From: a virus
Strand: one strand, 5' to 3'
IMG/VR virus record: IMGVR_UViG_3300042562_000704
Span: 1-45,529 of that record
Length of the DNA stretch: 45,529 bases
Numbering within the stretch: position 1 is the stretch's first letter; every line of letters begins with the position of its first letter. This document shows, piece by piece, positions 1 through 45,529 of the stretch. The translations under genes and the position numbers were made by a program. The notes beneath the pieces are model-generated. The model saw nothing but the letters and a program-made list of their open reading frames with translations. It was not told where the DNA came from and ran no database searches.

Positions 1-1
1 T

Positions 2-235
2 GTTTACAGAGATTCTAACAAGAATAATTTTGCTGAAGAAACATCAGTAGTTGATACAGGATTATTTGGTATCAATATACATAGAGCAAATCCATCTGTA
101 ATATCTAGCATAATAGATAAGTATTCGGCGGGCTGTCAAGTGTTAAACAATCCTTTAGACTTTAACTTTTTAATTAAAAGATGTAAAGAATCAGGATTAA
201 AAGATTTTAGTTATGTTTTACTTAAAGAATTTTAA
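2..235 (+). CDS. Cell-wall lytic enzyme, C-terminal fragment (5' end outside window)
   Basis: An open frame from base 2 to a TAA at 233-235 gives the last 77 residues of a protein whose start lies outside the window. It contains GINIHRA followed about 15 residues later by YSAGCQV. An IH...SxGC arrangement resembles the catalytic His/Cys layout of YkuD-like L,D-transpeptidase/peptidase folds and recurs in phage lysis proteins (family knowledge, not checked by search). The next genes are holin-like and spanin-like, which supports a role in peptidoglycan degradation at lysis. It could instead be a non-enzymatic wall-binding domain, since only the C-terminus is visible. Confidence 0.6.
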   Translation, partial: VYRDSNKNNFAEETSVVDTGLFGINIHRANPSVISSIIDKYSAGCQVLNNPLDFNFLIKRCKESGLKDFSYVLLKEF

Positions 236-236
236 T

Positions 237-419
237 ATGTCAAAAAGAAAATTAGCAGATTATGGAGCAACAATACTAAGTTTAGTAGTAGCAATAGCTT
301 CTGCATGGATGACAATAGAATGGACAACTTTTGATATTAAAAAAGAATGGCCTAAATTAATACTTTCTGCAATTATCGCAGCAGGAGGTTATGCATCAAC
401 ATTAAAACTAAAAAAGTAA
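237..419 (+). CDS. Holin-like small membrane protein
   Basis: A 60-aa protein with two hydrophobic helices (about residues 10-27 and 39-53) separated by a short charged, Trp-containing linker and ending in a Lys-rich tail. This is the layout of a two-helix (class II-like) holin that would permeabilise the inner membrane. The start chosen is the ATG at 237 in the tight junction TAATATG just after the lytic-enzyme stop. An ATG at 213 would add eight residues and overlap the upstream gene. The position between a wall enzyme and a spanin-like gene supports the call. No sequence family was recognised with certainty. Confidence 0.6.
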   Translation: MSKRKLADYGATILSLVVAIASAWMTIEWTTFDIKKEWPKLILSAIIAAGGYASTLKLKK

Positions 420-426
420 ATTACCG

Positions 427-987
427 ATGAATGAATTAGATAGAAATAGTATCTTAGGAAAAATATCCTTATTTTTTATCGGTTTTATTATCGCTGTAGT
501 CTTTTTACTTAAATGTGAGGGAAATACACCTATAGATGATATGAATGGCTTAAATTCAAGATATGATAGTTTAAATAAGGAAGTTATTAAGAAAGATGCT
601 GTAACGGATAGTTTAAATAAAGTTGTGTCGGAATTAGATACTGTTAGAGAGAAGGTATTACATATTTATCATGTAAAGAAAAAGATAATAAATATACATG
701 ATACCGAATGGGTAGTTAAATTTGTACAGATATGTGATAGTGTAATAGAAGTAGATAGCCTTGAAATTAACACTTTAAAAACATTAAACAATAATCTAAT
801 TGATATAAATAAAGATAAAACCAATATGCTTTATAATAGAGATAATGTTATAGTAAAAAAAGATGCTATAATAGACTCTTTAACCAAAAGTAAAAAGAAG
901 TATTGGAAAGGATTTAAACACGGATTCGTGGCAGGAGCAATAGTAGTAGAATCTTTAAATATAGGCGCAGGAGTTTTGTTAAAGTAA
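427..987 (+). CDS. Membrane-anchored coiled-coil protein, inner-membrane spanin (Rz-like) candidate
   Basis: A 186-aa protein with an N-terminal membrane anchor (about residues 10-29, FFIGFIIAVVFLL), then a long charged region rich in DSLNK/VVxELD heptad-like repeats predicted to form a coiled coil, and a short hydrophobic segment near the C-terminus (about 167-184). One anchor followed by a periplasmic coiled coil is the layout of i-spanins, which help disrupt the outer membrane after holin and endolysin action. The unusual part is the second hydrophobic stretch, absent from classical Rz. It overlaps the next gene by one base (TAATG). Confidence 0.5.
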   Translation: MNELDRNSILGKISLFFIGFIIAVVFLLKCEGNTPIDDMNGLNSRYDSLNKEVIKKDAVTDSLNKVVSELDTVREKVLHIYHVKKKIINIHDTEWVVKFVQICDSVIEVDSLEINTLKTLNNNLIDINKDKTNMLYNRDNVIVKKDAIIDSLTKSKKKYWKGFKHGFVAGAIVVESLNIGAGVLLK

Positions 988-1148
988 TGGAAAAAAGAAT
1001 AGAGAAAATAAAGCAAAAAATCATAGATACTTACGTTGAGTATAACGATAGTTTAAAGAAAGCTGAGATTAAAAAAGAAGAATTAGAAAACCTTAAAAAC
1101 GACCTTAGAATAATCTTAAGCTATTACGAACAAGAGAAAGGTAAATAA
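987..1148 (+). CDS. Small coiled-coil protein, 53 aa
   Basis: A 53-codon frame starting at the ATG that overlaps the previous stop (TAATG). It is dominated by Lys, Glu, Ile and Leu in a heptad-like pattern over its whole length and has no signal peptide or membrane segment, so it is probably an all-helical cytoplasmic protein. Translational coupling makes it the last gene of the lysis cluster. It ends one base before the convergent gene at 1150. Function unknown. Confidence 0.6.
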   Translation: MEKRIEKIKQKIIDTYVEYNDSLKKAEIKKEELENLKNDLRIILSYYEQEKGK

Positions 1149-1149
1149 A

Positions 1150-1488
1150 TTATTCTTTCTTAGAGCTAGGTAGAGTTAAAAGATATTCGTTCACTTTACT
1201 ATAAACAAACTCAGGCTTACCAACAGCAAACACAAAATCTCCATTTTCAAACACTATTTCGGTATAATACTTTTTGTTTATCTTTCCTTTAGGAATAAAA
1301 CATCTTGGATTTAATTGACTTATAGTATTGTTAGATAGGTTAAATATAGCTATATCGCTCTCGTATTCCTCTACCAAACCTTCTGATTTAAGTCTTATTA
1401 AATCTATCTCATTAATTTCTTCATCGCCACCTAAAGCGTTATTTAGAGGGTATATTACTTCTATCTTAAACCATTTCAACTCGTCCAT
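1150..1488 (-). CDS. Hypothetical protein, 112 aa
   Basis: Begins two bases after the metallophosphoesterase stop, so the two are almost certainly co-transcribed. The protein is acidic at its N-terminus, then has a segment with alternating hydrophobics (YYTEIVFENGDFVFAVGKPEF) that suggests a small beta-barrel or sheet. No family recognised. It meets the lysis cluster head-on at 1148/1150 with no obvious terminator hairpin between. Confidence 0.6.
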   Translation of the reverse strand: MDELKWFKIEVIYPLNNALGGDEEINEIDLIRLKSEGLVEEYESDIAIFNLSNNTISQLNPRCFIPKGKINKKYYTEIVFENGDFVFAVGKPEFVYSKVNEYLLTLPSSKKE

Positions 1489-1489
1489 A

Positions 1490-2482
1490 CTAGTAAATTT
1501 TACCTTTAATTATTTTAAGATTATCTAAATGATATTCGCCTGTTTTAATATTCAATTCGCAATACGCAAAGCCTAAATTCCATTTGTTTATGGGCATAAA
1601 CATTGGATTCATTTCGCATAAACAGCCGACAGAATGTACATTAATTAGTCTATTGTTCATGGTAGGTTCTGAATGTGAGCTTGTGCGGTGATAGTGTCCT
1701 ACTAGCGTATCTTCCATTGTTTTGGTAAATGTAGCCCTTGCAGGATTAACTCCACCCATACCCATTAATTCGTGTCCATGTAAAACTGTTAATTTTCCTA
1801 ACAAAATTGGTCGTTTATCTTTTACAATATCAATTTTCAATTCACCTAATCTTAATATTATTTCTAATTGAAACTCAGGCATATCAAATATCTCAGGAGC
1901 TTTAGCGTATAAAAACTTTTCCCATCTTTCATCATGGTTGCCTAGCTTGTAAACTATTTTAGTTTTTGGAAAATGTTGTCTTAATGTTTTAAAGAACAAT
2001 TTAATGGCATCAAACTCATTGTTAATGTTTCTGTGTCTCCAATCCTTTTCGTGTCTGCTAATGTTAGCAAAATCAATTAAATCGCCATTTATTAAAATGC
2101 AGTCCACCTTTTTCTCTTTACCATAATCTAAGGCTAAAGTAATAGCTTTGTTGTTTTGATAAGGAAAATGGAAATCGTTCATAATCAATATTCTACTTTG
2201 CTTTATTTCGTAGGGAGTAAAATCATTAGCGTAGCTTTCAGGAAGCATATAATCAGTTGATGCTCTGGCGGGTCGGTGCAAAGATTTATCACTTTTTTTT
2301 ACTCTATTTTTCTCGCCAATATTACCAGTGATGTATCTTATTAAACTTCTTATAGCTTCTACATCATTAAATTCTAAAGGATTTTCTTTTAATATCTTGC
2401 GCGCTAATGCAGCATTTGATGTATTTGGAAATTTTTTAATGTATTTCCTAATTATCTCGTTTTTTAAAGTAGGTTTTCCCAT
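1490..2482 (-). CDS. Calcineurin-like metallophosphoesterase
   Basis: A 330-aa protein with the full metallophosphoesterase motif set in order: D103-x-H105 (NDFHFP), GD (NGDLID), GNHDE, a lone HGHE and a final GHYH. These ligate a two-metal centre that hydrolyses phosphomono- or diesters. The substrate cannot be read from sequence; phage homologues act on nucleotides, nucleic-acid ends or phosphoproteins. The first 50 or so residues look like a small helical, possibly HTH, domain. I chose the ATG at 2482 rather than a GTG at 2488 because the -7 element of a host-type promoter covers 2488-2495, which would leave an almost leaderless mRNA. It is followed by the 112-aa gene. Confidence 0.88.
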   Translation of the reverse strand: MGKPTLKNEIIRKYIKKFPNTSNAALARKILKENPLEFNDVEAIRSLIRYITGNIGEKNRVKKSDKSLHRPARASTDYMLPESYANDFTPYEIKQSRILIMNDFHFPYQNNKAITLALDYGKEKKVDCILINGDLIDFANISRHEKDWRHRNINNEFDAIKLFFKTLRQHFPKTKIVYKLGNHDERWEKFLYAKAPEIFDMPEFQLEIILRLGELKIDIVKDKRPILLGKLTVLHGHELMGMGGVNPARATFTKTMEDTLVGHYHRTSSHSEPTMNNRLINVHSVGCLCEMNPMFMPINKWNLGFAYCELNIKTGEYHLDNLKIIKGKIY

Positions 2483-2487
2483 ATCCA

Positions 2488-2517
2488 CAAAAATACTAAA
2501 TTGTTTATAGTAATCAA
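2488..2517 (-). promoter_or_regulatory. Host-type promoter for the metallophosphoesterase
   Basis: Read on the minus strand: TTG (2517-2515), 19 nt, TATTTTTG (2495-2488). This fits the Bacteroidota primary-sigma consensus TTTG-N19-21-TAnnTTTG. The expected start of transcription falls at about 2483-2480, on or next to the ATG at 2482, suggesting leaderless translation. Confidence 0.5.
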
Positions 2518-2561
2518 CACGATGTCAGATTTATTAACATACTGTAATAATTTGTTATTAT

Positions 2562-2584
2562 AAAAAAATATGACAAACTTGTAA
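2562..2584 (+). promoter_or_regulatory. Conserved ATATGACAAACTTGTAA motif upstream of the virion operon
   Basis: An A-run followed by ATATGACAAACTTGTAA, the same block that precedes the phage-type promoters at 9113, 39725 and 31227 (minus). Here the expected -7 box 18 nt downstream is poor (ATTGTAT). A TACATTTG at 2629-2636 is an alternative -7 box. It lies in the divergent gap before the structural genes, so it probably helps drive them. Confidence 0.45.
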
Positions 2585-2656
2585 TGTAATTAATTAAACA
2601 TTGTATTTATATATACCTCTTTTTTTATTACATTTGTTAAGATATAACAATACGCC

Positions 2657-3493
2657 ATGCCTACCAAAAGACAAATCATAGATGACATTTTCATATTAGC
2701 TACTCGTTTCGGAAGAACTGACGACTCAAGGCTAGACGAAACCTATATAGGATTTAAAATAGAGCAAATAAGAGTTGCTAAGATAATTGAAGAATACAAC
2801 TATACAGGGGTTATTGACCAAAATTGGTTAGTAGACTTTGGAACGCTGCCATTATATCAAGTTAATTTTGCGGATGACCCTAATATAACTCATTGCGCTT
2901 GTGATGTAATGAAGTTTAAGTTACCTGTTCCTGTAATGAATTTAACAGCTTTAGGAGAAGGAAATTTAGATTTGGGGCTCAAAGTTATATCCGCTTGTGG
3001 CTCAAGACAATATACTTACTACCCATTAGAAAGATGGAGAATGGTTCCAAGTGAACATGTAAGGTCTTTGTTTAATTATTATTCAAGATTTGGACAATAC
3101 GGATACGTTAATAGAGATGTTAAATTCTTAAGATTTATGGGTGTTCCTGAAACCACTGAAGGACTAACTGTTAAAAACACTTTACCTGTTTTATCAGGAG
3201 ATATTAAAGTTGGAGTATCTTATACGGTTAATGGTCCATCAATAACTTATAATTCAATTATATATCTTAATGGTCAAACTTTTATAGGTGTATTAGGAAT
3301 AACGACCTTTACCGGAACAGCAGAAGTTAATTACACTAATTTCCAAGCTCCAATGACAGAAGATGATAATTACCCTGTTTCTGCTCACATGGCTAGATTA
3401 ATAGTATTAGAGTTTATGACAAAAGAATTAATGGTAGAAGAAAAACAAATAGCTGATTTACAGAATGACTCTGCGGATGATGCTAAAAAATAA
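2657..3493 (+). CDS. Tail/connector ring-type structural protein (crAss-like ring protein 1 candidate)
   Basis: A 278-aa protein opening with TKRQIIDDIFILATRFGRTDDSRLDETYI, the N-terminal pattern of a structural protein found just before the HU-like and tail-tube genes in crAss-like phages. The middle is rich in Tyr, Gly and beta-prone sequence, and the C-terminus is an acidic helix. Gene order (this, HU-like, gp4-like, muzzle) is the main support. It would be a virion component at the head-tail junction. The assignment rests on order and remembered pattern rather than an alignment. Confidence 0.55.
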   Translation: MPTKRQIIDDIFILATRFGRTDDSRLDETYIGFKIEQIRVAKIIEEYNYTGVIDQNWLVDFGTLPLYQVNFADDPNITHCACDVMKFKLPVPVMNLTALGEGNLDLGLKVISACGSRQYTYYPLERWRMVPSEHVRSLFNYYSRFGQYGYVNRDVKFLRFMGVPETTEGLTVKNTLPVLSGDIKVGVSYTVNGPSITYNSIIYLNGQTFIGVLGITTFTGTAEVNYTNFQAPMTEDDNYPVSAHMARLIVLEFMTKELMVEEKQIADLQNDSADDAKK

Positions 3494-3498
3494 AAATA

Positions 3499-3930
3499 AT
3501 GAAGGCAGTATTTAATAAAAAAGATATTGAAAGCAACATAAAGAAAAAGTTTAAAAGAATACATAAAAAGAAAATAAGTACAAGCGAGATAAATAAAATT
3601 TGGAATGATTGGATAGATGAATGTGTAGTTAAACCATTAAACGTAGGAAGTGTAGTAAGATTAGATAAAGAGAGTAAAATATGGGTAAAGGCTATTCCTA
3701 CACATAAACATAAAAGAGCTATATCTTTAAGAAGTAAAGGTTTAGCTTATGTAAGTGGAAAGATAAGGGAGGCTAACATAAACTTTGATACTTCTAAATA
3801 TATTTATAAAGTGGTTTTTGAAACAGAGAGATTTAACGAAAAGATAAAATTATTCTACAAGCCTCATATAAATATTAAGAGGTCTGTAAGCGAAGGGATA
3901 GTAAATGGTAAATTAATAACAAGATTATAA
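3499..3930 (+). CDS. HU/IHF-like basic protein (tentative)
   Basis: A 143-aa strongly basic protein (Lys/Arg-rich, especially the first 25 residues). A helical start is followed by PLNVGSVVRLDKESKIWVKAIP, resembling the helix-strand transition of HU/IHF-type proteins, where a conserved Gly precedes the beta saddle. Crassvirales carry an IHF-like gene at exactly this place between two ring-protein genes, which supports the call. It probably binds DNA or a virion partner. It could instead be an unrelated basic structural protein. Confidence 0.45.
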   Translation: MKAVFNKKDIESNIKKKFKRIHKKKISTSEINKIWNDWIDECVVKPLNVGSVVRLDKESKIWVKAIPTHKHKRAISLRSKGLAYVSGKIREANINFDTSKYIYKVVFETERFNEKIKLFYKPHINIKRSVSEGIVNGKLITRL

Positions 3931-3931
3931 A

Positions 3932-4696
3932 ATGGCAATAAATAAATTAGTATCAATTAAAAACCCAATAATAAATGCGATGGACATGGCTGCTTTAGAC
4001 CATGATAACCATTTGCCTTTATTTACACAATGGGCTACAGAAGCTGAAATGGAGATAGGTAGCTACTATCAATTTACTCGTCAATGGGCTTTATTGGATG
4101 TTTGCGGATGTACTGCTGCTCCAATACCTTGTAATGCAGTAAAGATAGAAGCGTCTGTTGTAGGCAACCACATGGATAATTGTTGTGGTGTATTTGGAAA
4201 TATATTAGGAACGGATGGACCTTTCCTTAATACAATTATTCAAAGCACTACAGGTATGTTAATTATTGATGCGGGAAGCGGAGATAATAGTAATACTTAT
4301 GGACAAGTTCAGTTTCATGTTCAAAACAATAAAATAATATTTGATGCTAAATACGGCATTAAACAAATAACCATTCAATTTATAGGTTACGAATTAGATT
4401 GTGATGGGTTTATGAAGGTTGGAGAAAATCATATTCAAGCTATTACAGAATACATACTTTACAAATGGTGCTTAAGAAAAAGAAAAAAGAGTGGTGCTGA
4501 CTTACAAGAAATGCAATGGCATTATACACAATGGGATAGATTATGCGCTCACTCAAGAGCATTAGATGCAGAATTAACACCAACAGATAGAGAAGAAATA
4601 GCACAAATTTACAACAACCCATTAGCGGGTAGAGGATTATTCCTTGGAATGACTAACCCTAACAGTTACGGATATGGAAGAACAGGCAATTATTAA
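3932..4696 (+). CDS. Tail tubular/ring protein (P22 gp4 / T7 gp11-like candidate)
   Basis: A 254-aa protein whose N-terminal part (about residues 18-60: DMAALDHDNHLPLFTQWATEAEMEIG) has the helical pattern of the head-to-tail adaptor/tubular family, followed by a Cys-rich region around residues 59-86 and a C-terminal helical segment. It is placed directly before the giant muzzle-type gene, which starts 23 bases inside it, implying translational coupling. The role is structural, in the connector ring of the tail. Cys clusters are unusual for a cytoplasmically assembled ring and may bind metal. Confidence 0.55.
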   Translation: MAINKLVSIKNPIINAMDMAALDHDNHLPLFTQWATEAEMEIGSYYQFTRQWALLDVCGCTAAPIPCNAVKIEASVVGNHMDNCCGVFGNILGTDGPFLNTIIQSTTGMLIIDAGSGDNSNTYGQVQFHVQNNKIIFDAKYGIKQITIQFIGYELDCDGFMKVGENHIQAITEYILYKWCLRKRKKSGADLQEMQWHYTQWDRLCAHSRALDAELTPTDREEIAQIYNNPLAGRGLFLGMTNPNSYGYGRTGNY

Positions 4697-7600
4697 TACA
4701 TTCAGTAATGGTATAAATCAAGATGTAGACTTTATTTTACAACCTGATGGAACTTATAGGAATATGAAAAATGGAATGCTTATCTCTATGGACGGGCATC
4801 ATTTTACAATAGAAATATCCAAAGGAAACAAGGCTATTAAAACTTTAACTCCTAGATATGCAGAAGATGAGTTTAATTATGATGTTGCTCCTATGCCTAT
4901 GGGATTTGTTTCTTTTATAGATAAGTTAGTTGTATTTAGCACTAATGATAGTGGAACTGGCGGATATGGAGAAATAGGTGTAATGACATTTAAAAAGATA
5001 CAAGATGATTTTGTTTCTACTTATACTCCTTACTACCACCATCCCGATTTAAACTTTTCTAAATATCATAAAATAGAAGGATTTTCTTTTAGAGAGAATG
5101 ATGCAACGGAAAGAGTTTACTTTACAGATAACAACAATGAGCCTAGGGTATTTGATATAGCTAACCCTATATTTACTACCTACATAGGATTTGGAGGTAT
5201 AGATATAACTTCAGTAATCCCTAAACAATACATGGTTTTGAGTGGGGTTATAGATTACGCGGGAACGCAATATGGTCCAACAGATGGAAGTGGAACTATA
5301 GTTGGAAACATATTTACTTCAGACGGAATAAACAATACATATTCTTTAGTTACAGCTAGCGCAAACGTAATAGAGTATTATCCTATATCTTTATTAGATT
5401 GGACTCCATCTAGGAGTATGGGAGATATTACGTTTAAAGAATACGGAGGGGGCACAAAGAATTGCGGTTCTAGTATATATTTTTATAGACTTTTTTCAAC
5501 TGATGGTAAGGTTTATACTACTTGGAGTTACCCAAGCTCCCCTATACATGTAGGGATGGATAATATAGCTGCCGCATTAACATTAAATCCTTACAGAGAT
5601 TTTGTTGGTAATGGTAGTGATACAACTATAGTTGCAAGCCCTTATTCTGTTATAGTTACTGTTTCTGATGTAGATACAGATTTTGATGTAATAGAATTAT
5701 GTTGCGCGGAATACAACCAAATAAATGATATTCCTTATATTATAAGAATAGTGGCTCAAACTAACATAACTTCTTCAGTTATGGACTTAATAGATAGCGG
5801 TTCTTCTAACTTTGGAGAAGTATCTATAAATGATTTAACATTATTCCCGGCTAGTATCTTAAAAGTAAAAACTTTAGCAACAGATAAAAATTATAACTTA
5901 ATAGGTAATATAACGGAGAGAGAAGAATTTGATTTAGATGTAAGTGGAGTTACTTTAACTCAAATTAACTACCCTTTAGTTTCTCACGGAAAAACAGATG
6001 TGTGTTCAAACGGAAATATTTATAACGACGTTAGCCCTATAGTTGGAGCTAATCCAGCGGCAGGAACTATTACACCTTACACTAGATGGCTTGTTACTTT
6101 AGGAAATAATACTACAGATACAGTTGAATACCCCGCGGGTAGTGGCGACTTTTATGTAACAGGAGACGTTATATTGGGTGTAACTGTAGGAGCTGGCAGA
6201 GATACTATTACATTTACAGGAAGTGGAGCTGCTAGACCTTGTACTACAAGAAACAGATACACTTCTATCGCAACAGGTAAAAGAGTTGAAAACGCAATAG
6301 AGTTTACTAAACAAGCAAGTGCATTTTGGGATTATAAAAACCCTGCGGTAGCATCTCATAATAAAGGATATTGGAGTGATGAAAGATACAGATTTGGAAT
6401 ATTATTTTTTGATAAAAAAGGTAATCCTTATTATGTAAAATATATTGATGATTTTGATTTATTAAAAGCTCCTGACAAAAATGGATTAATGTTTTATACA
6501 GGCGAAGAATATGCTTTAAATCCATCTGCAATTAAACTATCAAATTTGAATATACCTGAATCTATAATTAATGAGGTTAGCGGATTTAGTATAGTTAGAG
6601 CAGAAAGGGATAAGCGTATTTTAGCTCAAGGTTTATTAATGCAAACGGTTATAGACCCAACTCCTCCTAATACATCTAATAGAATAGAGCCACTTCCTTT
6701 AACTAGAACATACATTAGTGCCTTTTCTACATTCACAAATTCAAGCGGAGATTTATGTTGTTGTATTTGCCCTGATTGGCTAGTTGGATATATTCAAAAT
6801 AATATTCAATCGGGTATAGGATATACTGGAGAAAAGCTAGAAGAAGCCTTTTGGATAACAGAACTTGATATTAAAACTTACAATGGAATTACTGCTTTAA
6901 CTAGTAAAATGTTTGATTTAGTGCCTGCGGATTCTGATTCTCCAAGATTAATGACACTACAAAATATGAATGGAAGTGGAAGTAGGTCTTTTAATGAACA
7001 CGATGCGTCTCTTGACCTTATAGGAGATGGTAGACCATTTTATAATTGGGGTAGTCCAACGCTCAATTTAACGGTTCAATCTAACATTGACCATTCTTGT
7101 ACTGGCCCTTGGGGATTTGTTCCTACTGATTTTTCTAACACGGTAGGCTGTAAAAAACTAGTAATTCTATCAGATTTCTTTACTCATTATGGTCCATCAG
7201 GCTCATATAACGATAACGCCGAAAGGTTTAATTATGTAAAAATTGTAGTTAATTATTTAACTAGTAAGGATAAAGCATCTCAATACGGAGGTCAAGGATT
7301 ATCTGCAATAGCAGATACTTTGTATATGTCTACAGGTCATTTTCAACCTATTAATGATGCTGTTAAATTAGATACATTAAACGGAACTTTTACTACCGGT
7401 GCTTATGTTGGTCAGAATAAATATACTTTTAATGATATAGAAGTTTTTGGAGGAGATTGTTTTACTAATCTTATTGATATAAATTACGGATTATCGGATT
7501 GGCAAAGTTATCCTTTAGGAACTTATGGTTATACTTTATTCTTTCCTTGTGAAGGAACAGTAAACTATAATTTAAGGAGAGGTAAGAAAGCATCTAATAT

Positions 7601-9104
7601 AAATGTTTTTGGAGCTAATCCTCTTGGTATAACATGGGACAATGGTTCAGGGGCTTCTGTATTAGAACAATATAGTTACAATAAAGGTTATAGCACGGAT
7701 GGCACTGTTATTAAATACCCCGGCTTACCTTTTAATTTTACGTTTAGTGGAAAGTTTGAATATAGAACTAGATTTGCAGGAATTAAATATCCCGGCGAAT
7801 CCGTAGATTCATTTAGAAAGTTTCTGCTTAACGATTATAAAGATTTAGATGGTCAGTTAGGAGAAATCAATAACATTCGTTCTAAGGACGGTAGAGTACT
7901 TATATGGCAAAACCATGGGGTTAGCTCTGTTCCTATCTTAGAAAGGCAATTATTAGCTGCTACAAGTGGTGCTGCAACAACAATAGGTACGGGTGGAGTA
8001 ATAGACCGATTTGACCCTATTAATTCTTATTATGGTAATCAACACCAACATGGATTAACATCTACCGAGTATGGATATATTTGGTTTGATATGAGAAATA
8101 GAGCTTTATGTATAATGAGTGTTGGCGGAAATGTTCAAGAAATATCATTAGCTAAAGGCTTACAAGCTTACTTTAACAATCAATTTAACGAGGGAGATGA
8201 TACTAATCTAACTGCTTCTAATATCTACAATACAAATAATTACTCTATGCCTGAAATTCCTTTATTAGGATATGGTATAGTGGGAGTTTATGACCCTAGA
8301 TATAAAATGTCTTATTTAACATTTAAGTATGCGGATGATAAATTAATTGATTTAGAGGATGAGATTATAAGTATAACTGCAAAAGACTTTACTATCGGTT
8401 ATTCTCATGTATTAAATGCTATTGTAGGATTCTATGATTTTACTCCGGGAATATGGCATAATCATAATGATTTAGTATTAAGCGCTAATAACTCTAAGAA
8501 CTATGTTTATTATGGTTCAGGTATGCCTACAACTACTTTTAATATAGGAGATGTTGTTAAAGTTGATAATGACGATTTTGAAAACGAACTTTGGGGAGAA
8601 TACATTTGTATTAAACAAGTTACTATAGTTTCTTATCTTGATAATCTTACTTTAGAGCCTGCTTACCCAGCAAGTATTTATTGGGTTAAAATAAACGCAG
8701 AGAATGAGATTTACTTACAAACATTCAATACTGATTATTGTAAGTTTTATGGTAAAGTTTATGACCACGAAGTAGAGGTTATTGTTAATCCAAAAGCAGA
8801 CCAAGCATTCTCTGTATTAAGAATACAACAAAAGTCTAACGATAATAATTATACTTCTGTTTACTTCTCTACAGACGACCAATCTGCTCAAGATACCAAT
8901 ATACCTAGTAATAGTAAAACTTATAGATATATAGATAAGAGTTATTATAGTTCTGCTCCATTACCAAGAACAGGCGGTAGATTGACAGACCACTACGTTA
9001 AGATTAAATTTGTATTAAAGAATTATTTAACTAATCCTACTATAGCTAAGAATAAAAATAAGATATTCCAATTCTTAAAAACTTGGTTTATATCTAGGGA
9101 TTAA
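4674..9104 (+). CDS. Large tail protein, muzzle/stabilisation type
   Basis: A 1476-aa protein beginning INTFSNGINQDVDFI...GTYRNMKNGMLIS, the 'NTF..G...D' opening of crAss-like stabilisation/muzzle proteins, which are related to T7 gp12-type nozzle proteins. The remainder is beta-rich with abundant Asn, Tyr, Gly and Ser and no transmembrane segment. It would form the distal tail nozzle of a podovirus. The ATG at 4674 is preferred although it overlaps the upstream gene by 23 bases, since the conserved N-terminus begins immediately after it. There is no terminator after it; a phage-type promoter follows at 9113. Confidence 0.65.
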   Translation: MEEQAIINTFSNGINQDVDFILQPDGTYRNMKNGMLISMDGHHFTIEISKGNKAIKTLTPRYAEDEFNYDVAPMPMGFVSFIDKLVVFSTNDSGTGGYGEIGVMTFKKIQDDFVSTYTPYYHHPDLNFSKYHKIEGFSFRENDATERVYFTDNNNEPRVFDIANPIFTTYIGFGGIDITSVIPKQYMVLSGVIDYAGTQYGPTDGSGTIVGNIFTSDGINNTYSLVTASANVIEYYPISLLDWTPSRSMGDITFKEYGGGTKNCGSSIYFYRLFSTDGKVYTTWSYPSSPIHVGMDNIAAALTLNPYRDFVGNGSDTTIVASPYSVIVTVSDVDTDFDVIELCCAEYNQINDIPYIIRIVAQTNITSSVMDLIDSGSSNFGEVSINDLTLFPASILKVKTLATDKNYNLIGNITEREEFDLDVSGVTLTQINYPLVSHGKTDVCSNGNIYNDVSPIVGANPAAGTITPYTRWLVTLGNNTTDTVEYPAGSGDFYVTGDVILGVTVGAGRDTITFTGSGAARPCTTRNRYTSIATGKRVENAIEFTKQASAFWDYKNPAVASHNKGYWSDERYRFGILFFDKKGNPYYVKYIDDFDLLKAPDKNGLMFYTGEEYALNPSAIKLSNLNIPESIINEVSGFSIVRAERDKRILAQGLLMQTVIDPTPPNTSNRIEPLPLTRTYISAFSTFTNSSGDLCCCICPDWLVGYIQNNIQSGIGYTGEKLEEAFWITELDIKTYNGITALTSKMFDLVPADSDSPRLMTLQNMNGSGSRSFNEHDASLDLIGDGRPFYNWGSPTLNLTVQSNIDHSCTGPWGFVPTDFSNTVGCKKLVILSDFFTHYGPSGSYNDNAERFNYVKIVVNYLTSKDKASQYGGQGLSAIADTLYMSTGHFQPINDAVKLDTLNGTFTTGAYVGQNKYTFNDIEVFGGDCFTNLIDINYGLSDWQSYPLGTYGYTLFFPCEGTVNYNLRRGKKASNINVFGANPLGITWDNGSGASVLEQYSYNKGYSTDGTVIKYPGLPFNFTFSGKFEYRTRFAGIKYPGESVDSFRKFLLNDYKDLDGQLGEINNIRSKDGRVLIWQNHGVSSVPILERQLLAATSGAATTIGTGGVIDRFDPINSYYGNQHQHGLTSTEYGYIWFDMRNRALCIMSVGGNVQEISLAKGLQAYFNNQFNEGDDTNLTASNIYNTNNYSMPEIPLLGYGIVGVYDPRYKMSYLTFKYADDKLIDLEDEIISITAKDFTIGYSHVLNAIVGFYDFTPGIWHNHNDLVLSANNSKNYVYYGSGMPTTTFNIGDVVKVDNDDFENELWGEYICIKQVTIVSYLDNLTLEPAYPASIYWVKINAENEIYLQTFNTDYCKFYGKVYDHEVEVIVNPKADQAFSVLRIQQKSNDNNYTSVYFSTDDQSAQDTNIPSNSKTYRYIDKSYYSSAPLPRTGGRLTDHYVKIKFVLKNYLTNPTIAKNKNKIFQFLKTWFISRD

Positions 9105-9112
9105 AAATAATT

Positions 9113-9160
9113 TAAAAAAAATATGACAAATTTGTAACCTTTCATAGTTTCTTTCGTTTA
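9113..9160 (+). promoter_or_regulatory. Phage-type promoter for the secreted 'moron' gene
   Basis: A-run, ATATGACAAATTTGTAACCTTT, with TTG at 9132-9134, 18 nt, then TTCGTTTA at 9153-9160. It matches the promoters at 39725 (+) and 31227 (-) in motif and spacing. Transcription would start about 9167, shortly before the ATG at 9192. Confidence 0.6.
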
Positions 9161-9191
9161 ACAAGTATAAACCCTTTAAAACTTAGAAATT

Positions 9192-9662
9192 ATGAAAGCA
9201 ATTACATCAACAATCTTATTAGCAACTTTAACTGTTAGCTCATTATCTTCTCAAATTAAAAGAACATCTTACTACAACGAAACATTAAAAAGAGATGTTG
9301 TAGCTAGATATAACGAAGATGCTTTAGTGTTTGATTCTCCATTATTATCTGATGAGAAGATATTTGTAAATGCAAAATCAGATAGTTTAGACAAAGGATT
9401 TATCAACTTCTTTATTTATATTTATTTTCCAAAAAACATCAACCCTGAAGGATTTAATATCGTTTTAGGATACACGGATGGAACTACTGATATTTTTCAA
9501 CAAGTTAGATTTGATGAAGAAGATAACTATACTGAATACAAAGCTGTAGATAACATTAATAATATCTCATCTAAAAAAGTGCAATACATTACACTTAGAG
9601 GTGTTAAAAAGTTTAATATTTCTGATAAAACATATTTTGTGGACTTCTTTAAACATTTATAG
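9192..9662 (+). CDS. Secreted hypothetical protein inside the virion operon (moron-like)
   Basis: A 156-aa protein with a typical signal peptide (MKAITSTILLATLTVSSLSS, cleavage probably around residue 20), giving a mature periplasmic or surface protein of about 136 residues, mostly beta-prone and acidic. It has its own phage-type promoter at 9113 and sits between the muzzle and the first giant internal protein, the usual place and layout of a moron: a separately expressed gene altering the host envelope or blocking superinfection. No family recognised. The role is inferred only from location and export signal. Confidence 0.7.
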   Translation: MKAITSTILLATLTVSSLSSQIKRTSYYNETLKRDVVARYNEDALVFDSPLLSDEKIFVNAKSDSLDKGFINFFIYIYFPKNINPEGFNIVLGYTDGTTDIFQQVRFDEEDNYTEYKAVDNINNISSKKVQYITLRGVKKFNISDKTYFVDFFKHL

Positions 9663-9707
9663 TTATTTGTTTTTTTACTACATTTGTTATACTAAAAAAA
9701 TGTAGTT

Positions 9708-12700
9708 ATGCTAGACGATAAAGATAAAAATCCTAAAAAAGCTTCTGATACAGGTACTAAAGATAAAAATCCTAGAACTGTTTCCGAAACAGATACCTTA
9801 AGAAAAAGAGCGAAAATTGTTAAAGAAGCTCCAACAGGACCTGAATGGGAAAAAATCACTTCTGATGGCGAAGAAATTTATGTAAAGAGAGCAAAAGGCT
9901 CAGAGCCTGATTCTACAAGTAGAAGAATAGAAAAAAAACCTGTTGATATTAATAAGGTTAAAACTAAATATGTAGGCGCTCCTCCAAAAGATAAGCCTAA
10001 AAAAGATATAGAGAAAAGAAAAACTCCACCTACAAAGATGGATGAAGATGAGGTTGTTAGAGTTGTTAAAGATGAGGAAGAACCTAACATTCCTACTCCC
10101 CCTACGCCAACTGAACCAACGCCTACGCCTCCGCCTGCATCTAAACCCACTCCTAAACAAACAGGTTTATACGGAAGTATTAGCACTTACGAAAAAATAG
10201 ACCCTGCTGCTCAATGGGGAGCTGATTATGGAATAACAACATTTACATTTCCTGATGCAGAGGGAAGATATACTAATACTTCAAGAACTGTAAATATTGA
10301 TAAAGAGGGAAATGAAATAGCTTATGATTTAGCTAATCCTTTAAATAGTTTTAAAGACGGAAAGTTTACCCCAACTCTTACAGGTAGAACTATTGAAGAT
10401 GTAAGAAACGAATGGTCTCTCGCGGGTATATCTAAGCCAACGGATTATAGCGGAAATAAAGCTAACCCTGATTATAAAGGAAGTTTAATGATGCCGGGAA
10501 CTAAAGCTACGAGAATAGTTGGTGGCGGCGGTGGAGAGTTTAATCAAAGAAATACAGCAAATACTCCAAGCGCTTTAAAAGGAGCTCCTACGGGATACAT
10601 TGAACAGAAGTATGATTCAGAAGGTAAGCCTATTTTTACTCCTAATCAAGGAGTTCAATTTAATGAAGAAAACGTAGCCCCTTTAAGAGAAGGGGAAATG
10701 GAAGTTGGTAAAATGTACGATATTCCTAATACAACCACTACAATAGTACCAGAACAAAACAGAGCTAAAGGAGGCAAGATTATGGCTCCTAAAGTAATGA
10801 AGAAGTATGCTCAAGCAGGAGTTGTTCAAGTGCCGGGAAGTCAAAATCAAAATGACACGGGTAACGTACCTCTTACTAAAGAGGAAATAGACGCTAAAAA
10901 GAAAAAAAATGATGCGTTGATGTCTCAATTAGGTTCTGCTGCAATGACTATTGGTAATCAATTAAACCAACAACCTATTGATTACTCTTTATCTGAAAAA
11001 CAAAGACAAAATGCTGATTTAGCTAATGTAGCTGCCGACCAAGCTCTTTCTGCTACAGTTCCTTATTATGGACTTGTTACAGGCACTTGGGATATTGCGA
11101 ACTCTATGACGGCTAAGGATAAATATGGTGAAGCTAAGCCCGGAATAAATGCTGCAATTAGCGAAATGACAACTAATCCTATTGAAGGTGCTATTAAAGA
11201 AGCGTCAAAAGGAAATGTTTTAGGAGCGCTAAGAGAGTCTAGTGGATGGGGTAAGATAGGAAGAGCTGGTATGCAAGTTATTGGCAAAGGAGAAGAAACT
11301 AAAGGATTTTTTGGAGGTGTTAATAAAGCTTTAGGTACTACGGACAGAAAGATAGCAGGAGAGAAATACATGGCGGAACAATTAGCTGAAGCTACGGCTA
11401 AAGATGCTGCTTATAAACAAAGTCAAGCTGTAGCTAATAGAAATGCAGATATTTTAGAAGGAGCTAAGGTTCAAGGATTATATGATTTATCTAGCCCTGA
11501 ATATGATGAGAATAGACAATTAATACTAAAGCCAGGATATGCTAAAGGTGGTGTTATAGGCGCTGCCAAAATGAGATATGCTAAGGGTGGTACAATAGTA
11601 GGTAAAGGTGGTCCAAAAGACGATGCTATATTTACTAAAGCTAACGAAAAAGGTATTGCTCCGGGTAGCTTTATAGTTCCTGCTGAAAATAACGAAAAAG
11701 CAAAAGGAATAAGAGCTGCTTTATTTGGAGGTAAGAATAAGAAAGCTGAATTTAAAAAAGGTGGAGAAACAGAGTCTAATGTTGCGGTAAGTAACGGAGA
11801 ACATTTGTTTACGCCTAAAGAAAGAAAAAAGATTATTAACTACTTAGGAGAAGAAATCTTAGAAGAACTAGCTCCTAATGCAGAAGAAAATAGTGAAGAA
11901 ATGAATATGGGTGGTATGTTAGGAACTATGACTGACAAAACAAACATGAGAGAATATGTAGAAGGTGGTTTAATGAAGCGTGCAGATGGCTCTTATTCTA
12001 AAAGAGGATTATGGGATAACATTAGAGATGCTGCGGGTAGTGGTAAAAAGCCAACTGCGGAAATGTTAAAACAAGAAAAAAAGATTAAAGCTGAATATTA
12101 CAACGGAGGTATTATACCTGAAAATGTTGCTACTCAAAAAAGAACAGAGCAAATTCAAGATAGTTATGCAGGAGGTGGATATGTAGTTGAAGCGTCTAGT
12201 GATAGAGAAGGTAAAACTCACAAGGTAACAGGCCCTGATGGTACTGAAAAATACTTTGGAGATTCTAACTTAGGACAACATCCTAAAGACCCTGAAAGAA
12301 AAAAAGCTTTCTACGCAAGACATAAAGAAAACTTAGATAACAATCCTTTCTTCAGAGCTTACGCAAGAGAAACTTGGGCGGAAGGTGGAACTACAGGAGA
12401 TGGTTTAAGTAAATCTAAAGCTAAGATTATGCTACACGAAGGTATGGCTCATGGTAAACCTATTACAGAACAACAACGTAAATACTTTGGTTGGGTAGCA
12501 GGTGGAAGCAAAGAATCTAAAATGGATAGTGGTAAGATTATGGCTCCTAAAATGAAAGGATATGCAGCGGGTGGAGATGTAGAAGGAACAGGTGACGGAA
12601 CTACTCCAAGCGGTCTTAAAATAGCTGCAAGGAAAAATTCTACAGGTGTTGCTGAGTTTGACAAAGAAATAGATAATATTTCTAAAAAAGTTTACACGAG

Positions 12701-14423
12701 CGCTGCTCAACTAGAGGCTGATGCTAAGAAATTAGAAGCTATACAAGATAAATATAATGCTATTTACGGAAAGAATAGTTTAGAAATATCTAATGCTAGA
12801 CAAGGTTTATTTAAAATTAAACCAGAAGTAGAAAAGAAATACGCGTCTATAAAAACAAGTATGGAAAATTCAGATGTTGTAAAACAAGGAGTTTTAGCAT
12901 TAAAATCAATAGGAGCTTCTGAAAAAGATATTAATGATTATAAAAAAGAAATAACTGATAAAAAAATAAATGTTGGTTATGGGGCCGGAAGTACTACTTA
13001 CGGAGATATAACAGATAAATATCTTAAAAGTGTAGGAACAAGAGAATCTAAAAAGTCGGCTGTAGAATCTAAAAAAACGGATATAGAGTTATTGAAAAAT
13101 GATGCTAGTAAATTTTATGGAGAAAAGTATAGCGAATCTAAATCTAAACTAGATGACATTAATAAAAATCCTCAAAATTATACAGTAGACCAAATAAGTG
13201 AAGTTAAAAAAAACTATGAACTTTATACAAGAAAATTGAATGATGTTGTCGGAGCTATAAATGAAGGTGGATTAAAGTTAGTTAGAGAAAGAGATTTATA
13301 TAAAGACTTAGCTAAAAAAGAAGGTGTTTCTGTTAAAGGTGATAGTAAATTAGAGCCAACAGTTTATGCTGCAAAAACAACAGAGGCTGAAGTTGCCAAA
13401 ACTACACCTGTAGAGACTTCATCTCAATCTAATAAAACTTACGAAGAATTAATTACCCCTCCTTTAACTTGGAAAGGTTCTAAAGAGGCGTGGAAGGCTG
13501 CTGCTGATAAATCAATTAAAGAAGGTAAGACTGTTCCTAAAGATGGTGTGTCGGCAGTTACTACTACGGCATCCGTTAAAGCTCCTTCCGTTAAAAAAGT
13601 TGCAACATCAAAAGTTGCTACATTGCCAACGGCTACTAGCGAATCAGGAAGCGCTTATGATACAAGAATGGAAAGAGAGGCTAGGGACGCTGCTTTATTA
13701 TCTAAACCCACAACTGCTACAACACCTTTAGCAGAAGCAATAACAGAATCGGAAAGCGCTCGTGATGCAAGAATGGCAAGAGAAGCTAAAGACGCTGCTT
13801 TGTTAGAAACATCTCCTAAAGCTCCAAAAAAAGGATTAATGGATTATGTAAGTAGAATTGACCCAGGAGCTGCTTTCTCTGCTTACCAAATAGGTCAAGG
13901 AAGTAAGTTATTGAAAAGCGGACAAAGACCTGAAGATGTTTCTAAAATAGACCCTGCTTATAATGCTGCTGTAGAGAGAGCTCAAAGAGATGCCACTTTC
14001 GGTTACACTCCTGAGCAAGCTGCTATGTTAGACCAAAAAGCAATTAACGCTCTTAACGATGCTAGATTCTCAGGTAGAAACTTAGCGGGTGGAAGCGCAG
14101 GAACCGCTTTCCAACAAGAGCGTCAAGCCATTAATCAAGGTTGGTCTAACGCTTTACAATTAAAATCTGCTGACCAACAATTAAGAATGCAGAAACAACA
14201 GTATGCAGACCAAGCGGTTAAAGAAAGAGCTGACTTCTTAGATATGCAACGTAGAAGGGCATTTGGTGATGCTATGAATACTTACAATGTTAATCAAGAA
14301 AGTGGTTCTGCGTTAGTGGGAGCAGGTGTTAGAAACGCTATTGGAGCATTTAGATACCAAAAAGAATTAGACGCTCAAGAGAGAGCTGCTAAGATAGCTG
14401 GAACGCCAATAACAACAGGATAA
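9708..14423 (+). CDS. Giant internal/cargo-type virion protein 1, 1571 aa, with KGG repeats
   Basis: A 1571-aa low-complexity protein. Its order is: a basic N-terminus with duplicated DKNPK/DKNPR, a Pro/Thr-rich linker (about residues 130-150), a Gly-rich region, then many AKGGxI/GGK repeats (for example GKIMAPKVMKKYA and GKIMAPKMKGYA) around residues 350-950, a helical Lys/Glu-rich part, a 25-residue internal duplication near 1310-1365, and an Ala/Gln-rich helical C-terminus. This composition is familiar from crAss-like internal 'cargo' proteins ejected with the DNA. A phrase GPKDDAIFTK...APGSFIVPAENN also occurs in phage tail-associated proteins. It is preceded by TACATTTG at 9679, a possible -7 box. 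A terminator follows it. Confidence 0.6.
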   Translation: MLDDKDKNPKKASDTGTKDKNPRTVSETDTLRKRAKIVKEAPTGPEWEKITSDGEEIYVKRAKGSEPDSTSRRIEKKPVDINKVKTKYVGAPPKDKPKKDIEKRKTPPTKMDEDEVVRVVKDEEEPNIPTPPTPTEPTPTPPPASKPTPKQTGLYGSISTYEKIDPAAQWGADYGITTFTFPDAEGRYTNTSRTVNIDKEGNEIAYDLANPLNSFKDGKFTPTLTGRTIEDVRNEWSLAGISKPTDYSGNKANPDYKGSLMMPGTKATRIVGGGGGEFNQRNTANTPSALKGAPTGYIEQKYDSEGKPIFTPNQGVQFNEENVAPLREGEMEVGKMYDIPNTTTTIVPEQNRAKGGKIMAPKVMKKYAQAGVVQVPGSQNQNDTGNVPLTKEEIDAKKKKNDALMSQLGSAAMTIGNQLNQQPIDYSLSEKQRQNADLANVAADQALSATVPYYGLVTGTWDIANSMTAKDKYGEAKPGINAAISEMTTNPIEGAIKEASKGNVLGALRESSGWGKIGRAGMQVIGKGEETKGFFGGVNKALGTTDRKIAGEKYMAEQLAEATAKDAAYKQSQAVANRNADILEGAKVQGLYDLSSPEYDENRQLILKPGYAKGGVIGAAKMRYAKGGTIVGKGGPKDDAIFTKANEKGIAPGSFIVPAENNEKAKGIRAALFGGKNKKAEFKKGGETESNVAVSNGEHLFTPKERKKIINYLGEEILEELAPNAEENSEEMNMGGMLGTMTDKTNMREYVEGGLMKRADGSYSKRGLWDNIRDAAGSGKKPTAEMLKQEKKIKAEYYNGGIIPENVATQKRTEQIQDSYAGGGYVVEASSDREGKTHKVTGPDGTEKYFGDSNLGQHPKDPERKKAFYARHKENLDNNPFFRAYARETWAEGGTTGDGLSKSKAKIMLHEGMAHGKPITEQQRKYFGWVAGGSKESKMDSGKIMAPKMKGYAAGGDVEGTGDGTTPSGLKIAARKNSTGVAEFDKEIDNISKKVYTSAAQLEADAKKLEAIQDKYNAIYGKNSLEISNARQGLFKIKPEVEKKYASIKTSMENSDVVKQGVLALKSIGASEKDINDYKKEITDKKINVGYGAGSTTYGDITDKYLKSVGTRESKKSAVESKKTDIELLKNDASKFYGEKYSESKSKLDDINKNPQNYTVDQISEVKKNYELYTRKLNDVVGAINEGGLKLVRERDLYKDLAKKEGVSVKGDSKLEPTVYAAKTTEAEVAKTTPVETSSQSNKTYEELITPPLTWKGSKEAWKAAADKSIKEGKTVPKDGVSAVTTTASVKAPSVKKVATSKVATLPTATSESGSAYDTRMEREARDAALLSKPTTATTPLAEAITESESARDARMAREAKDAALLETSPKAPKKGLMDYVSRIDPGAAFSAYQIGQGSKLLKSGQRPEDVSKIDPAYNAAVERAQRDATFGYTPEQAAMLDQKAINALNDARFSGRNLAGGSAGTAFQQERQAINQGWSNALQLKSADQQLRMQKQQYADQAVKERADFLDMQRRRAFGDAMNTYNVNQESGSALVGAGVRNAIGAFRYQKELDAQERAAKIAGTPITTG

Positions 14424-14446
14424 ATTAAATACAACAAAAGTTCAAG

Positions 14447-14474
14447 AAAGGAAATGTAAAAAGTTTCCTTTTTT
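14447..14474 (+). terminator. Intrinsic terminator after the 1571-aa gene
   Basis: AAAGGAAA (14447-14454) pairs with TTTCCTTT (14464-14471) across a 9-nt loop and continues into a T-run. Placed 24 bases after the stop codon, it separates the 1571-aa gene from the rest of the virion module, implying attenuation or a further promoter before 14522. Confidence 0.7.
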
Positions 14475-14521
14475 GCATTATATTAATATTAAAAATTAGT
14501 ATCTTTAAACAAAAATTACTC

Positions 14522-15952
14522 ATGGCAATACAAGCAGGTTTAGCTCGCGGTTTAGCACAAGACCTTCAATACGACCAACGTATTCAAGACTTACGATACC
14601 AAAAACAAGAAATGGATAGAGCGCAAGCTATGAATGCTGCGAAAGTTAAGATGTTCGTAGATGATACGGACTATATGAATGCTGTTAATCAGTTTGATAA
14701 TCCTCGTATAAAGCAGTATAGTGAAGATGTAATAAAGGGATTAGGTAAATACATTAATGAGAATCCTGATTACATGTACGACTCTCAGAAGATGATGGAA
14801 GTAAAAAGGATGAAAAGACAATTAAAAGACAATCCTTATTTACATCAAGGCATGGCTTCTGATGACGCTATTAAGAAATTACATGCAGATATGGCTGAGG
14901 TTGCTAAAAATCCTGATATGCACAATAAAGGCGCTTACGAGAAATTAGCTCAACAAGAACAAAACTATTATAAGTTTGGTAATCAAGATGGAGAAGATGC
15001 TGCAAGACAAATTGGAGCTAAAGCATTTGTGTATAATAAGCCTAGAGATTTTAGAGATTTGAATGCGGACTTTGTAGACATAGGAAATAAATTTAAAGAT
15101 GTTAAACAGACTGCTATGGCAGGTAAAGGAAGAAATGCTTTCTCTGAATACGCTAACCCTGAAACATTAAAAATAGTTGCTAATCAATACTATTCTCAAA
15201 ACCCTGAACAGATAGCTCAAGAGGCTGCTAAGGCAGGAATGGACCCTGTAGAATATGTAATGAAAGGAATAGATGCTCATATACCTAAAAAAGTTGATTA
15301 TGGAGATTATGGATTAATAGATGCTATGACTATGAGAAATTTAGCCAAAAGGGATGCCGAAGCTAGCGCTAAGCCTGAAACTAGTTCTACTTGGGATTAT
15401 GAAATAAGAGGTAAAGAGGAAGGAAAAGATAGTGGAGAAAAGTTTGACAGAATATTTGGCATTCCTAAAAATGTTACTATAAGAGATAATAAGGGTAATC
15501 CTTACGATTTAACAGGAATAGAGTTTAAGCATACGGGAAGCCATAAAGTGTTTGAAGAAACCGTAATGGGTAAAGATGGAAAACCTAAAAAAGTAAAAGT
15601 TAAAAAAGCTTTAGTATTTGCTGATTTACCTACAGACCAATCTGATGAAATTGGAATTACAAAAAATCCTATGTTTTTCGGAGATTCGGAAATAAGCTCA
15701 AGCTTTGTTGGAAATTCGGCAATATCATTAGTAGACAGAGTTAATAAAGACGGGAAATCAATTAAGGCTGCTCAAATTAAAACATGGGTTCCTATTGATG
15801 TAGACAACCAATCACAAAGAGGTGAGTATGATAAAATAGGATTAGCTAGTAAATACCAAGAAGGAGTAGACCAAGGTGTACAGGTTGGATATGATAAGGA
15901 AGGAAACTTATGGAATCTTGAAACGGAAGAACTTATACAGAAAAAACAATAA
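14522..15952 (+). CDS. Internal virion protein candidate, 476 aa
   Basis: A soluble, largely helical protein (many Gln, Lys, Asp, Ala) beginning MAIQAGLARGLAQDLQYDQRIQDLRYQKQEMDRAQAMNAAK, a start typical of helical internal virion proteins. The C-terminal third is more beta-like with repeated charged turns. It is flanked by two giant internal-protein genes and separated from the next by one base, so it is probably part of the ejected cargo or its scaffold. No enzymatic motif seen. A TATCTTTA at about 14500 could be its -7 box, but no good -33 partner is visible. Confidence 0.55.
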   Translation: MAIQAGLARGLAQDLQYDQRIQDLRYQKQEMDRAQAMNAAKVKMFVDDTDYMNAVNQFDNPRIKQYSEDVIKGLGKYINENPDYMYDSQKMMEVKRMKRQLKDNPYLHQGMASDDAIKKLHADMAEVAKNPDMHNKGAYEKLAQQEQNYYKFGNQDGEDAARQIGAKAFVYNKPRDFRDLNADFVDIGNKFKDVKQTAMAGKGRNAFSEYANPETLKIVANQYYSQNPEQIAQEAAKAGMDPVEYVMKGIDAHIPKKVDYGDYGLIDAMTMRNLAKRDAEASAKPETSSTWDYEIRGKEEGKDSGEKFDRIFGIPKNVTIRDNKGNPYDLTGIEFKHTGSHKVFEETVMGKDGKPKKVKVKKALVFADLPTDQSDEIGITKNPMFFGDSEISSSFVGNSAISLVDRVNKDGKSIKAAQIKTWVPIDVDNQSQRGEYDKIGLASKYQEGVDQGVQVGYDKEGNLWNLETEELIQKKQ

Positions 15953-15953
15953 T

Positions 15954-18900
15954 ATGTCAGATACTCCTAAATTCAACCCAAACAACATAGTTAAAAGAGC
16001 TTATTTGAAAGATATTAATTCTTCAAATTTATCAGAGCAATCAACAGATGGAGAAACTCCTAAATATGATGCTTCTAAGATTGTAAAAAAAGGGTATGCT
16101 CCTAAAGAGGATTTCCAAGAGGAAGGATTTTCTCCTGATAAGTATATTTCTGATACGGGTGGAGATAATATAGAAACTACTTTAGATTTCATTCAAAAGA
16201 ACTCTAGGAGAATAATGAGGGATGATGAAAAAGATATTCTTAGGGATATGTTTAAAAACCCTAACGCTACTAAAGAAGATATATCTGATGCTATTGTAAC
16301 CCTACAAGGTAAAAAAGCAAAGCAACAAGAGAATACTATAACCATGCCTGATTATTACATGGATATAAATGAAAAAGGTGTTTATAAACCAATAGCTTTA
16401 ACCCAAGGAGAAAGGGCTCCTAAAGGAAAAGAAATGGTTAGTATTTGGGGAACTCAAAAATCGGCTAATGATGATGCTTGGTATACAGATGTAGCTAAAA
16501 CCGCTTTTAATATCATTCCCGGAGTAGTTGGAGGCGTTGTAGACGTTCTTCAATTAGGAACAGAACTTGTTACAGGGGAAGAATCCGATTGGCTAAGACA
16601 AGCTCAAATAGGACAAGAAGCGTTAAAATTTAAAAAAGATGCAGATATAGAGAAGTCTATATATAATACTGAAGATATAAACAAGTTTACAGATTTATTT
16701 GACCCTAGTAGGGTTAATTTAAGCCCTGAGGTTATTTGGGGAACAGCTTTATCTGCCGCAGGATTTATGGGTGAAATGTTAGTGCCCGCTTCCATAATAG
16801 CTAAAGGAGCAAAGGGATATAAAGCACTTAAGGCGGGTTCAGTATTAATAGAAGAAGCGGGCGGGATAAGCAAGATAGCTCAAAAGGCATCTGTATTCGC
16901 AGGCTCTTTTATGACTCAAATAGGAGACGTAATGGATAGTTCTTCTGAAGCAGGATTAGAAGGTAGAGTAAAAGCTTTATACGATTTAACAATAGGTTCC
17001 GCTTTAGCTTTAGTGGATGCTAAGTATGATGTTGCGGGAAAGATATTAACAAATAAGTTAGCTCAAGACGCTAAAAAAGAAATACTTTCTGAGGTTGGAA
17101 AAAAGTTAGTTAAAGATAAGCTTGGAAACGTAACCAAAGAATCTTTAAACGAAGCTACTAAAGAAGCTATGACGGCATATACACCTATAGTTAGTGGTTT
17201 TGCTAAGAATTATGGAAAAGATGTTTTAGATGAAGTTAAAGACGAAGTTTTACAATCTTTTATAGAAAAAGCAGGTCAAAATGTTTACGATAAATTATCT
17301 CCTCAAGAGAAAGCTAATTTTGGTACAGATGCCTTTAGCGCAAAATCTTTTGGGGAGTATATCAATAGTGCCGCATCAGGATTAGTTGGCGCAGGAGCTC
17401 CATCTTTAATGTCTGCTAAAGGTAAACAACAAGTTGATTATAAAGCTCAATCTAATAGTGCTTATAATACTGTAATACAAGGAGAAGAAGCTGTAAAAGC
17501 TTTTAAAACTAATATTACTAACGCTTTCCAATCAGGTCAAATAAACAAAGAAGATTACGATAATGCTATACTTAAAGTAGATACTTACGATAGTTACGAA
17601 AAAACTACTAAGGACTTAACTTTAGATAACGATAATAAAAAGAAACTATTTGAACTTTCTTTACAAAAAGAAAACTTAAAGGCAGCTATAAAAGATGCTG
17701 AATCTAAAGATACGGAAGGTCATTCTCGTTTAGATGAAATGAATCCGACGCAATTAGGATTACACAACTCTAAAATGAAACAAGCTAAGGCTTTACAAGA
17801 TGAGATTGATTTAATTGTTTCTAAATCAGAAGTGTTACAACAGCCTGAAGTTGCGGAAAAAGTAGTAGAGAAAGTAGTTAAAGCAGAAGAAAAAGCAACA
17901 GAAGGAACAAAGGTAAAAGAAGGTGTTAGTTCTGAGATTGGAGCTATATTAGGTAGACAATACAAAGTTAAAACTCCCGTTGGCGGAGAGGTTGCTGTTC
18001 CGGGTAAAGCGGCTTATGAAGTACCTAAAAAGGTATTGGAAGAAACAAGAAAGATGAAGGATATTCCCGTTGAAGAATTTAATGACCCTAATTTTGATGT
18101 AACGGTTAAGCAAGCTAAACTTGCAGAAGCTTTAGATGAAACTCCCGAAAAGACAACTACAGGTACATTACAAATAGATAATGAGTTTACTGATGACAAA
18201 GGTCGTCAAGTTCAAACATTTAACATAACGCTACCTAATGGAAAGGCTGCTCGTTTTGCATCTTCTATGGTAAGATTTCCAGAAGAAAATGCTGCGGGTG
18301 GATTTAGAGGTAATACATACGAAGAAAACCTAACTAATAAAGAAAATCCTGTTGGTCAGAAATTAGGAATTACTGTTAGAACTTTAAAAGATTCGGGTAG
18401 AAAAGTAATATTTGTTTGGAATGCAGAACAAGGCTCTAAGTTTGGTAAGCATATAGGAATGGTTAAAGAGAGATTAAGAGGTAAATCCGAATATGGCGCG
18501 GCTGATTTAGATGAGATGGCGGATTTAAGGATGATTAATATGGGGCAAAACCCTAATGCTCCTGCTCCTGGTATTTTTACTCCTAAAGAACCAACAAAAG
18601 GTGGACCCAAAGTATCTATACCCTTTACTATAACTACAGATATGAGAAGGCAACTAGCTGATTTAGGATATAAAAAAGCAGATGTTCAATCCATGAAGCC
18701 AGAGGAGGCTAATGATATAATTAATACTCAAAGAACTAAATCTAAAACTAAAAAACAGCCATTAGAAGAAGTAGAGGTTAAAGATAAAAAAGCTGCTGCT
18801 AAAGTAGAAAAAAAGATTGCAGATTTAAGAGCGCAAGAACAAGAGGAATTAAAAAAAGAAATACCTAACATAGATAAATATAAGGTAGATGGTAAGGTAG

Positions 18901-20048
18901 ATGAGAGTTTAATTAAAGATGCTGAAGATTTAAAAAAGTATAAAGAGATTTACGATAAATACGATAAAAAAATAAGTCCTTTATTGGAAAAAGATTCTGC
19001 TGAAGAAAAAGGTAAGGTAAAAGTTAAAAAAGCTCCTAAAGAATTATCCGTAGAGAAAAAAGAATCAATAGCTAAAAGACAAGCTCTTATGGATTCTATA
19101 TTAGGTGTTAGTAAATTAGTTGCTGCCTATAACGGATTAACTAAAGCTCAAAAAAAGTCTAAAATTGGAATTGATTTATATAAAAAAATTCAAGATAGAG
19201 TTAAAGAAATAAATTACACTACTAAAATAAGCAGAGGCGGTACTTTGCAATTAGTAGGAGAGAAAGGTAAGCGAGTTTATAAAACTCCAGTTAGACGTTC
19301 TGAGGACCAAAAAGCTATGGAGAAAGAGAAGAAACAAGCTTTAGGCGCAGAACCTACTTCTATCGCTCACTCTATTATATTAGATATTGCTACTGGAGCT
19401 CAGTTCGATGTAGATAGTTTAAAGAAATATTTTTCTGAAGTTATATTGAAAGAAATGCCGTCTCTTTTAAAGAATAGTAAAGGTAAAGGGATAAGCTTAG
19501 AGTTTTATAAACAGCGTTATGATGAATCTTTAGGATTAAAAGAACCCTCTAATTTAGATGAGGACTCTGTTGCTCAAGAGGCTGCGGATGTTTTAAGTAA
19601 TTATTTCATAAAAGACTTTAGACAAGCGGCTACGGAAGATGCTATGGATATTGATTTTAAGACTAGAAACCAAAATATGTCTAGAAGTCAAGTTGAGGAC
19701 CTTAATGAGATGCAAAAAGAGCAAGAAATAGAACAAAAAGAATTAGAAGATATTTTAGCTCAAGAAGATTTAATCAAGGAAGAATATCGTAGACAAGCAG
19801 AGGAAGGCGGGTACTATCAAAAAGCAAAAGTTAAGCCTGCTACTCTTAATAAATTTGAGGAATCTGTTGATTTATTCTACCAAACTAAAGATGCAGATGG
19901 AGCTAGTAAAAAGAGAGGATTAGCCGCTAAAAGAAGGGAATTTTTAGAAAAAAACCCTACAATTAAGTATATTGACGATAATATGAAGTATATTTACAAG
20001 CAGTTAGAAGAACAAAATATCATAGAGAGAAAAGGAGAATGTCCATAA
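15954..20048 (+). CDS. Giant internal/cargo-type virion protein 2, 1364 aa
   Basis: A 1364-aa protein. The start chosen is the ATG at 15954, directly after the upstream stop (TAATATG); an in-frame ATG at 15876 would overlap the previous gene by 77 bases. The N-terminal 120 residues carry repeated 'ASKIVKKGY'-like segments. Around residues 175-330 come hydrophobic/amphipathic stretches (IIPGVVGGVVDVLQLG; VIWGTALSAAGFMGEMLV), compatible with membrane-interacting internal proteins used during DNA ejection. The rest is Lys/Glu-rich helix. It has no polymerase DxDxD motif or other catalytic signature. In crAss-like phages this position is occupied by a cargo protein or virion RNA polymerase; I see only cargo-like features. 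Confidence 0.6.
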   Translation: MSDTPKFNPNNIVKRAYLKDINSSNLSEQSTDGETPKYDASKIVKKGYAPKEDFQEEGFSPDKYISDTGGDNIETTLDFIQKNSRRIMRDDEKDILRDMFKNPNATKEDISDAIVTLQGKKAKQQENTITMPDYYMDINEKGVYKPIALTQGERAPKGKEMVSIWGTQKSANDDAWYTDVAKTAFNIIPGVVGGVVDVLQLGTELVTGEESDWLRQAQIGQEALKFKKDADIEKSIYNTEDINKFTDLFDPSRVNLSPEVIWGTALSAAGFMGEMLVPASIIAKGAKGYKALKAGSVLIEEAGGISKIAQKASVFAGSFMTQIGDVMDSSSEAGLEGRVKALYDLTIGSALALVDAKYDVAGKILTNKLAQDAKKEILSEVGKKLVKDKLGNVTKESLNEATKEAMTAYTPIVSGFAKNYGKDVLDEVKDEVLQSFIEKAGQNVYDKLSPQEKANFGTDAFSAKSFGEYINSAASGLVGAGAPSLMSAKGKQQVDYKAQSNSAYNTVIQGEEAVKAFKTNITNAFQSGQINKEDYDNAILKVDTYDSYEKTTKDLTLDNDNKKKLFELSLQKENLKAAIKDAESKDTEGHSRLDEMNPTQLGLHNSKMKQAKALQDEIDLIVSKSEVLQQPEVAEKVVEKVVKAEEKATEGTKVKEGVSSEIGAILGRQYKVKTPVGGEVAVPGKAAYEVPKKVLEETRKMKDIPVEEFNDPNFDVTVKQAKLAEALDETPEKTTTGTLQIDNEFTDDKGRQVQTFNITLPNGKAARFASSMVRFPEENAAGGFRGNTYEENLTNKENPVGQKLGITVRTLKDSGRKVIFVWNAEQGSKFGKHIGMVKERLRGKSEYGAADLDEMADLRMINMGQNPNAPAPGIFTPKEPTKGGPKVSIPFTITTDMRRQLADLGYKKADVQSMKPEEANDIINTQRTKSKTKKQPLEEVEVKDKKAAAKVEKKIADLRAQEQEELKKEIPNIDKYKVDGKVDESLIKDAEDLKKYKEIYDKYDKKISPLLEKDSAEEKGKVKVKKAPKELSVEKKESIAKRQALMDSILGVSKLVAAYNGLTKAQKKSKIGIDLYKKIQDRVKEINYTTKISRGGTLQLVGEKGKRVYKTPVRRSEDQKAMEKEKKQALGAEPTSIAHSIILDIATGAQFDVDSLKKYFSEVILKEMPSLLKNSKGKGISLEFYKQRYDESLGLKEPSNLDEDSVAQEAADVLSNYFIKDFRQAATEDAMDIDFKTRNQNMSRSQVEDLNEMQKEQEIEQKELEDILAQEDLIKEEYRRQAEEGGYYQKAKVKPATLNKFEESVDLFYQTKDADGASKKRGLAAKRREFLEKNPTIKYIDDNMKYIYKQLEEQNIIERKGECP

Positions 20049-20072
20049 AAATAAACTTATAAATAAATAAAA

Positions 20073-20573
20073 ATGAGAAAACCAGAAAAATTATCTAAAG
20101 AGGTTGTAGACCTTCTTTTATTAAGAATTAAAGATGAATACACTGCATTTTATATGTATCGTGCTGCTTCTAATTGGTGTCAAGAAGTGGGCTTTTTTAA
20201 AGCTGCTGCATTCTTTGCTGCCGAAAGTACAGATGAGTTAGAACACGCAAAAGGTATTGAGAAATACATTACAGATTGGAATGTTATCCCTGAATTACCG
20301 GCAGTAGATAAACCTGAATCAAAGTTTAATAGCGTAGCTGATTTAGTTGAGAAGGCTTATAATTTAGAATATGAATTATACGAGAACTACGAAGAAACTA
20401 GTGCTAAGGTATTTAAAATGGGAGAGCTTTGTACATTTGATTTTTTACAAACTTATAGAAACATACAAAACAAATCTGTTGCTGAATATAGCGACAAGCT
20501 TAATGTACTAGAAGGAGTTAATCTTGATAGTAAATTTGAAATGTTAATGATTGAATCTAATCTTTTTGGATAA
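20073..20573 (+). CDS. Ferritin-like diiron protein
   Basis: A 166-aa four-helix protein. The ferroxidase ligands appear with the spacing of bacterial ferritin: E22, E55-x-x-H58, E99 and Q132, matching E17, E50/H53, E94 and Q127 of ferritins (intervals 33, 44 and 33 identical). The phrase STDELEHAKGIEKYITDW is the classic helix-B ferritin signature. The protein would oxidise Fe(II) and store iron, or act as a Dps-like protectant. It lies 24 bases after one giant virion gene and 6 before another, so it is expressed with late structural genes and may be packaged. It is not an obvious hitchhiker: composition matches its neighbours. Confidence 0.85.
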   Translation: MRKPEKLSKEVVDLLLLRIKDEYTAFYMYRAASNWCQEVGFFKAAAFFAAESTDELEHAKGIEKYITDWNVIPELPAVDKPESKFNSVADLVEKAYNLEYELYENYEETSAKVFKMGELCTFDFLQTYRNIQNKSVAEYSDKLNVLEGVNLDSKFEMLMIESNLFG

Positions 20574-20579
20574 TAAAAT

Positions 20580-23500
20580 ATGGCAAGTCCTTGCATAATA
20601 AATTTTAATGGTAAAGATTACGATTACCAAACCTTTGCATCCATGTTACACGATGGTATGCTTAAAGATTTAATTAATAGAGATGTAATAGATAACTCTG
20701 ACTTTGTTGGGTCTATGGAGGTTTTTGAACCTGAAGTAGATAAGGAAGAAAAAATAAAGAAGATTAGAGATGTTATAGCAGCCGCTTTACCGAAAATAGA
20801 CGTTATTACAGATAATACTTTAACGGGTATAGCGGGTAAAGTAGATAAACAAGGAAGAATAGTTATTAATCCAAATTATGCAGGATTTGATACTCCTATA
20901 CACGAAGCAGGCCATATATTAATTGATGCTATTGGATACAACAATAAAGTTATTCAACAAGCGGTAAAACAATTAAGGGGCACTCCTTTATACAAAGAAA
21001 CTAAAGAACGCTATAAGGAATTATCTGAAGAAGAATTAGATAAAGAAGTTTTAGCAGAAGCTATAGGTAGAGAAGGTGCTGATGTTTTTGATACAGAGGT
21101 TGAGAAATCTAAGTTCAAAAAGTATTTAGATTATATATTTGATTGGTTAAAGACTAAGTTAGGTATGAATAAGAATATCGCAAAGTCTTTAGCTAAACAA
21201 GTTATAGGAGGTATTGGAACTAAAGGGATTAAACAAGTCGCTACAGGAAAAGACACTTTACAAAAAGAAAAAGAAGAAGAAGATAAGCCTAAGAAACCTA
21301 AGAAGCCTAAGAAACCACAAGTATTAGGAATGGATTTGTATAGAAAAGTTGTATTAAAAAGAGAAGTAGACCAAGAAGAAAAAGATTTAGCAAAAATAGA
21401 AGAATTATTAGAGAGAGAAGATTTAGACGCGGGCACTATAGATGCTTTAAAACAAACTAAAAAGAATATAGAATACGTTAGAAAATTAGATTCTAAAAAA
21501 TATAGAAGTTATAGAGCAAGCGATAAAAGAATTAGTGACATAAGGGCTTCTGAGAATTTAAACGATTATAATGAAGATGAGTTAATACAAATACTTAACG
21601 ACATTGAAGGATTAGATAATGATGCTAAAGCAGCTTTTGGCAATGAGGTTAAAGTTAAAATAGCTTTATACTTAGATAGAAAAGGTAAAGATAGGTTATC
21701 GGCTGAACACAAAGATTACATAGAAGAAGTTGCTAATAAAAAAGATATTAGCTCATTATCTATTAAGATGATGGTTTTATCTCAAGCGGACCAAAATCAA
21801 CCTGCGCTACAAGAGTTGAGTAAAGTTTATGACGAATCTTATTTAGATAAAGTTATAGAGACGAATGATAAGCAATCTGAAAATGAGCAGTTGGCTAGAG
21901 AGGTAATAAAAGAAAAGAATAAACAATTAGGTATAGTAGAAAGAGTAAGAGGCGCTTTATTCGCTAACGATAATGCTAAGTATTTTGAGTACATGGTTAA
22001 CCCTAAAGCTATTGAATTAGAAACAGGAAGATACTTGCCGGGATATTGGACTATGGAGCAAGGTAGGGCTAAAGGTTTCTCTAAAGCTCAATTAAACTAC
22101 CTACAATTTCATAGGAATTTAATAGAAGAAAGAAATAAACAGATATTAGGAGATAGGTATTTTGAAACTGCTAGTCCTGATATGGAGATTATTCAAACAG
22201 ATAAAGGATTTCAAGAAGCTTATAAATCTGAAGGTTTAGTAAATGCTTTTTCTTATTACTTAGGTGGTGGTAAAAACAATTTAAGTAGAGTAAGAATAGA
22301 ATATACTGACCCTGTTACTAAAAAAGAAAGTATAGATTACTTTGCAAATATAGAAAAGAAGATTGCTAATTACGGAAAAAAAGGATTATTAGAGAAAGGA
22401 AAAGCTTTAGCTCTAGTCTTAAGATACAACTTTAAAGCAAGGAGACAATTAAAGTCTGGAATGAATGCAGATGAAAAAGTTAATCCATTAGAAGTAAAAG
22501 GTTCAGGAGAATACTCTATGAATGGACAAGGGCAATTGGTTAGTAAGTTTGATAAGCCTCGTTCTTCGGGTAGAGGATATTCAACAGACTTCTATCGTGC
22601 CGCTAATGAGTTTATTGCAGAGACTGCTCATGTTAAAAATATGAGTAAAGTATTAACAATATCTAGAGCTGTTCAACATTTAGCTAAAGATGGATATATA
22701 CAAGCGGGTATAATGCAGAAACCTAACGTAGCAGAGTATTTAGAATTATGGATGAATATGCACTTATTTAAACAATCTAAAGAAAATGACCCTTTATTAG
22801 ATGCCTCTTTAAGGAAATTAAGAGCTTTAACAAGCATGACTACAATGTTGTTTAATGTTCCTGCACAAGGCATAAACCTTTTTATGGGTAATTATAACAA
22901 TTGGAGGTCTGAGAATACGGAAACTTTAAGGAAGGGTAATGCTCGTTTATTTGGAGGTAAAAGAGAATTTAATAAAAAAGGTGGATACGGCGCTATTAAT
23001 AAATACGCTATGGACATTGTAAGAAAATATAATATTGCTAGTATAGACACTGAGTCAAATCCAAGATTAGAGATAGGTTCTTTATTTGAGAAAATAGGTA
23101 GCTTAGGAACAAGATGGGGAGAGGTTCAAATTCAATCTTCTTTAGCTTTAGGTTTGATGTCGGAAGCTGATTATAATAGTTTTGAATATGTTACTAAGCC
23201 TAATGGAGTTAAAGTGTTGGAAGTAAAAAAGAAAGATAGTAATGGAAAGCCAATAGATGAACAGGCATTAAAACAAAGAATCATATCTCACTCTAATCGT
23301 GTTAGTGATATTCAGGGTAAATACGGAGAGAAAGACCGTAGAAATATAATGAATGGAGAGATAGGTAAAAATGTGTTCCAATTTAAAGTATGGATACCAG
23401 ATTGGTGGAAAGAGCGTTATGGACGAGAGTATATAGATAGGAATAACGTAGTTCGTCAAGGTAGTTGGACTATTGCATCATCTAAAGGAATTAAAGCTCT

Positions 23501-23897
23501 TAAAAAGCAAATTAAAGATAAAGGAGTGTATAAAGGATTGTTTGACGGAAAGACTCCTGAATCAAAAGCGTTTTTATCTAACCTTAAAGGAGTTATGGTA
23601 ACAGCTTTATTCTTAACTCTTAAATATTCAGATGATGAAGATGAGCGTAAAAGAAAAGCGGCGTCTTTAGCAGATAGAATGGTAGGTAATATGTTATTTA
23701 TATTTGACCCTGACCAATTAAAATACACTATAACTAGCCCTGCTGCATCTTTAGGAACGGCAGGTAAGTTAATAGACGCTACAGGAAAGTTATTAAAGTT
23801 TGATGCAGAAGAAGCTGAAAAAGCGGGTAAAGAACTTGTAAGTATAGCTCCGGGTAAAAAACTTTATAATTACTATGATGAATTATCAGAGGAATAG
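20580..23897 (+). CDS. Giant internal virion protein with HEAGH metallopeptidase motif, 1105 aa
   Basis: A 1105-aa protein with an N-terminal gluzincin-type zinc site, H108-E-A-G-H112, preceded by a beta-strand and followed about 50 residues later by a candidate third ligand in EVLAEAIGRE. The middle has a Lys/Pro repeat (KPKKPKKPKKP, about residues 237-247), a long helical region, then an Ala/Met/Phe-rich segment with an amphipathic stretch (ALTSMTTMLFNVPAQGINLF). The C-terminal half carries the pattern NVFQFKVWIPDWWKERYGREYID known from large phage internal/polyvalent proteins. Probable role: an ejected protein that processes virion or host-envelope proteins. It ends with TAG, 37 bases before the Cys-rich genes. 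Confidence 0.65.
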   Translation: MASPCIINFNGKDYDYQTFASMLHDGMLKDLINRDVIDNSDFVGSMEVFEPEVDKEEKIKKIRDVIAAALPKIDVITDNTLTGIAGKVDKQGRIVINPNYAGFDTPIHEAGHILIDAIGYNNKVIQQAVKQLRGTPLYKETKERYKELSEEELDKEVLAEAIGREGADVFDTEVEKSKFKKYLDYIFDWLKTKLGMNKNIAKSLAKQVIGGIGTKGIKQVATGKDTLQKEKEEEDKPKKPKKPKKPQVLGMDLYRKVVLKREVDQEEKDLAKIEELLEREDLDAGTIDALKQTKKNIEYVRKLDSKKYRSYRASDKRISDIRASENLNDYNEDELIQILNDIEGLDNDAKAAFGNEVKVKIALYLDRKGKDRLSAEHKDYIEEVANKKDISSLSIKMMVLSQADQNQPALQELSKVYDESYLDKVIETNDKQSENEQLAREVIKEKNKQLGIVERVRGALFANDNAKYFEYMVNPKAIELETGRYLPGYWTMEQGRAKGFSKAQLNYLQFHRNLIEERNKQILGDRYFETASPDMEIIQTDKGFQEAYKSEGLVNAFSYYLGGGKNNLSRVRIEYTDPVTKKESIDYFANIEKKIANYGKKGLLEKGKALALVLRYNFKARRQLKSGMNADEKVNPLEVKGSGEYSMNGQGQLVSKFDKPRSSGRGYSTDFYRAANEFIAETAHVKNMSKVLTISRAVQHLAKDGYIQAGIMQKPNVAEYLELWMNMHLFKQSKENDPLLDASLRKLRALTSMTTMLFNVPAQGINLFMGNYNNWRSENTETLRKGNARLFGGKREFNKKGGYGAINKYAMDIVRKYNIASIDTESNPRLEIGSLFEKIGSLGTRWGEVQIQSSLALGLMSEADYNSFEYVTKPNGVKVLEVKKKDSNGKPIDEQALKQRIISHSNRVSDIQGKYGEKDRRNIMNGEIGKNVFQFKVWIPDWWKERYGREYIDRNNVVRQGSWTIASSKGIKALKKQIKDKGVYKGLFDGKTPESKAFLSNLKGVMVTALFLTLKYSDDEDERKRKAASLADRMVGNMLFIFDPDQLKYTITSPAASLGTAGKLIDATGKLLKFDAEEAEKAGKELVSIAPGKKLYNYYDELSEE

Positions 23898-23934
23898 AAA
23901 AATATCGTAAATTTGATTAAAATAAAATAAAGAA

Positions 23935-24600
23935 ATGGCATTAACAAGATTAGATTTATCGGCACAAATTTGTGTAGAAGATGGTTGTAGCAAATTATTG
24001 TTTACGGATACTACAGGAAGTGTAGACGCTGTTTGTGCTGCTGATGTAAATGAGTTTGGTTATGGCTTAGTTGATGGTATAGAATCTGCGGATGTTACAA
24101 GTGCTGTAATTAATGTCTATTACCCTTTAATGACGTCTCCTGTTAAGTTTACGTTTGTAATAGCGTCTAATGTTATTACAGATGCTACGATAACTGATTT
24201 GAATAATGTAACCACTAATATATTATCTTTACTTACATCTACTGTATTTCCATTTGTTAATTTTGATATATCGGCAGACTATGGAGTTGTTATTCCTGAG
24301 GTTACAGACGGATTATATACTTGGAACTATGTTATTGCGGGAGATACTCCTGAGCCTTTTACTTATACTACATCGGGAGGATTTACATCTGATTGTACTG
24401 TAGATTGTTGTATAGAGAAGTCTTATTTAGATATGGATTCTAATTGTGGTTGTTTTGACGATAAGGTTAAGACTATTATACGCTCAGAAGTATTCTTATG
24501 GGCTTCTAGGTATGCTATTAATGTAGGTCAAGATAGTAAGGCGGATGAGTTTTTAACTAAGGCTAAAGAGAATTGTGAAACTAATTGTAAGGATTGTTAA
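23935..24600 (+). CDS. Cys-rich virion-module protein, 221 aa
   Basis: The N-terminal two thirds are beta-rich (Val, Thr, Asp, Tyr) like a small jelly-roll or Ig-like domain. The C-terminal third has many Cys (DCTVDCCIEKS, SNCGCFDD, ENCETNCKDC) around helices of the type 'IRSEVFLWASRYAINVGQDSKADEFLTKA'. This beta domain plus Cys-helical tail recurs in Bacteroidota phages next to tail genes (recalled pattern). It heads a three-gene Cys-rich set. Role unknown; surface appendage or metal/disulfide-stabilised structural part is plausible. Confidence 0.6.
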   Translation: MALTRLDLSAQICVEDGCSKLLFTDTTGSVDAVCAADVNEFGYGLVDGIESADVTSAVINVYYPLMTSPVKFTFVIASNVITDATITDLNNVTTNILSLLTSTVFPFVNFDISADYGVVIPEVTDGLYTWNYVIAGDTPEPFTYTTSGGFTSDCTVDCCIEKSYLDMDSNCGCFDDKVKTIIRSEVFLWASRYAINVGQDSKADEFLTKAKENCETNCKDC

Positions 24601-24617
24601 ATAATAAATATTAAGAT

Positions 24618-25022
24618 ATGTGTAATTGTAAAGGAAGTTGTGGTTGTAATATAACCCAAATAACAAAAGGAGAAAAAGGAGATAATGGAACTAATGGAGT
24701 TGCCGGAGCTAACGCTTTTAAATTCGTAAAAGAATTTGATTACGATGGAACTACTCCTATATCAATACCTTATGTTCAGATAACATCTTGCAACCCTATA
24801 CCTGAAGGTTGTTATGCTGACGGAACTTTTTATGATGATACTGTTGATTACCATGCTCAATTATTTCAATTTATACCTGCTAAAGAAGCTACTCCTCCTC
24901 AATGGAAACTTATATCTAGCTCTGTTTTTACTTATGAAATTGATACAATAACTGGAAATGTTTTAATAAGATTTCCTGTTGAAGTTGTTGCTACAACTTA
25001 TAGATTAGTTATTTTAGCTTAA
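24618..25022 (+). CDS. Cys-rich protein with short collagen-like segment, 134 aa
   Basis: Starts MCNCKGSCGCN (five Cys in the first 11 residues), followed by a collagen-like Gly-X-Y run (KGEKGDNGTNGVAGANA), then a beta-rich domain of about 100 residues with two more Cys. A Cys knot plus triple helix would support trimerisation, as in phage fibres or head decorations. It is co-transcribed with the 221-aa and 88-aa Cys-rich genes. Confidence 0.65.
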   Translation: MCNCKGSCGCNITQITKGEKGDNGTNGVAGANAFKFVKEFDYDGTTPISIPYVQITSCNPIPEGCYADGTFYDDTVDYHAQLFQFIPAKEATPPQWKLISSSVFTYEIDTITGNVLIRFPVEVVATTYRLVILA

Positions 25023-25028
25023 AATAAA

Positions 25029-25295
25029 ATGGAAATACAAACTAACCACACATTAAGACTTTTAAACGCAAAATGCGAATACGTTTGTATTGTAGATAAC
25101 TTATCTAAGAAATTAGATTATGGAGATGATATTGAATGTTGTTTAAACAAGCTATATTTAGCATCTAAACTGATTAATAGATTAGAGTGTTATTGCTTTA
25201 CGGATATAGCAATTCCTGAAAATATTTGTTATAATTGCATAGAGCAATCTGACCTTAGAGAGATGTATGCTGTATTAGACAATCTATTATCTTAA
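25029..25295 (+). CDS. Small Cys-rich protein, 88 aa
   Basis: Contains eight Cys in 88 residues (AKCEYVC, ECC, ECYC, CYNC), mostly in a helical context. It is the last gene of the virion operon, six bases after the collagen-like gene and 20 before a terminator. Probably a zinc- or disulfide-stabilised partner of the two preceding Cys-rich proteins. No family recognised. Confidence 0.6.
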   Translation: MEIQTNHTLRLLNAKCEYVCIVDNLSKKLDYGDDIECCLNKLYLASKLINRLECYCFTDIAIPENICYNCIEQSDLREMYAVLDNLLS

Positions 25296-25315
25296 ATATA
25301 AAACTACTTTAAACT

Positions 25316-25346
25316 AAAAAGAGACTATATAAGCCTCTTTTTTTTA
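25316..25346. terminator. Bidirectional intrinsic terminator between convergent operons
   Basis: AAAAAGAG (25316-25323) pairs with CTCTTTTT (25335-25342), flanked by T-runs on both strands. It ends the long virion operon on the plus strand and lies at the stop codon of the last gene of the minus-strand replication operon. Confidence 0.85.
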
Positions 25347-25727
25347 TTTAATTAAGTCTTTTAAACAAAATACTATTCCTTCACACCACCTCCTACTATC
25401 CTTGTTTATAATGAACTTGTAATGTGGTATTATGGTTAAGAATTTCCAAACACACAATCCTCTATCTTCCCAAAATACATTTATTTTAATTCTTCCTTCT
25501 TTTGGTTTTGTAAATATACCTTCTTCAGTTACATATACATCTCCTCCTCTAAATAAATCTATCTCATCGTGGAAAGCTCCGTCAAATTGAATAGTATCAT
25601 CTCCTATTGCTGAAACTATAACAAGGCTATTATCTCTTGCCATCTTCATAACGTACTTTGTAAAACTGTCCTCGTAATTATGACCGTTTATAAGTTTAGC
25701 TAATTCTTCATAGGTTGTAGTTTGCAT
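25344..25727 (-). CDS. Hypothetical protein, 127 aa
   Basis: Last gene of the minus-strand operon, three bases after the GroES-like gene. An N-terminal helical part is followed by a beta-rich middle (FRGGDVYVTEEGIFTKPKEGRIKINVFWEDRG) and a Trp-containing end. No known motif or family recognised. Tight spacing suggests co-expression with the co-chaperonin. Confidence 0.6.
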   Translation of the reverse strand: MQTTTYEELAKLINGHNYEDSFTKYVMKMARDNSLVIVSAIGDDTIQFDGAFHDEIDLFRGGDVYVTEEGIFTKPKEGRIKINVFWEDRGLCVWKFLTIIPHYKFIINKDSRRWCEGIVFCLKDLIK

Positions 25728-25730
25728 AAC

Positions 25731-26246
25731 TTATTTTTTACGAGGTGTTTTTTTAACGCTTTTCTTAACTATCTCCTCGTACTTATCGTTATCTTCTTGG
25801 TTCTTCTTAGCTACTCTTTTGAAGATTTGTTTTTGTTCTTCTTGTTTAGCTCGTCTTTTAATAACTTTCTCTGGCTCTGCCGCCATATTAACCTGAACAT
25901 CATCCGCAAGTATCGCGTAAATATCTGTTTCATGCATAGTTAAATAAGGGTCTCCTGATATAATCAATTCTAGGTTAGCATGTACGTTATACATTACTTT
26001 TAATCCTACTCTAAGGTAAGGTACTACTTCGGGGCCAACGGCTATAATATACCCTACCGTGCCTTGAGATAGCTTAGAGGTAGATATAATAATACCGCCT
26101 TTAGATTTTCTTTCTCCGTTAATAGTTTCTTGAATGATTACAGACTTTCCTAATGGAATAGCATCAAACTTAATATTCTTTAAATCTGATGGAACAGATA
26201 GCGAGTTAATTCTTTTGATTAAATCTTCGTTAAACTTTTCTTGCAT
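25731..26246 (-). CDS. GroES-like co-chaperonin (Cpn10)
   Basis: A 171-aa protein. Residues about 26-112 match the Cpn10 fold strand by strand: 'FDAIPLGKSVIIQE' for the first strands, a mobile-loop-like segment ending KGGIIIS, 'GTVGYIIAVGPE' for the GxVxAVGxG motif, then 'LRVGLKVMYN' and 'LTMHETDIYAIL' for the C-terminal strands. Family function: caps GroEL to fold substrates; phage versions (T4 gp31) adapt host GroEL to fold a capsid protein. Unlike host GroES it carries a basic, helical extension of about 60 residues ending TPRKK, possibly a nucleic-acid or partner-binding tail. No GroEL gene is visible in the window. Confidence 0.82.
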   Translation of the reverse strand: MQEKFNEDLIKRINSLSVPSDLKNIKFDAIPLGKSVIIQETINGERKSKGGIIISTSKLSQGTVGYIIAVGPEVVPYLRVGLKVMYNVHANLELIISGDPYLTMHETDIYAILADDVQVNMAAEPEKVIKRRAKQEEQKQIFKRVAKKNQEDNDKYEEIVKKSVKKTPRKK

Positions 26247-26284
26247 TGTTTTGTTTTTTAAGGGTTAAAATTAATTATTATTAT

Positions 26285-26680
26285 TTATATATTCATTACT
26301 TTATTTGAAATTTGATTAGAATAGTTTAATTCTTGTTGTTTCTGCTGATGGTAGTTTATTAATTTAGTTCTTTGGACATCGGTTAAAAGCTTATAATCAA
26401 TACTATTTATAAGCCCTATTATACCCGACAAATGAGGCTGCACATCAAATGGGTCAAATGGCAAATACTCTTTAATGGTGTTATTACTGTTGTAATCGTA
26501 ATGGCTTACAAACATTAAAAGCTTGTTGTACATATCAATACTGATTGATTTACGATTAGTAAGATTGCTTGGTTGTATTAAACCTAAGAATCTAATACAT
26601 TCTCTTTTCTTAATAATCGGAATCTTATTATATATTTCAATATAATCCGCCTTATTTATTTGTTTTGTTTCTTGTTTCAT
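26285..26680 (-). CDS. Hypothetical protein, 131 aa
   Basis: A basic, mostly helical protein with many Ile, Asn and Gln. The first 29 bases overlap the 71-aa gene upstream in another frame; no later ATG gives a plausible shorter form until mid-protein. No motif recognised. Part of the replication operon. Confidence 0.5.
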   Translation of the reverse strand: MKQETKQINKADYIEIYNKIPIIKKRECIRFLGLIQPSNLTNRKSISIDMYNKLLMFVSHYDYNSNNTIKEYLPFDPFDVQPHLSGIIGLINSIDYKLLTDVQRTKLINYHQQKQQELNYSNQISNKVMNI

Positions 26681-26867
26681 GTTTTATGTTTTTTATTTTT
26701 GTTGTGAATGATTTATCTTTAATTCCTGATAAGTAGTAGTAATAGTAATATTCTAATTCATCGCCCTCTAAGGACTTAACCTTGTTGTAAATCCTTTGAT
26801 TAATAGGATGATAAAACCCTGGCGATTCTTCTATAAACTCTAGTATTTCTTGTACGATTGTTTTCAT
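26652..26867 (-). CDS. Hypothetical protein, 71 aa
   Basis: Helical protein with a run of six Tyr (ELEYYYYYYLSG) and a basic C-terminus. It overlaps the following gene by 29 bases and starts one base after the 118-aa gene. No family recognised; the Tyr run is unusual. Confidence 0.5.
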   Translation of the reverse strand: MKTIVQEILEFIEESPGFYHPINQRIYNKVKSLEGDELEYYYYYYLSGIKDKSFTTKIKNIKHETRNKTNK

Positions 26868-26868
26868 G

Positions 26869-27225
26869 TTAATAACTTATTGATGTTCCCTCTACTGTAA
26901 AGAAAACAGGTTTAAAATCTGATTTTTTAAAATTAATTATTCCTTCACTTTCCGCGACTATCCAATTAGGAGTTATACATTTATCTATAACCTTAAGAGA
27001 TATGCCGTTATTAAGCCTTATAACATCTCCATAAAACATTCTTTCAAATGAATCTAAGTCAAATCTAACCTCAACCTTATATTCGTAAGCAGGTGTTATT
27101 TTAAACTTTTTACATATCCATAATTGAAATTTTGAATAACTAGTTCTGTTGCAACCTAAGATTTTAAAAGACTTTACTTTGTGTGTTTGTTTTTGCATAT
27201 TGGGGTTATACTTAGATTGTGTCAT
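26869..27225 (-). CDS. Hypothetical protein, 118 aa
   Basis: Basic N-terminus (Lys/Gln-rich) followed by a small beta-rich domain with the pattern YGDVIRLNNGISLKVIDK, which resembles a compact barrel with a 'G D x V x L' turn. It lies between ninG and small unknown genes in the same operon. Function unknown. Confidence 0.55.
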   Translation of the reverse strand: MTQSKYNPNMQKQTHKVKSFKILGCNRTSYSKFQLWICKKFKITPAYEYKVEVRFDLDSFERMFYGDVIRLNNGISLKVIDKCITPNWIVAESEGIINFKKSDFKPVFFTVEGTSISY

Positions 27226-27230
27226 AAAAG

Positions 27231-27872
27231 TTACATACTTATTGAATTATTTTTATAAATACCTATTTTGTTGTTATAAAAGTTCCTCCAAAATATTCTA
27301 TCTTCCTCATTGAACGGTCTATCTAAGTTGATTATATCTTTCTTAAAAGCTCTTGCGAGGGCAGTCCATAGAATAAGGTCGTTTTTAGACCATTTAACCA
27401 ACGGAAATTCTTTAGGCAACTCATACTCTACATACTCTTGATAGGCTTTACCATAAAGGGATATGAGCCCTTTGTTATAACCGATTATATTAGCGGAAAG
27501 TTCTACGTTACATCTATAACATTGTATGTGTAAATTATTAAGATTAAATTTAAGTGTTACGTTAGCTCCCCTGCTATGATAATGACCCGCTTGAGGCTTA
27601 CCGCTATTGCCACAAGATACACACATACAGCCTTCGTCTATCAATCTACAGATGGCATTAACTTCCTTTTGTAACTCAGCCTCATAGTCTCCCATTGTTT
27701 TAAGCTTATCTTTCAATTCAGCTTTTTTTACCTTCCACTCATCCTTTTCTTTTCTCTCTACCGCTTTCTTATTATATTCTATAGCACATTTAGGACTACA
27801 AAGGAATTGTAATGGATTGTATTCAGGAGTAAACTTCTCTTTGCAGTTTTTACAAGCTTTAGGTTTAGCCAT
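27231..27872 (-). CDS. ninG: NinG/Rap-type recombination protein
   Basis: A 213-aa protein with an N-terminal zinc ribbon (CKNC...CSPKC) and a central CxxC...AGHYHSRGAN...LKFNLNNLHIQCYRCN block, which is the lambda NinG (Rap) signature combining an HNH-like His with Cys pairs. Known NinG is a structure-specific nuclease that promotes resolution of recombination intermediates. Its start overlaps the stop of the upstream HTH gene (ATGGCTAA), so the two are translationally coupled. It lies in a module with SSB-like and helicase genes. Confidence 0.88.
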   Translation of the reverse strand: MAKPKACKNCKEKFTPEYNPLQFLCSPKCAIEYNKKAVERKEKDEWKVKKAELKDKLKTMGDYEAELQKEVNAICRLIDEGCMCVSCGNSGKPQAGHYHSRGANVTLKFNLNNLHIQCYRCNVELSANIIGYNKGLISLYGKAYQEYVEYELPKEFPLVKWSKNDLILWTALARAFKKDIINLDRPFNEEDRIFWRNFYNNKIGIYKNNSISM

Positions 27873-28215
27873 TGAATATTTGTTTAAGAAGTTTAAGACT
27901 ATCAGACTCGTTGTACTTAGGTATGTTTATACCTATTTTATTGTTATCTATTACTATTTTTCCAACTATTAATTGTACTGGTAAACCATATCTTACACAA
28001 AGCCAAATTATTTGTTCTTCCGATAGAATACTTTTATTTGTTTTACCTGCGAAGTAGCGAGATAAACATCCTGCCGTTATCTTAAACTTTCTTTCAGAAG
28101 CATCCTGTATTACTTTAGCTCCTATATACCCTTGACCTTTATCGGAAGGATATACATCTTGGAGCCTTTTAAGAAGCGCTTGCTTTATTTTATTTGAGTC
28201 CTTTACTATTGACAT
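27865..28215 (-). CDS. HTH-type DNA-binding protein
   Basis: A 116-aa protein with an alpha-helical core. The stretch FKITAGCLSRYFAGKTNKSILSEEQIIWLCVRYGLPVQLIVG looks like an XRE/Cro-like helix-turn-helix (turn around 'CLSRYFAG') followed by a second helical pair. It overlaps ninG by eight bases. Likely a regulator or accessory DNA-binding factor of the replication operon; the target is unknown. Confidence 0.55.
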   Translation of the reverse strand: MSIVKDSNKIKQALLKRLQDVYPSDKGQGYIGAKVIQDASERKFKITAGCLSRYFAGKTNKSILSEEQIIWLCVRYGLPVQLIVGKIVIDNNKIGINIPKYNESDSLKLLKQIFNG

Positions 28216-28218
28216 AAT

Positions 28219-28455
28219 TTACGAGTTACATTGTTCTATATAAGCATATACGTTAGATGCTACATGGTCAATCTCTTTTTCTAAATCCTTTTCTGATTTC
28301 TTATCGCTAAAGTAAACCATACCCTTATCTTCTCCTAGCTCGTTTTTAATTACTATTCTAGTTAATAAAGGAGATAAAGATGTAGTAATAAAAGATGAAT
28401 CGTTAGACTCTCCTATAACTGTAAATTCTCCTGATTTTCCTGCTCTTTTTTCCAT
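28219..28455 (-). CDS. Hypothetical protein, 78 aa
   Basis: Small protein with beta-prone N-terminal half (GEFTVIGES...ITTSLSPLLTRIVIKNE) and a charged C-terminal helix. No family recognised. Three bases before the HTH gene in the operon. Confidence 0.55.
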   Translation of the reverse strand: MEKRAGKSGEFTVIGESNDSSFITTSLSPLLTRIVIKNELGEDKGMVYFSDKKSEKDLEKEIDHVASNVYAYIEQCNS

Positions 28456-28493
28456 TTTATTATTTTTTTTAATTGCTATTTATTAATTATCAT

Positions 28494-28721
28494 TTAACAT
28501 ATTGTCACTGGCGGAAAATAATCAAATATGCCCTTTGGCTGAGGATTAGACTCATAAGGATTAAAGACATTTGAAGGTTGTATTGTAACGCTAGGCGTTA
28601 CTTTATTAAATACTAATTTAAGATGTTCTTTAATTATTTGAGTTTGTCTCTCATCAATAAATTTAGGGTCTGCCGTTTCTATAAATCCCTGTAACCAATA
28701 GGTAAATTGTTCTGCTGTCAT
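28494..28721 (-). CDS. Conserved phage protein with MTAEQFTYWLQGF start, 75 aa
   Basis: The first 45 residues (MTAEQFTYWLQGFIE...QTQIIKEHLKLVFNKVTP) match a small all-helical family widespread in phages of many hosts (recalled pattern: EQFxYWLQGF...IKdHLxxVFxKVTP). The rest is Pro-rich and poorly conserved. Function unknown; usually found near replication or recombination genes, as here. Confidence 0.7.
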   Translation of the reverse strand: MTAEQFTYWLQGFIETADPKFIDERQTQIIKEHLKLVFNKVTPSVTIQPSNVFNPYESNPQPKGIFDYFPPVTIC

Positions 28722-28725
28722 TTTA

Positions 28726-29193
28726 TTATTTTTTAATTGTTACTTCTTTATAATATTTTTCTACATATTGTTCTGCCGGCAATATAAGTATCTCGTTTTG
28801 CTCACACCACATTAGAACTTTCTCTACAAACTCAGCAGTTTCTTTTTTACTAAGTTCAGCTAAACTTCTAACATGGGTTCGCATCAAGGACATTTTACCA
28901 ATAGTTACTTTATTTTGGTAGGATAAAAACTCTGGAGCAAACACTTCTTTATGTATTTGTTCTACTGTATTGAAATGACTAAACATCTCACAACTTAAAC
29001 AAGTTCCTAATATTCCTCCGAAATAGTAAGAGAATTGATTTACAGACGGTCTGCGTATCTTCTCTTTAATCACTAATTCAAATTCTTTTCCGGCTAAAGA
29101 TTCTCTCTGATTAGCCCACATATTAGGGTCGTAAAATAGTATATCTCCATTGGGTTTTACCCTCCCGAAATGACGGATAATTGGATTAGCCAT
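28726..29193 (-). CDS. Recombination-associated protein, NinB-like candidate
   Basis: A 155-aa protein with basic N-terminus, a middle segment resembling a NinB/YmfL-like phage domain, and the pattern RSLAELSKKETAEFVEKVLMWCEQNEILILPAEQY, which recurs in phage proteins coded with SSB and NinG. If NinB-like, it would bind single-stranded DNA and mediate recombination. Family membership is not certain from inspection. It lies three bases downstream of the SSB-like gene. Confidence 0.4.
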   Translation of the reverse strand: MANPIIRHFGRVKPNGDILFYDPNMWANQRESLAGKEFELVIKEKIRRPSVNQFSYYFGGILGTCLSCEMFSHFNTVEQIHKEVFAPEFLSYQNKVTIGKMSLMRTHVRSLAELSKKETAEFVEKVLMWCEQNEILILPAEQYVEKYYKEVTIKK

Positions 29194-29196
29194 AGT

Positions 29197-29958
29197 TTAG
29201 AAGGGCATGTCTAATTCATCAAAAGAGTTAGCTATCTCATCTTGTAAAGTATCACTTAATTGATAATCTGATTTAGGCGCAGTTGGTTTAGGATTTAAGC
29301 CATTATCTTGATTCTCATCCACAACATCAGTATATTCGGTTTGATTAGTTCCCGTTTTAGCGAAATAAGCAGTTAAATACTCTTGTAATTCAGTATCTAA
29401 TTCAGATGCTACTTTATTTGAATCTTCAGAAATAGGCATTAATTCATATACTGGCTCAAAATATTTAGTTGCACCTTTCTTCATCGGATTAGCAGATTTA
29501 ACTGTTACTCCAATCTCTGTAATTTTCTTTCCATCACAAAAATTAATGAATGGACCTAATGCAGAGCCTGTTAATTGTAAGTTAGCAATAACCAATCCTT
29601 TGCCTTGTTCTTTAATAGCTACATATACAGATTGAACATACTTTAATCCTTTAGGAGCTAACTTCTCTTTTACTTGCTCGTATAAGCCGGTCATAACAAT
29701 ACCATTCTTTGTTCTAACAGTAAGTTGTTCTTTCTTTGTGCTACGAACTTCATTAGAGTAATATCCTACTTTCTCTTGGTCGTTATAACCTTTACAAGTT
29801 GATAATACATCTAAAGGAATAAAGGTAAAGGGTAAGTCTATAAAGACGTTCTCTTTCTTTTCTTTATCATAATACTTAAATTTTCCTTCTGAACCTGACC
29901 ACTCGATAAATTTCGTTGCAGGATTTGTTAACGTCTCCGTTGGGTTACTTCTACTCAT
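29197..29958 (-). CDS. Single-stranded DNA-binding protein candidate
   Basis: A 253-aa protein with a beta-rich N-terminal region (about residues 1-175: 'FIEWSG...FKYYDKEKKENVFIDLPFTFIPL', 'GLVIANLQLTGSALGPFINF') and a flexible acidic tail ending NSFDELDMPF. An acidic tip with terminal Phe is the hallmark of SSB and T7 gp2.5 proteins and docks replication partners. Similar proteins serve as SSB in Bacteroidota phages. It is next to the NinB-like gene and upstream of NinG. An OB fold is inferred, not demonstrated. Confidence 0.62.
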   Translation of the reverse strand: MSRSNPTETLTNPATKFIEWSGSEGKFKYYDKEKKENVFIDLPFTFIPLDVLSTCKGYNDQEKVGYYSNEVRSTKKEQLTVRTKNGIVMTGLYEQVKEKLAPKGLKYVQSVYVAIKEQGKGLVIANLQLTGSALGPFINFCDGKKITEIGVTVKSANPMKKGATKYFEPVYELMPISEDSNKVASELDTELQEYLTAYFAKTGTNQTEYTDVVDENQDNGLNPKPTAPKSDYQLSDTLQDEIANSFDELDMPF

Positions 29959-30043
29959 GTTTTTTGTTTTTATTGGTTTATATTTATTTAATTTAATTTA
30001 TTTTACAAATTTATATAACTTTTATTACATATACAACTTTTAT

Positions 30044-30307
30044 TCAAAATAATAATTCTTTATCCGTGAATTTATTTTTATTAGTTGTCCATTTAATACT
30101 CCTCTTGACTTTTCTAATCGCTACAGCATCTTTCTTATTGCCGTGTGTATGTATTCTACCGAGCTTAGGGATGTTTAAATCTATTACACATACTTTAGAT
30201 AGTTTAAGGTTTATATGTAGCATATAACAAGCTATAACCGTGTGTATTTGCTCCTTAGTAAACGAAGGATTCCTTTTTAATACTAAGTCTAATTTTTTAA
30301 ACTCCAT
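30044..30307 (-). CDS. Hypothetical protein, 87 aa
   Basis: Helical N-terminus, then the pattern IDLNIPKLGRIHTHGNKKDA and a basic tail. 'IPKLGRIH' resembles the strand-turn preceding the DNA-binding arm of HU-like proteins and recurs in small phage proteins; this is suggestive only. Starts one base after the 71-aa gene. Confidence 0.5.
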   Translation of the reverse strand: MEFKKLDLVLKRNPSFTKEQIHTVIACYMLHINLKLSKVCVIDLNIPKLGRIHTHGNKKDAVAIRKVKRSIKWTTNKNKFTDKELLF

Positions 30308-30308
30308 A

Positions 30309-30524
30309 CTAATCTAATAAATCATCTACAACTAATCCGTACTTATCCATTAGGTCGAATATCTCATAAAAGACTTTATCTACATCGTTGGAATCTTCCA
30401 GTTTCTTTCTAAGATTGTGTCTTATTTCCCAAAGTACGATAGCCATATCTAAAGATGCGTTTACTCTTTTGTAAGACTTTTTATCTTCGTGGTTATCTAA
30501 ATCAAATTCTATTATTGCTTTCAT
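30309..30524 (-). CDS. Conserved small phage protein, 71 aa
   Basis: Helical protein with pattern EFDLDNHEDKKSYKRVNASLDMAIVLWEIRHNLRKKL...VFYEIFDLMDKYGL, a layout seen in many phage early genes (an 'xHxxAxxxxDMAxxLWExxxxLR' core). Function unknown. An operator-like palindrome pair lies just upstream (30538-30620). Confidence 0.6.
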   Translation of the reverse strand: MKAIIEFDLDNHEDKKSYKRVNASLDMAIVLWEIRHNLRKKLEDSNDVDKVFYEIFDLMDKYGLVVDDLLD

Positions 30525-30537
30525 ATATTTGTTTTAA

Positions 30538-30559
30538 AAAGTGTATTAAAATGCACTAT
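30538..30559. promoter_or_regulatory. Operator-like palindrome, copy 1
   Basis: AAAGTG-N10-CACTAT in the gap upstream of the 71-aa gene. It shares AAAGTGT, TA, AATGCACT with copy 2 at 30599, in the same orientation and 61 bases away (about six helical turns), as expected for paired repressor sites. Confidence 0.45.
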
Positions 30560-30598
30560 ATCGTTGTTTATTATTAAAATTAATTTAAAATAAGGTTA

Positions 30599-30620
30599 AA
30601 AGTGTGATATAATGCACTTT
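30599..30620. promoter_or_regulatory. Operator-like palindrome, copy 2
   Basis: AAAGTG-N10-CACTTT, perfect 6-bp half-sites, overlapping the last codon region of the 193-aa gene. Together with copy 1 it brackets the intergenic gap and could bind a dimeric regulator. Confidence 0.45.
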
Positions 30621-31200
30621 AAGCTGTTACTATTATATCCTTAAAGAATCTAACTCCGTTAATAGTTCCTTCTTTTAAGAACTCTTTATTGTCAGACATA
30701 TACTCTTTTACTTTAGCTTCATCCACACATAACCACTCTCTAGGTATTTGAGATACATCCGCAACTTCAAATTTCCATTGGTGTCTTAATCTAGTAGTCT
30801 TGTTAGCTTCTGCCTCTAACTCTATCTGAACAGCATCTTCTTCTGTTTTAGCCAACATTAATTTTTTAGCTATTTCCTCTTGCTTTTTAAGCTCAAAGCT
30901 TTTAATCTGATTTTTAGCATGAACTAAAGCTAAATTTAAGCCACCTGTTAAGTTTTTAGCAGTAGAGTCTATTAATCTACCCTCGTCAATAGAAGGTTGT
31001 TTTAACTCAACTCTTTTAGCTTCTACAGCTTTAACTAATCCGTTTGCTTTAGATAAGTTCTGTTGAGCAATAGATAAGCTAGTTTCGCAAATAACTTTAA
31101 TTTGTAGGCAGTTGTTAGCCACTGTGTCTAACTCTGATTTTAAAGCAGATAATCCTACTAAGGATGCTGCTAATTTTGGGTTTACTAATTGATTTTCCAT
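30619..31200 (-). CDS. Conserved phage recombination-module protein, 193 aa
   Basis: Long N-terminal coiled coil (VKAVEAKRVELKQPSIDEGRLIDSTAKNLTGGLNLALVHAKNQIKSFE) followed by a compact C-terminal domain with HQWKFEVADVSQIPREWLCVDEAKVKEYM...GVRFFKDI. The 'W-K-F-E-V-x-D...P...L' C-terminal pattern is common in phage proteins coded near recombinases and SSB (recalled, not searched). Probably acts in DNA recombination/replication. It has its own phage-type promoter just upstream (31227-31270). Confidence 0.6.
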   Translation of the reverse strand: MENQLVNPKLAASLVGLSALKSELDTVANNCLQIKVICETSLSIAQQNLSKANGLVKAVEAKRVELKQPSIDEGRLIDSTAKNLTGGLNLALVHAKNQIKSFELKKQEEIAKKLMLAKTEEDAVQIELEAEANKTTRLRHQWKFEVADVSQIPREWLCVDEAKVKEYMSDNKEFLKEGTINGVRFFKDIIVTA

Positions 31201-31226
31201 ATTGTTTATTGTTTGATTTATATACT

Positions 31227-31270
31227 TTAACGTAAATAAAAATAAAAGGTTACAAGTTTGTCATATTTTT
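31227..31270 (-). promoter_or_regulatory. Phage-type promoter for the 193-aa gene
   Basis: Minus strand: ATATGACAAACTTGTAACCTTT with TTG at 31255-31253, 18 nt, then TACGTTAA at 31234-31227. Nearly identical in sequence and spacing to the plus-strand promoter at 39725. Confidence 0.7.
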
Positions 31271-31271
31271 T

Positions 31272-31598
31272 TTAAATTTCGTAAACATTTCCTTCGTTAC
31301 CCATTTTATTAAGATGCCACTCCGCTATTTTAGTTTTAAATATATCTTCTAATTGTTTCTTTTTATTCTCCTCTGCAACCTTGTAGACCTTAATTCTAAA
31401 GTCGGTTTTACACTCTTTCCACAATTCTTTCTTTGTATCTATATCTATTTCTATTGGACCTATCTTATTTATCATATCGTAAATCTTAGCTCCTGCGATA
31501 TAGTTTAATAAATATCCTTCTCCATTATGCTTAATAAACATAGTATAAAACTCTTTAAAAGATTCTTTTACAAGCAATTGTTCTATTTTAGAAAGCAT
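31272..31598 (-). CDS. Hypothetical protein after DnaB, 108 aa
   Basis: Start chosen at the ATG at 31598, which overlaps the helicase stop by 11 bases (ATGCTTTCTAA); a longer reading from 31664 would overlap it by 77. Helical, charged protein (IKHNGEGYLLNYIAGAKIYDMINKIG...KKELWKECKTDFRIKVYKVAEENKKKQLE). No motif recognised; location suggests a helicase-associated role. Confidence 0.55.
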   Translation of the reverse strand: MLSKIEQLLVKESFKEFYTMFIKHNGEGYLLNYIAGAKIYDMINKIGPIEIDIDTKKELWKECKTDFRIKVYKVAEENKKKQLEDIFKTKIAEWHLNKMGNEGNVYEI

Positions 31599-32943
31599 CT
31601 TCTGTATTTGTTTCTCCTTTAGTATAATTTTCAAAAGCACTATATTTACCCATAAATCTTGCATATACAGCCTTTGTTTCTCCGTATCTATTCTTCGCTA
31701 CATTAATCTCACAAAGTCCTCTTAAATCGGTTCCATCAGTATCTTTTGGGTCTTTCTCGTAATAATCAGGACGGTATAACAACCAAACTTGTACCGCATT
31801 AGCTTCAATAGCTCCAGAGTCTTTTAAATCAGACATTTTAGGACGTCTACCTTCTTTACTAGCTTCCCTAGATAATTGAGATAACTCTATTACACAAAGA
31901 TTATATTTCTTATGAAGCTCTTGTAAACCTTTTACTCTTAATGACATTTGTCTTTCTTCCGAAATTCCTTTATATTCCTCGTAAGTATTATTCATTAATT
32001 GTAAGTAGTCTATCATTACAACTATTGTTTTACTCATAGGTATAGTTCTTCTCATTTTTCTAATCTTAGTTTCCATATACTGCCAAGTTATACCTGCCGT
32101 ATCATCTATTACTAAGTTGCTCTTGAGTTTACTTCTAAGTCTTTGTATCTTTACAACATCATCATCCATTACATTGCCACTTCTTATTTGCCAAGAGTTA
32201 ATGTTTAAGCAGTTAGCCCAAAGATTCTTCATTAATTGAGTTCCCGGCATTTCTAAAGAAAATACTACTAATGGAGCGTCTGATTCTACAGCTACATTCT
32301 TCATAATATTAACCATTAAACTAGACTTACCTGCACCGGGAGGAGCGCCAACAACAATAATCTCTTGCTTTAAACCACAAGTAATCTTATCTAACTCATC
32401 TAATCCTGTTCTGTAACCAATAATCTCCTTCTTGTTGTTCTGAGCATCTTCAAACTCTTTGTAGGTCTCATCAAACAAATCAGTAATACTTTTCTCTACG
32501 GATAGGTTATTCTTAATAGAATCTAAATCATTAAATATATCTTTCATTCTACCTACATTCTCATCTATATCTCCGTTGTGAGTAAATAATTGATTGTAAG
32601 AGGAGTGAATAGTAGGTTTTAGTAATCTTCGGGAGTACATATCAAATACAACCCCCATGTGTTCGGATATGTTTTGTTTTATCTTATAATCTACCGCGTG
32701 GAAGCTACTAAGGATTGTTTTAATATCTTCTTTAGCGTAACCAAGTTTGAATAATTTATCTCTAAGTAAGAATACATCTGTCTTAACCTTATTGCTATGG
32801 TTATCTTTTATAATCTTAAATAGAGTTCTGTTGGATGATTCTTGCCAAATATCTTCAAAAGCATAATTCTCGCAGGATGCAAACAAATCTGCATCTTCAG
32901 CATAAGAGGATAGTATAGCTAATTCTAAGTCTTTGTATTTCAT
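31588..32943 (-). CDS. dnaB: Replicative DNA helicase, DnaB family
   Basis: A 451-aa protein with a DnaB-like N-terminal helical domain (about residues 1-110) and a RecA-type motor: Walker A GAPPGAGKSS at 199-208, Walker B VVMIDYLQLM, and the conserved QLSREASK...LKDSGAIEANAVQVWLLYR block (DnaB H3/H4 motifs). It unwinds DNA at the replication fork as a hexamer. Length is normal for the family. Its start lies two bases after the GIY-YIG gene's stop. No primase or loader was recognised nearby. Confidence 0.93.
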   Translation of the reverse strand: MKYKDLELAILSSYAEDADLFASCENYAFEDIWQESSNRTLFKIIKDNHSNKVKTDVFLLRDKLFKLGYAKEDIKTILSSFHAVDYKIKQNISEHMGVVFDMYSRRLLKPTIHSSYNQLFTHNGDIDENVGRMKDIFNDLDSIKNNLSVEKSITDLFDETYKEFEDAQNNKKEIIGYRTGLDELDKITCGLKQEIIVVGAPPGAGKSSLMVNIMKNVAVESDAPLVVFSLEMPGTQLMKNLWANCLNINSWQIRSGNVMDDDVVKIQRLRSKLKSNLVIDDTAGITWQYMETKIRKMRRTIPMSKTIVVMIDYLQLMNNTYEEYKGISEERQMSLRVKGLQELHKKYNLCVIELSQLSREASKEGRRPKMSDLKDSGAIEANAVQVWLLYRPDYYEKDPKDTDGTDLRGLCEINVAKNRYGETKAVYARFMGKYSAFENYTKGETNTEDAF

Positions 32944-32944
32944 A

Positions 32945-33439
32945 TTAAAACGGGTAAATTATTTTTTCTTTTTTTTCTTTAATTGATTTCCAGTCTTTTT
33001 GTAATTTTTCTTTTACAGCTAAACGGATAAAATGATTTATATTTACTCCATAAGATTCTAAAATAGATAAACTATTCATTTGAGTTTCAGAAAATCTAAT
33101 TGTCTTACTTTTAGTTAGTTGTTGTAATTTATTAGGCTTTGTAGTTGTTGTTTTTTGCTCCTTTTTTTTACTACCTCCAACTTGTAAATTCAATCCATTT
33201 ATTATAGAATTATATTTACTAATATAAATTTTTTCATTTATAAATAAATATTCAAACTCACATTCTTCAATAATATCAAATTTATGGTTATCAACACCGT
33301 ATTCAATAAATGAACTATATAAAAGTCTTTGTGATTTACATCTAAGATTTCTGTATACCTTCCATCTATATTCTATATCAGATGATTGACCAATATAAAC
33401 TTTTCCAATTGGTGATGTTATTTTGTAAATTCCTATCAT
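32945..33439 (-). CDS. GIY-YIG endonuclease fused to ribbon-helix-helix-like domain
   Basis: A 164-aa protein. Residues 1-90 form a GIY-YIG nuclease domain (IGIYKIT...VYIGQS, conserved Tyr, Arg, Glu and a terminal GLNLQVGG). The C-terminal part has KTIRFSETQMNSLSILESYGVNINHFIRLAVKEKL, a strand-helix-turn-helix like CopG/Arc ribbon-helix-helix proteins, where homing nucleases usually carry NUMOD/HTH modules. The nuclease half is clearly related to the GIY-YIG protein at 42635. Probably a free-standing homing endonuclease placed just upstream of dnaB, behind a structured leader. Confidence 0.82.
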   Translation of the reverse strand: MIGIYKITSPIGKVYIGQSSDIEYRWKVYRNLRCKSQRLLYSSFIEYGVDNHKFDIIEECEFEYLFINEKIYISKYNSIINGLNLQVGGSKKKEQKTTTTKPNKLQQLTKSKTIRFSETQMNSLSILESYGVNINHFIRLAVKEKLQKDWKSIKEKKEKIIYPF

Positions 33440-33449
33440 TATAAAAATA

Positions 33450-33545
33450 CCGACTAATTACAAAGGCTTACCCACTCGATACGATTGTATCTATTGGCAA
33501 TGTAATTAATCGGATTATTTTTAAAGTTTTTCATAGTGAGTAAGC
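33450..33545 (-). promoter_or_regulatory. Structured leader with interleaved stems (pseudoknot or switch)
   Basis: Read on the minus strand from the predicted start: segment A GCTTACTCACT (33545-33535) pairs with A' AGTGGGTAAGC (33476-33466), 11 bp with one G-U. Segment B CCGATTAATTAC (33513-33502) pairs with B' GTAATTAGTCGG (33461-33450), 12 bp with one G-U. A small hairpin (GATAC/GTATC) lies at 33491-33478. The order A-B-A'-B' cannot be drawn as nested hairpins, so it must be a pseudoknot or two alternative folds. The 3' end is 10 bases from the ATG. Confidence 0.6.
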
Positions 33546-33549
33546 ATTA

Positions 33550-33580
33550 CAAATGTAATAAATATTTTTTTAAAAACAAA
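33550..33580 (-). promoter_or_regulatory. Host-type promoter for GIY-YIG/dnaB operon
   Basis: Minus strand: TTTG (33580-33577), 19 nt, TACATTTG (33557-33550), an exact match to the Bacteroidota sigma consensus. The predicted start, about 33543, is right at the first base of the structured leader. Confidence 0.75.
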
Positions 33581-33649
33581 ATAATGTAACTTATTAATAT
33601 TAAATATTTTACTCATATTTGAATTACATTTATGGATTGTAGTAAGTAG

Positions 33650-33871
33650 TTATACGCAATTTGGAAACTGCTCCGTAAATGCTTTCAGTATCTTAGGTAA
33701 ATCAATCTCATAAATCATTGTGTACTCTTGCTCACCTTGTTCTTTTTGAAATTTCTGTGTTTGCCACCATTTCCATATTTCAACATTGTCAGGAAAACTG
33801 CGTATAACAGCACCTAAACAAGATGGCTGGCTTTGTGCTTCGTTTGAAAGTTTTTCGTTTAAATTATCCAT
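33650..33871 (-). CDS. Cassette-borne hypothetical protein, 73 aa
   Basis: Short soluble protein (SCLGAVIRSFPDNVEIWKWWQTQKFQKEQGEQEYTMIYEIDLPKIL). Its stop codon is formed by the cassette-type boundary GCGTATAAC, as is usual for genes ending in an attC-like site. No family recognised. It is less A/T-rich than flanking phage genes. Confidence 0.5.
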   Translation of the reverse strand: MDNLNEKLSNEAQSQPSCLGAVIRSFPDNVEIWKWWQTQKFQKEQGEQEYTMIYEIDLPKILKAFTEQFPNCV

Positions 33872-33878
33872 TGTTCTT

Positions 33879-33927
33879 CGTATTAAGTTTCGAGGTAAAA
33901 TCAGCCACCTCGTTTAGCTGCAAAACG
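33879..33927. repeat. attC-like imperfect palindrome, left
   Basis: CGTATTAAGTTTCGAGGT (33879-33896) can pair with ACCTCGTTTAGCTGCAAAACG (33907-33927); the CGAGGT/ACCTCG core is perfect. It lies between the 73-aa gene and the methyltransferase unit, and its outer edge is the CGTTATA junction. Confidence 0.5.
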
Positions 33928-33993
33928 TTATATGAAATGCCTTGCTGACCGTTTCCAATTTAAATTCCGTGAAGGAAAAACAAAAAGAAAAAA
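33927..33993 (+). repeat. Left inverted repeat of the methyltransferase unit
   Basis: Ends match the right copy in inverted orientation: GTTATATGAAATGCC (33927-33941) versus the complement of 35044-35058 (14 of 15), and GAAAAACAAAAAGAAAAAA (33975-33993), exact 19-nt complement of 34987-35005. The middle is only loosely alike. Confidence 0.6.
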
Positions 33994-34018
33994 GCCACTG
34001 CACTTTTTTTAAATAAAA

Positions 34019-34981
34019 TCATAAGAACATTCCGATTTCTTTCAACAATCTATTTTCTGCAATCTTCACATATTCGGGATTAAGTTCTATTCCTACAAAG
34101 TTTCGGTTTACCTTTCTTGCATAAACTCCAGTTGTTCCACTTCCAAAGAACGGGTCCAAAACAATTCCATTTTCAGGGCATCCAGCTTTCAACATTCGTT
34201 CTACTAATCTTTGCGGATAAGTTGCAAAATGTGCTTCTGTTGATGGTTCGGTATTTATGCTCCAAACGGTTCTCATATTTTTACCATCTTCATTTGGTCG
34301 CATATTTCTTGTTCTGTAAGTTGTTTGCCCTGTTCCACCATCCCAAGTGCTTTCGCTATTGGCATCTAACTTATCGCCACCCCATCTATTCATTGGGCTT
34401 GTATATGGTTCAAGTTGTTGCTCAAAATAATAATCAGTTGGTTGCTTCACAAAGAAAAACACCTTTTCAAAATCAACAGTAAATCTATCCTTTGCACTTG
34501 ATGGCATTTGGTTTGGTTTATGCCAGATAATTTGATTTCGTAAGCACCAGCCTCTATCAATCATTTCTATTGCAAATCTTTCAGGTATCATACAAAGGCT
34601 TTTATTCATTGCTGTTCCTCTAAATTGTGAAGCCTTTGAAGTTCCGTTTGGCAATACATAAACTTGCTTTGAGTTTTCTACATATTTGCTTGTATCAGCG
34701 TTTTTCGTTGTTCCGCTTCCACTTCCTCCATAAGTATCACCCAAGTTTATAAAACACGTTCCAGTAGGCTTTAAAACTCTTTGCACTTCATCAAATACGT
34801 TTGATAGGTTTATTACAAAATCCTTAAAGTGTTTTTCGCTTCCAAGTTGTTCTTCGTGTCCGTAATCTCTCAATCCCCAATAAGGTGGTGAAGTAATACA
34901 GCAATCAATGGAATTATCAGGTATTGTTTTCAATACTTCTAATGAGTTTCCGTTAATGATTTTATTTAAAAAATTTTCCAT
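34019..34981 (-). CDS. Orphan beta-class DNA methyltransferase (N4-cytosine or N6-adenine)
   Basis: A 320-aa protein with catalytic motif IV SPPYWGLRDYG near the N-terminus (about residues 31-41) and the SAM-binding motif DPFFGSGTTGVYA near the C-terminus, the order (IV, target domain, I) that defines beta-class amino-methyltransferases. SPPY favours N4-cytosine but N6-adenine enzymes share it. No restriction endonuclease is nearby, so it is likely solitary, protecting phage DNA from host restriction. It is framed by inverted repeats and attC-like palindromes and appears acquired. Confidence 0.9.
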   Translation of the reverse strand: MENFLNKIINGNSLEVLKTIPDNSIDCCITSPPYWGLRDYGHEEQLGSEKHFKDFVINLSNVFDEVQRVLKPTGTCFINLGDTYGGSGSGTTKNADTSKYVENSKQVYVLPNGTSKASQFRGTAMNKSLCMIPERFAIEMIDRGWCLRNQIIWHKPNQMPSSAKDRFTVDFEKVFFFVKQPTDYYFEQQLEPYTSPMNRWGGDKLDANSESTWDGGTGQTTYRTRNMRPNEDGKNMRTVWSINTEPSTEAHFATYPQRLVERMLKAGCPENGIVLDPFFGSGTTGVYARKVNRNFVGIELNPEYVKIAENRLLKEIGMFL

Positions 34982-34986
34982 CCCTT

Positions 34987-35058
34987 TTTTTTCTTTTTGT
35001 TTTTCTGTTTAGTGTTCCAATTAGGCTTTATCGTAAATAAGTCGGCACTTCATATAAC
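34987..35058 (-). repeat. Right inverted repeat of the methyltransferase unit
   Basis: Inverted partner of 33927-33993 (see that entry). It includes the methyltransferase upstream region, so the A-rich leader of the gene is itself part of the repeat. Confidence 0.6.
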
Positions 35059-35133
35059 ACGGGTTTGGCAAAATGGCTTTCCGACACACAAGCCAACGCA
35101 CAAAAGCCACTTCGTAAATACCCAACCGTTATA
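35052..35133. repeat. attC-like imperfect palindrome, right
   Basis: Outer TATAAC (35053-35058) pairs with GTTATA (35128-35133). Inside, GGGT pairs with ACCC, and TGGCTTT (35074-35080) shares complementary AAAGCCA at 35103-35109. Several unpaired bases interrupt the stem, as in integron attC sites. It separates the cassette from the replication operon. Confidence 0.5.
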
Positions 35134-35140
35134 ATTTATT

Positions 35141-35169
35141 TATACTCTTATGATTCACAAAGGTTACGT
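35141..35169 (-). promoter_or_regulatory. Degenerate phage-type promoter next to the cassette junction
   Basis: Minus strand: ACG, TAACCTTTGTGAATCATA (18 nt), AGAGTATA, six of eight matches to the AACGTATA box of the other phage-type promoters, with the same spacing. It directs transcription straight into the cassette. Confidence 0.5.
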
Positions 35170-35170
35170 T

Positions 35171-35545
35171 TTATTGAAAAAAAGATGACTTTGGTTTTTC
35201 TTCTACTTTAATCTTAAACTCTGGCTTCATCCAAACACTTAACATCTTTCCTTTCCAATTAAGAACTTGTTTACCGCTACCATCTTTCCAATTCATAGTG
35301 GTGTAATAATCAAATGCCCTTTCCGCCACGGCATGTTGGTATCCCTTTTCTTTGAAGTAAGATTTAACTTCCTCTAATAAAGGAGGATTAAACGATTTGC
35401 TTGGCTTTTTAGACTCTTTCTTTGGAGTAAAGTAATCTTTTAAGCAATTATATAAATCATCTCTTAAATCAAGCTTAATGACTTTATTATCATCTATAAA
35501 CTTTAATGTTTTTCCTTTATCAGAGTCGGTTATTTCTAGTTTCAT
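35171..35545 (-). CDS. Replication-associated protein, 124 aa
   Basis: C-terminal pattern FNPPLLEEVKSYFKEKGYQHAVAERAFDYYTTMNWKDGSGKQVLNWKGKMLSVW matches a helical domain found at the ends of phage replisome organisers and related proteins ('PPTxEEVxxYxxE...FxxYYxxxxWxxGxxxxxxWKxxxxxW'). The N-terminal 35 residues are beta-like. Its start overlaps the stop of the 34-aa membrane protein (ATGA). Likely a helicase-loading or origin-associated accessory factor; exact role unknown. Confidence 0.6.
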   Translation of the reverse strand: MKLEITDSDKGKTLKFIDDNKVIKLDLRDDLYNCLKDYFTPKKESKKPSKSFNPPLLEEVKSYFKEKGYQHAVAERAFDYYTTMNWKDGSGKQVLNWKGKMLSVWMKPEFKIKVEEKPKSSFFQ

Positions 35546-35646
35546 TTTTTAAATATTTCTATTGTCCATATAACTGTTAGTAACAAGCCTATTACTATGA
35601 CTAAGCCTGTTACTATTTGAGCAAGTATTATTTGTGTCTCATTCAT
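35542..35646 (-). CDS. 34-aa single-span membrane peptide
   Basis: Begins with an ATG overlapping the upstream stop (GATGAATGA) and ends with TGA overlapping the next ATG (ATGA), so coupling on both sides argues it is real. About 20 consecutive hydrophobic residues (IVTGLVIVIGLLLTVIW) make one transmembrane helix, with a short acidic N-terminus and a Lys-Lys C-terminus. Function unknown; unexpected inside a replication operon. Confidence 0.65.
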   Translation of the reverse strand: MNETQIILAQIVTGLVIVIGLLLTVIWTIEIFKK

Positions 35647-35995
35647 CTTTCTTTTCATCTTTTTTGGATTTAGATTTCTTTTCTAGTTCTTTAGCTTCTG
35701 CTTCTTTTTTAACGGATACCATTACATATCTTATAACTTGTTCCGCCACTACTTGTAAGCCATAAGCGGTTTGCACCATCTTGGTTAATCTTTCTGCTAT
35801 AAACTTAGGGTCAGAGCCGGGCATCTTCATCTTCTTTGCTTCTTTTAAATCTACTTGGAATCTCTCTATAATATTCTTAGAGATTAATAGACAAGCTAAG
35901 TCATCTGATACTCCAGGCTCTACATTAATAGAGTAGCCTTCGTCTGTGATTTCGATTTCGTATTCAAACGATTTTTTGATTTTGATTGGTTTCAT
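35639..35995 (-). CDS. Hypothetical protein with charged tail, 118 aa
   Basis: An N-terminal beta hairpin (FEYEIEITDEGYSINVEPGV) is followed by helices and a Lys/Glu/Asp-rich tail (KSKSKKDEKKDE). No family recognised. Fifteen bases after the helicase gene and overlapping the 34-aa peptide gene by eight. Confidence 0.55.
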   Translation of the reverse strand: MKPIKIKKSFEYEIEITDEGYSINVEPGVSDDLACLLISKNIIERFQVDLKEAKKMKMPGSDPKFIAERLTKMVQTAYGLQVVAEQVIRYVMVSVKKEAEAKELEKKSKSKKDEKKDE

Positions 35996-36010
35996 ATTTA
36001 TATTTATTAG

Positions 36011-37558
36011 TTATTTTCTATTTTTCCATTCTATTGTAGAGTATTGACCTCTAGTAGCTCCTTCGTTAATATCGTATCCTTTATTCTTTAAGTATTCTAA
36101 TTGTACCTTATTCGCAGGAAGTTCAGATATAATCTCGTTACACATAGCTTTAGTGTAAACTGTATTTTTAATATCGTACCCTAATCCTTCTATCCAAGTT
36201 AATTGTGCTTGTGTTGCAGGTTCTCTCATTCTAATAGAGTTACTTAATACGGGCTCGGGTAGTTTTAAAAGCTTTACTCTCTCATCTTTCTTAAATAAAG
36301 ACTCTATCTTAGTATTCCTTCTGTTTCTTTCGTCAATTAAATTCTTCTTTTGTTCAGAAGTTAAAAATACCTTTTCTTCTGTTGCTTTACCTTTATCTAG
36401 TTCCCAACAATTAATAAGTTTATGTTTGGATGTATTATCCACAAAGTCTAATATAATAGCCTCTTGTTTAAACTTCTCTACATAGGTAGCATCTTTTAAT
36501 CTAGTGGCTCTACCAATACATTGTAAGTATTTAGTTAAAGATTTAGTAGGAGAAGCATTGCCAACACAACCAAGATTAGGGTAATCAAAACCAGTTGTAA
36601 GTACCATACAGTTGGTTAATACCTGTATCTTGCCTTGCTTAAACTCTCTTATCCAACCTTTTCTGTCTGTAGTTACATCTTCATCTCCAACAATAGGCTT
36701 ACAGCTAATACCATTACTATTAAACATCTCAGATAAATCTACAGCATGTTGCACATCCACACAATAGAATATGCCTTGTCTATCGTAAGCGTATTTAAGG
36801 TAAGAATCTACCACTAACTTGTTTCTCTTAGGTATATTAACCTCGTTGGATAAATCTTTTTGATTAAGCTCTCCTGCCGTTGTCCTTACGTTATCTAAAG
36901 ATAAATCTGTTTTAATTCTTACTGCATCTAACTCACACAAATAACCATCTCTAATGCCTTCTCCGATATTATACTCGTAAACTATCTTATCAAAGATATT
37001 ACCAAGCATTAAGTTATCGTTTCTATGAGGGGTAGCGGTTAATCCTAATAGTAACTTAGGAGTAAAATGATTTAATGGCCTACAGAATGTCTCAGCAGCA
37101 AAGTAGTGAGCTTCATCTGTAACTATACAATCAAACATATCCGCCGGCATCTTATCTAATCTTCTATAAAGCGTCTGCGCGGACGCCATTACTATTTCTC
37201 CTTCTGTCTTAAATATAGATGCTTTAATAACACCCATTTTAAAGTTACCGCTATGGTTTCCAAAGTTACAGTTATGTTTTTCAACCCAATCTATAAATCC
37301 TATAGCCTCTACATGTTCCACGAACTCACTATCAAACTTATCTTTAAGGAAAGCTAAAGCGGATTGCTCTAAAAGTTCCTCCGTGTGTGTAATCCAAAGT
37401 ACTTTCTTAAAGCCAAGTTTCTCTATTGCTTTAACGGCAGTAAAAGTTTTACCTAATCCTGTCGCTAAAACAAGTAATTGCTTGTCTATTCCAGCGTTTA
37501 GATTATCTTCTACATTAGCTATAGATTGTAATTGGTATGTACGAAGGCTCTTAGTCAT
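36011..37558 (-). CDS. SF2 DNA/RNA helicase (DEAD/DEAH-like)
   Basis: A 515-aa protein with Walker A ATGLGKT, DEAH (VTDEAHYF), TAT (LLGLTATPHRND), a motif V-like TTGFDYP and motif VI QCIGRATR, the complete SF2 set in order. Its C-terminus carries two similar 30-residue helical units beginning ATQAQLTWIEGLGYD and PANKVQLEYLKNKGYD, often seen as a DNA- or partner-binding add-on in phage helicases. The start at 37558 is an ATG overlapping the upstream stop (ATGACTAA). It probably remodels DNA at replication or recombination forks. Confidence 0.9.
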   Translation of the reverse strand: MTKSLRTYQLQSIANVEDNLNAGIDKQLLVLATGLGKTFTAVKAIEKLGFKKVLWITHTEELLEQSALAFLKDKFDSEFVEHVEAIGFIDWVEKHNCNFGNHSGNFKMGVIKASIFKTEGEIVMASAQTLYRRLDKMPADMFDCIVTDEAHYFAAETFCRPLNHFTPKLLLGLTATPHRNDNLMLGNIFDKIVYEYNIGEGIRDGYLCELDAVRIKTDLSLDNVRTTAGELNQKDLSNEVNIPKRNKLVVDSYLKYAYDRQGIFYCVDVQHAVDLSEMFNSNGISCKPIVGDEDVTTDRKGWIREFKQGKIQVLTNCMVLTTGFDYPNLGCVGNASPTKSLTKYLQCIGRATRLKDATYVEKFKQEAIILDFVDNTSKHKLINCWELDKGKATEEKVFLTSEQKKNLIDERNRRNTKIESLFKKDERVKLLKLPEPVLSNSIRMREPATQAQLTWIEGLGYDIKNTVYTKAMCNEIISELPANKVQLEYLKNKGYDINEGATRGQYSTIEWKNRK

Positions 37559-37811
37559 TTTCACGAATCTTTTTAAGTTCTTTAATGAAGTTAGCGTATG
37601 TTATCATAAACGTACTAGATACTTTGTTATAAGCTTCTTCTATATCAGCTACACTATACTTTTCTTCTTCTTTAATTTCTTGCCAATCTAAAGAATCTTC
37701 TACTACCCACTTGGCAATAGCCTCACCTTCTTTATAAGCATAATAATAGTTTTTATTTTGAATTCCTTGTTCTACGATAATTCCTGTTCTTCCGTGTTTG
37801 TACTTTTTCAT
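37551..37811 (-). CDS. Hypothetical protein, 86 aa
   Basis: Small protein with a beta-rich N-terminal part (GRTGIIVEQG...YYYAYKEGEAIAKWVVEDSLDW) and a C-terminal helical unit (YSVADIEEAYNKVSSTFMITYANFIKELKK). Overlaps the helicase start by eight bases. No family recognised. First gene after the leader at 37842-37973. Confidence 0.55.
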   Translation of the reverse strand: MKKYKHGRTGIIVEQGIQNKNYYYAYKEGEAIAKWVVEDSLDWQEIKEEEKYSVADIEEAYNKVSSTFMITYANFIKELKKIREND

Positions 37812-37841
37812 ATTATATTTATTTAATTATTAATAAATAAA

Positions 37842-37973
37842 GCCACCACCAATAAGACATGAACGAACTTAATGATGATGGCTTCGGCTAGTAAACCCCT
37901 TTACTTAGACCAATGTGTTTTTTAGAATGCGGGTAATATGAATATGTTGATGTCATTTGTTTAGGGGTTTTAG
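37842..37973 (-). promoter_or_regulatory. Leader of the SF2-helicase operon with two stems
   Basis: Minus strand: CTAAAACCCCT (37973-37963) faces AGGGGTTT (37900-37893), 8 bp, and GCCATCATC (37882-37874) pairs with GGTGGTGGC (37850-37842), 9 bp using G-U pairs, followed by a U-rich stretch. The wobble pairs work only on the minus strand, so the RNA is minus-strand. Nested, not pseudoknotted as far as I can see. Confidence 0.45.
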
Positions 37974-37977
37974 CTTT

Positions 37978-38006
37978 TATACGTTGTGTTTCTGTAAAGG
38001 TTACAA
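37978..38006 (-). promoter_or_regulatory. Phage-type promoter for the SF2-helicase operon
   Basis: Minus strand: TTG (38006-38004), TAACCTTTACAGAAACAC (18 nt), AACGTATA (37985-37978). Same box and spacing as 38171 (minus) and 40983 (plus). Confidence 0.7.
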
Positions 38007-38016
38007 AAATAGTAAA

Positions 38017-38151
38017 TTATTTTAATATTGTCCTAGAATATATTATTCTGAGGTAATGTTCTAGGTTAAAATTGCCTTTACGGCTCCACCAATTAATTAC
38101 TGCTTGTAGTTCGTATGGAGTAAGCGCTTGTTTCTTTGATAATGATTCCAT
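38017..38151 (-). CDS. Small protein, 44 aa
   Basis: ATG at 38151, TAA at 38017-38019. The sequence MESLSKKQALTPYELQAVINWWSRK...LEHYLRIIYSR is basic and helical with a Trp-Trp pair. A phage-type promoter (38171-38199) lies 20 bases upstream, and a second one starts right after the stop, both supporting a real separately expressed gene. Function unknown; could be a small early inhibitor. Confidence 0.6.
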   Translation of the reverse strand: MESLSKKQALTPYELQAVINWWSRKGNFNLEHYLRIIYSRTILK

Positions 38152-38170
38152 GGTTAGTTATTTTATAGTT

Positions 38171-38199
38171 TATACGTTCCTATTTTTAAAAGGTTACAT
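38171..38199 (-). promoter_or_regulatory. Phage-type promoter for the 44-aa gene
   Basis: Minus strand: ATG in place of TTG (38199-38197), TAACCTTTTAAAAATAGG (18 nt), AACGTATA (38178-38171), then the ATG of the gene at 38151. Confidence 0.65.
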
Positions 38200-38290
38200 T
38201 AATTTACAAAAAAAATAATTATAATTATACTTATAAGTGTAGAGTATAATCCACAATATTAGCGGTTATGTTTATAATAAACAACAAAAA

Positions 38291-38320
38291 GAAAATCCGA
38301 ACCATTGGCTCGGAATTTTC
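38291..38320 (-). terminator. Hairpin with T-rich tail on the minus strand
   Basis: GAAAAT-CCGA (38291-38300) pairs with TCGG-A-ATTTTC (38310-38320, one bulge). On the minus strand it is followed by TTTTTGTTG. It may block antisense transcription leaving the control region or end an unannotated small RNA. Confidence 0.4.
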
Positions 38321-38392
38321 TAAAACAAAAACAATAAGCAATTATGAAAAAATCAGGTTAACACAAACTAATGATTTCTTTGTAAAAATAAT

Positions 38393-38415
38393 AAAAAAAT
38401 ATGACAAATCTGTAA
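38393..38415 (+). promoter_or_regulatory. Conserved ATATGACAAAT motif upstream of the early-gene promoter
   Basis: A-run plus ATATGACAAATCTGTAA, but without the CCTTT and 18-nt spaced -7 box of the other copies. It is followed 24 bases later by a host-type promoter, so here it may serve as a protein-binding site rather than a core promoter. Confidence 0.4.
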
Positions 38416-38438
38416 TATTAAAAATATTTTTAAAATAA

Positions 38439-38470
38439 TTTGCATAGAAAGAAAAAAGAATATATATTTG
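38439..38470 (+). promoter_or_regulatory. Host-type promoter for plus-strand early genes
   Basis: TTTG (38439-38442), 20 nt, TATATTTG (38463-38470), consensus for the Bacteroidota primary sigma. It would make a leader of about 145 nt before the ATG at 38621. Confidence 0.78.
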
Positions 38471-38487
38471 CCACAGATAATTATTAC

Positions 38488-38618
38488 GTGAGAGTTTTAA
38501 TTACTAAAAAATACAAATTTATTTTACAAAATATTAGCTAAGTCTAACGAGATTATCCCCAACAATCTAAACTCTCACATCCGAAAGGATTTGGGGGTAG
38601 TCTTGTTTTTAAACAAGA
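38488..38618 (+). promoter_or_regulatory. Structured leader with interleaved stems and start-proximal hairpin
   Basis: A GTGAGAGTTT (38488-38497) pairs perfectly with A' AAACTCTCAC (38569-38578). B ATTATCCCCAA (38552-38562) pairs with B' TTGGGGGTAGT (38591-38601), 11 bp with two G-U. Between A' and B' sits ATCC-GAAA-GGAT (38579-38590), a GNRA-tetraloop hairpin directly stacked on both. TCTTGTTT/AAACAAGA (38601-38618) forms another hairpin ending two bases before the ATG. A-B-A'-B' order means pseudoknot or switch. Confidence 0.65.
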
Positions 38619-38620
38619 TT

Positions 38621-39358
38621 ATGAATATAAATGCTTATCAAATAGAATATCATATCTCTCAGAAAGAACTGAAGGAATATGCTACATTCTGTTATTTTAA
38701 GTATTTATATCGTAATGGCTGCATATACAACTATACATCCGTTAAATTAGCCACAAAGTGCAAGTATAGCGCTTCTTTTATTCGTAAGAGTATAAAGACT
38801 TTTATTGCTAAAGGATGGTGTAGAATGCACGGAGATAATCTTATATTTAATAAATCAGCAAGTTTTAACGGAACAACATCAGAAATAAAATTATATGACA
38901 ACGCTAACATAAAAAAATGCAGCATAAAGGAGATATTAGAATATTTCAATTTGCAAATTATTAAACTACATGACTCTAAGTTAAGTAGGTTAAAAAAATT
39001 AAAGTCGGACCTTAAATCTAAAAAAGCCACAGTTAGACATAGAGCGGAAAACTATGCTGATTCAATAAACAAAAGAACAGAAGCGGAAAGGGCTAAACTT
39101 CCAAACGAAACGACGAGATTAATCTTAACCAACAAAAAATTAACTAAGATATTTAAGTGTAGTGCAGGTAAGGCAAGTGGTATTGTAAAGTCTCTCGAAC
39201 TGGATGGATTCATTAAGGTACATAGAGAAACAAAGAAAGGCTGGACTCCTGTAAAGGTAACAAGCGGACACATGAAACATCTAAAAGAGATGGGTGTAAG
39301 CTTTGGCTTGAGTAATTGGATATTTAGAGTACTACCCCTTGAATTTACTATATGTTAG
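38621..39358 (+). CDS. Winged-helix DNA-binding protein (regulator or replication initiator type)
   Basis: A 245-aa basic protein with two winged-helix-like parts: residues about 20-75 (YNYTSVKLATKCKYSASFIRKSIKTFIAKGWCRMHGDNLIF) and 165-215 (TNKKLTKIFKCSAGKASGIVKSLELDGFIKVHRET), joined by a Lys-rich helix. The start chosen is the ATG at 38621 immediately after the leader hairpin; a TTG at 38591 would put coding inside the structured leader. As first gene of the plus-strand set behind a host promoter, it is probably an early transcriptional regulator or initiator. Confidence 0.65.
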   Translation: MNINAYQIEYHISQKELKEYATFCYFKYLYRNGCIYNYTSVKLATKCKYSASFIRKSIKTFIAKGWCRMHGDNLIFNKSASFNGTTSEIKLYDNANIKKCSIKEILEYFNLQIIKLHDSKLSRLKKLKSDLKSKKATVRHRAENYADSINKRTEAERAKLPNETTRLILTNKKLTKIFKCSAGKASGIVKSLELDGFIKVHRETKKGWTPVKVTSGHMKHLKEMGVSFGLSNWIFRVLPLEFTIC

Positions 39359-39416
39359 CTGCCACGAAATTGAAACTAATAATCTAAACTCTTTATCAAA
39401 TTAAAACAATTAGAAT

Positions 39417-39689
39417 ATGAATGATACAGGACACTTAACTAAGTTTGAACAGGGATTAATAAATTGTGATATATTTAAAAAAACAATTTTACCTGAATTA
39501 AGAGAATTGTATGATATTAATATTTTGCATAGAGGTACAATGCAGACAAGGATAGTTAATAAGTCTAATGGTAAGAAAATTGATTATTATCCATATTACA
39601 GAAAGATTAATAATTTTCAATATAAAACTTGGATGTTATTAGCTAATGATGGAGAAATAAATACGGCGATTAAATTAATTTTAAGATAA
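39417..39689 (+). CDS. Conserved small phage protein, 90 aa
   Basis: A central pattern TRIVNKSNGKKIDYYPYYRKINNFQYKTW recalls a small phage family with 'G..xdyYPkaxKxxxxxxxxW'. Helical N-terminus. Function unknown. Followed by an inverted repeat and a phage-type promoter. Confidence 0.55.
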   Translation: MNDTGHLTKFEQGLINCDIFKKTILPELRELYDINILHRGTMQTRIVNKSNGKKIDYYPYYRKINNFQYKTWMLLANDGEINTAIKLILR

Positions 39690-39703
39690 ACAAAATTATC
39701 GTA

Positions 39704-39740
39704 TTTGTCATATTAAAATAATTTAAAAAAATATGACAAA
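39704..39740. repeat. Inverted repeat containing the conserved motif
   Basis: TTTGTCATATT (39704-39714) is the exact reverse complement of AATATGACAAA (39730-39740), separated by 15 A/T bases. It overlaps the upstream part of the phage-type promoter and may be an operator or a terminator-like hairpin after the 90-aa gene. Confidence 0.55.
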
Positions 39741-39770
39741 CTTGTAACCTTTATTAAAAATATACGTTAA
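39725..39770 (+). promoter_or_regulatory. Phage-type promoter for small early genes
   Basis: ATATGACAAACTTGTAACCTTT with TTG at 39742-39744, 18 nt, TACGTTAA at 39763-39770. Transcription would begin about 39777, 14 bases before the next ATG. Confidence 0.72.
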
Positions 39771-39790
39771 ACTATAAAAAACAATTAATC

Positions 39791-39985
39791 ATGGAAAGAC
39801 AAGAAGGATATTATTGGGTTAAATATGAAGGCATTTTTAAAGTAGCTAAATATGAAATACATCAAAAAATGAGTGGAATATCTACAAGTTGGTATTTAGT
39901 TGGTGATGAAAGATGTTATTTTGAATCAGATTTTGAACACATTAATGAAGTAAGAATTAAAGAACATGGGGAGTTACCTGAATAA
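39791..39985 (+). CDS. Conserved small phage protein, 64 aa
   Basis: Starts EGYYWVKYEGIFKVAKYE and contains SWYLVGDERCYFESDFEHINEVRI, a layout seen in many phages ('GyYWVkyxGxWxVAxxx...WylxGxxxxxxdsdFxxIxexxI'). A small beta-sheet protein. Function unknown. Confidence 0.65.
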   Translation: MERQEGYYWVKYEGIFKVAKYEIHQKMSGISTSWYLVGDERCYFESDFEHINEVRIKEHGELPE

Positions 39986-39987
39986 TT

Positions 39988-40239
39988 ATGAAAACGCAAG
40001 AAGAAGTAAAACAATTAGCTGATGATTATTCGGAGGTATCATTCAATAAACGAGATTTATATGAGGGGTATGTGGATGGTTACACTCAATGTCAAGCAGA
40101 TGTGATGGAGCTTTTAGAATCAGAAATTCGTAAAGCTTACATACATGGTCAAGGTAATGGTCAAAATATGGAAGCTGGATTAGAAAGAGATGAGACTGAA
40201 GATTATATTAATTCAAGAATGAGAATACTAAACAAATAA
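39988..40239 (+). CDS. Tandem paralogue family member 1, 83 aa
   Basis: Begins MKTQEEVKQLADDYSE and contains YVDGYTQCQADVMELLESEIRKAYIHGQGNGQ...YINSRM, sharing the 'KTxEEx' start and 'GYTQCQ' block with the next gene. Two bases after the previous gene and before the next. Function unknown. Confidence 0.6.
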   Translation: MKTQEEVKQLADDYSEVSFNKRDLYEGYVDGYTQCQADVMELLESEIRKAYIHGQGNGQNMEAGLERDETEDYINSRMRILNK

Positions 40240-40241
40240 CT

Positions 40242-40493
40242 ATGAAAACTAAAGAAGAAATAGACGAGTTATACCACAAACTATATAGTATTAGTATTGA
40301 TGGAGAAGATAATTTACATTATTATTCATTTGTAGAAGGCTACACTCAATGTCAACAAGATATGGCTAAGAAATACACAGAGGAAGATTTAGAGAATGCT
40401 TTTAATAGCGGTAGAGGGTATGGTGTACCTGATAATATAAAAGATTTTAACTCATTCATTAACTCACTAAACAAACAAGACTATGAAAAATAA
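40242..40493 (+). CDS. Tandem paralogue family member 2, 83 aa
   Basis: Has MKTKEEIDELYHKLYS, then FVEGYTQCQQDMAKKYTEEDLENAFNSGRGYG and ends FNSFINSLNKQDYEK. It shares GYTQCQ with the previous member and KKYTEED...FINSLNKQD with the next, so it links the three. It overlaps the following gene by 11 bases. Confidence 0.6.
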   Translation: MKTKEEIDELYHKLYSISIDGEDNLHYYSFVEGYTQCQQDMAKKYTEEDLENAFNSGRGYGVPDNIKDFNSFINSLNKQDYEK

Positions 40494-40719
40494 AGAAAAC
40501 GTAACAATAAAATCAATAACACATTGCCCAACTTGTAATAGTGAATGTAAAGTAAATGGTGGCACTACACAATATTATGTCCCTGTTAAGAAATACACAG
40601 AGGAAGATATGTATAATTGTTGGCAAACTGCCTTTACTGATGCTATGAATATTAGTAAAGAAAATTATAAACCAATTTGGTATTCAGATTTTATCAACTC
40701 ACTAAACAAACAAGATTAA
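40483..40719 (+). CDS. Tandem paralogue family member 3 with zinc-ribbon-like start, 78 aa
   Basis: The N-terminus carries HCPTCNSEC (a CxxC plus Cys), followed by VKKYTEEDMYNCWQTAFTDAM and the common ending FINSLNKQD. A 21-bp stretch (40588-40608) is identical to one in member 2 (40368-40388). Likely a shuffled variant of the family with a different N-terminal module. Confidence 0.6.
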   Translation: MKNKENVTIKSITHCPTCNSECKVNGGTTQYYVPVKKYTEEDMYNCWQTAFTDAMNISKENYKPIWYSDFINSLNKQD

Positions 40720-40720
40720 T

Positions 40721-40855
40721 ATGGGAAAAATAATGTACTACGCCTATGTAGGCTTTTGGATAACACTTGGATTACCTATTGTTCTAGTTCTCTTATTAGG
40801 AATATGGGCACAAGATAAATATCATAAATTAACCTGTAAAATGTGTAAAAAATGA
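40721..40855 (+). CDS. 44-aa membrane peptide with C-terminal CxxC
   Basis: ATG at 40721, TGA at 40853-40855. One transmembrane segment of about 22 residues (VGFWITLGLPIVLVLLLGIW) is followed by a basic tail ending LTCKMCKK. Its stop overlaps the next ATG (ATGA). Function unknown. Confidence 0.6.
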   Translation: MGKIMYYAYVGFWITLGLPIVLVLLLGIWAQDKYHKLTCKMCKK

Positions 40856-41004
40856 GTAAAGACCTATTAACTAAATACTGCCAAAGTGAGATAAGAGATA
40901 TTAAAAAGAAAAATCCTAAATTACATCCCAAAGAAATTAATTTAAGAAATAAAGAAATATTCGATAAAAGTTTCTTCGGTAAACGTAACCTTATTAAAAA
41001 ATAA
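40852..41004 (+). CDS. 50-aa basic hypothetical protein
   Basis: ATG at 40852 overlapping the previous TGA, TAA at 41002-41004. Lys-rich, helical (LLTKYCQSEIRDIKKKNPKLHPKEINLRNKEIFDKSFFGKRNLIKK). Its last codons overlap the -33 part of the next promoter. Function unknown. Confidence 0.55.
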   Translation: MSKDLLTKYCQSEIRDIKKKNPKLHPKEINLRNKEIFDKSFFGKRNLIKK

Positions 41005-41011
41005 ACGTATA
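40983..41011 (+). promoter_or_regulatory. Phage-type promoter for 41024 and following genes
   Basis: ACG (40983-40985), TAACCTTATTAAAAAATA (18 nt), AACGTATA (41004-41011). Same geometry as the minus-strand promoters at 37978 and 38171. Confidence 0.65.
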
Positions 41012-41023
41012 AAAATAAATAAT

Positions 41024-41338
41024 ATGGACGTACCTTGTTTGTGTATAAATGATAACGAAAGACCTGAAGATATATTACCTCAGAATTGGATTAATAAAGG
41101 AACCGAATATACTATAAACTATGTTTACTACCATGTTAATCAAGGAATACAAGGAGTAACTTTAAACGAGGTGCAAACTAAATCAGATATATACACGAGT
41201 TATAGATTAGATAGGTTTGCGTTTACTAGCGATGGTATTAGAAAGTTAATAGAGTTGATTGAAGAATGTACCAAGCTTGGCAAAATAGATATAATGGAGT
41301 TGATAGAAGAAAGTAATTTAGAATTAATAGATAAATAA
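41024..41338 (+). CDS. Conserved small phage protein, 104 aa
   Basis: Starts with LCINDNERPEDILPQNWINKGTEYTINYVYYH and continues with GVTLNEVQTKSDIYTSYRLDRFAFT, which is the layout of a small phage protein ('xCIxDxxxPxxxxxxxWVxkGxxYtVxxx...GxxLxEi...yxgfxxxRFxx'). The C-terminal 35 residues are an acidic helix. Function unknown. Confidence 0.6.
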   Translation: MDVPCLCINDNERPEDILPQNWINKGTEYTINYVYYHVNQGIQGVTLNEVQTKSDIYTSYRLDRFAFTSDGIRKLIELIEECTKLGKIDIMELIEESNLELIDK

Positions 41339-41347
41339 ATAAATAAT

Positions 41348-41611
41348 ATGAAAGATATAAAAAAAGAAGAATACATTACTAAGTTTGAAATAAAACAAAA
41401 TGTAATTAACGGAAATCCAGCAATAAGAACAATTGATGCTTATAAATGCTTAGATGAATATAAAAATGATTATGTTGATAATTTTATAGATTTTTTATCT
41501 CAGAGATATAAAGGAATAAAAAAAGATAATCTATTGCATGAAAAAATATATTTTGAAAGTTTATACGAAAAATCAAGCGAATTATTAAACAAATTATCTA
41601 AAGAGATATAA
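41348..41611 (+). CDS. Hypothetical protein, 87 aa
   Basis: Acidic/Lys-rich helical protein (IKKEEYITKFEIKQNVINGNPAIRTIDAYKCLDEYKND...). No family recognised. Nine bases after the 104-aa gene, same transcript. Confidence 0.55.
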   Translation: MKDIKKEEYITKFEIKQNVINGNPAIRTIDAYKCLDEYKNDYVDNFIDFLSQRYKGIKKDNLLHEKIYFESLYEKSSELLNKLSKEI

Positions 41612-41614
41612 AAC

Positions 41615-41851
41615 ATGAAAAAAGTAATTTTAACAATCGCGGTTGTAGCTTTAATTAGTTCCTGCAAGAAGAAAGAAAAAGAAGGTCCTTGTAATTGTGG
41701 TATGGTTCAAAGCGATAACGTACAAGACTACTCTGTAGTTATACAGAATGAATGTACGGGTAGTAATAAAACCTTTACTCTTAGTGCAGGAGATTGGATG
41801 AATGCTCACCCAGGAACTAAGTATTGCATAACCAATAGCGGTAAGTGGTAA
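41615..41851 (+). CDS. Small lipoprotein, 78 aa
   Basis: A signal peptide with lipobox (ALISS-C18) followed by Lys-Lys-Lys, giving a mature protein of 61 residues anchored by lipid at Cys18. The mature part includes GPCNCGM and two further Cys. Phage-encoded lipoproteins often block superinfection or act as outer-membrane spanins; here it lies among early small genes, far from the lysis cluster, favouring a lysogeny/exclusion-type or envelope-modifying role. Inference only. Confidence 0.7.
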   Translation: MKKVILTIAVVALISSCKKKEKEGPCNCGMVQSDNVQDYSVVIQNECTGSNKTFTLSAGDWMNAHPGTKYCITNSGKW

Positions 41852-42051
41852 TGAAAACAGTAATGCAGCAGCATTTAGAGTGGCTTAAAAGTAGAATGAC
41901 TATAACTACAAAAATGGAAAAAAAGTTGCTTAAAATGGAGATGGAGCAGATTACAGACGCTTATATATCAAGCATGAAGAATGAGCGTAACCTATTAAAT
42001 ATTAAATCAGCAGAAAATTACTATAACGAAACTTATAATCAAGAAAAATGA
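41851..42051 (+). CDS. Conserved small phage protein, 66 aa
   Basis: Starts at the ATG overlapping the lipoprotein stop (TAATG). The pattern MQQHLEWLKSRM...MEKKLLKMEMEQITDAYISSM is an amphipathic helix pair common to small phage proteins. Its stop overlaps the next gene's start. Function unknown. Confidence 0.55.
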   Translation: MKTVMQQHLEWLKSRMTITTKMEKKLLKMEMEQITDAYISSMKNERNLLNIKSAENYYNETYNQEK

Positions 42052-42296
42052 AAAAACAAACTTATGATTTTAAAATCTTTAATGGGAGGATTAAAGTATA
42101 TATAGATGGCTATGTAGCTTTCTGTTTTAATCAAATAGACTTTAAGGGCTATTACGCTTACAAGGACGATACATCTTTATATGGGCTTGATATATACTTA
42201 ATGAATGAGAAAGGTGGAGCTACGACGATGGAGGTTTACTTTAAGACTAAAGAGAATTGGCTGAGTGTATTAAAACTACTCGACCAAAACATGTAA
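42048..42296 (+). CDS. Conserved small phage protein, 82 aa
   Basis: Contains GYYAYKDDTSLYGLDIYLMNEKGGATTMEVYFKTKENWLSVLKLLDQN, a small beta-sheet family I recognise from Bacteroidota phages. Overlaps the previous gene by four bases. Function unknown. Confidence 0.6.
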   Translation: MKKQTYDFKIFNGRIKVYIDGYVAFCFNQIDFKGYYAYKDDTSLYGLDIYLMNEKGGATTMEVYFKTKENWLSVLKLLDQNM

Positions 42297-42311
42297 TCAA
42301 ACAAACTAGAT

Positions 42312-42527
42312 ATGAAAAAAACAAAGCGAATAGTAAAGCCCAGGTCTAAGAACGAATGCTTTAAAGTTATTTATAGAGCATTTGACCAATCTCATGTAGA
42401 GATATTCCATAAAGATACTCCGTTACATCAAATAAGAACCTATTTATACGGTGTATGCCACACATTCATTATAACGGATATAATACCTACCTCTATTAAG
42501 TCTACTATAGAAGAGGATGCGGATTAA
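42312..42527 (+). CDS. Hypothetical protein, 71 aa
   Basis: Basic N-terminus (MKKTKRIVKPRSKNE) followed by a compact alpha/beta part (FKVIYRAFDQSHVEIFHKDTPLHQIRTYLYGVCHTFIITDI). No family recognised. Confidence 0.55.
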   Translation: MKKTKRIVKPRSKNECFKVIYRAFDQSHVEIFHKDTPLHQIRTYLYGVCHTFIITDIIPTSIKSTIEEDAD

Positions 42528-42570
42528 TAAGTTAATAGTAGGTTTAAATTTAAAAAATAATAATTAAAAT

Positions 42571-42627
42571 ATGAATGTATTAAGTTTATTTGACGGATGT
42601 AGTGGTTTATTTCTTATATTTGAGTAA
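42571..42627 (+). pseudogene. Remnant start of a C5-cytosine methyltransferase
   Basis: Encodes MNVLSLFDGCSG and then runs into unrelated sequence and a TAA. MNVLSLFDG is the conserved start (motif I) of C5 DNA methyltransferases, and the full gene begins only 0.8 kb downstream with LNVLSLFDGASG. The amino acids are nearly identical (10 of 11 over the shared stretch) while most third bases differ. The homing endonuclease gene follows directly, so this is probably the 5' stub of an interrupted methyltransferase gene. Confidence 0.6.
42589..42622 (+). promoter_or_regulatory. Possible host-type promoter for the homing endonuclease
   Basis: TTTG (42589-42592), 22 nt, TATATTTG (42615-42622). The spacing is one base beyond the usual 19-21. 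It lies inside the methyltransferase remnant and would give a near-leaderless mRNA starting about 42629. Confidence 0.4.
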
Positions 42628-42634
42628 AAAAAAT

Positions 42635-43393
42635 ATGTCTAAAATAATTGGAATATACAAGATAACTAATCCTAAAGGAGCAATTTACATAGGTCAATCA
42701 GTTAATTGTTTGAAAAGAAAAAATGCTTATAAATCATTAAAATGTGAAAATCAACAAAAAATATATAATTCACTTATAAAATATGGATGGGTTAATCATG
42801 TTTTTGAAATAATAGAAGAGTGCTGTCCAGAATTGCTTAACGAAAAAGAAAAAGAATATATTTTATTATACAATTCAACCAACCCAAAAAACGGATTAAA
42901 TATATGCCACGGAGGTATTGGTTCTTTTGGTAGAGTTAATAAAAACAAAGGAAAAACAAACGTATTGTCTCAAGAAACAAAGGATAAAATAAGTAAGAAA
43001 TTATTAGGCAACGTTCCTTGGAATAAAGGCATAAATTCTTCTAATGAAACTAGGAACAAGATAGTTGAGTCACATAAAATAAGAACCGATGTATATAAAA
43101 AAGAAATAAGTGATAAAATAAAGAGTTCAGTTAAGAAATTGTGGGAAAACGAAGAGTATAGAAAAAAACAAACCAAACAGAGAACTCAAAAAAGGGGTAA
43201 GTATCGTAAAGGTATAAAAAGAGATAAGTTAAAAATAAAAATAGATTTAGGCGCATTTAAAGAAGATTATTTAAACTATATGACAATTAATGAAATATGC
43301 AATAAGCATAATTTATCTTCACCAACAATTTATCGTATTATAAAAGAAAACAATATAAAAAAGAGAGGTTATAAATGCAACAAAAACAACTAA
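42635..43393 (+). CDS. GIY-YIG homing endonuclease with NUMOD and HTH
   Basis: A 252-aa protein from the ATG at 42635 (an in-frame ATG at 42590 would read through the methyltransferase stub). Residues 1-95 are a GIY-YIG domain (IGIYKITNPKGAIYIGQS, conserved Arg, Glu and Asn). The middle has NUMOD3-like repeats (LSQETKDKISKKLLGN, SNETRNKIVESHKI), then Lys-rich linkers and a C-terminal HTH (INEICNKHNLSSPTIYRIIKENNIKKRGYK). Typical of free-standing homing endonucleases. It overlaps the next gene's start by 19 bases. Confidence 0.9.
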   Translation: MSKIIGIYKITNPKGAIYIGQSVNCLKRKNAYKSLKCENQQKIYNSLIKYGWVNHVFEIIEECCPELLNEKEKEYILLYNSTNPKNGLNICHGGIGSFGRVNKNKGKTNVLSQETKDKISKKLLGNVPWNKGINSSNETRNKIVESHKIRTDVYKKEISDKIKSSVKKLWENEEYRKKQTKQRTQKRGKYRKGIKRDKLKIKIDLGAFKEDYLNYMTINEICNKHNLSSPTIYRIIKENNIKKRGYKCNKNN

Positions 43394-44835
43394 ACGTCCT
43401 TAGTCTATTCGATGGCGCGAGTGGAGGACAACAAGCCTTAGACAGGTTAAAAATAAAAGTAGATAACTACTATGCAAGTGAGATAGATAAATACGCTATA
43501 CAAGTAACTATGGCTAACTATCCAAACACTATACAATTAGGTAGTGTAATAGATGTAGATGTTAGTAAGTTAGAGAAAATAGATTTACTGTGTGGTGGCA
43601 GTCCCTGTCAATCATTCTCATTTGCGGGTAAACGTAAAGGAATGAGTACGAAGGATAGTATTGAGATACTTACATTGGAACATTACTTGGAGCTTAAAAA
43701 CCAAAACCTTGAATTTGAAGGTCAATCCTATCTATTTTGGGAGTATATGAGAATATTAACTGATATAAGAAAGGTTAATCCTAATGTTAAATTCTTACTT
43801 GAGAATGTAATAATGGGAGAGAAATGGCAAAGGATATTAACTCAAGCTATTGGTATAAACCCTATCGAAATCAACTCTGCTTTATTATCGGCACAGAACA
43901 GAAAGCGCCTATACTTTACAAACATAGGAGCAGAACAAGATGGTTTATTTGGAGATTTAAAATGTATGATACCGCAACCAAAAGACAAAGGAATATTATT
44001 AAAGGATATACTTGAGGCGGAGGTGGATAATAAGTATTATTTAAGTGATAAAACAGTAAATACACTTGTTAGACACGGAAATAATATAATTGGTAAAGAT
44101 GAAAATCCGTTAAGAAGTTGCACCATACACGCAAACTATTTTAAAATGGGTGGTAGGGACCAACAACATGTAATTGATGATAGCAAAATAGTAGCCATGC
44201 GAGGAAGAAACCCAGAGAATACATCAGACAGAACTAAAGGGTGTCCTACTAAACAAATGCTAGAAGCAAGAGAAGATGGTAAAACTAATTGTATTACTAC
44301 TGTTCAAAAAGATAACTTAGTTTATACTAAATATAGCGAAAATCAATTTAATAATAAAAGGCTTAATGAAACTATAGATTTACATAAAGACAATTTAGAA
44401 GAAGGAACAATGATAGATTCTTACAATAAATCAATTCATAAGGATAAGTCTATAACTATAACAACAAGAGTAAACGCATCAAGCAGCACTCATATAGTAC
44501 ATACTTCTGTTTTAAACAAAAACCAAAAAGATAACTTAGTTTATACTGCAAATTATTTACAATATGGAGATGGTTTTGCTCAAGATAGTAGAGCTTACTA
44601 TGAAAATGGTAAGCATGAAACTTTAGATGTTAAAGATAAGAGACCTAAAGTTTTAAGTGAATCAAGAATAAGAAGATTAACTCCTTTAGAATGCTGTAGG
44701 TTACAAACAATGAGAGATGATTATTTTATTAAAGAAAGCAAGGATATTGTAAGTGATTCCCAAAAATATCGCCAAATTGGAAATGGTTGGACGATTGAGG
44801 TCATAGCTTACATCTTTAGCTTCTTAAAACCTTAA
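43375..44835 (+). CDS. dcm: C5-cytosine DNA methyltransferase
   Basis: A 486-aa protein with motif I LSLFDGASGG, catalytic Cys78 in GGSPCQSFSFAGKRKGM, ENV (LLENV), QNRKRLYF, and the C-terminal motifs LTPLECCRLQ and QIGNGWTIEVI. It transfers methyl from SAM to cytosine C5. Between about residues 200 and 435 lies an unusually long target-recognition region that contains a duplicated QKDNLVYT segment. No restriction partner is visible, so it is probably solitary. Its start codon lies inside the homing endonuclease gene. The gene symbol is used only for the family. Confidence 0.93.
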   Translation: MQQKQLNVLSLFDGASGGQQALDRLKIKVDNYYASEIDKYAIQVTMANYPNTIQLGSVIDVDVSKLEKIDLLCGGSPCQSFSFAGKRKGMSTKDSIEILTLEHYLELKNQNLEFEGQSYLFWEYMRILTDIRKVNPNVKFLLENVIMGEKWQRILTQAIGINPIEINSALLSAQNRKRLYFTNIGAEQDGLFGDLKCMIPQPKDKGILLKDILEAEVDNKYYLSDKTVNTLVRHGNNIIGKDENPLRSCTIHANYFKMGGRDQQHVIDDSKIVAMRGRNPENTSDRTKGCPTKQMLEAREDGKTNCITTVQKDNLVYTKYSENQFNNKRLNETIDLHKDNLEEGTMIDSYNKSIHKDKSITITTRVNASSSTHIVHTSVLNKNQKDNLVYTANYLQYGDGFAQDSRAYYENGKHETLDVKDKRPKVLSESRIRRLTPLECCRLQTMRDDYFIKESKDIVSDSQKYRQIGNGWTIEVIAYIFSFLKP

Positions 44836-44965
44836 TCAATAATTAAAAACAAGGCTTTTTACCATGTTTAACCTACGTTTTTAGCCCTACAATACCAATC
44901 AATAGCTATCAATATACTATCAAAAAATAAACATACATTTGTATAATAATAAAAGATTTTTAATT

Positions 44966-45058
44966 ATGAAAAAACTAGTAAGGTGGTTTAATAAAAAGTT
45001 TGGATGGTTCTTTACCAATGGTAGAAAGTATAAAAAAAATCCAAACATGTACAATTAA
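44966..45058 (+). CDS. 30-aa basic peptide (possible)
   Basis: ATG at 44966, TAA at 45056-45058: MKKLVRWFNKKFGWFFTNGR and ten more residues. Very basic and aromatic (Trp/Phe), amphipathic. A TACATTTG at 44934-44941 could be a -7 box, but no -33 box is seen. It could be a real small peptide or chance. Confidence 0.4.
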   Translation: MKKLVRWFNKKFGWFFTNGRKYKKNPNMYN

Positions 45059-45064
45059 TTTAAT

Positions 45065-45137
45065 AGTCATATAGCTCAATGGTAGAGCCCTAATTTGGAT
45101 TAGGAAGATGTAGGTTCAAGTCCTACTGTGGCTACAA
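45065..45137 (+). tRNA. tRNA-like gene, anticodon unclear (Gln/Pro-like)
   Basis: The acceptor stem (AGTCATA/TGTGGCT), D-stem (GCTC/GAGC) and T-arm (GTAGG-TTCAAGT-CCTAC) are well formed, with a discriminator A and no encoded CCA. The anticodon arm, CCTAA-TTTGGA-TTAGG (45089-45104), has a 6-nt instead of 7-nt loop, and 21 rather than 22-23 bases separate D- and T-stems. A one-base insertion in the T-run would give a Gln (TTG) loop; reading TGG gives Pro. Confidence 0.6.
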
Positions 45138-45148
45138 ATAAAAAACTA

Positions 45149-45529
45149 ATGGGAATAAACAAACAAGGTAATAGTGAAAAAGTAATAGGAGCAGATATAA
45201 AGCAACTTCATTGTTGCCCTGACCTTTCTATCCATTCTATGAATAAAAGTGTAACAAGGCACTATATTAACCTACATTTCATACTTCCTCCAACAGAGTT
45301 AACCTTATTAAACTTCATAGTATTTATATCCGATGCCATCAATGTAGTTAAATACGATATAACCTTGCTTAAACAATTCGATAAGGCAAGCAGCCGAGCA
45401 AGAGAACTATATGCAGCAGACACTAAAATAAGCTATAATACTAGTATGCCTAGTCTAAGGACTACATTTATAGGGTTGGTAGAGAAAGGTTTATTAGTTC
45501 CAATGAGGGCAAAGAGAGAATACATGGTA
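45149..45529 (+). CDS. Winged-helix protein, N-terminal fragment (3' end outside window)
   Basis: Open for 127 codons from the ATG at 45149 to the window edge. The layout ILPPTELTLLNFIVFISDAINVVKYDITLLKQF...YNTSMPSLRTTFIGLVEKGLLVPMRAKREYMV is that of a winged-helix DNA-binding domain, similar in style to the 38621 protein. Function probably regulatory or in replication initiation. Twelve bases after the tRNA-like gene. Confidence 0.6.
   Translation, partial: MGINKQGNSEKVIGADIKQLHCCPDLSIHSMNKSVTRHYINLHFILPPTELTLLNFIVFISDAINVVKYDITLLKQFDKASSRARELYAADTKISYNTSMPSLRTTFIGLVEKGLLVPMRAKREYMV

What the first reader, a model, noticed from the sequence alone, without database searches (positions are those of the whole stretch)
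38439..38621. Second leader with the same A-B-A'-B' architecture before the early winged-helix gene
A 10-bp perfect stem (38488-38497/38569-38578) interleaves with an 11-bp stem (38552-38562/38591-38601). A GNRA hairpin stacks exactly between A' and B', and an 8-bp hairpin ends two bases before the ATG. The helices abut without gaps, as in compact folded RNAs. The sequence is unrelated to the 33450 leader but the topology is alike. Two such leaders in one phage suggest a shared control principle.
Basis: partly seen in the sequence, partly recalled or inferred. Interest (0 to 1): 0.75.

Follow-up and report, generated by a model that had tools for sequence, protein, structure and literature searches.

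The report
Pseudoknotted attenuator-like leader of phage gene
In front of a probable replication-type DNA-binding gene, this Bacteroidota phage has a promoter and a strongly knotted RNA leader that ends in a terminator-like stem and U-run; leaders with the same layout but different sequences recur before replication, recombination and homing-endonuclease genes in other phages, including cultured Flavobacterium phages, which points to an undescribed RNA switch.

Summary
A perfect Bacteroidota promoter (TTTG-N20-TATATTTG, 38439-38470) puts the start near 38475. The leader then forms A (10 bp), B (17 bp, not 11), A', a GNRA hairpin and B', directly followed by a U-rich run and the ATG at 38621. 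The interleaved pair scores -46.4 against -19.2 +/- 2.9 in shuffles (0 of 300) and is the best in about 100 kb of related phage DNA. The terminal hairpin is weak and overlaps B', so not everything described can fold at once.

No homologue of this leader or its protein was found, so its own covariation is untestable. The architecture recurs, though. The 33450 leader belongs to a covarying RNA family before GIY-YIG, HNH and Lin1244-type genes. Sequence-unrelated leaders with promoter, A-B-A'-B', U-run and ATG precede ERF, primase and winged-helix genes, and replication operons of cultured Flavobacterium phages (11b, FCL-2, FCV-1, elemo); FCL-2/FCV-1 and two elemo haplotypes differ in helix A but keep the pairing.

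Best explanation: a pseudoknotted transcription attenuator whose terminator loop is held by the transcript's 5' part. Translational autocontrol is the main rival. No expression data exist.

The parts
38439..38470 (+). Bacteroidota sigma-ABfr-type promoter: -33 TTTG (38439-38442), 20-nt spacer, -7 TATATTTG (38463-38470)
   Evidence: exact consensus match; 3 in the window against 0.44 expected by chance; consensus from PMC6847099
38475..38476 (+). predicted transcription start (4-5 nt after the -7 element)
   Evidence: spacing from PMC6847099; inference for this phage
38488..38497 (+). stem A, 5' strand (GTGAGAGTTT)
38498..38545 (+). A+T-rich linker L1 (48 nt); no ATG anywhere in the leader
38563..38568 (+). 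linker L2 (6 nt)
38569..38578 (+). stem A', 3' strand (AAACTCTCAC), inside the loop of B
38579..38590 (+). GNRA hairpin AUCC-GAAA-GGAU, abutting A' and B'
38591..38607 (+). stem B', 3' strand
38603..38610 (+). U-rich run (UUGUUUUU), partly inside the 17-bp form of B; terminator-like when B is read as 11 bp
   Evidence: TTTTT within 25 nt of the start in 18 of 231 ORFs as background
38599..38620 (+). alternative terminal hairpin (9 bp, AGTCTTGTT/AACAAGATT) ending at the ATG; excludes the outer part of B'
38621..39358 (+). ORF, 245 aa; weak MarR-type winged-helix match in the C-terminal part, HTH-like N-terminal part; no homologue found
33437..33557 (-). comparison: the 33450 leader, member of a covarying RNA family, from the -7 element to the GIY-YIG start codon

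Best explanation
The 38439-38621 region is a promoter followed by a pseudoknotted transcription attenuator that gates the 38621 winged-helix gene, probably the head of a replication-type gene block. How it would work: RNA polymerase starts near 38475. The first stable helix in the nascent RNA is A-A' plus the GNRA hairpin. When B' emerges it can pair with B, giving a strong stem directly followed by a U-rich run, in the form of an intrinsic terminator. The terminator's loop is held by A, the 5' part of the same transcript. Whether B-B' forms in time, forms as 17 bp, or gives way to the terminal hairpin decides whether polymerase stops as a roughly 135-nt RNA or reads through into the gene. Shown: the promoter motif, both stems, their significance, the U-run, and recurrence of the layout at other phage genes. 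Inferred: that transcription starts there, that B terminates, that A-A' modulates it, and what shifts the balance (a phage or host protein, or coupling to translation).
For: Perfect promoter at the right distance. Pseudoknot far beyond shuffles. A-A' plus GNRA is the minimum-energy fold before B' is made, and B takes over afterwards. Same layout (promoter, A, B, A', B', U-run, ATG) elsewhere: the 33k family has two-sided changes at 7 of 11 A pairs and 5 of 13 B pairs, 93.7% of cells paired against 79% in shuffles and about 35% when slid. Other leaders precede ERF, primase (BT4734-like), DUF6291, Lin1244 and DnaD-like winged-helix genes. 14 leaders at score <= -28 against 0.15 expected (partly ascertained). 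In six cultured phages, scanned without selection for the motif: 2 against 0.05 expected, at annotated starts in Flavobacterium phages 11b and FCL-2. FCV-1 at the FCL-2 locus, and two elemo haplotypes, keep the architecture while helix A changes on both sides. B' is followed by TTTT or more in all six best leaders; background is 40 of 231 starts.
Against: No homologue of this leader or protein, so no covariation for the 38k copy itself. In its 17-bp form B swallows much of the U-run (38603-38607), leaving UUUAAAC. The B loop is 28 nt, large for an efficient intrinsic terminator, and the tool's strict terminator scan (loops of 3-8 nt only) did not list it. No RNA or termination data.
Confidence: 0.5

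Rival explanations
1. Translational control: the folded leader, with B' or the terminal hairpin next to the ATG, limits ribosome access. The winged-helix protein or another phage protein binds the pseudoknot and represses or releases translation, as T4 gp32 does on its own mRNA.
For: The terminal hairpin reaches the ATG and competes with B. Structure near the start codon tunes initiation in Flavobacterium (PMC6847099). T4 gene 32 has an autoregulatory leader pseudoknot (PMC3014915). Homing-endonuclease genes of T4-like phages use start-site hairpins.
Against: The conserved feature after B' is a U-run, not an A-rich initiation region. The terminal hairpin is not conserved in other leaders and not better than chance here.
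Confidence: 0.27
2. Leader-ORF coupling: in many members a short ORF starts just after A and runs through the structure to the main start codon, so a ribosome on it opens B and allows read-through or re-initiation.
For: In 13 leaders the ATG-started frame is open to within about 15 nt of the main ATG or beyond, while the other frames usually carry stops. The conserved TTACATTG block is read in three different frames.
Against: The 38k leader has no ATG at all, and several other leaders lack such an ORF, so it cannot be the general mechanism.
Confidence: 0.07
3. A put-like antiterminator: the pseudoknot stays bound to the polymerase that made it and makes it ignore downstream terminators.
For: Position at the 5' end of a phage transcript; precedent in HK022 putRNA (PMC9378689).
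Against: The structure ends in its own terminator-like stem and U-run directly before a gene; put elements are two hairpins (own knowledge). Leaders also occur before single mobile endonuclease genes, where long-range antitermination has no obvious use.
Confidence: 0.07
4. DNA element: A and A' are inverted operator sites, for example for the 38621 protein, and the RNA fold is incidental.
For: The two A arms are exact 10-bp inverted copies, found exactly nowhere else in the window, beside a gene for a likely DNA-binding protein.
Against: Related families covary with G-U pairs and keep the promoter-to-helix spacing. Different phages have different A sequences at one locus while keeping the interleaving, which an operator does not require.
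Confidence: 0.05
5. A small stable phage RNA or mRNA 5' cap structure that protects the transcript or acts in trans, without gating the gene.
For: In the 33k family helix A begins exactly 4 nt after the -7 element, so at the predicted first base (PMC6847099).
Against: Here A begins about 13 nt into the transcript. Every leader sits directly before a start codon.
Confidence: 0.04

Closest known systems
Intrinsic-terminator attenuators and transcriptional riboswitches
   Same: leader between promoter and gene ending in a strong stem and U-run, with competing folds
   Different: the terminator loop is paired with the 5' part of the transcript, giving a pseudoknot rather than a mutually exclusive anti-terminator; no Rfam family matches; ligand unknown
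T4/T2 gene 32 mRNA pseudoknot (autogenous translational repression)
   Same: phage leader pseudoknot upstream of a DNA-replication-type gene
   Different: gp32 is a single-stranded DNA-binding protein and its pseudoknot lies 67 nt from the start (PMC3014915); here stems are 10 and 17 bp, a U-run follows, and the protein is a winged-helix type
HK022 putRNA
   Same: structured RNA at the 5' end of a phage transcript
   Different: put suppresses pausing and termination downstream (PMC9378689); here the fold ends in a terminator-like stem at the gene
Start-site hairpins of phage homing-endonuclease genes (I-TevI, mobE, segB)
   Same: RNA structure directly before a phage gene; the related 33450 leader precedes a GIY-YIG gene
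   Different: simple hairpins hiding a ribosome-binding site, with no pseudoknot or U-run; the 38k gene is not an endonuclease
33450-type leader family (found here; not in Rfam)
   Same: promoter, A-B-A'-B', U-run, ATG
   Different: no sequence match to the 38k leader; hairpin on the other side of A'; often carries a leader ORF

Membership tests
A-B-A'-B' pseudoknot-terminator leader class (defined here) | TTTG/TANNTTTG promoter with the -7 element 90-160 nt before the start codon | tested here: met
   38439-38470, -7 element at 158 nt
A-B-A'-B' pseudoknot-terminator leader class (defined here) | two long interleaved stems beyond shuffle expectation | tested here: met
   -46.4 against -19.2 +/- 2.9, 0 of 300
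A-B-A'-B' pseudoknot-terminator leader class (defined here) | U-run at the end of B', then ATG within about 20 nt | tested here: met
   UUGUUUUU 38603-38610, ATG 38621; part of the run pairs in the 17-bp form
A-B-A'-B' pseudoknot-terminator leader class (defined here) | compensatory changes in homologues of this leader | not testable with these tools
   no homologue found
33450-type leader RNA family | match to the covariance model of 12 members | tested here: not met
   best 14.7 bits, only the promoter end and a chance stretch; true members 103-128 bits
Any Rfam family, group I introns and riboswitches included | match above the family's gathering score | tested here: not met
   only a tRNA in the whole window; permissive search of the leader gives chance hits only
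Transcription attenuator | premature 3' ends at the U-run and regulated read-through | not testable with these tools
   needs RNA 3'-end data
T4 gp32-type autogenous pseudoknot | own protein binds the leader and represses translation | not testable with these tools
   structure prediction of the protein failed (pLDDT 35); binding untested
Type III toxin-antitoxin RNA | tandem pseudoknot repeats before a toxin gene | tested here: not met
   no tandem repeats in the leader region; gene product winged-helix-like
Leader-peptide attenuator | short ATG-started ORF spanning the leader | tested here: not met
   no ATG between start and gene in the 38k leader

The most novel reading that the evidence does not exclude
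Bacteroidota phages carry a previously undescribed, widespread RNA device: a terminator whose loop is locked by the transcript's own 5' segment. It is kept as an architecture while its sequence turns over, and is used as a common gate before replication-initiator, primase, recombinase and homing-endonuclease genes. It would act as a phage-wide timing or start-replication switch read by a shared factor.
Probability: 0.35. Interest if true: 0.9.

Novelty: new variant of a known kind. Interest (0 to 1): 0.72.

Why it matters
To my knowledge little is known about how Bacteroidota phages time their genes. A recurrent promoter-pseudoknot-terminator cassette before replication genes would give these phages a post-initiation switch comparable in role to lambda N or HK022 put, but built into each operon. 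It also occurs in cultured Flavobacterium phages (11b, FCL-2, FCV-1, elemo), so it is directly testable. Selection for architecture over sequence could explain why homology-based RNA searches have not listed it.

Tried and rejected
Homologues of the 38621 protein: none in IMG/VR (two peptide sets), 84,980 genomes (two sets), INPHARED phages, plasmids or seven related phage records. DNA search of the leader: only chance AT-rich hits. Pattern CCCCAACAATCT-N-TTGGGG in IMG/VR: six chance hits. Group I intron (the topology resembles P3-P7-P3'-P8-P7'): no Rfam match and no exon. HDV-like ribozyme: strand order similar, but the stem lengths and the 48-nt linker do not fit. Leader peptide: rejected for 38k, but real-looking in other members; I first dismissed it for the 33k family because the frame differs between members, then found that the open frame follows the ATG. 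Direct membership in the 33k family: rejected. AlphaFold of the 245-aa protein: uninformative, so no fold search was run. The closest relative's record ends inside the homologous intergenic region, so presence or absence of the leader there is unknown.

Full report
WHAT WAS CHECKED. The finding describes two interleaved stems, a GNRA hairpin and a terminal hairpin in 38439-38621. Reading the sequence and enumerating all stems confirms A at 38488-38497/38569-38578 (10 bp, perfect) and B at 38546-38562/38591-38607. B is 17 bp with G-U pairs; the reported 11 bp are its inner part. The GNRA hairpin AUCC-GAAA-GGAU occupies 38579-38590, so A', hairpin and B' follow without an unpaired base. The terminal hairpin (38599-38607/38612-38620) overlaps B', is not better than chance alone, and is an alternative to the outer part of B rather than an addition. 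Computed energies put B17+GNRA at -26.5, A+GNRA+terminal hairpin at -22.2 and B11+GNRA+6-bp hairpin at -20.7 kcal/mol.

MORE THAN CHANCE. The best interleaved pair scores -46.4 (sum of stacking terms) against -19.2, sd 2.9, in 300 dinucleotide shuffles, none close. A scan of the window and of a 56.6-kb relative on both strands ranks it first, with the 33450 leader third. Among 850 candidate start codons in the held phage contigs it is first, and the next four are also leaders directly before a start.

TRANSCRIPTION. 38439-38470 is an exact TTTG-N20-TANNTTTG match, the Bacteroidota primary promoter (consensus and 4-5 nt spacing to the start in PMC6847099). The start would be 38475/38476. The 33450 leader has the same promoter with a 19-nt spacer. 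Directly after B' comes a U-rich run, then the ATG. Runs of five T within 25 nt of a start occur in 18 of 231 ORFs of these phages.

THE GENE. The 245-aa product has a weak MarR-type winged-helix match (E 1.6e-4, below the curated cut-off) and marginal hits to phage transcription-regulator, DnaD-like and replication-initiation families. No homologue was found in any collection, and structure prediction failed. Its role as a replication-type protein is an inference.

RELATED LEADERS: THE 33450 FAMILY. A near relative of the window carries a different GIY-YIG gene with a leader like the 33450 one. Patterns drawn from the two pulled 12 distinct members from IMG/VR. They precede GIY-YIG, HNH/NUMOD4 and, once, a Lin1244-type gene. 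On their alignment, 93.7% of cells pair, against 79% in shuffles and about 35% when slid; 7 of 11 A pairs and 5 of 13 B pairs change on both sides. Rfam has no match. So this A-B-A'-B' fold is an RNA structure under selection. The 38k leader is not a sequence member.

RELATED LEADERS: SEQUENCE-UNRELATED. Scanning promoter-like sites found the same layout before an ERF recombinase (L020 6402, L093-L095), a 96-aa ORF (L026 5467), BT4734-type primases (L095 4634, L127 5344), a gene upstream of a ParB-like gene (L120), ERF-operon lead genes (L125, L128), a DnaD-like winged-helix gene (L096), a replication-like ORF (L116) and a DUF6291 gene (L071). At score <= -28 there are 14 against 0.15 expected from shuffles. 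Part of these contigs had been fetched by a pattern inside the 33k family, so that count is partly ascertained. The unselected test is six cultured phages (one half or more of each genome): 2 against 0.05 expected. Both lie at annotated starts: 11b (before the operon of a DUF6291 gene) and FCL-2 (a Phg_2220_C gene, some of whose homologues are annotated as replication protein). FCV-1 has another version at the FCL-2 locus, leading an operon with an HTH_36 gene and a PIF1-type helicase. Two elemo haplotypes keep promoter region, linker and B but have different complementary A strands, TGAGAGCT/GGCTCTCA and GTGAGATG/CATCTCAC. B124-14, FPSV-S1, crAss001 and crAss002 gave no convincing example in the parts searched.

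MECHANISM. B plus the U-run has the form of an intrinsic terminator, and A' lies in its loop. Before B' is made, A-A' plus GNRA is the minimum-energy fold; afterwards B dominates. The simplest reading is attenuation: the leader decides between a short RNA and read-through. Which state A-A' favours, and what tips it, is not shown. The chief rival is translational control, with T4 gene 32 as precedent (PMC3014915). A put-like role (PMC9378689) is less likely because the fold ends in its own terminator-like stem. Several other leaders, but not this one, contain a short ORF that starts after A and stays open to the gene start in whichever frame its ATG sets; in those, ribosomes may do the switching.

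LIMITS. No expression data. The 38k leader is a single sequence. The stem search allows no bulges. The class is defined here and its members were found by looking for its own features, so the shuffle controls and the cultured-phage test carry the weight. The literature searches found no description of such leaders, but cover open-licence papers only.

Noticed in passing
window 33437-33557 (-): The 33450 leader is one of at least 12 distinct members of a covarying RNA family, absent from Rfam, before unrelated homing endonucleases (GIY-YIG, HNH) and a Lin1244-type gene; helix A begins at the predicted first transcribed base.
   Followed up: yes
window 33534-33454 (-) and 12 other leaders: A short leader ORF begins just after helix A and stays open to about the main start codon, in three different frames relative to the conserved TTACATTG block; possible coupling of translation to read-through.
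   Followed up: partly
L179 33621-33738, L181 37475-37596, L183 476-600, L184/L186 (cultured Flavobacterium phages 11b, FCL-2, FCV-1, elemo): Unannotated pseudoknot-terminator leaders in front of replication operons; FCL-2 and FCV-1, and two elemo haplotypes, differ in helix A but keep the pairing.
   Followed up: partly
window 42571-43400 (+): A Dcm-type methyltransferase start (MNVLSLFDGCSG) is followed by a GIY-YIG ORF (ATG 42635), and the next ORF (43375) restarts with LNVLSLFDGASGG: looks like an endonuclease insertion beside its target gene.
   Followed up: no
window about 35130-35040 (-); L002 about 7870-8000; similar in L007, L026, L027, L063, L081: Recurrent intergenic palindromes of about 90-110 bp (TATAACGG...CCGTGTTATA and variants ending GTTATAAGCTG) before small cargo-like ORFs and a methylase; perhaps cassette boundaries.
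   Followed up: no
window 37812-37966: The non-coding region upstream of the leftward 86-aa gene lies in a block that is 95.6% identical to the relative, where most other blocks are 80-90%. It holds a 13-bp stem (37885-37873/37851-37839) followed by a T-rich run: perhaps a leader of its own.
   Followed up: partly
window 38314-38296: Terminator-like hairpin TCCGAGCC-AAT-GGTTCGGA followed by TTTTCTTTTT on the - strand, inside the divergent intergenic region upstream of the 38k promoter.
   Followed up: no
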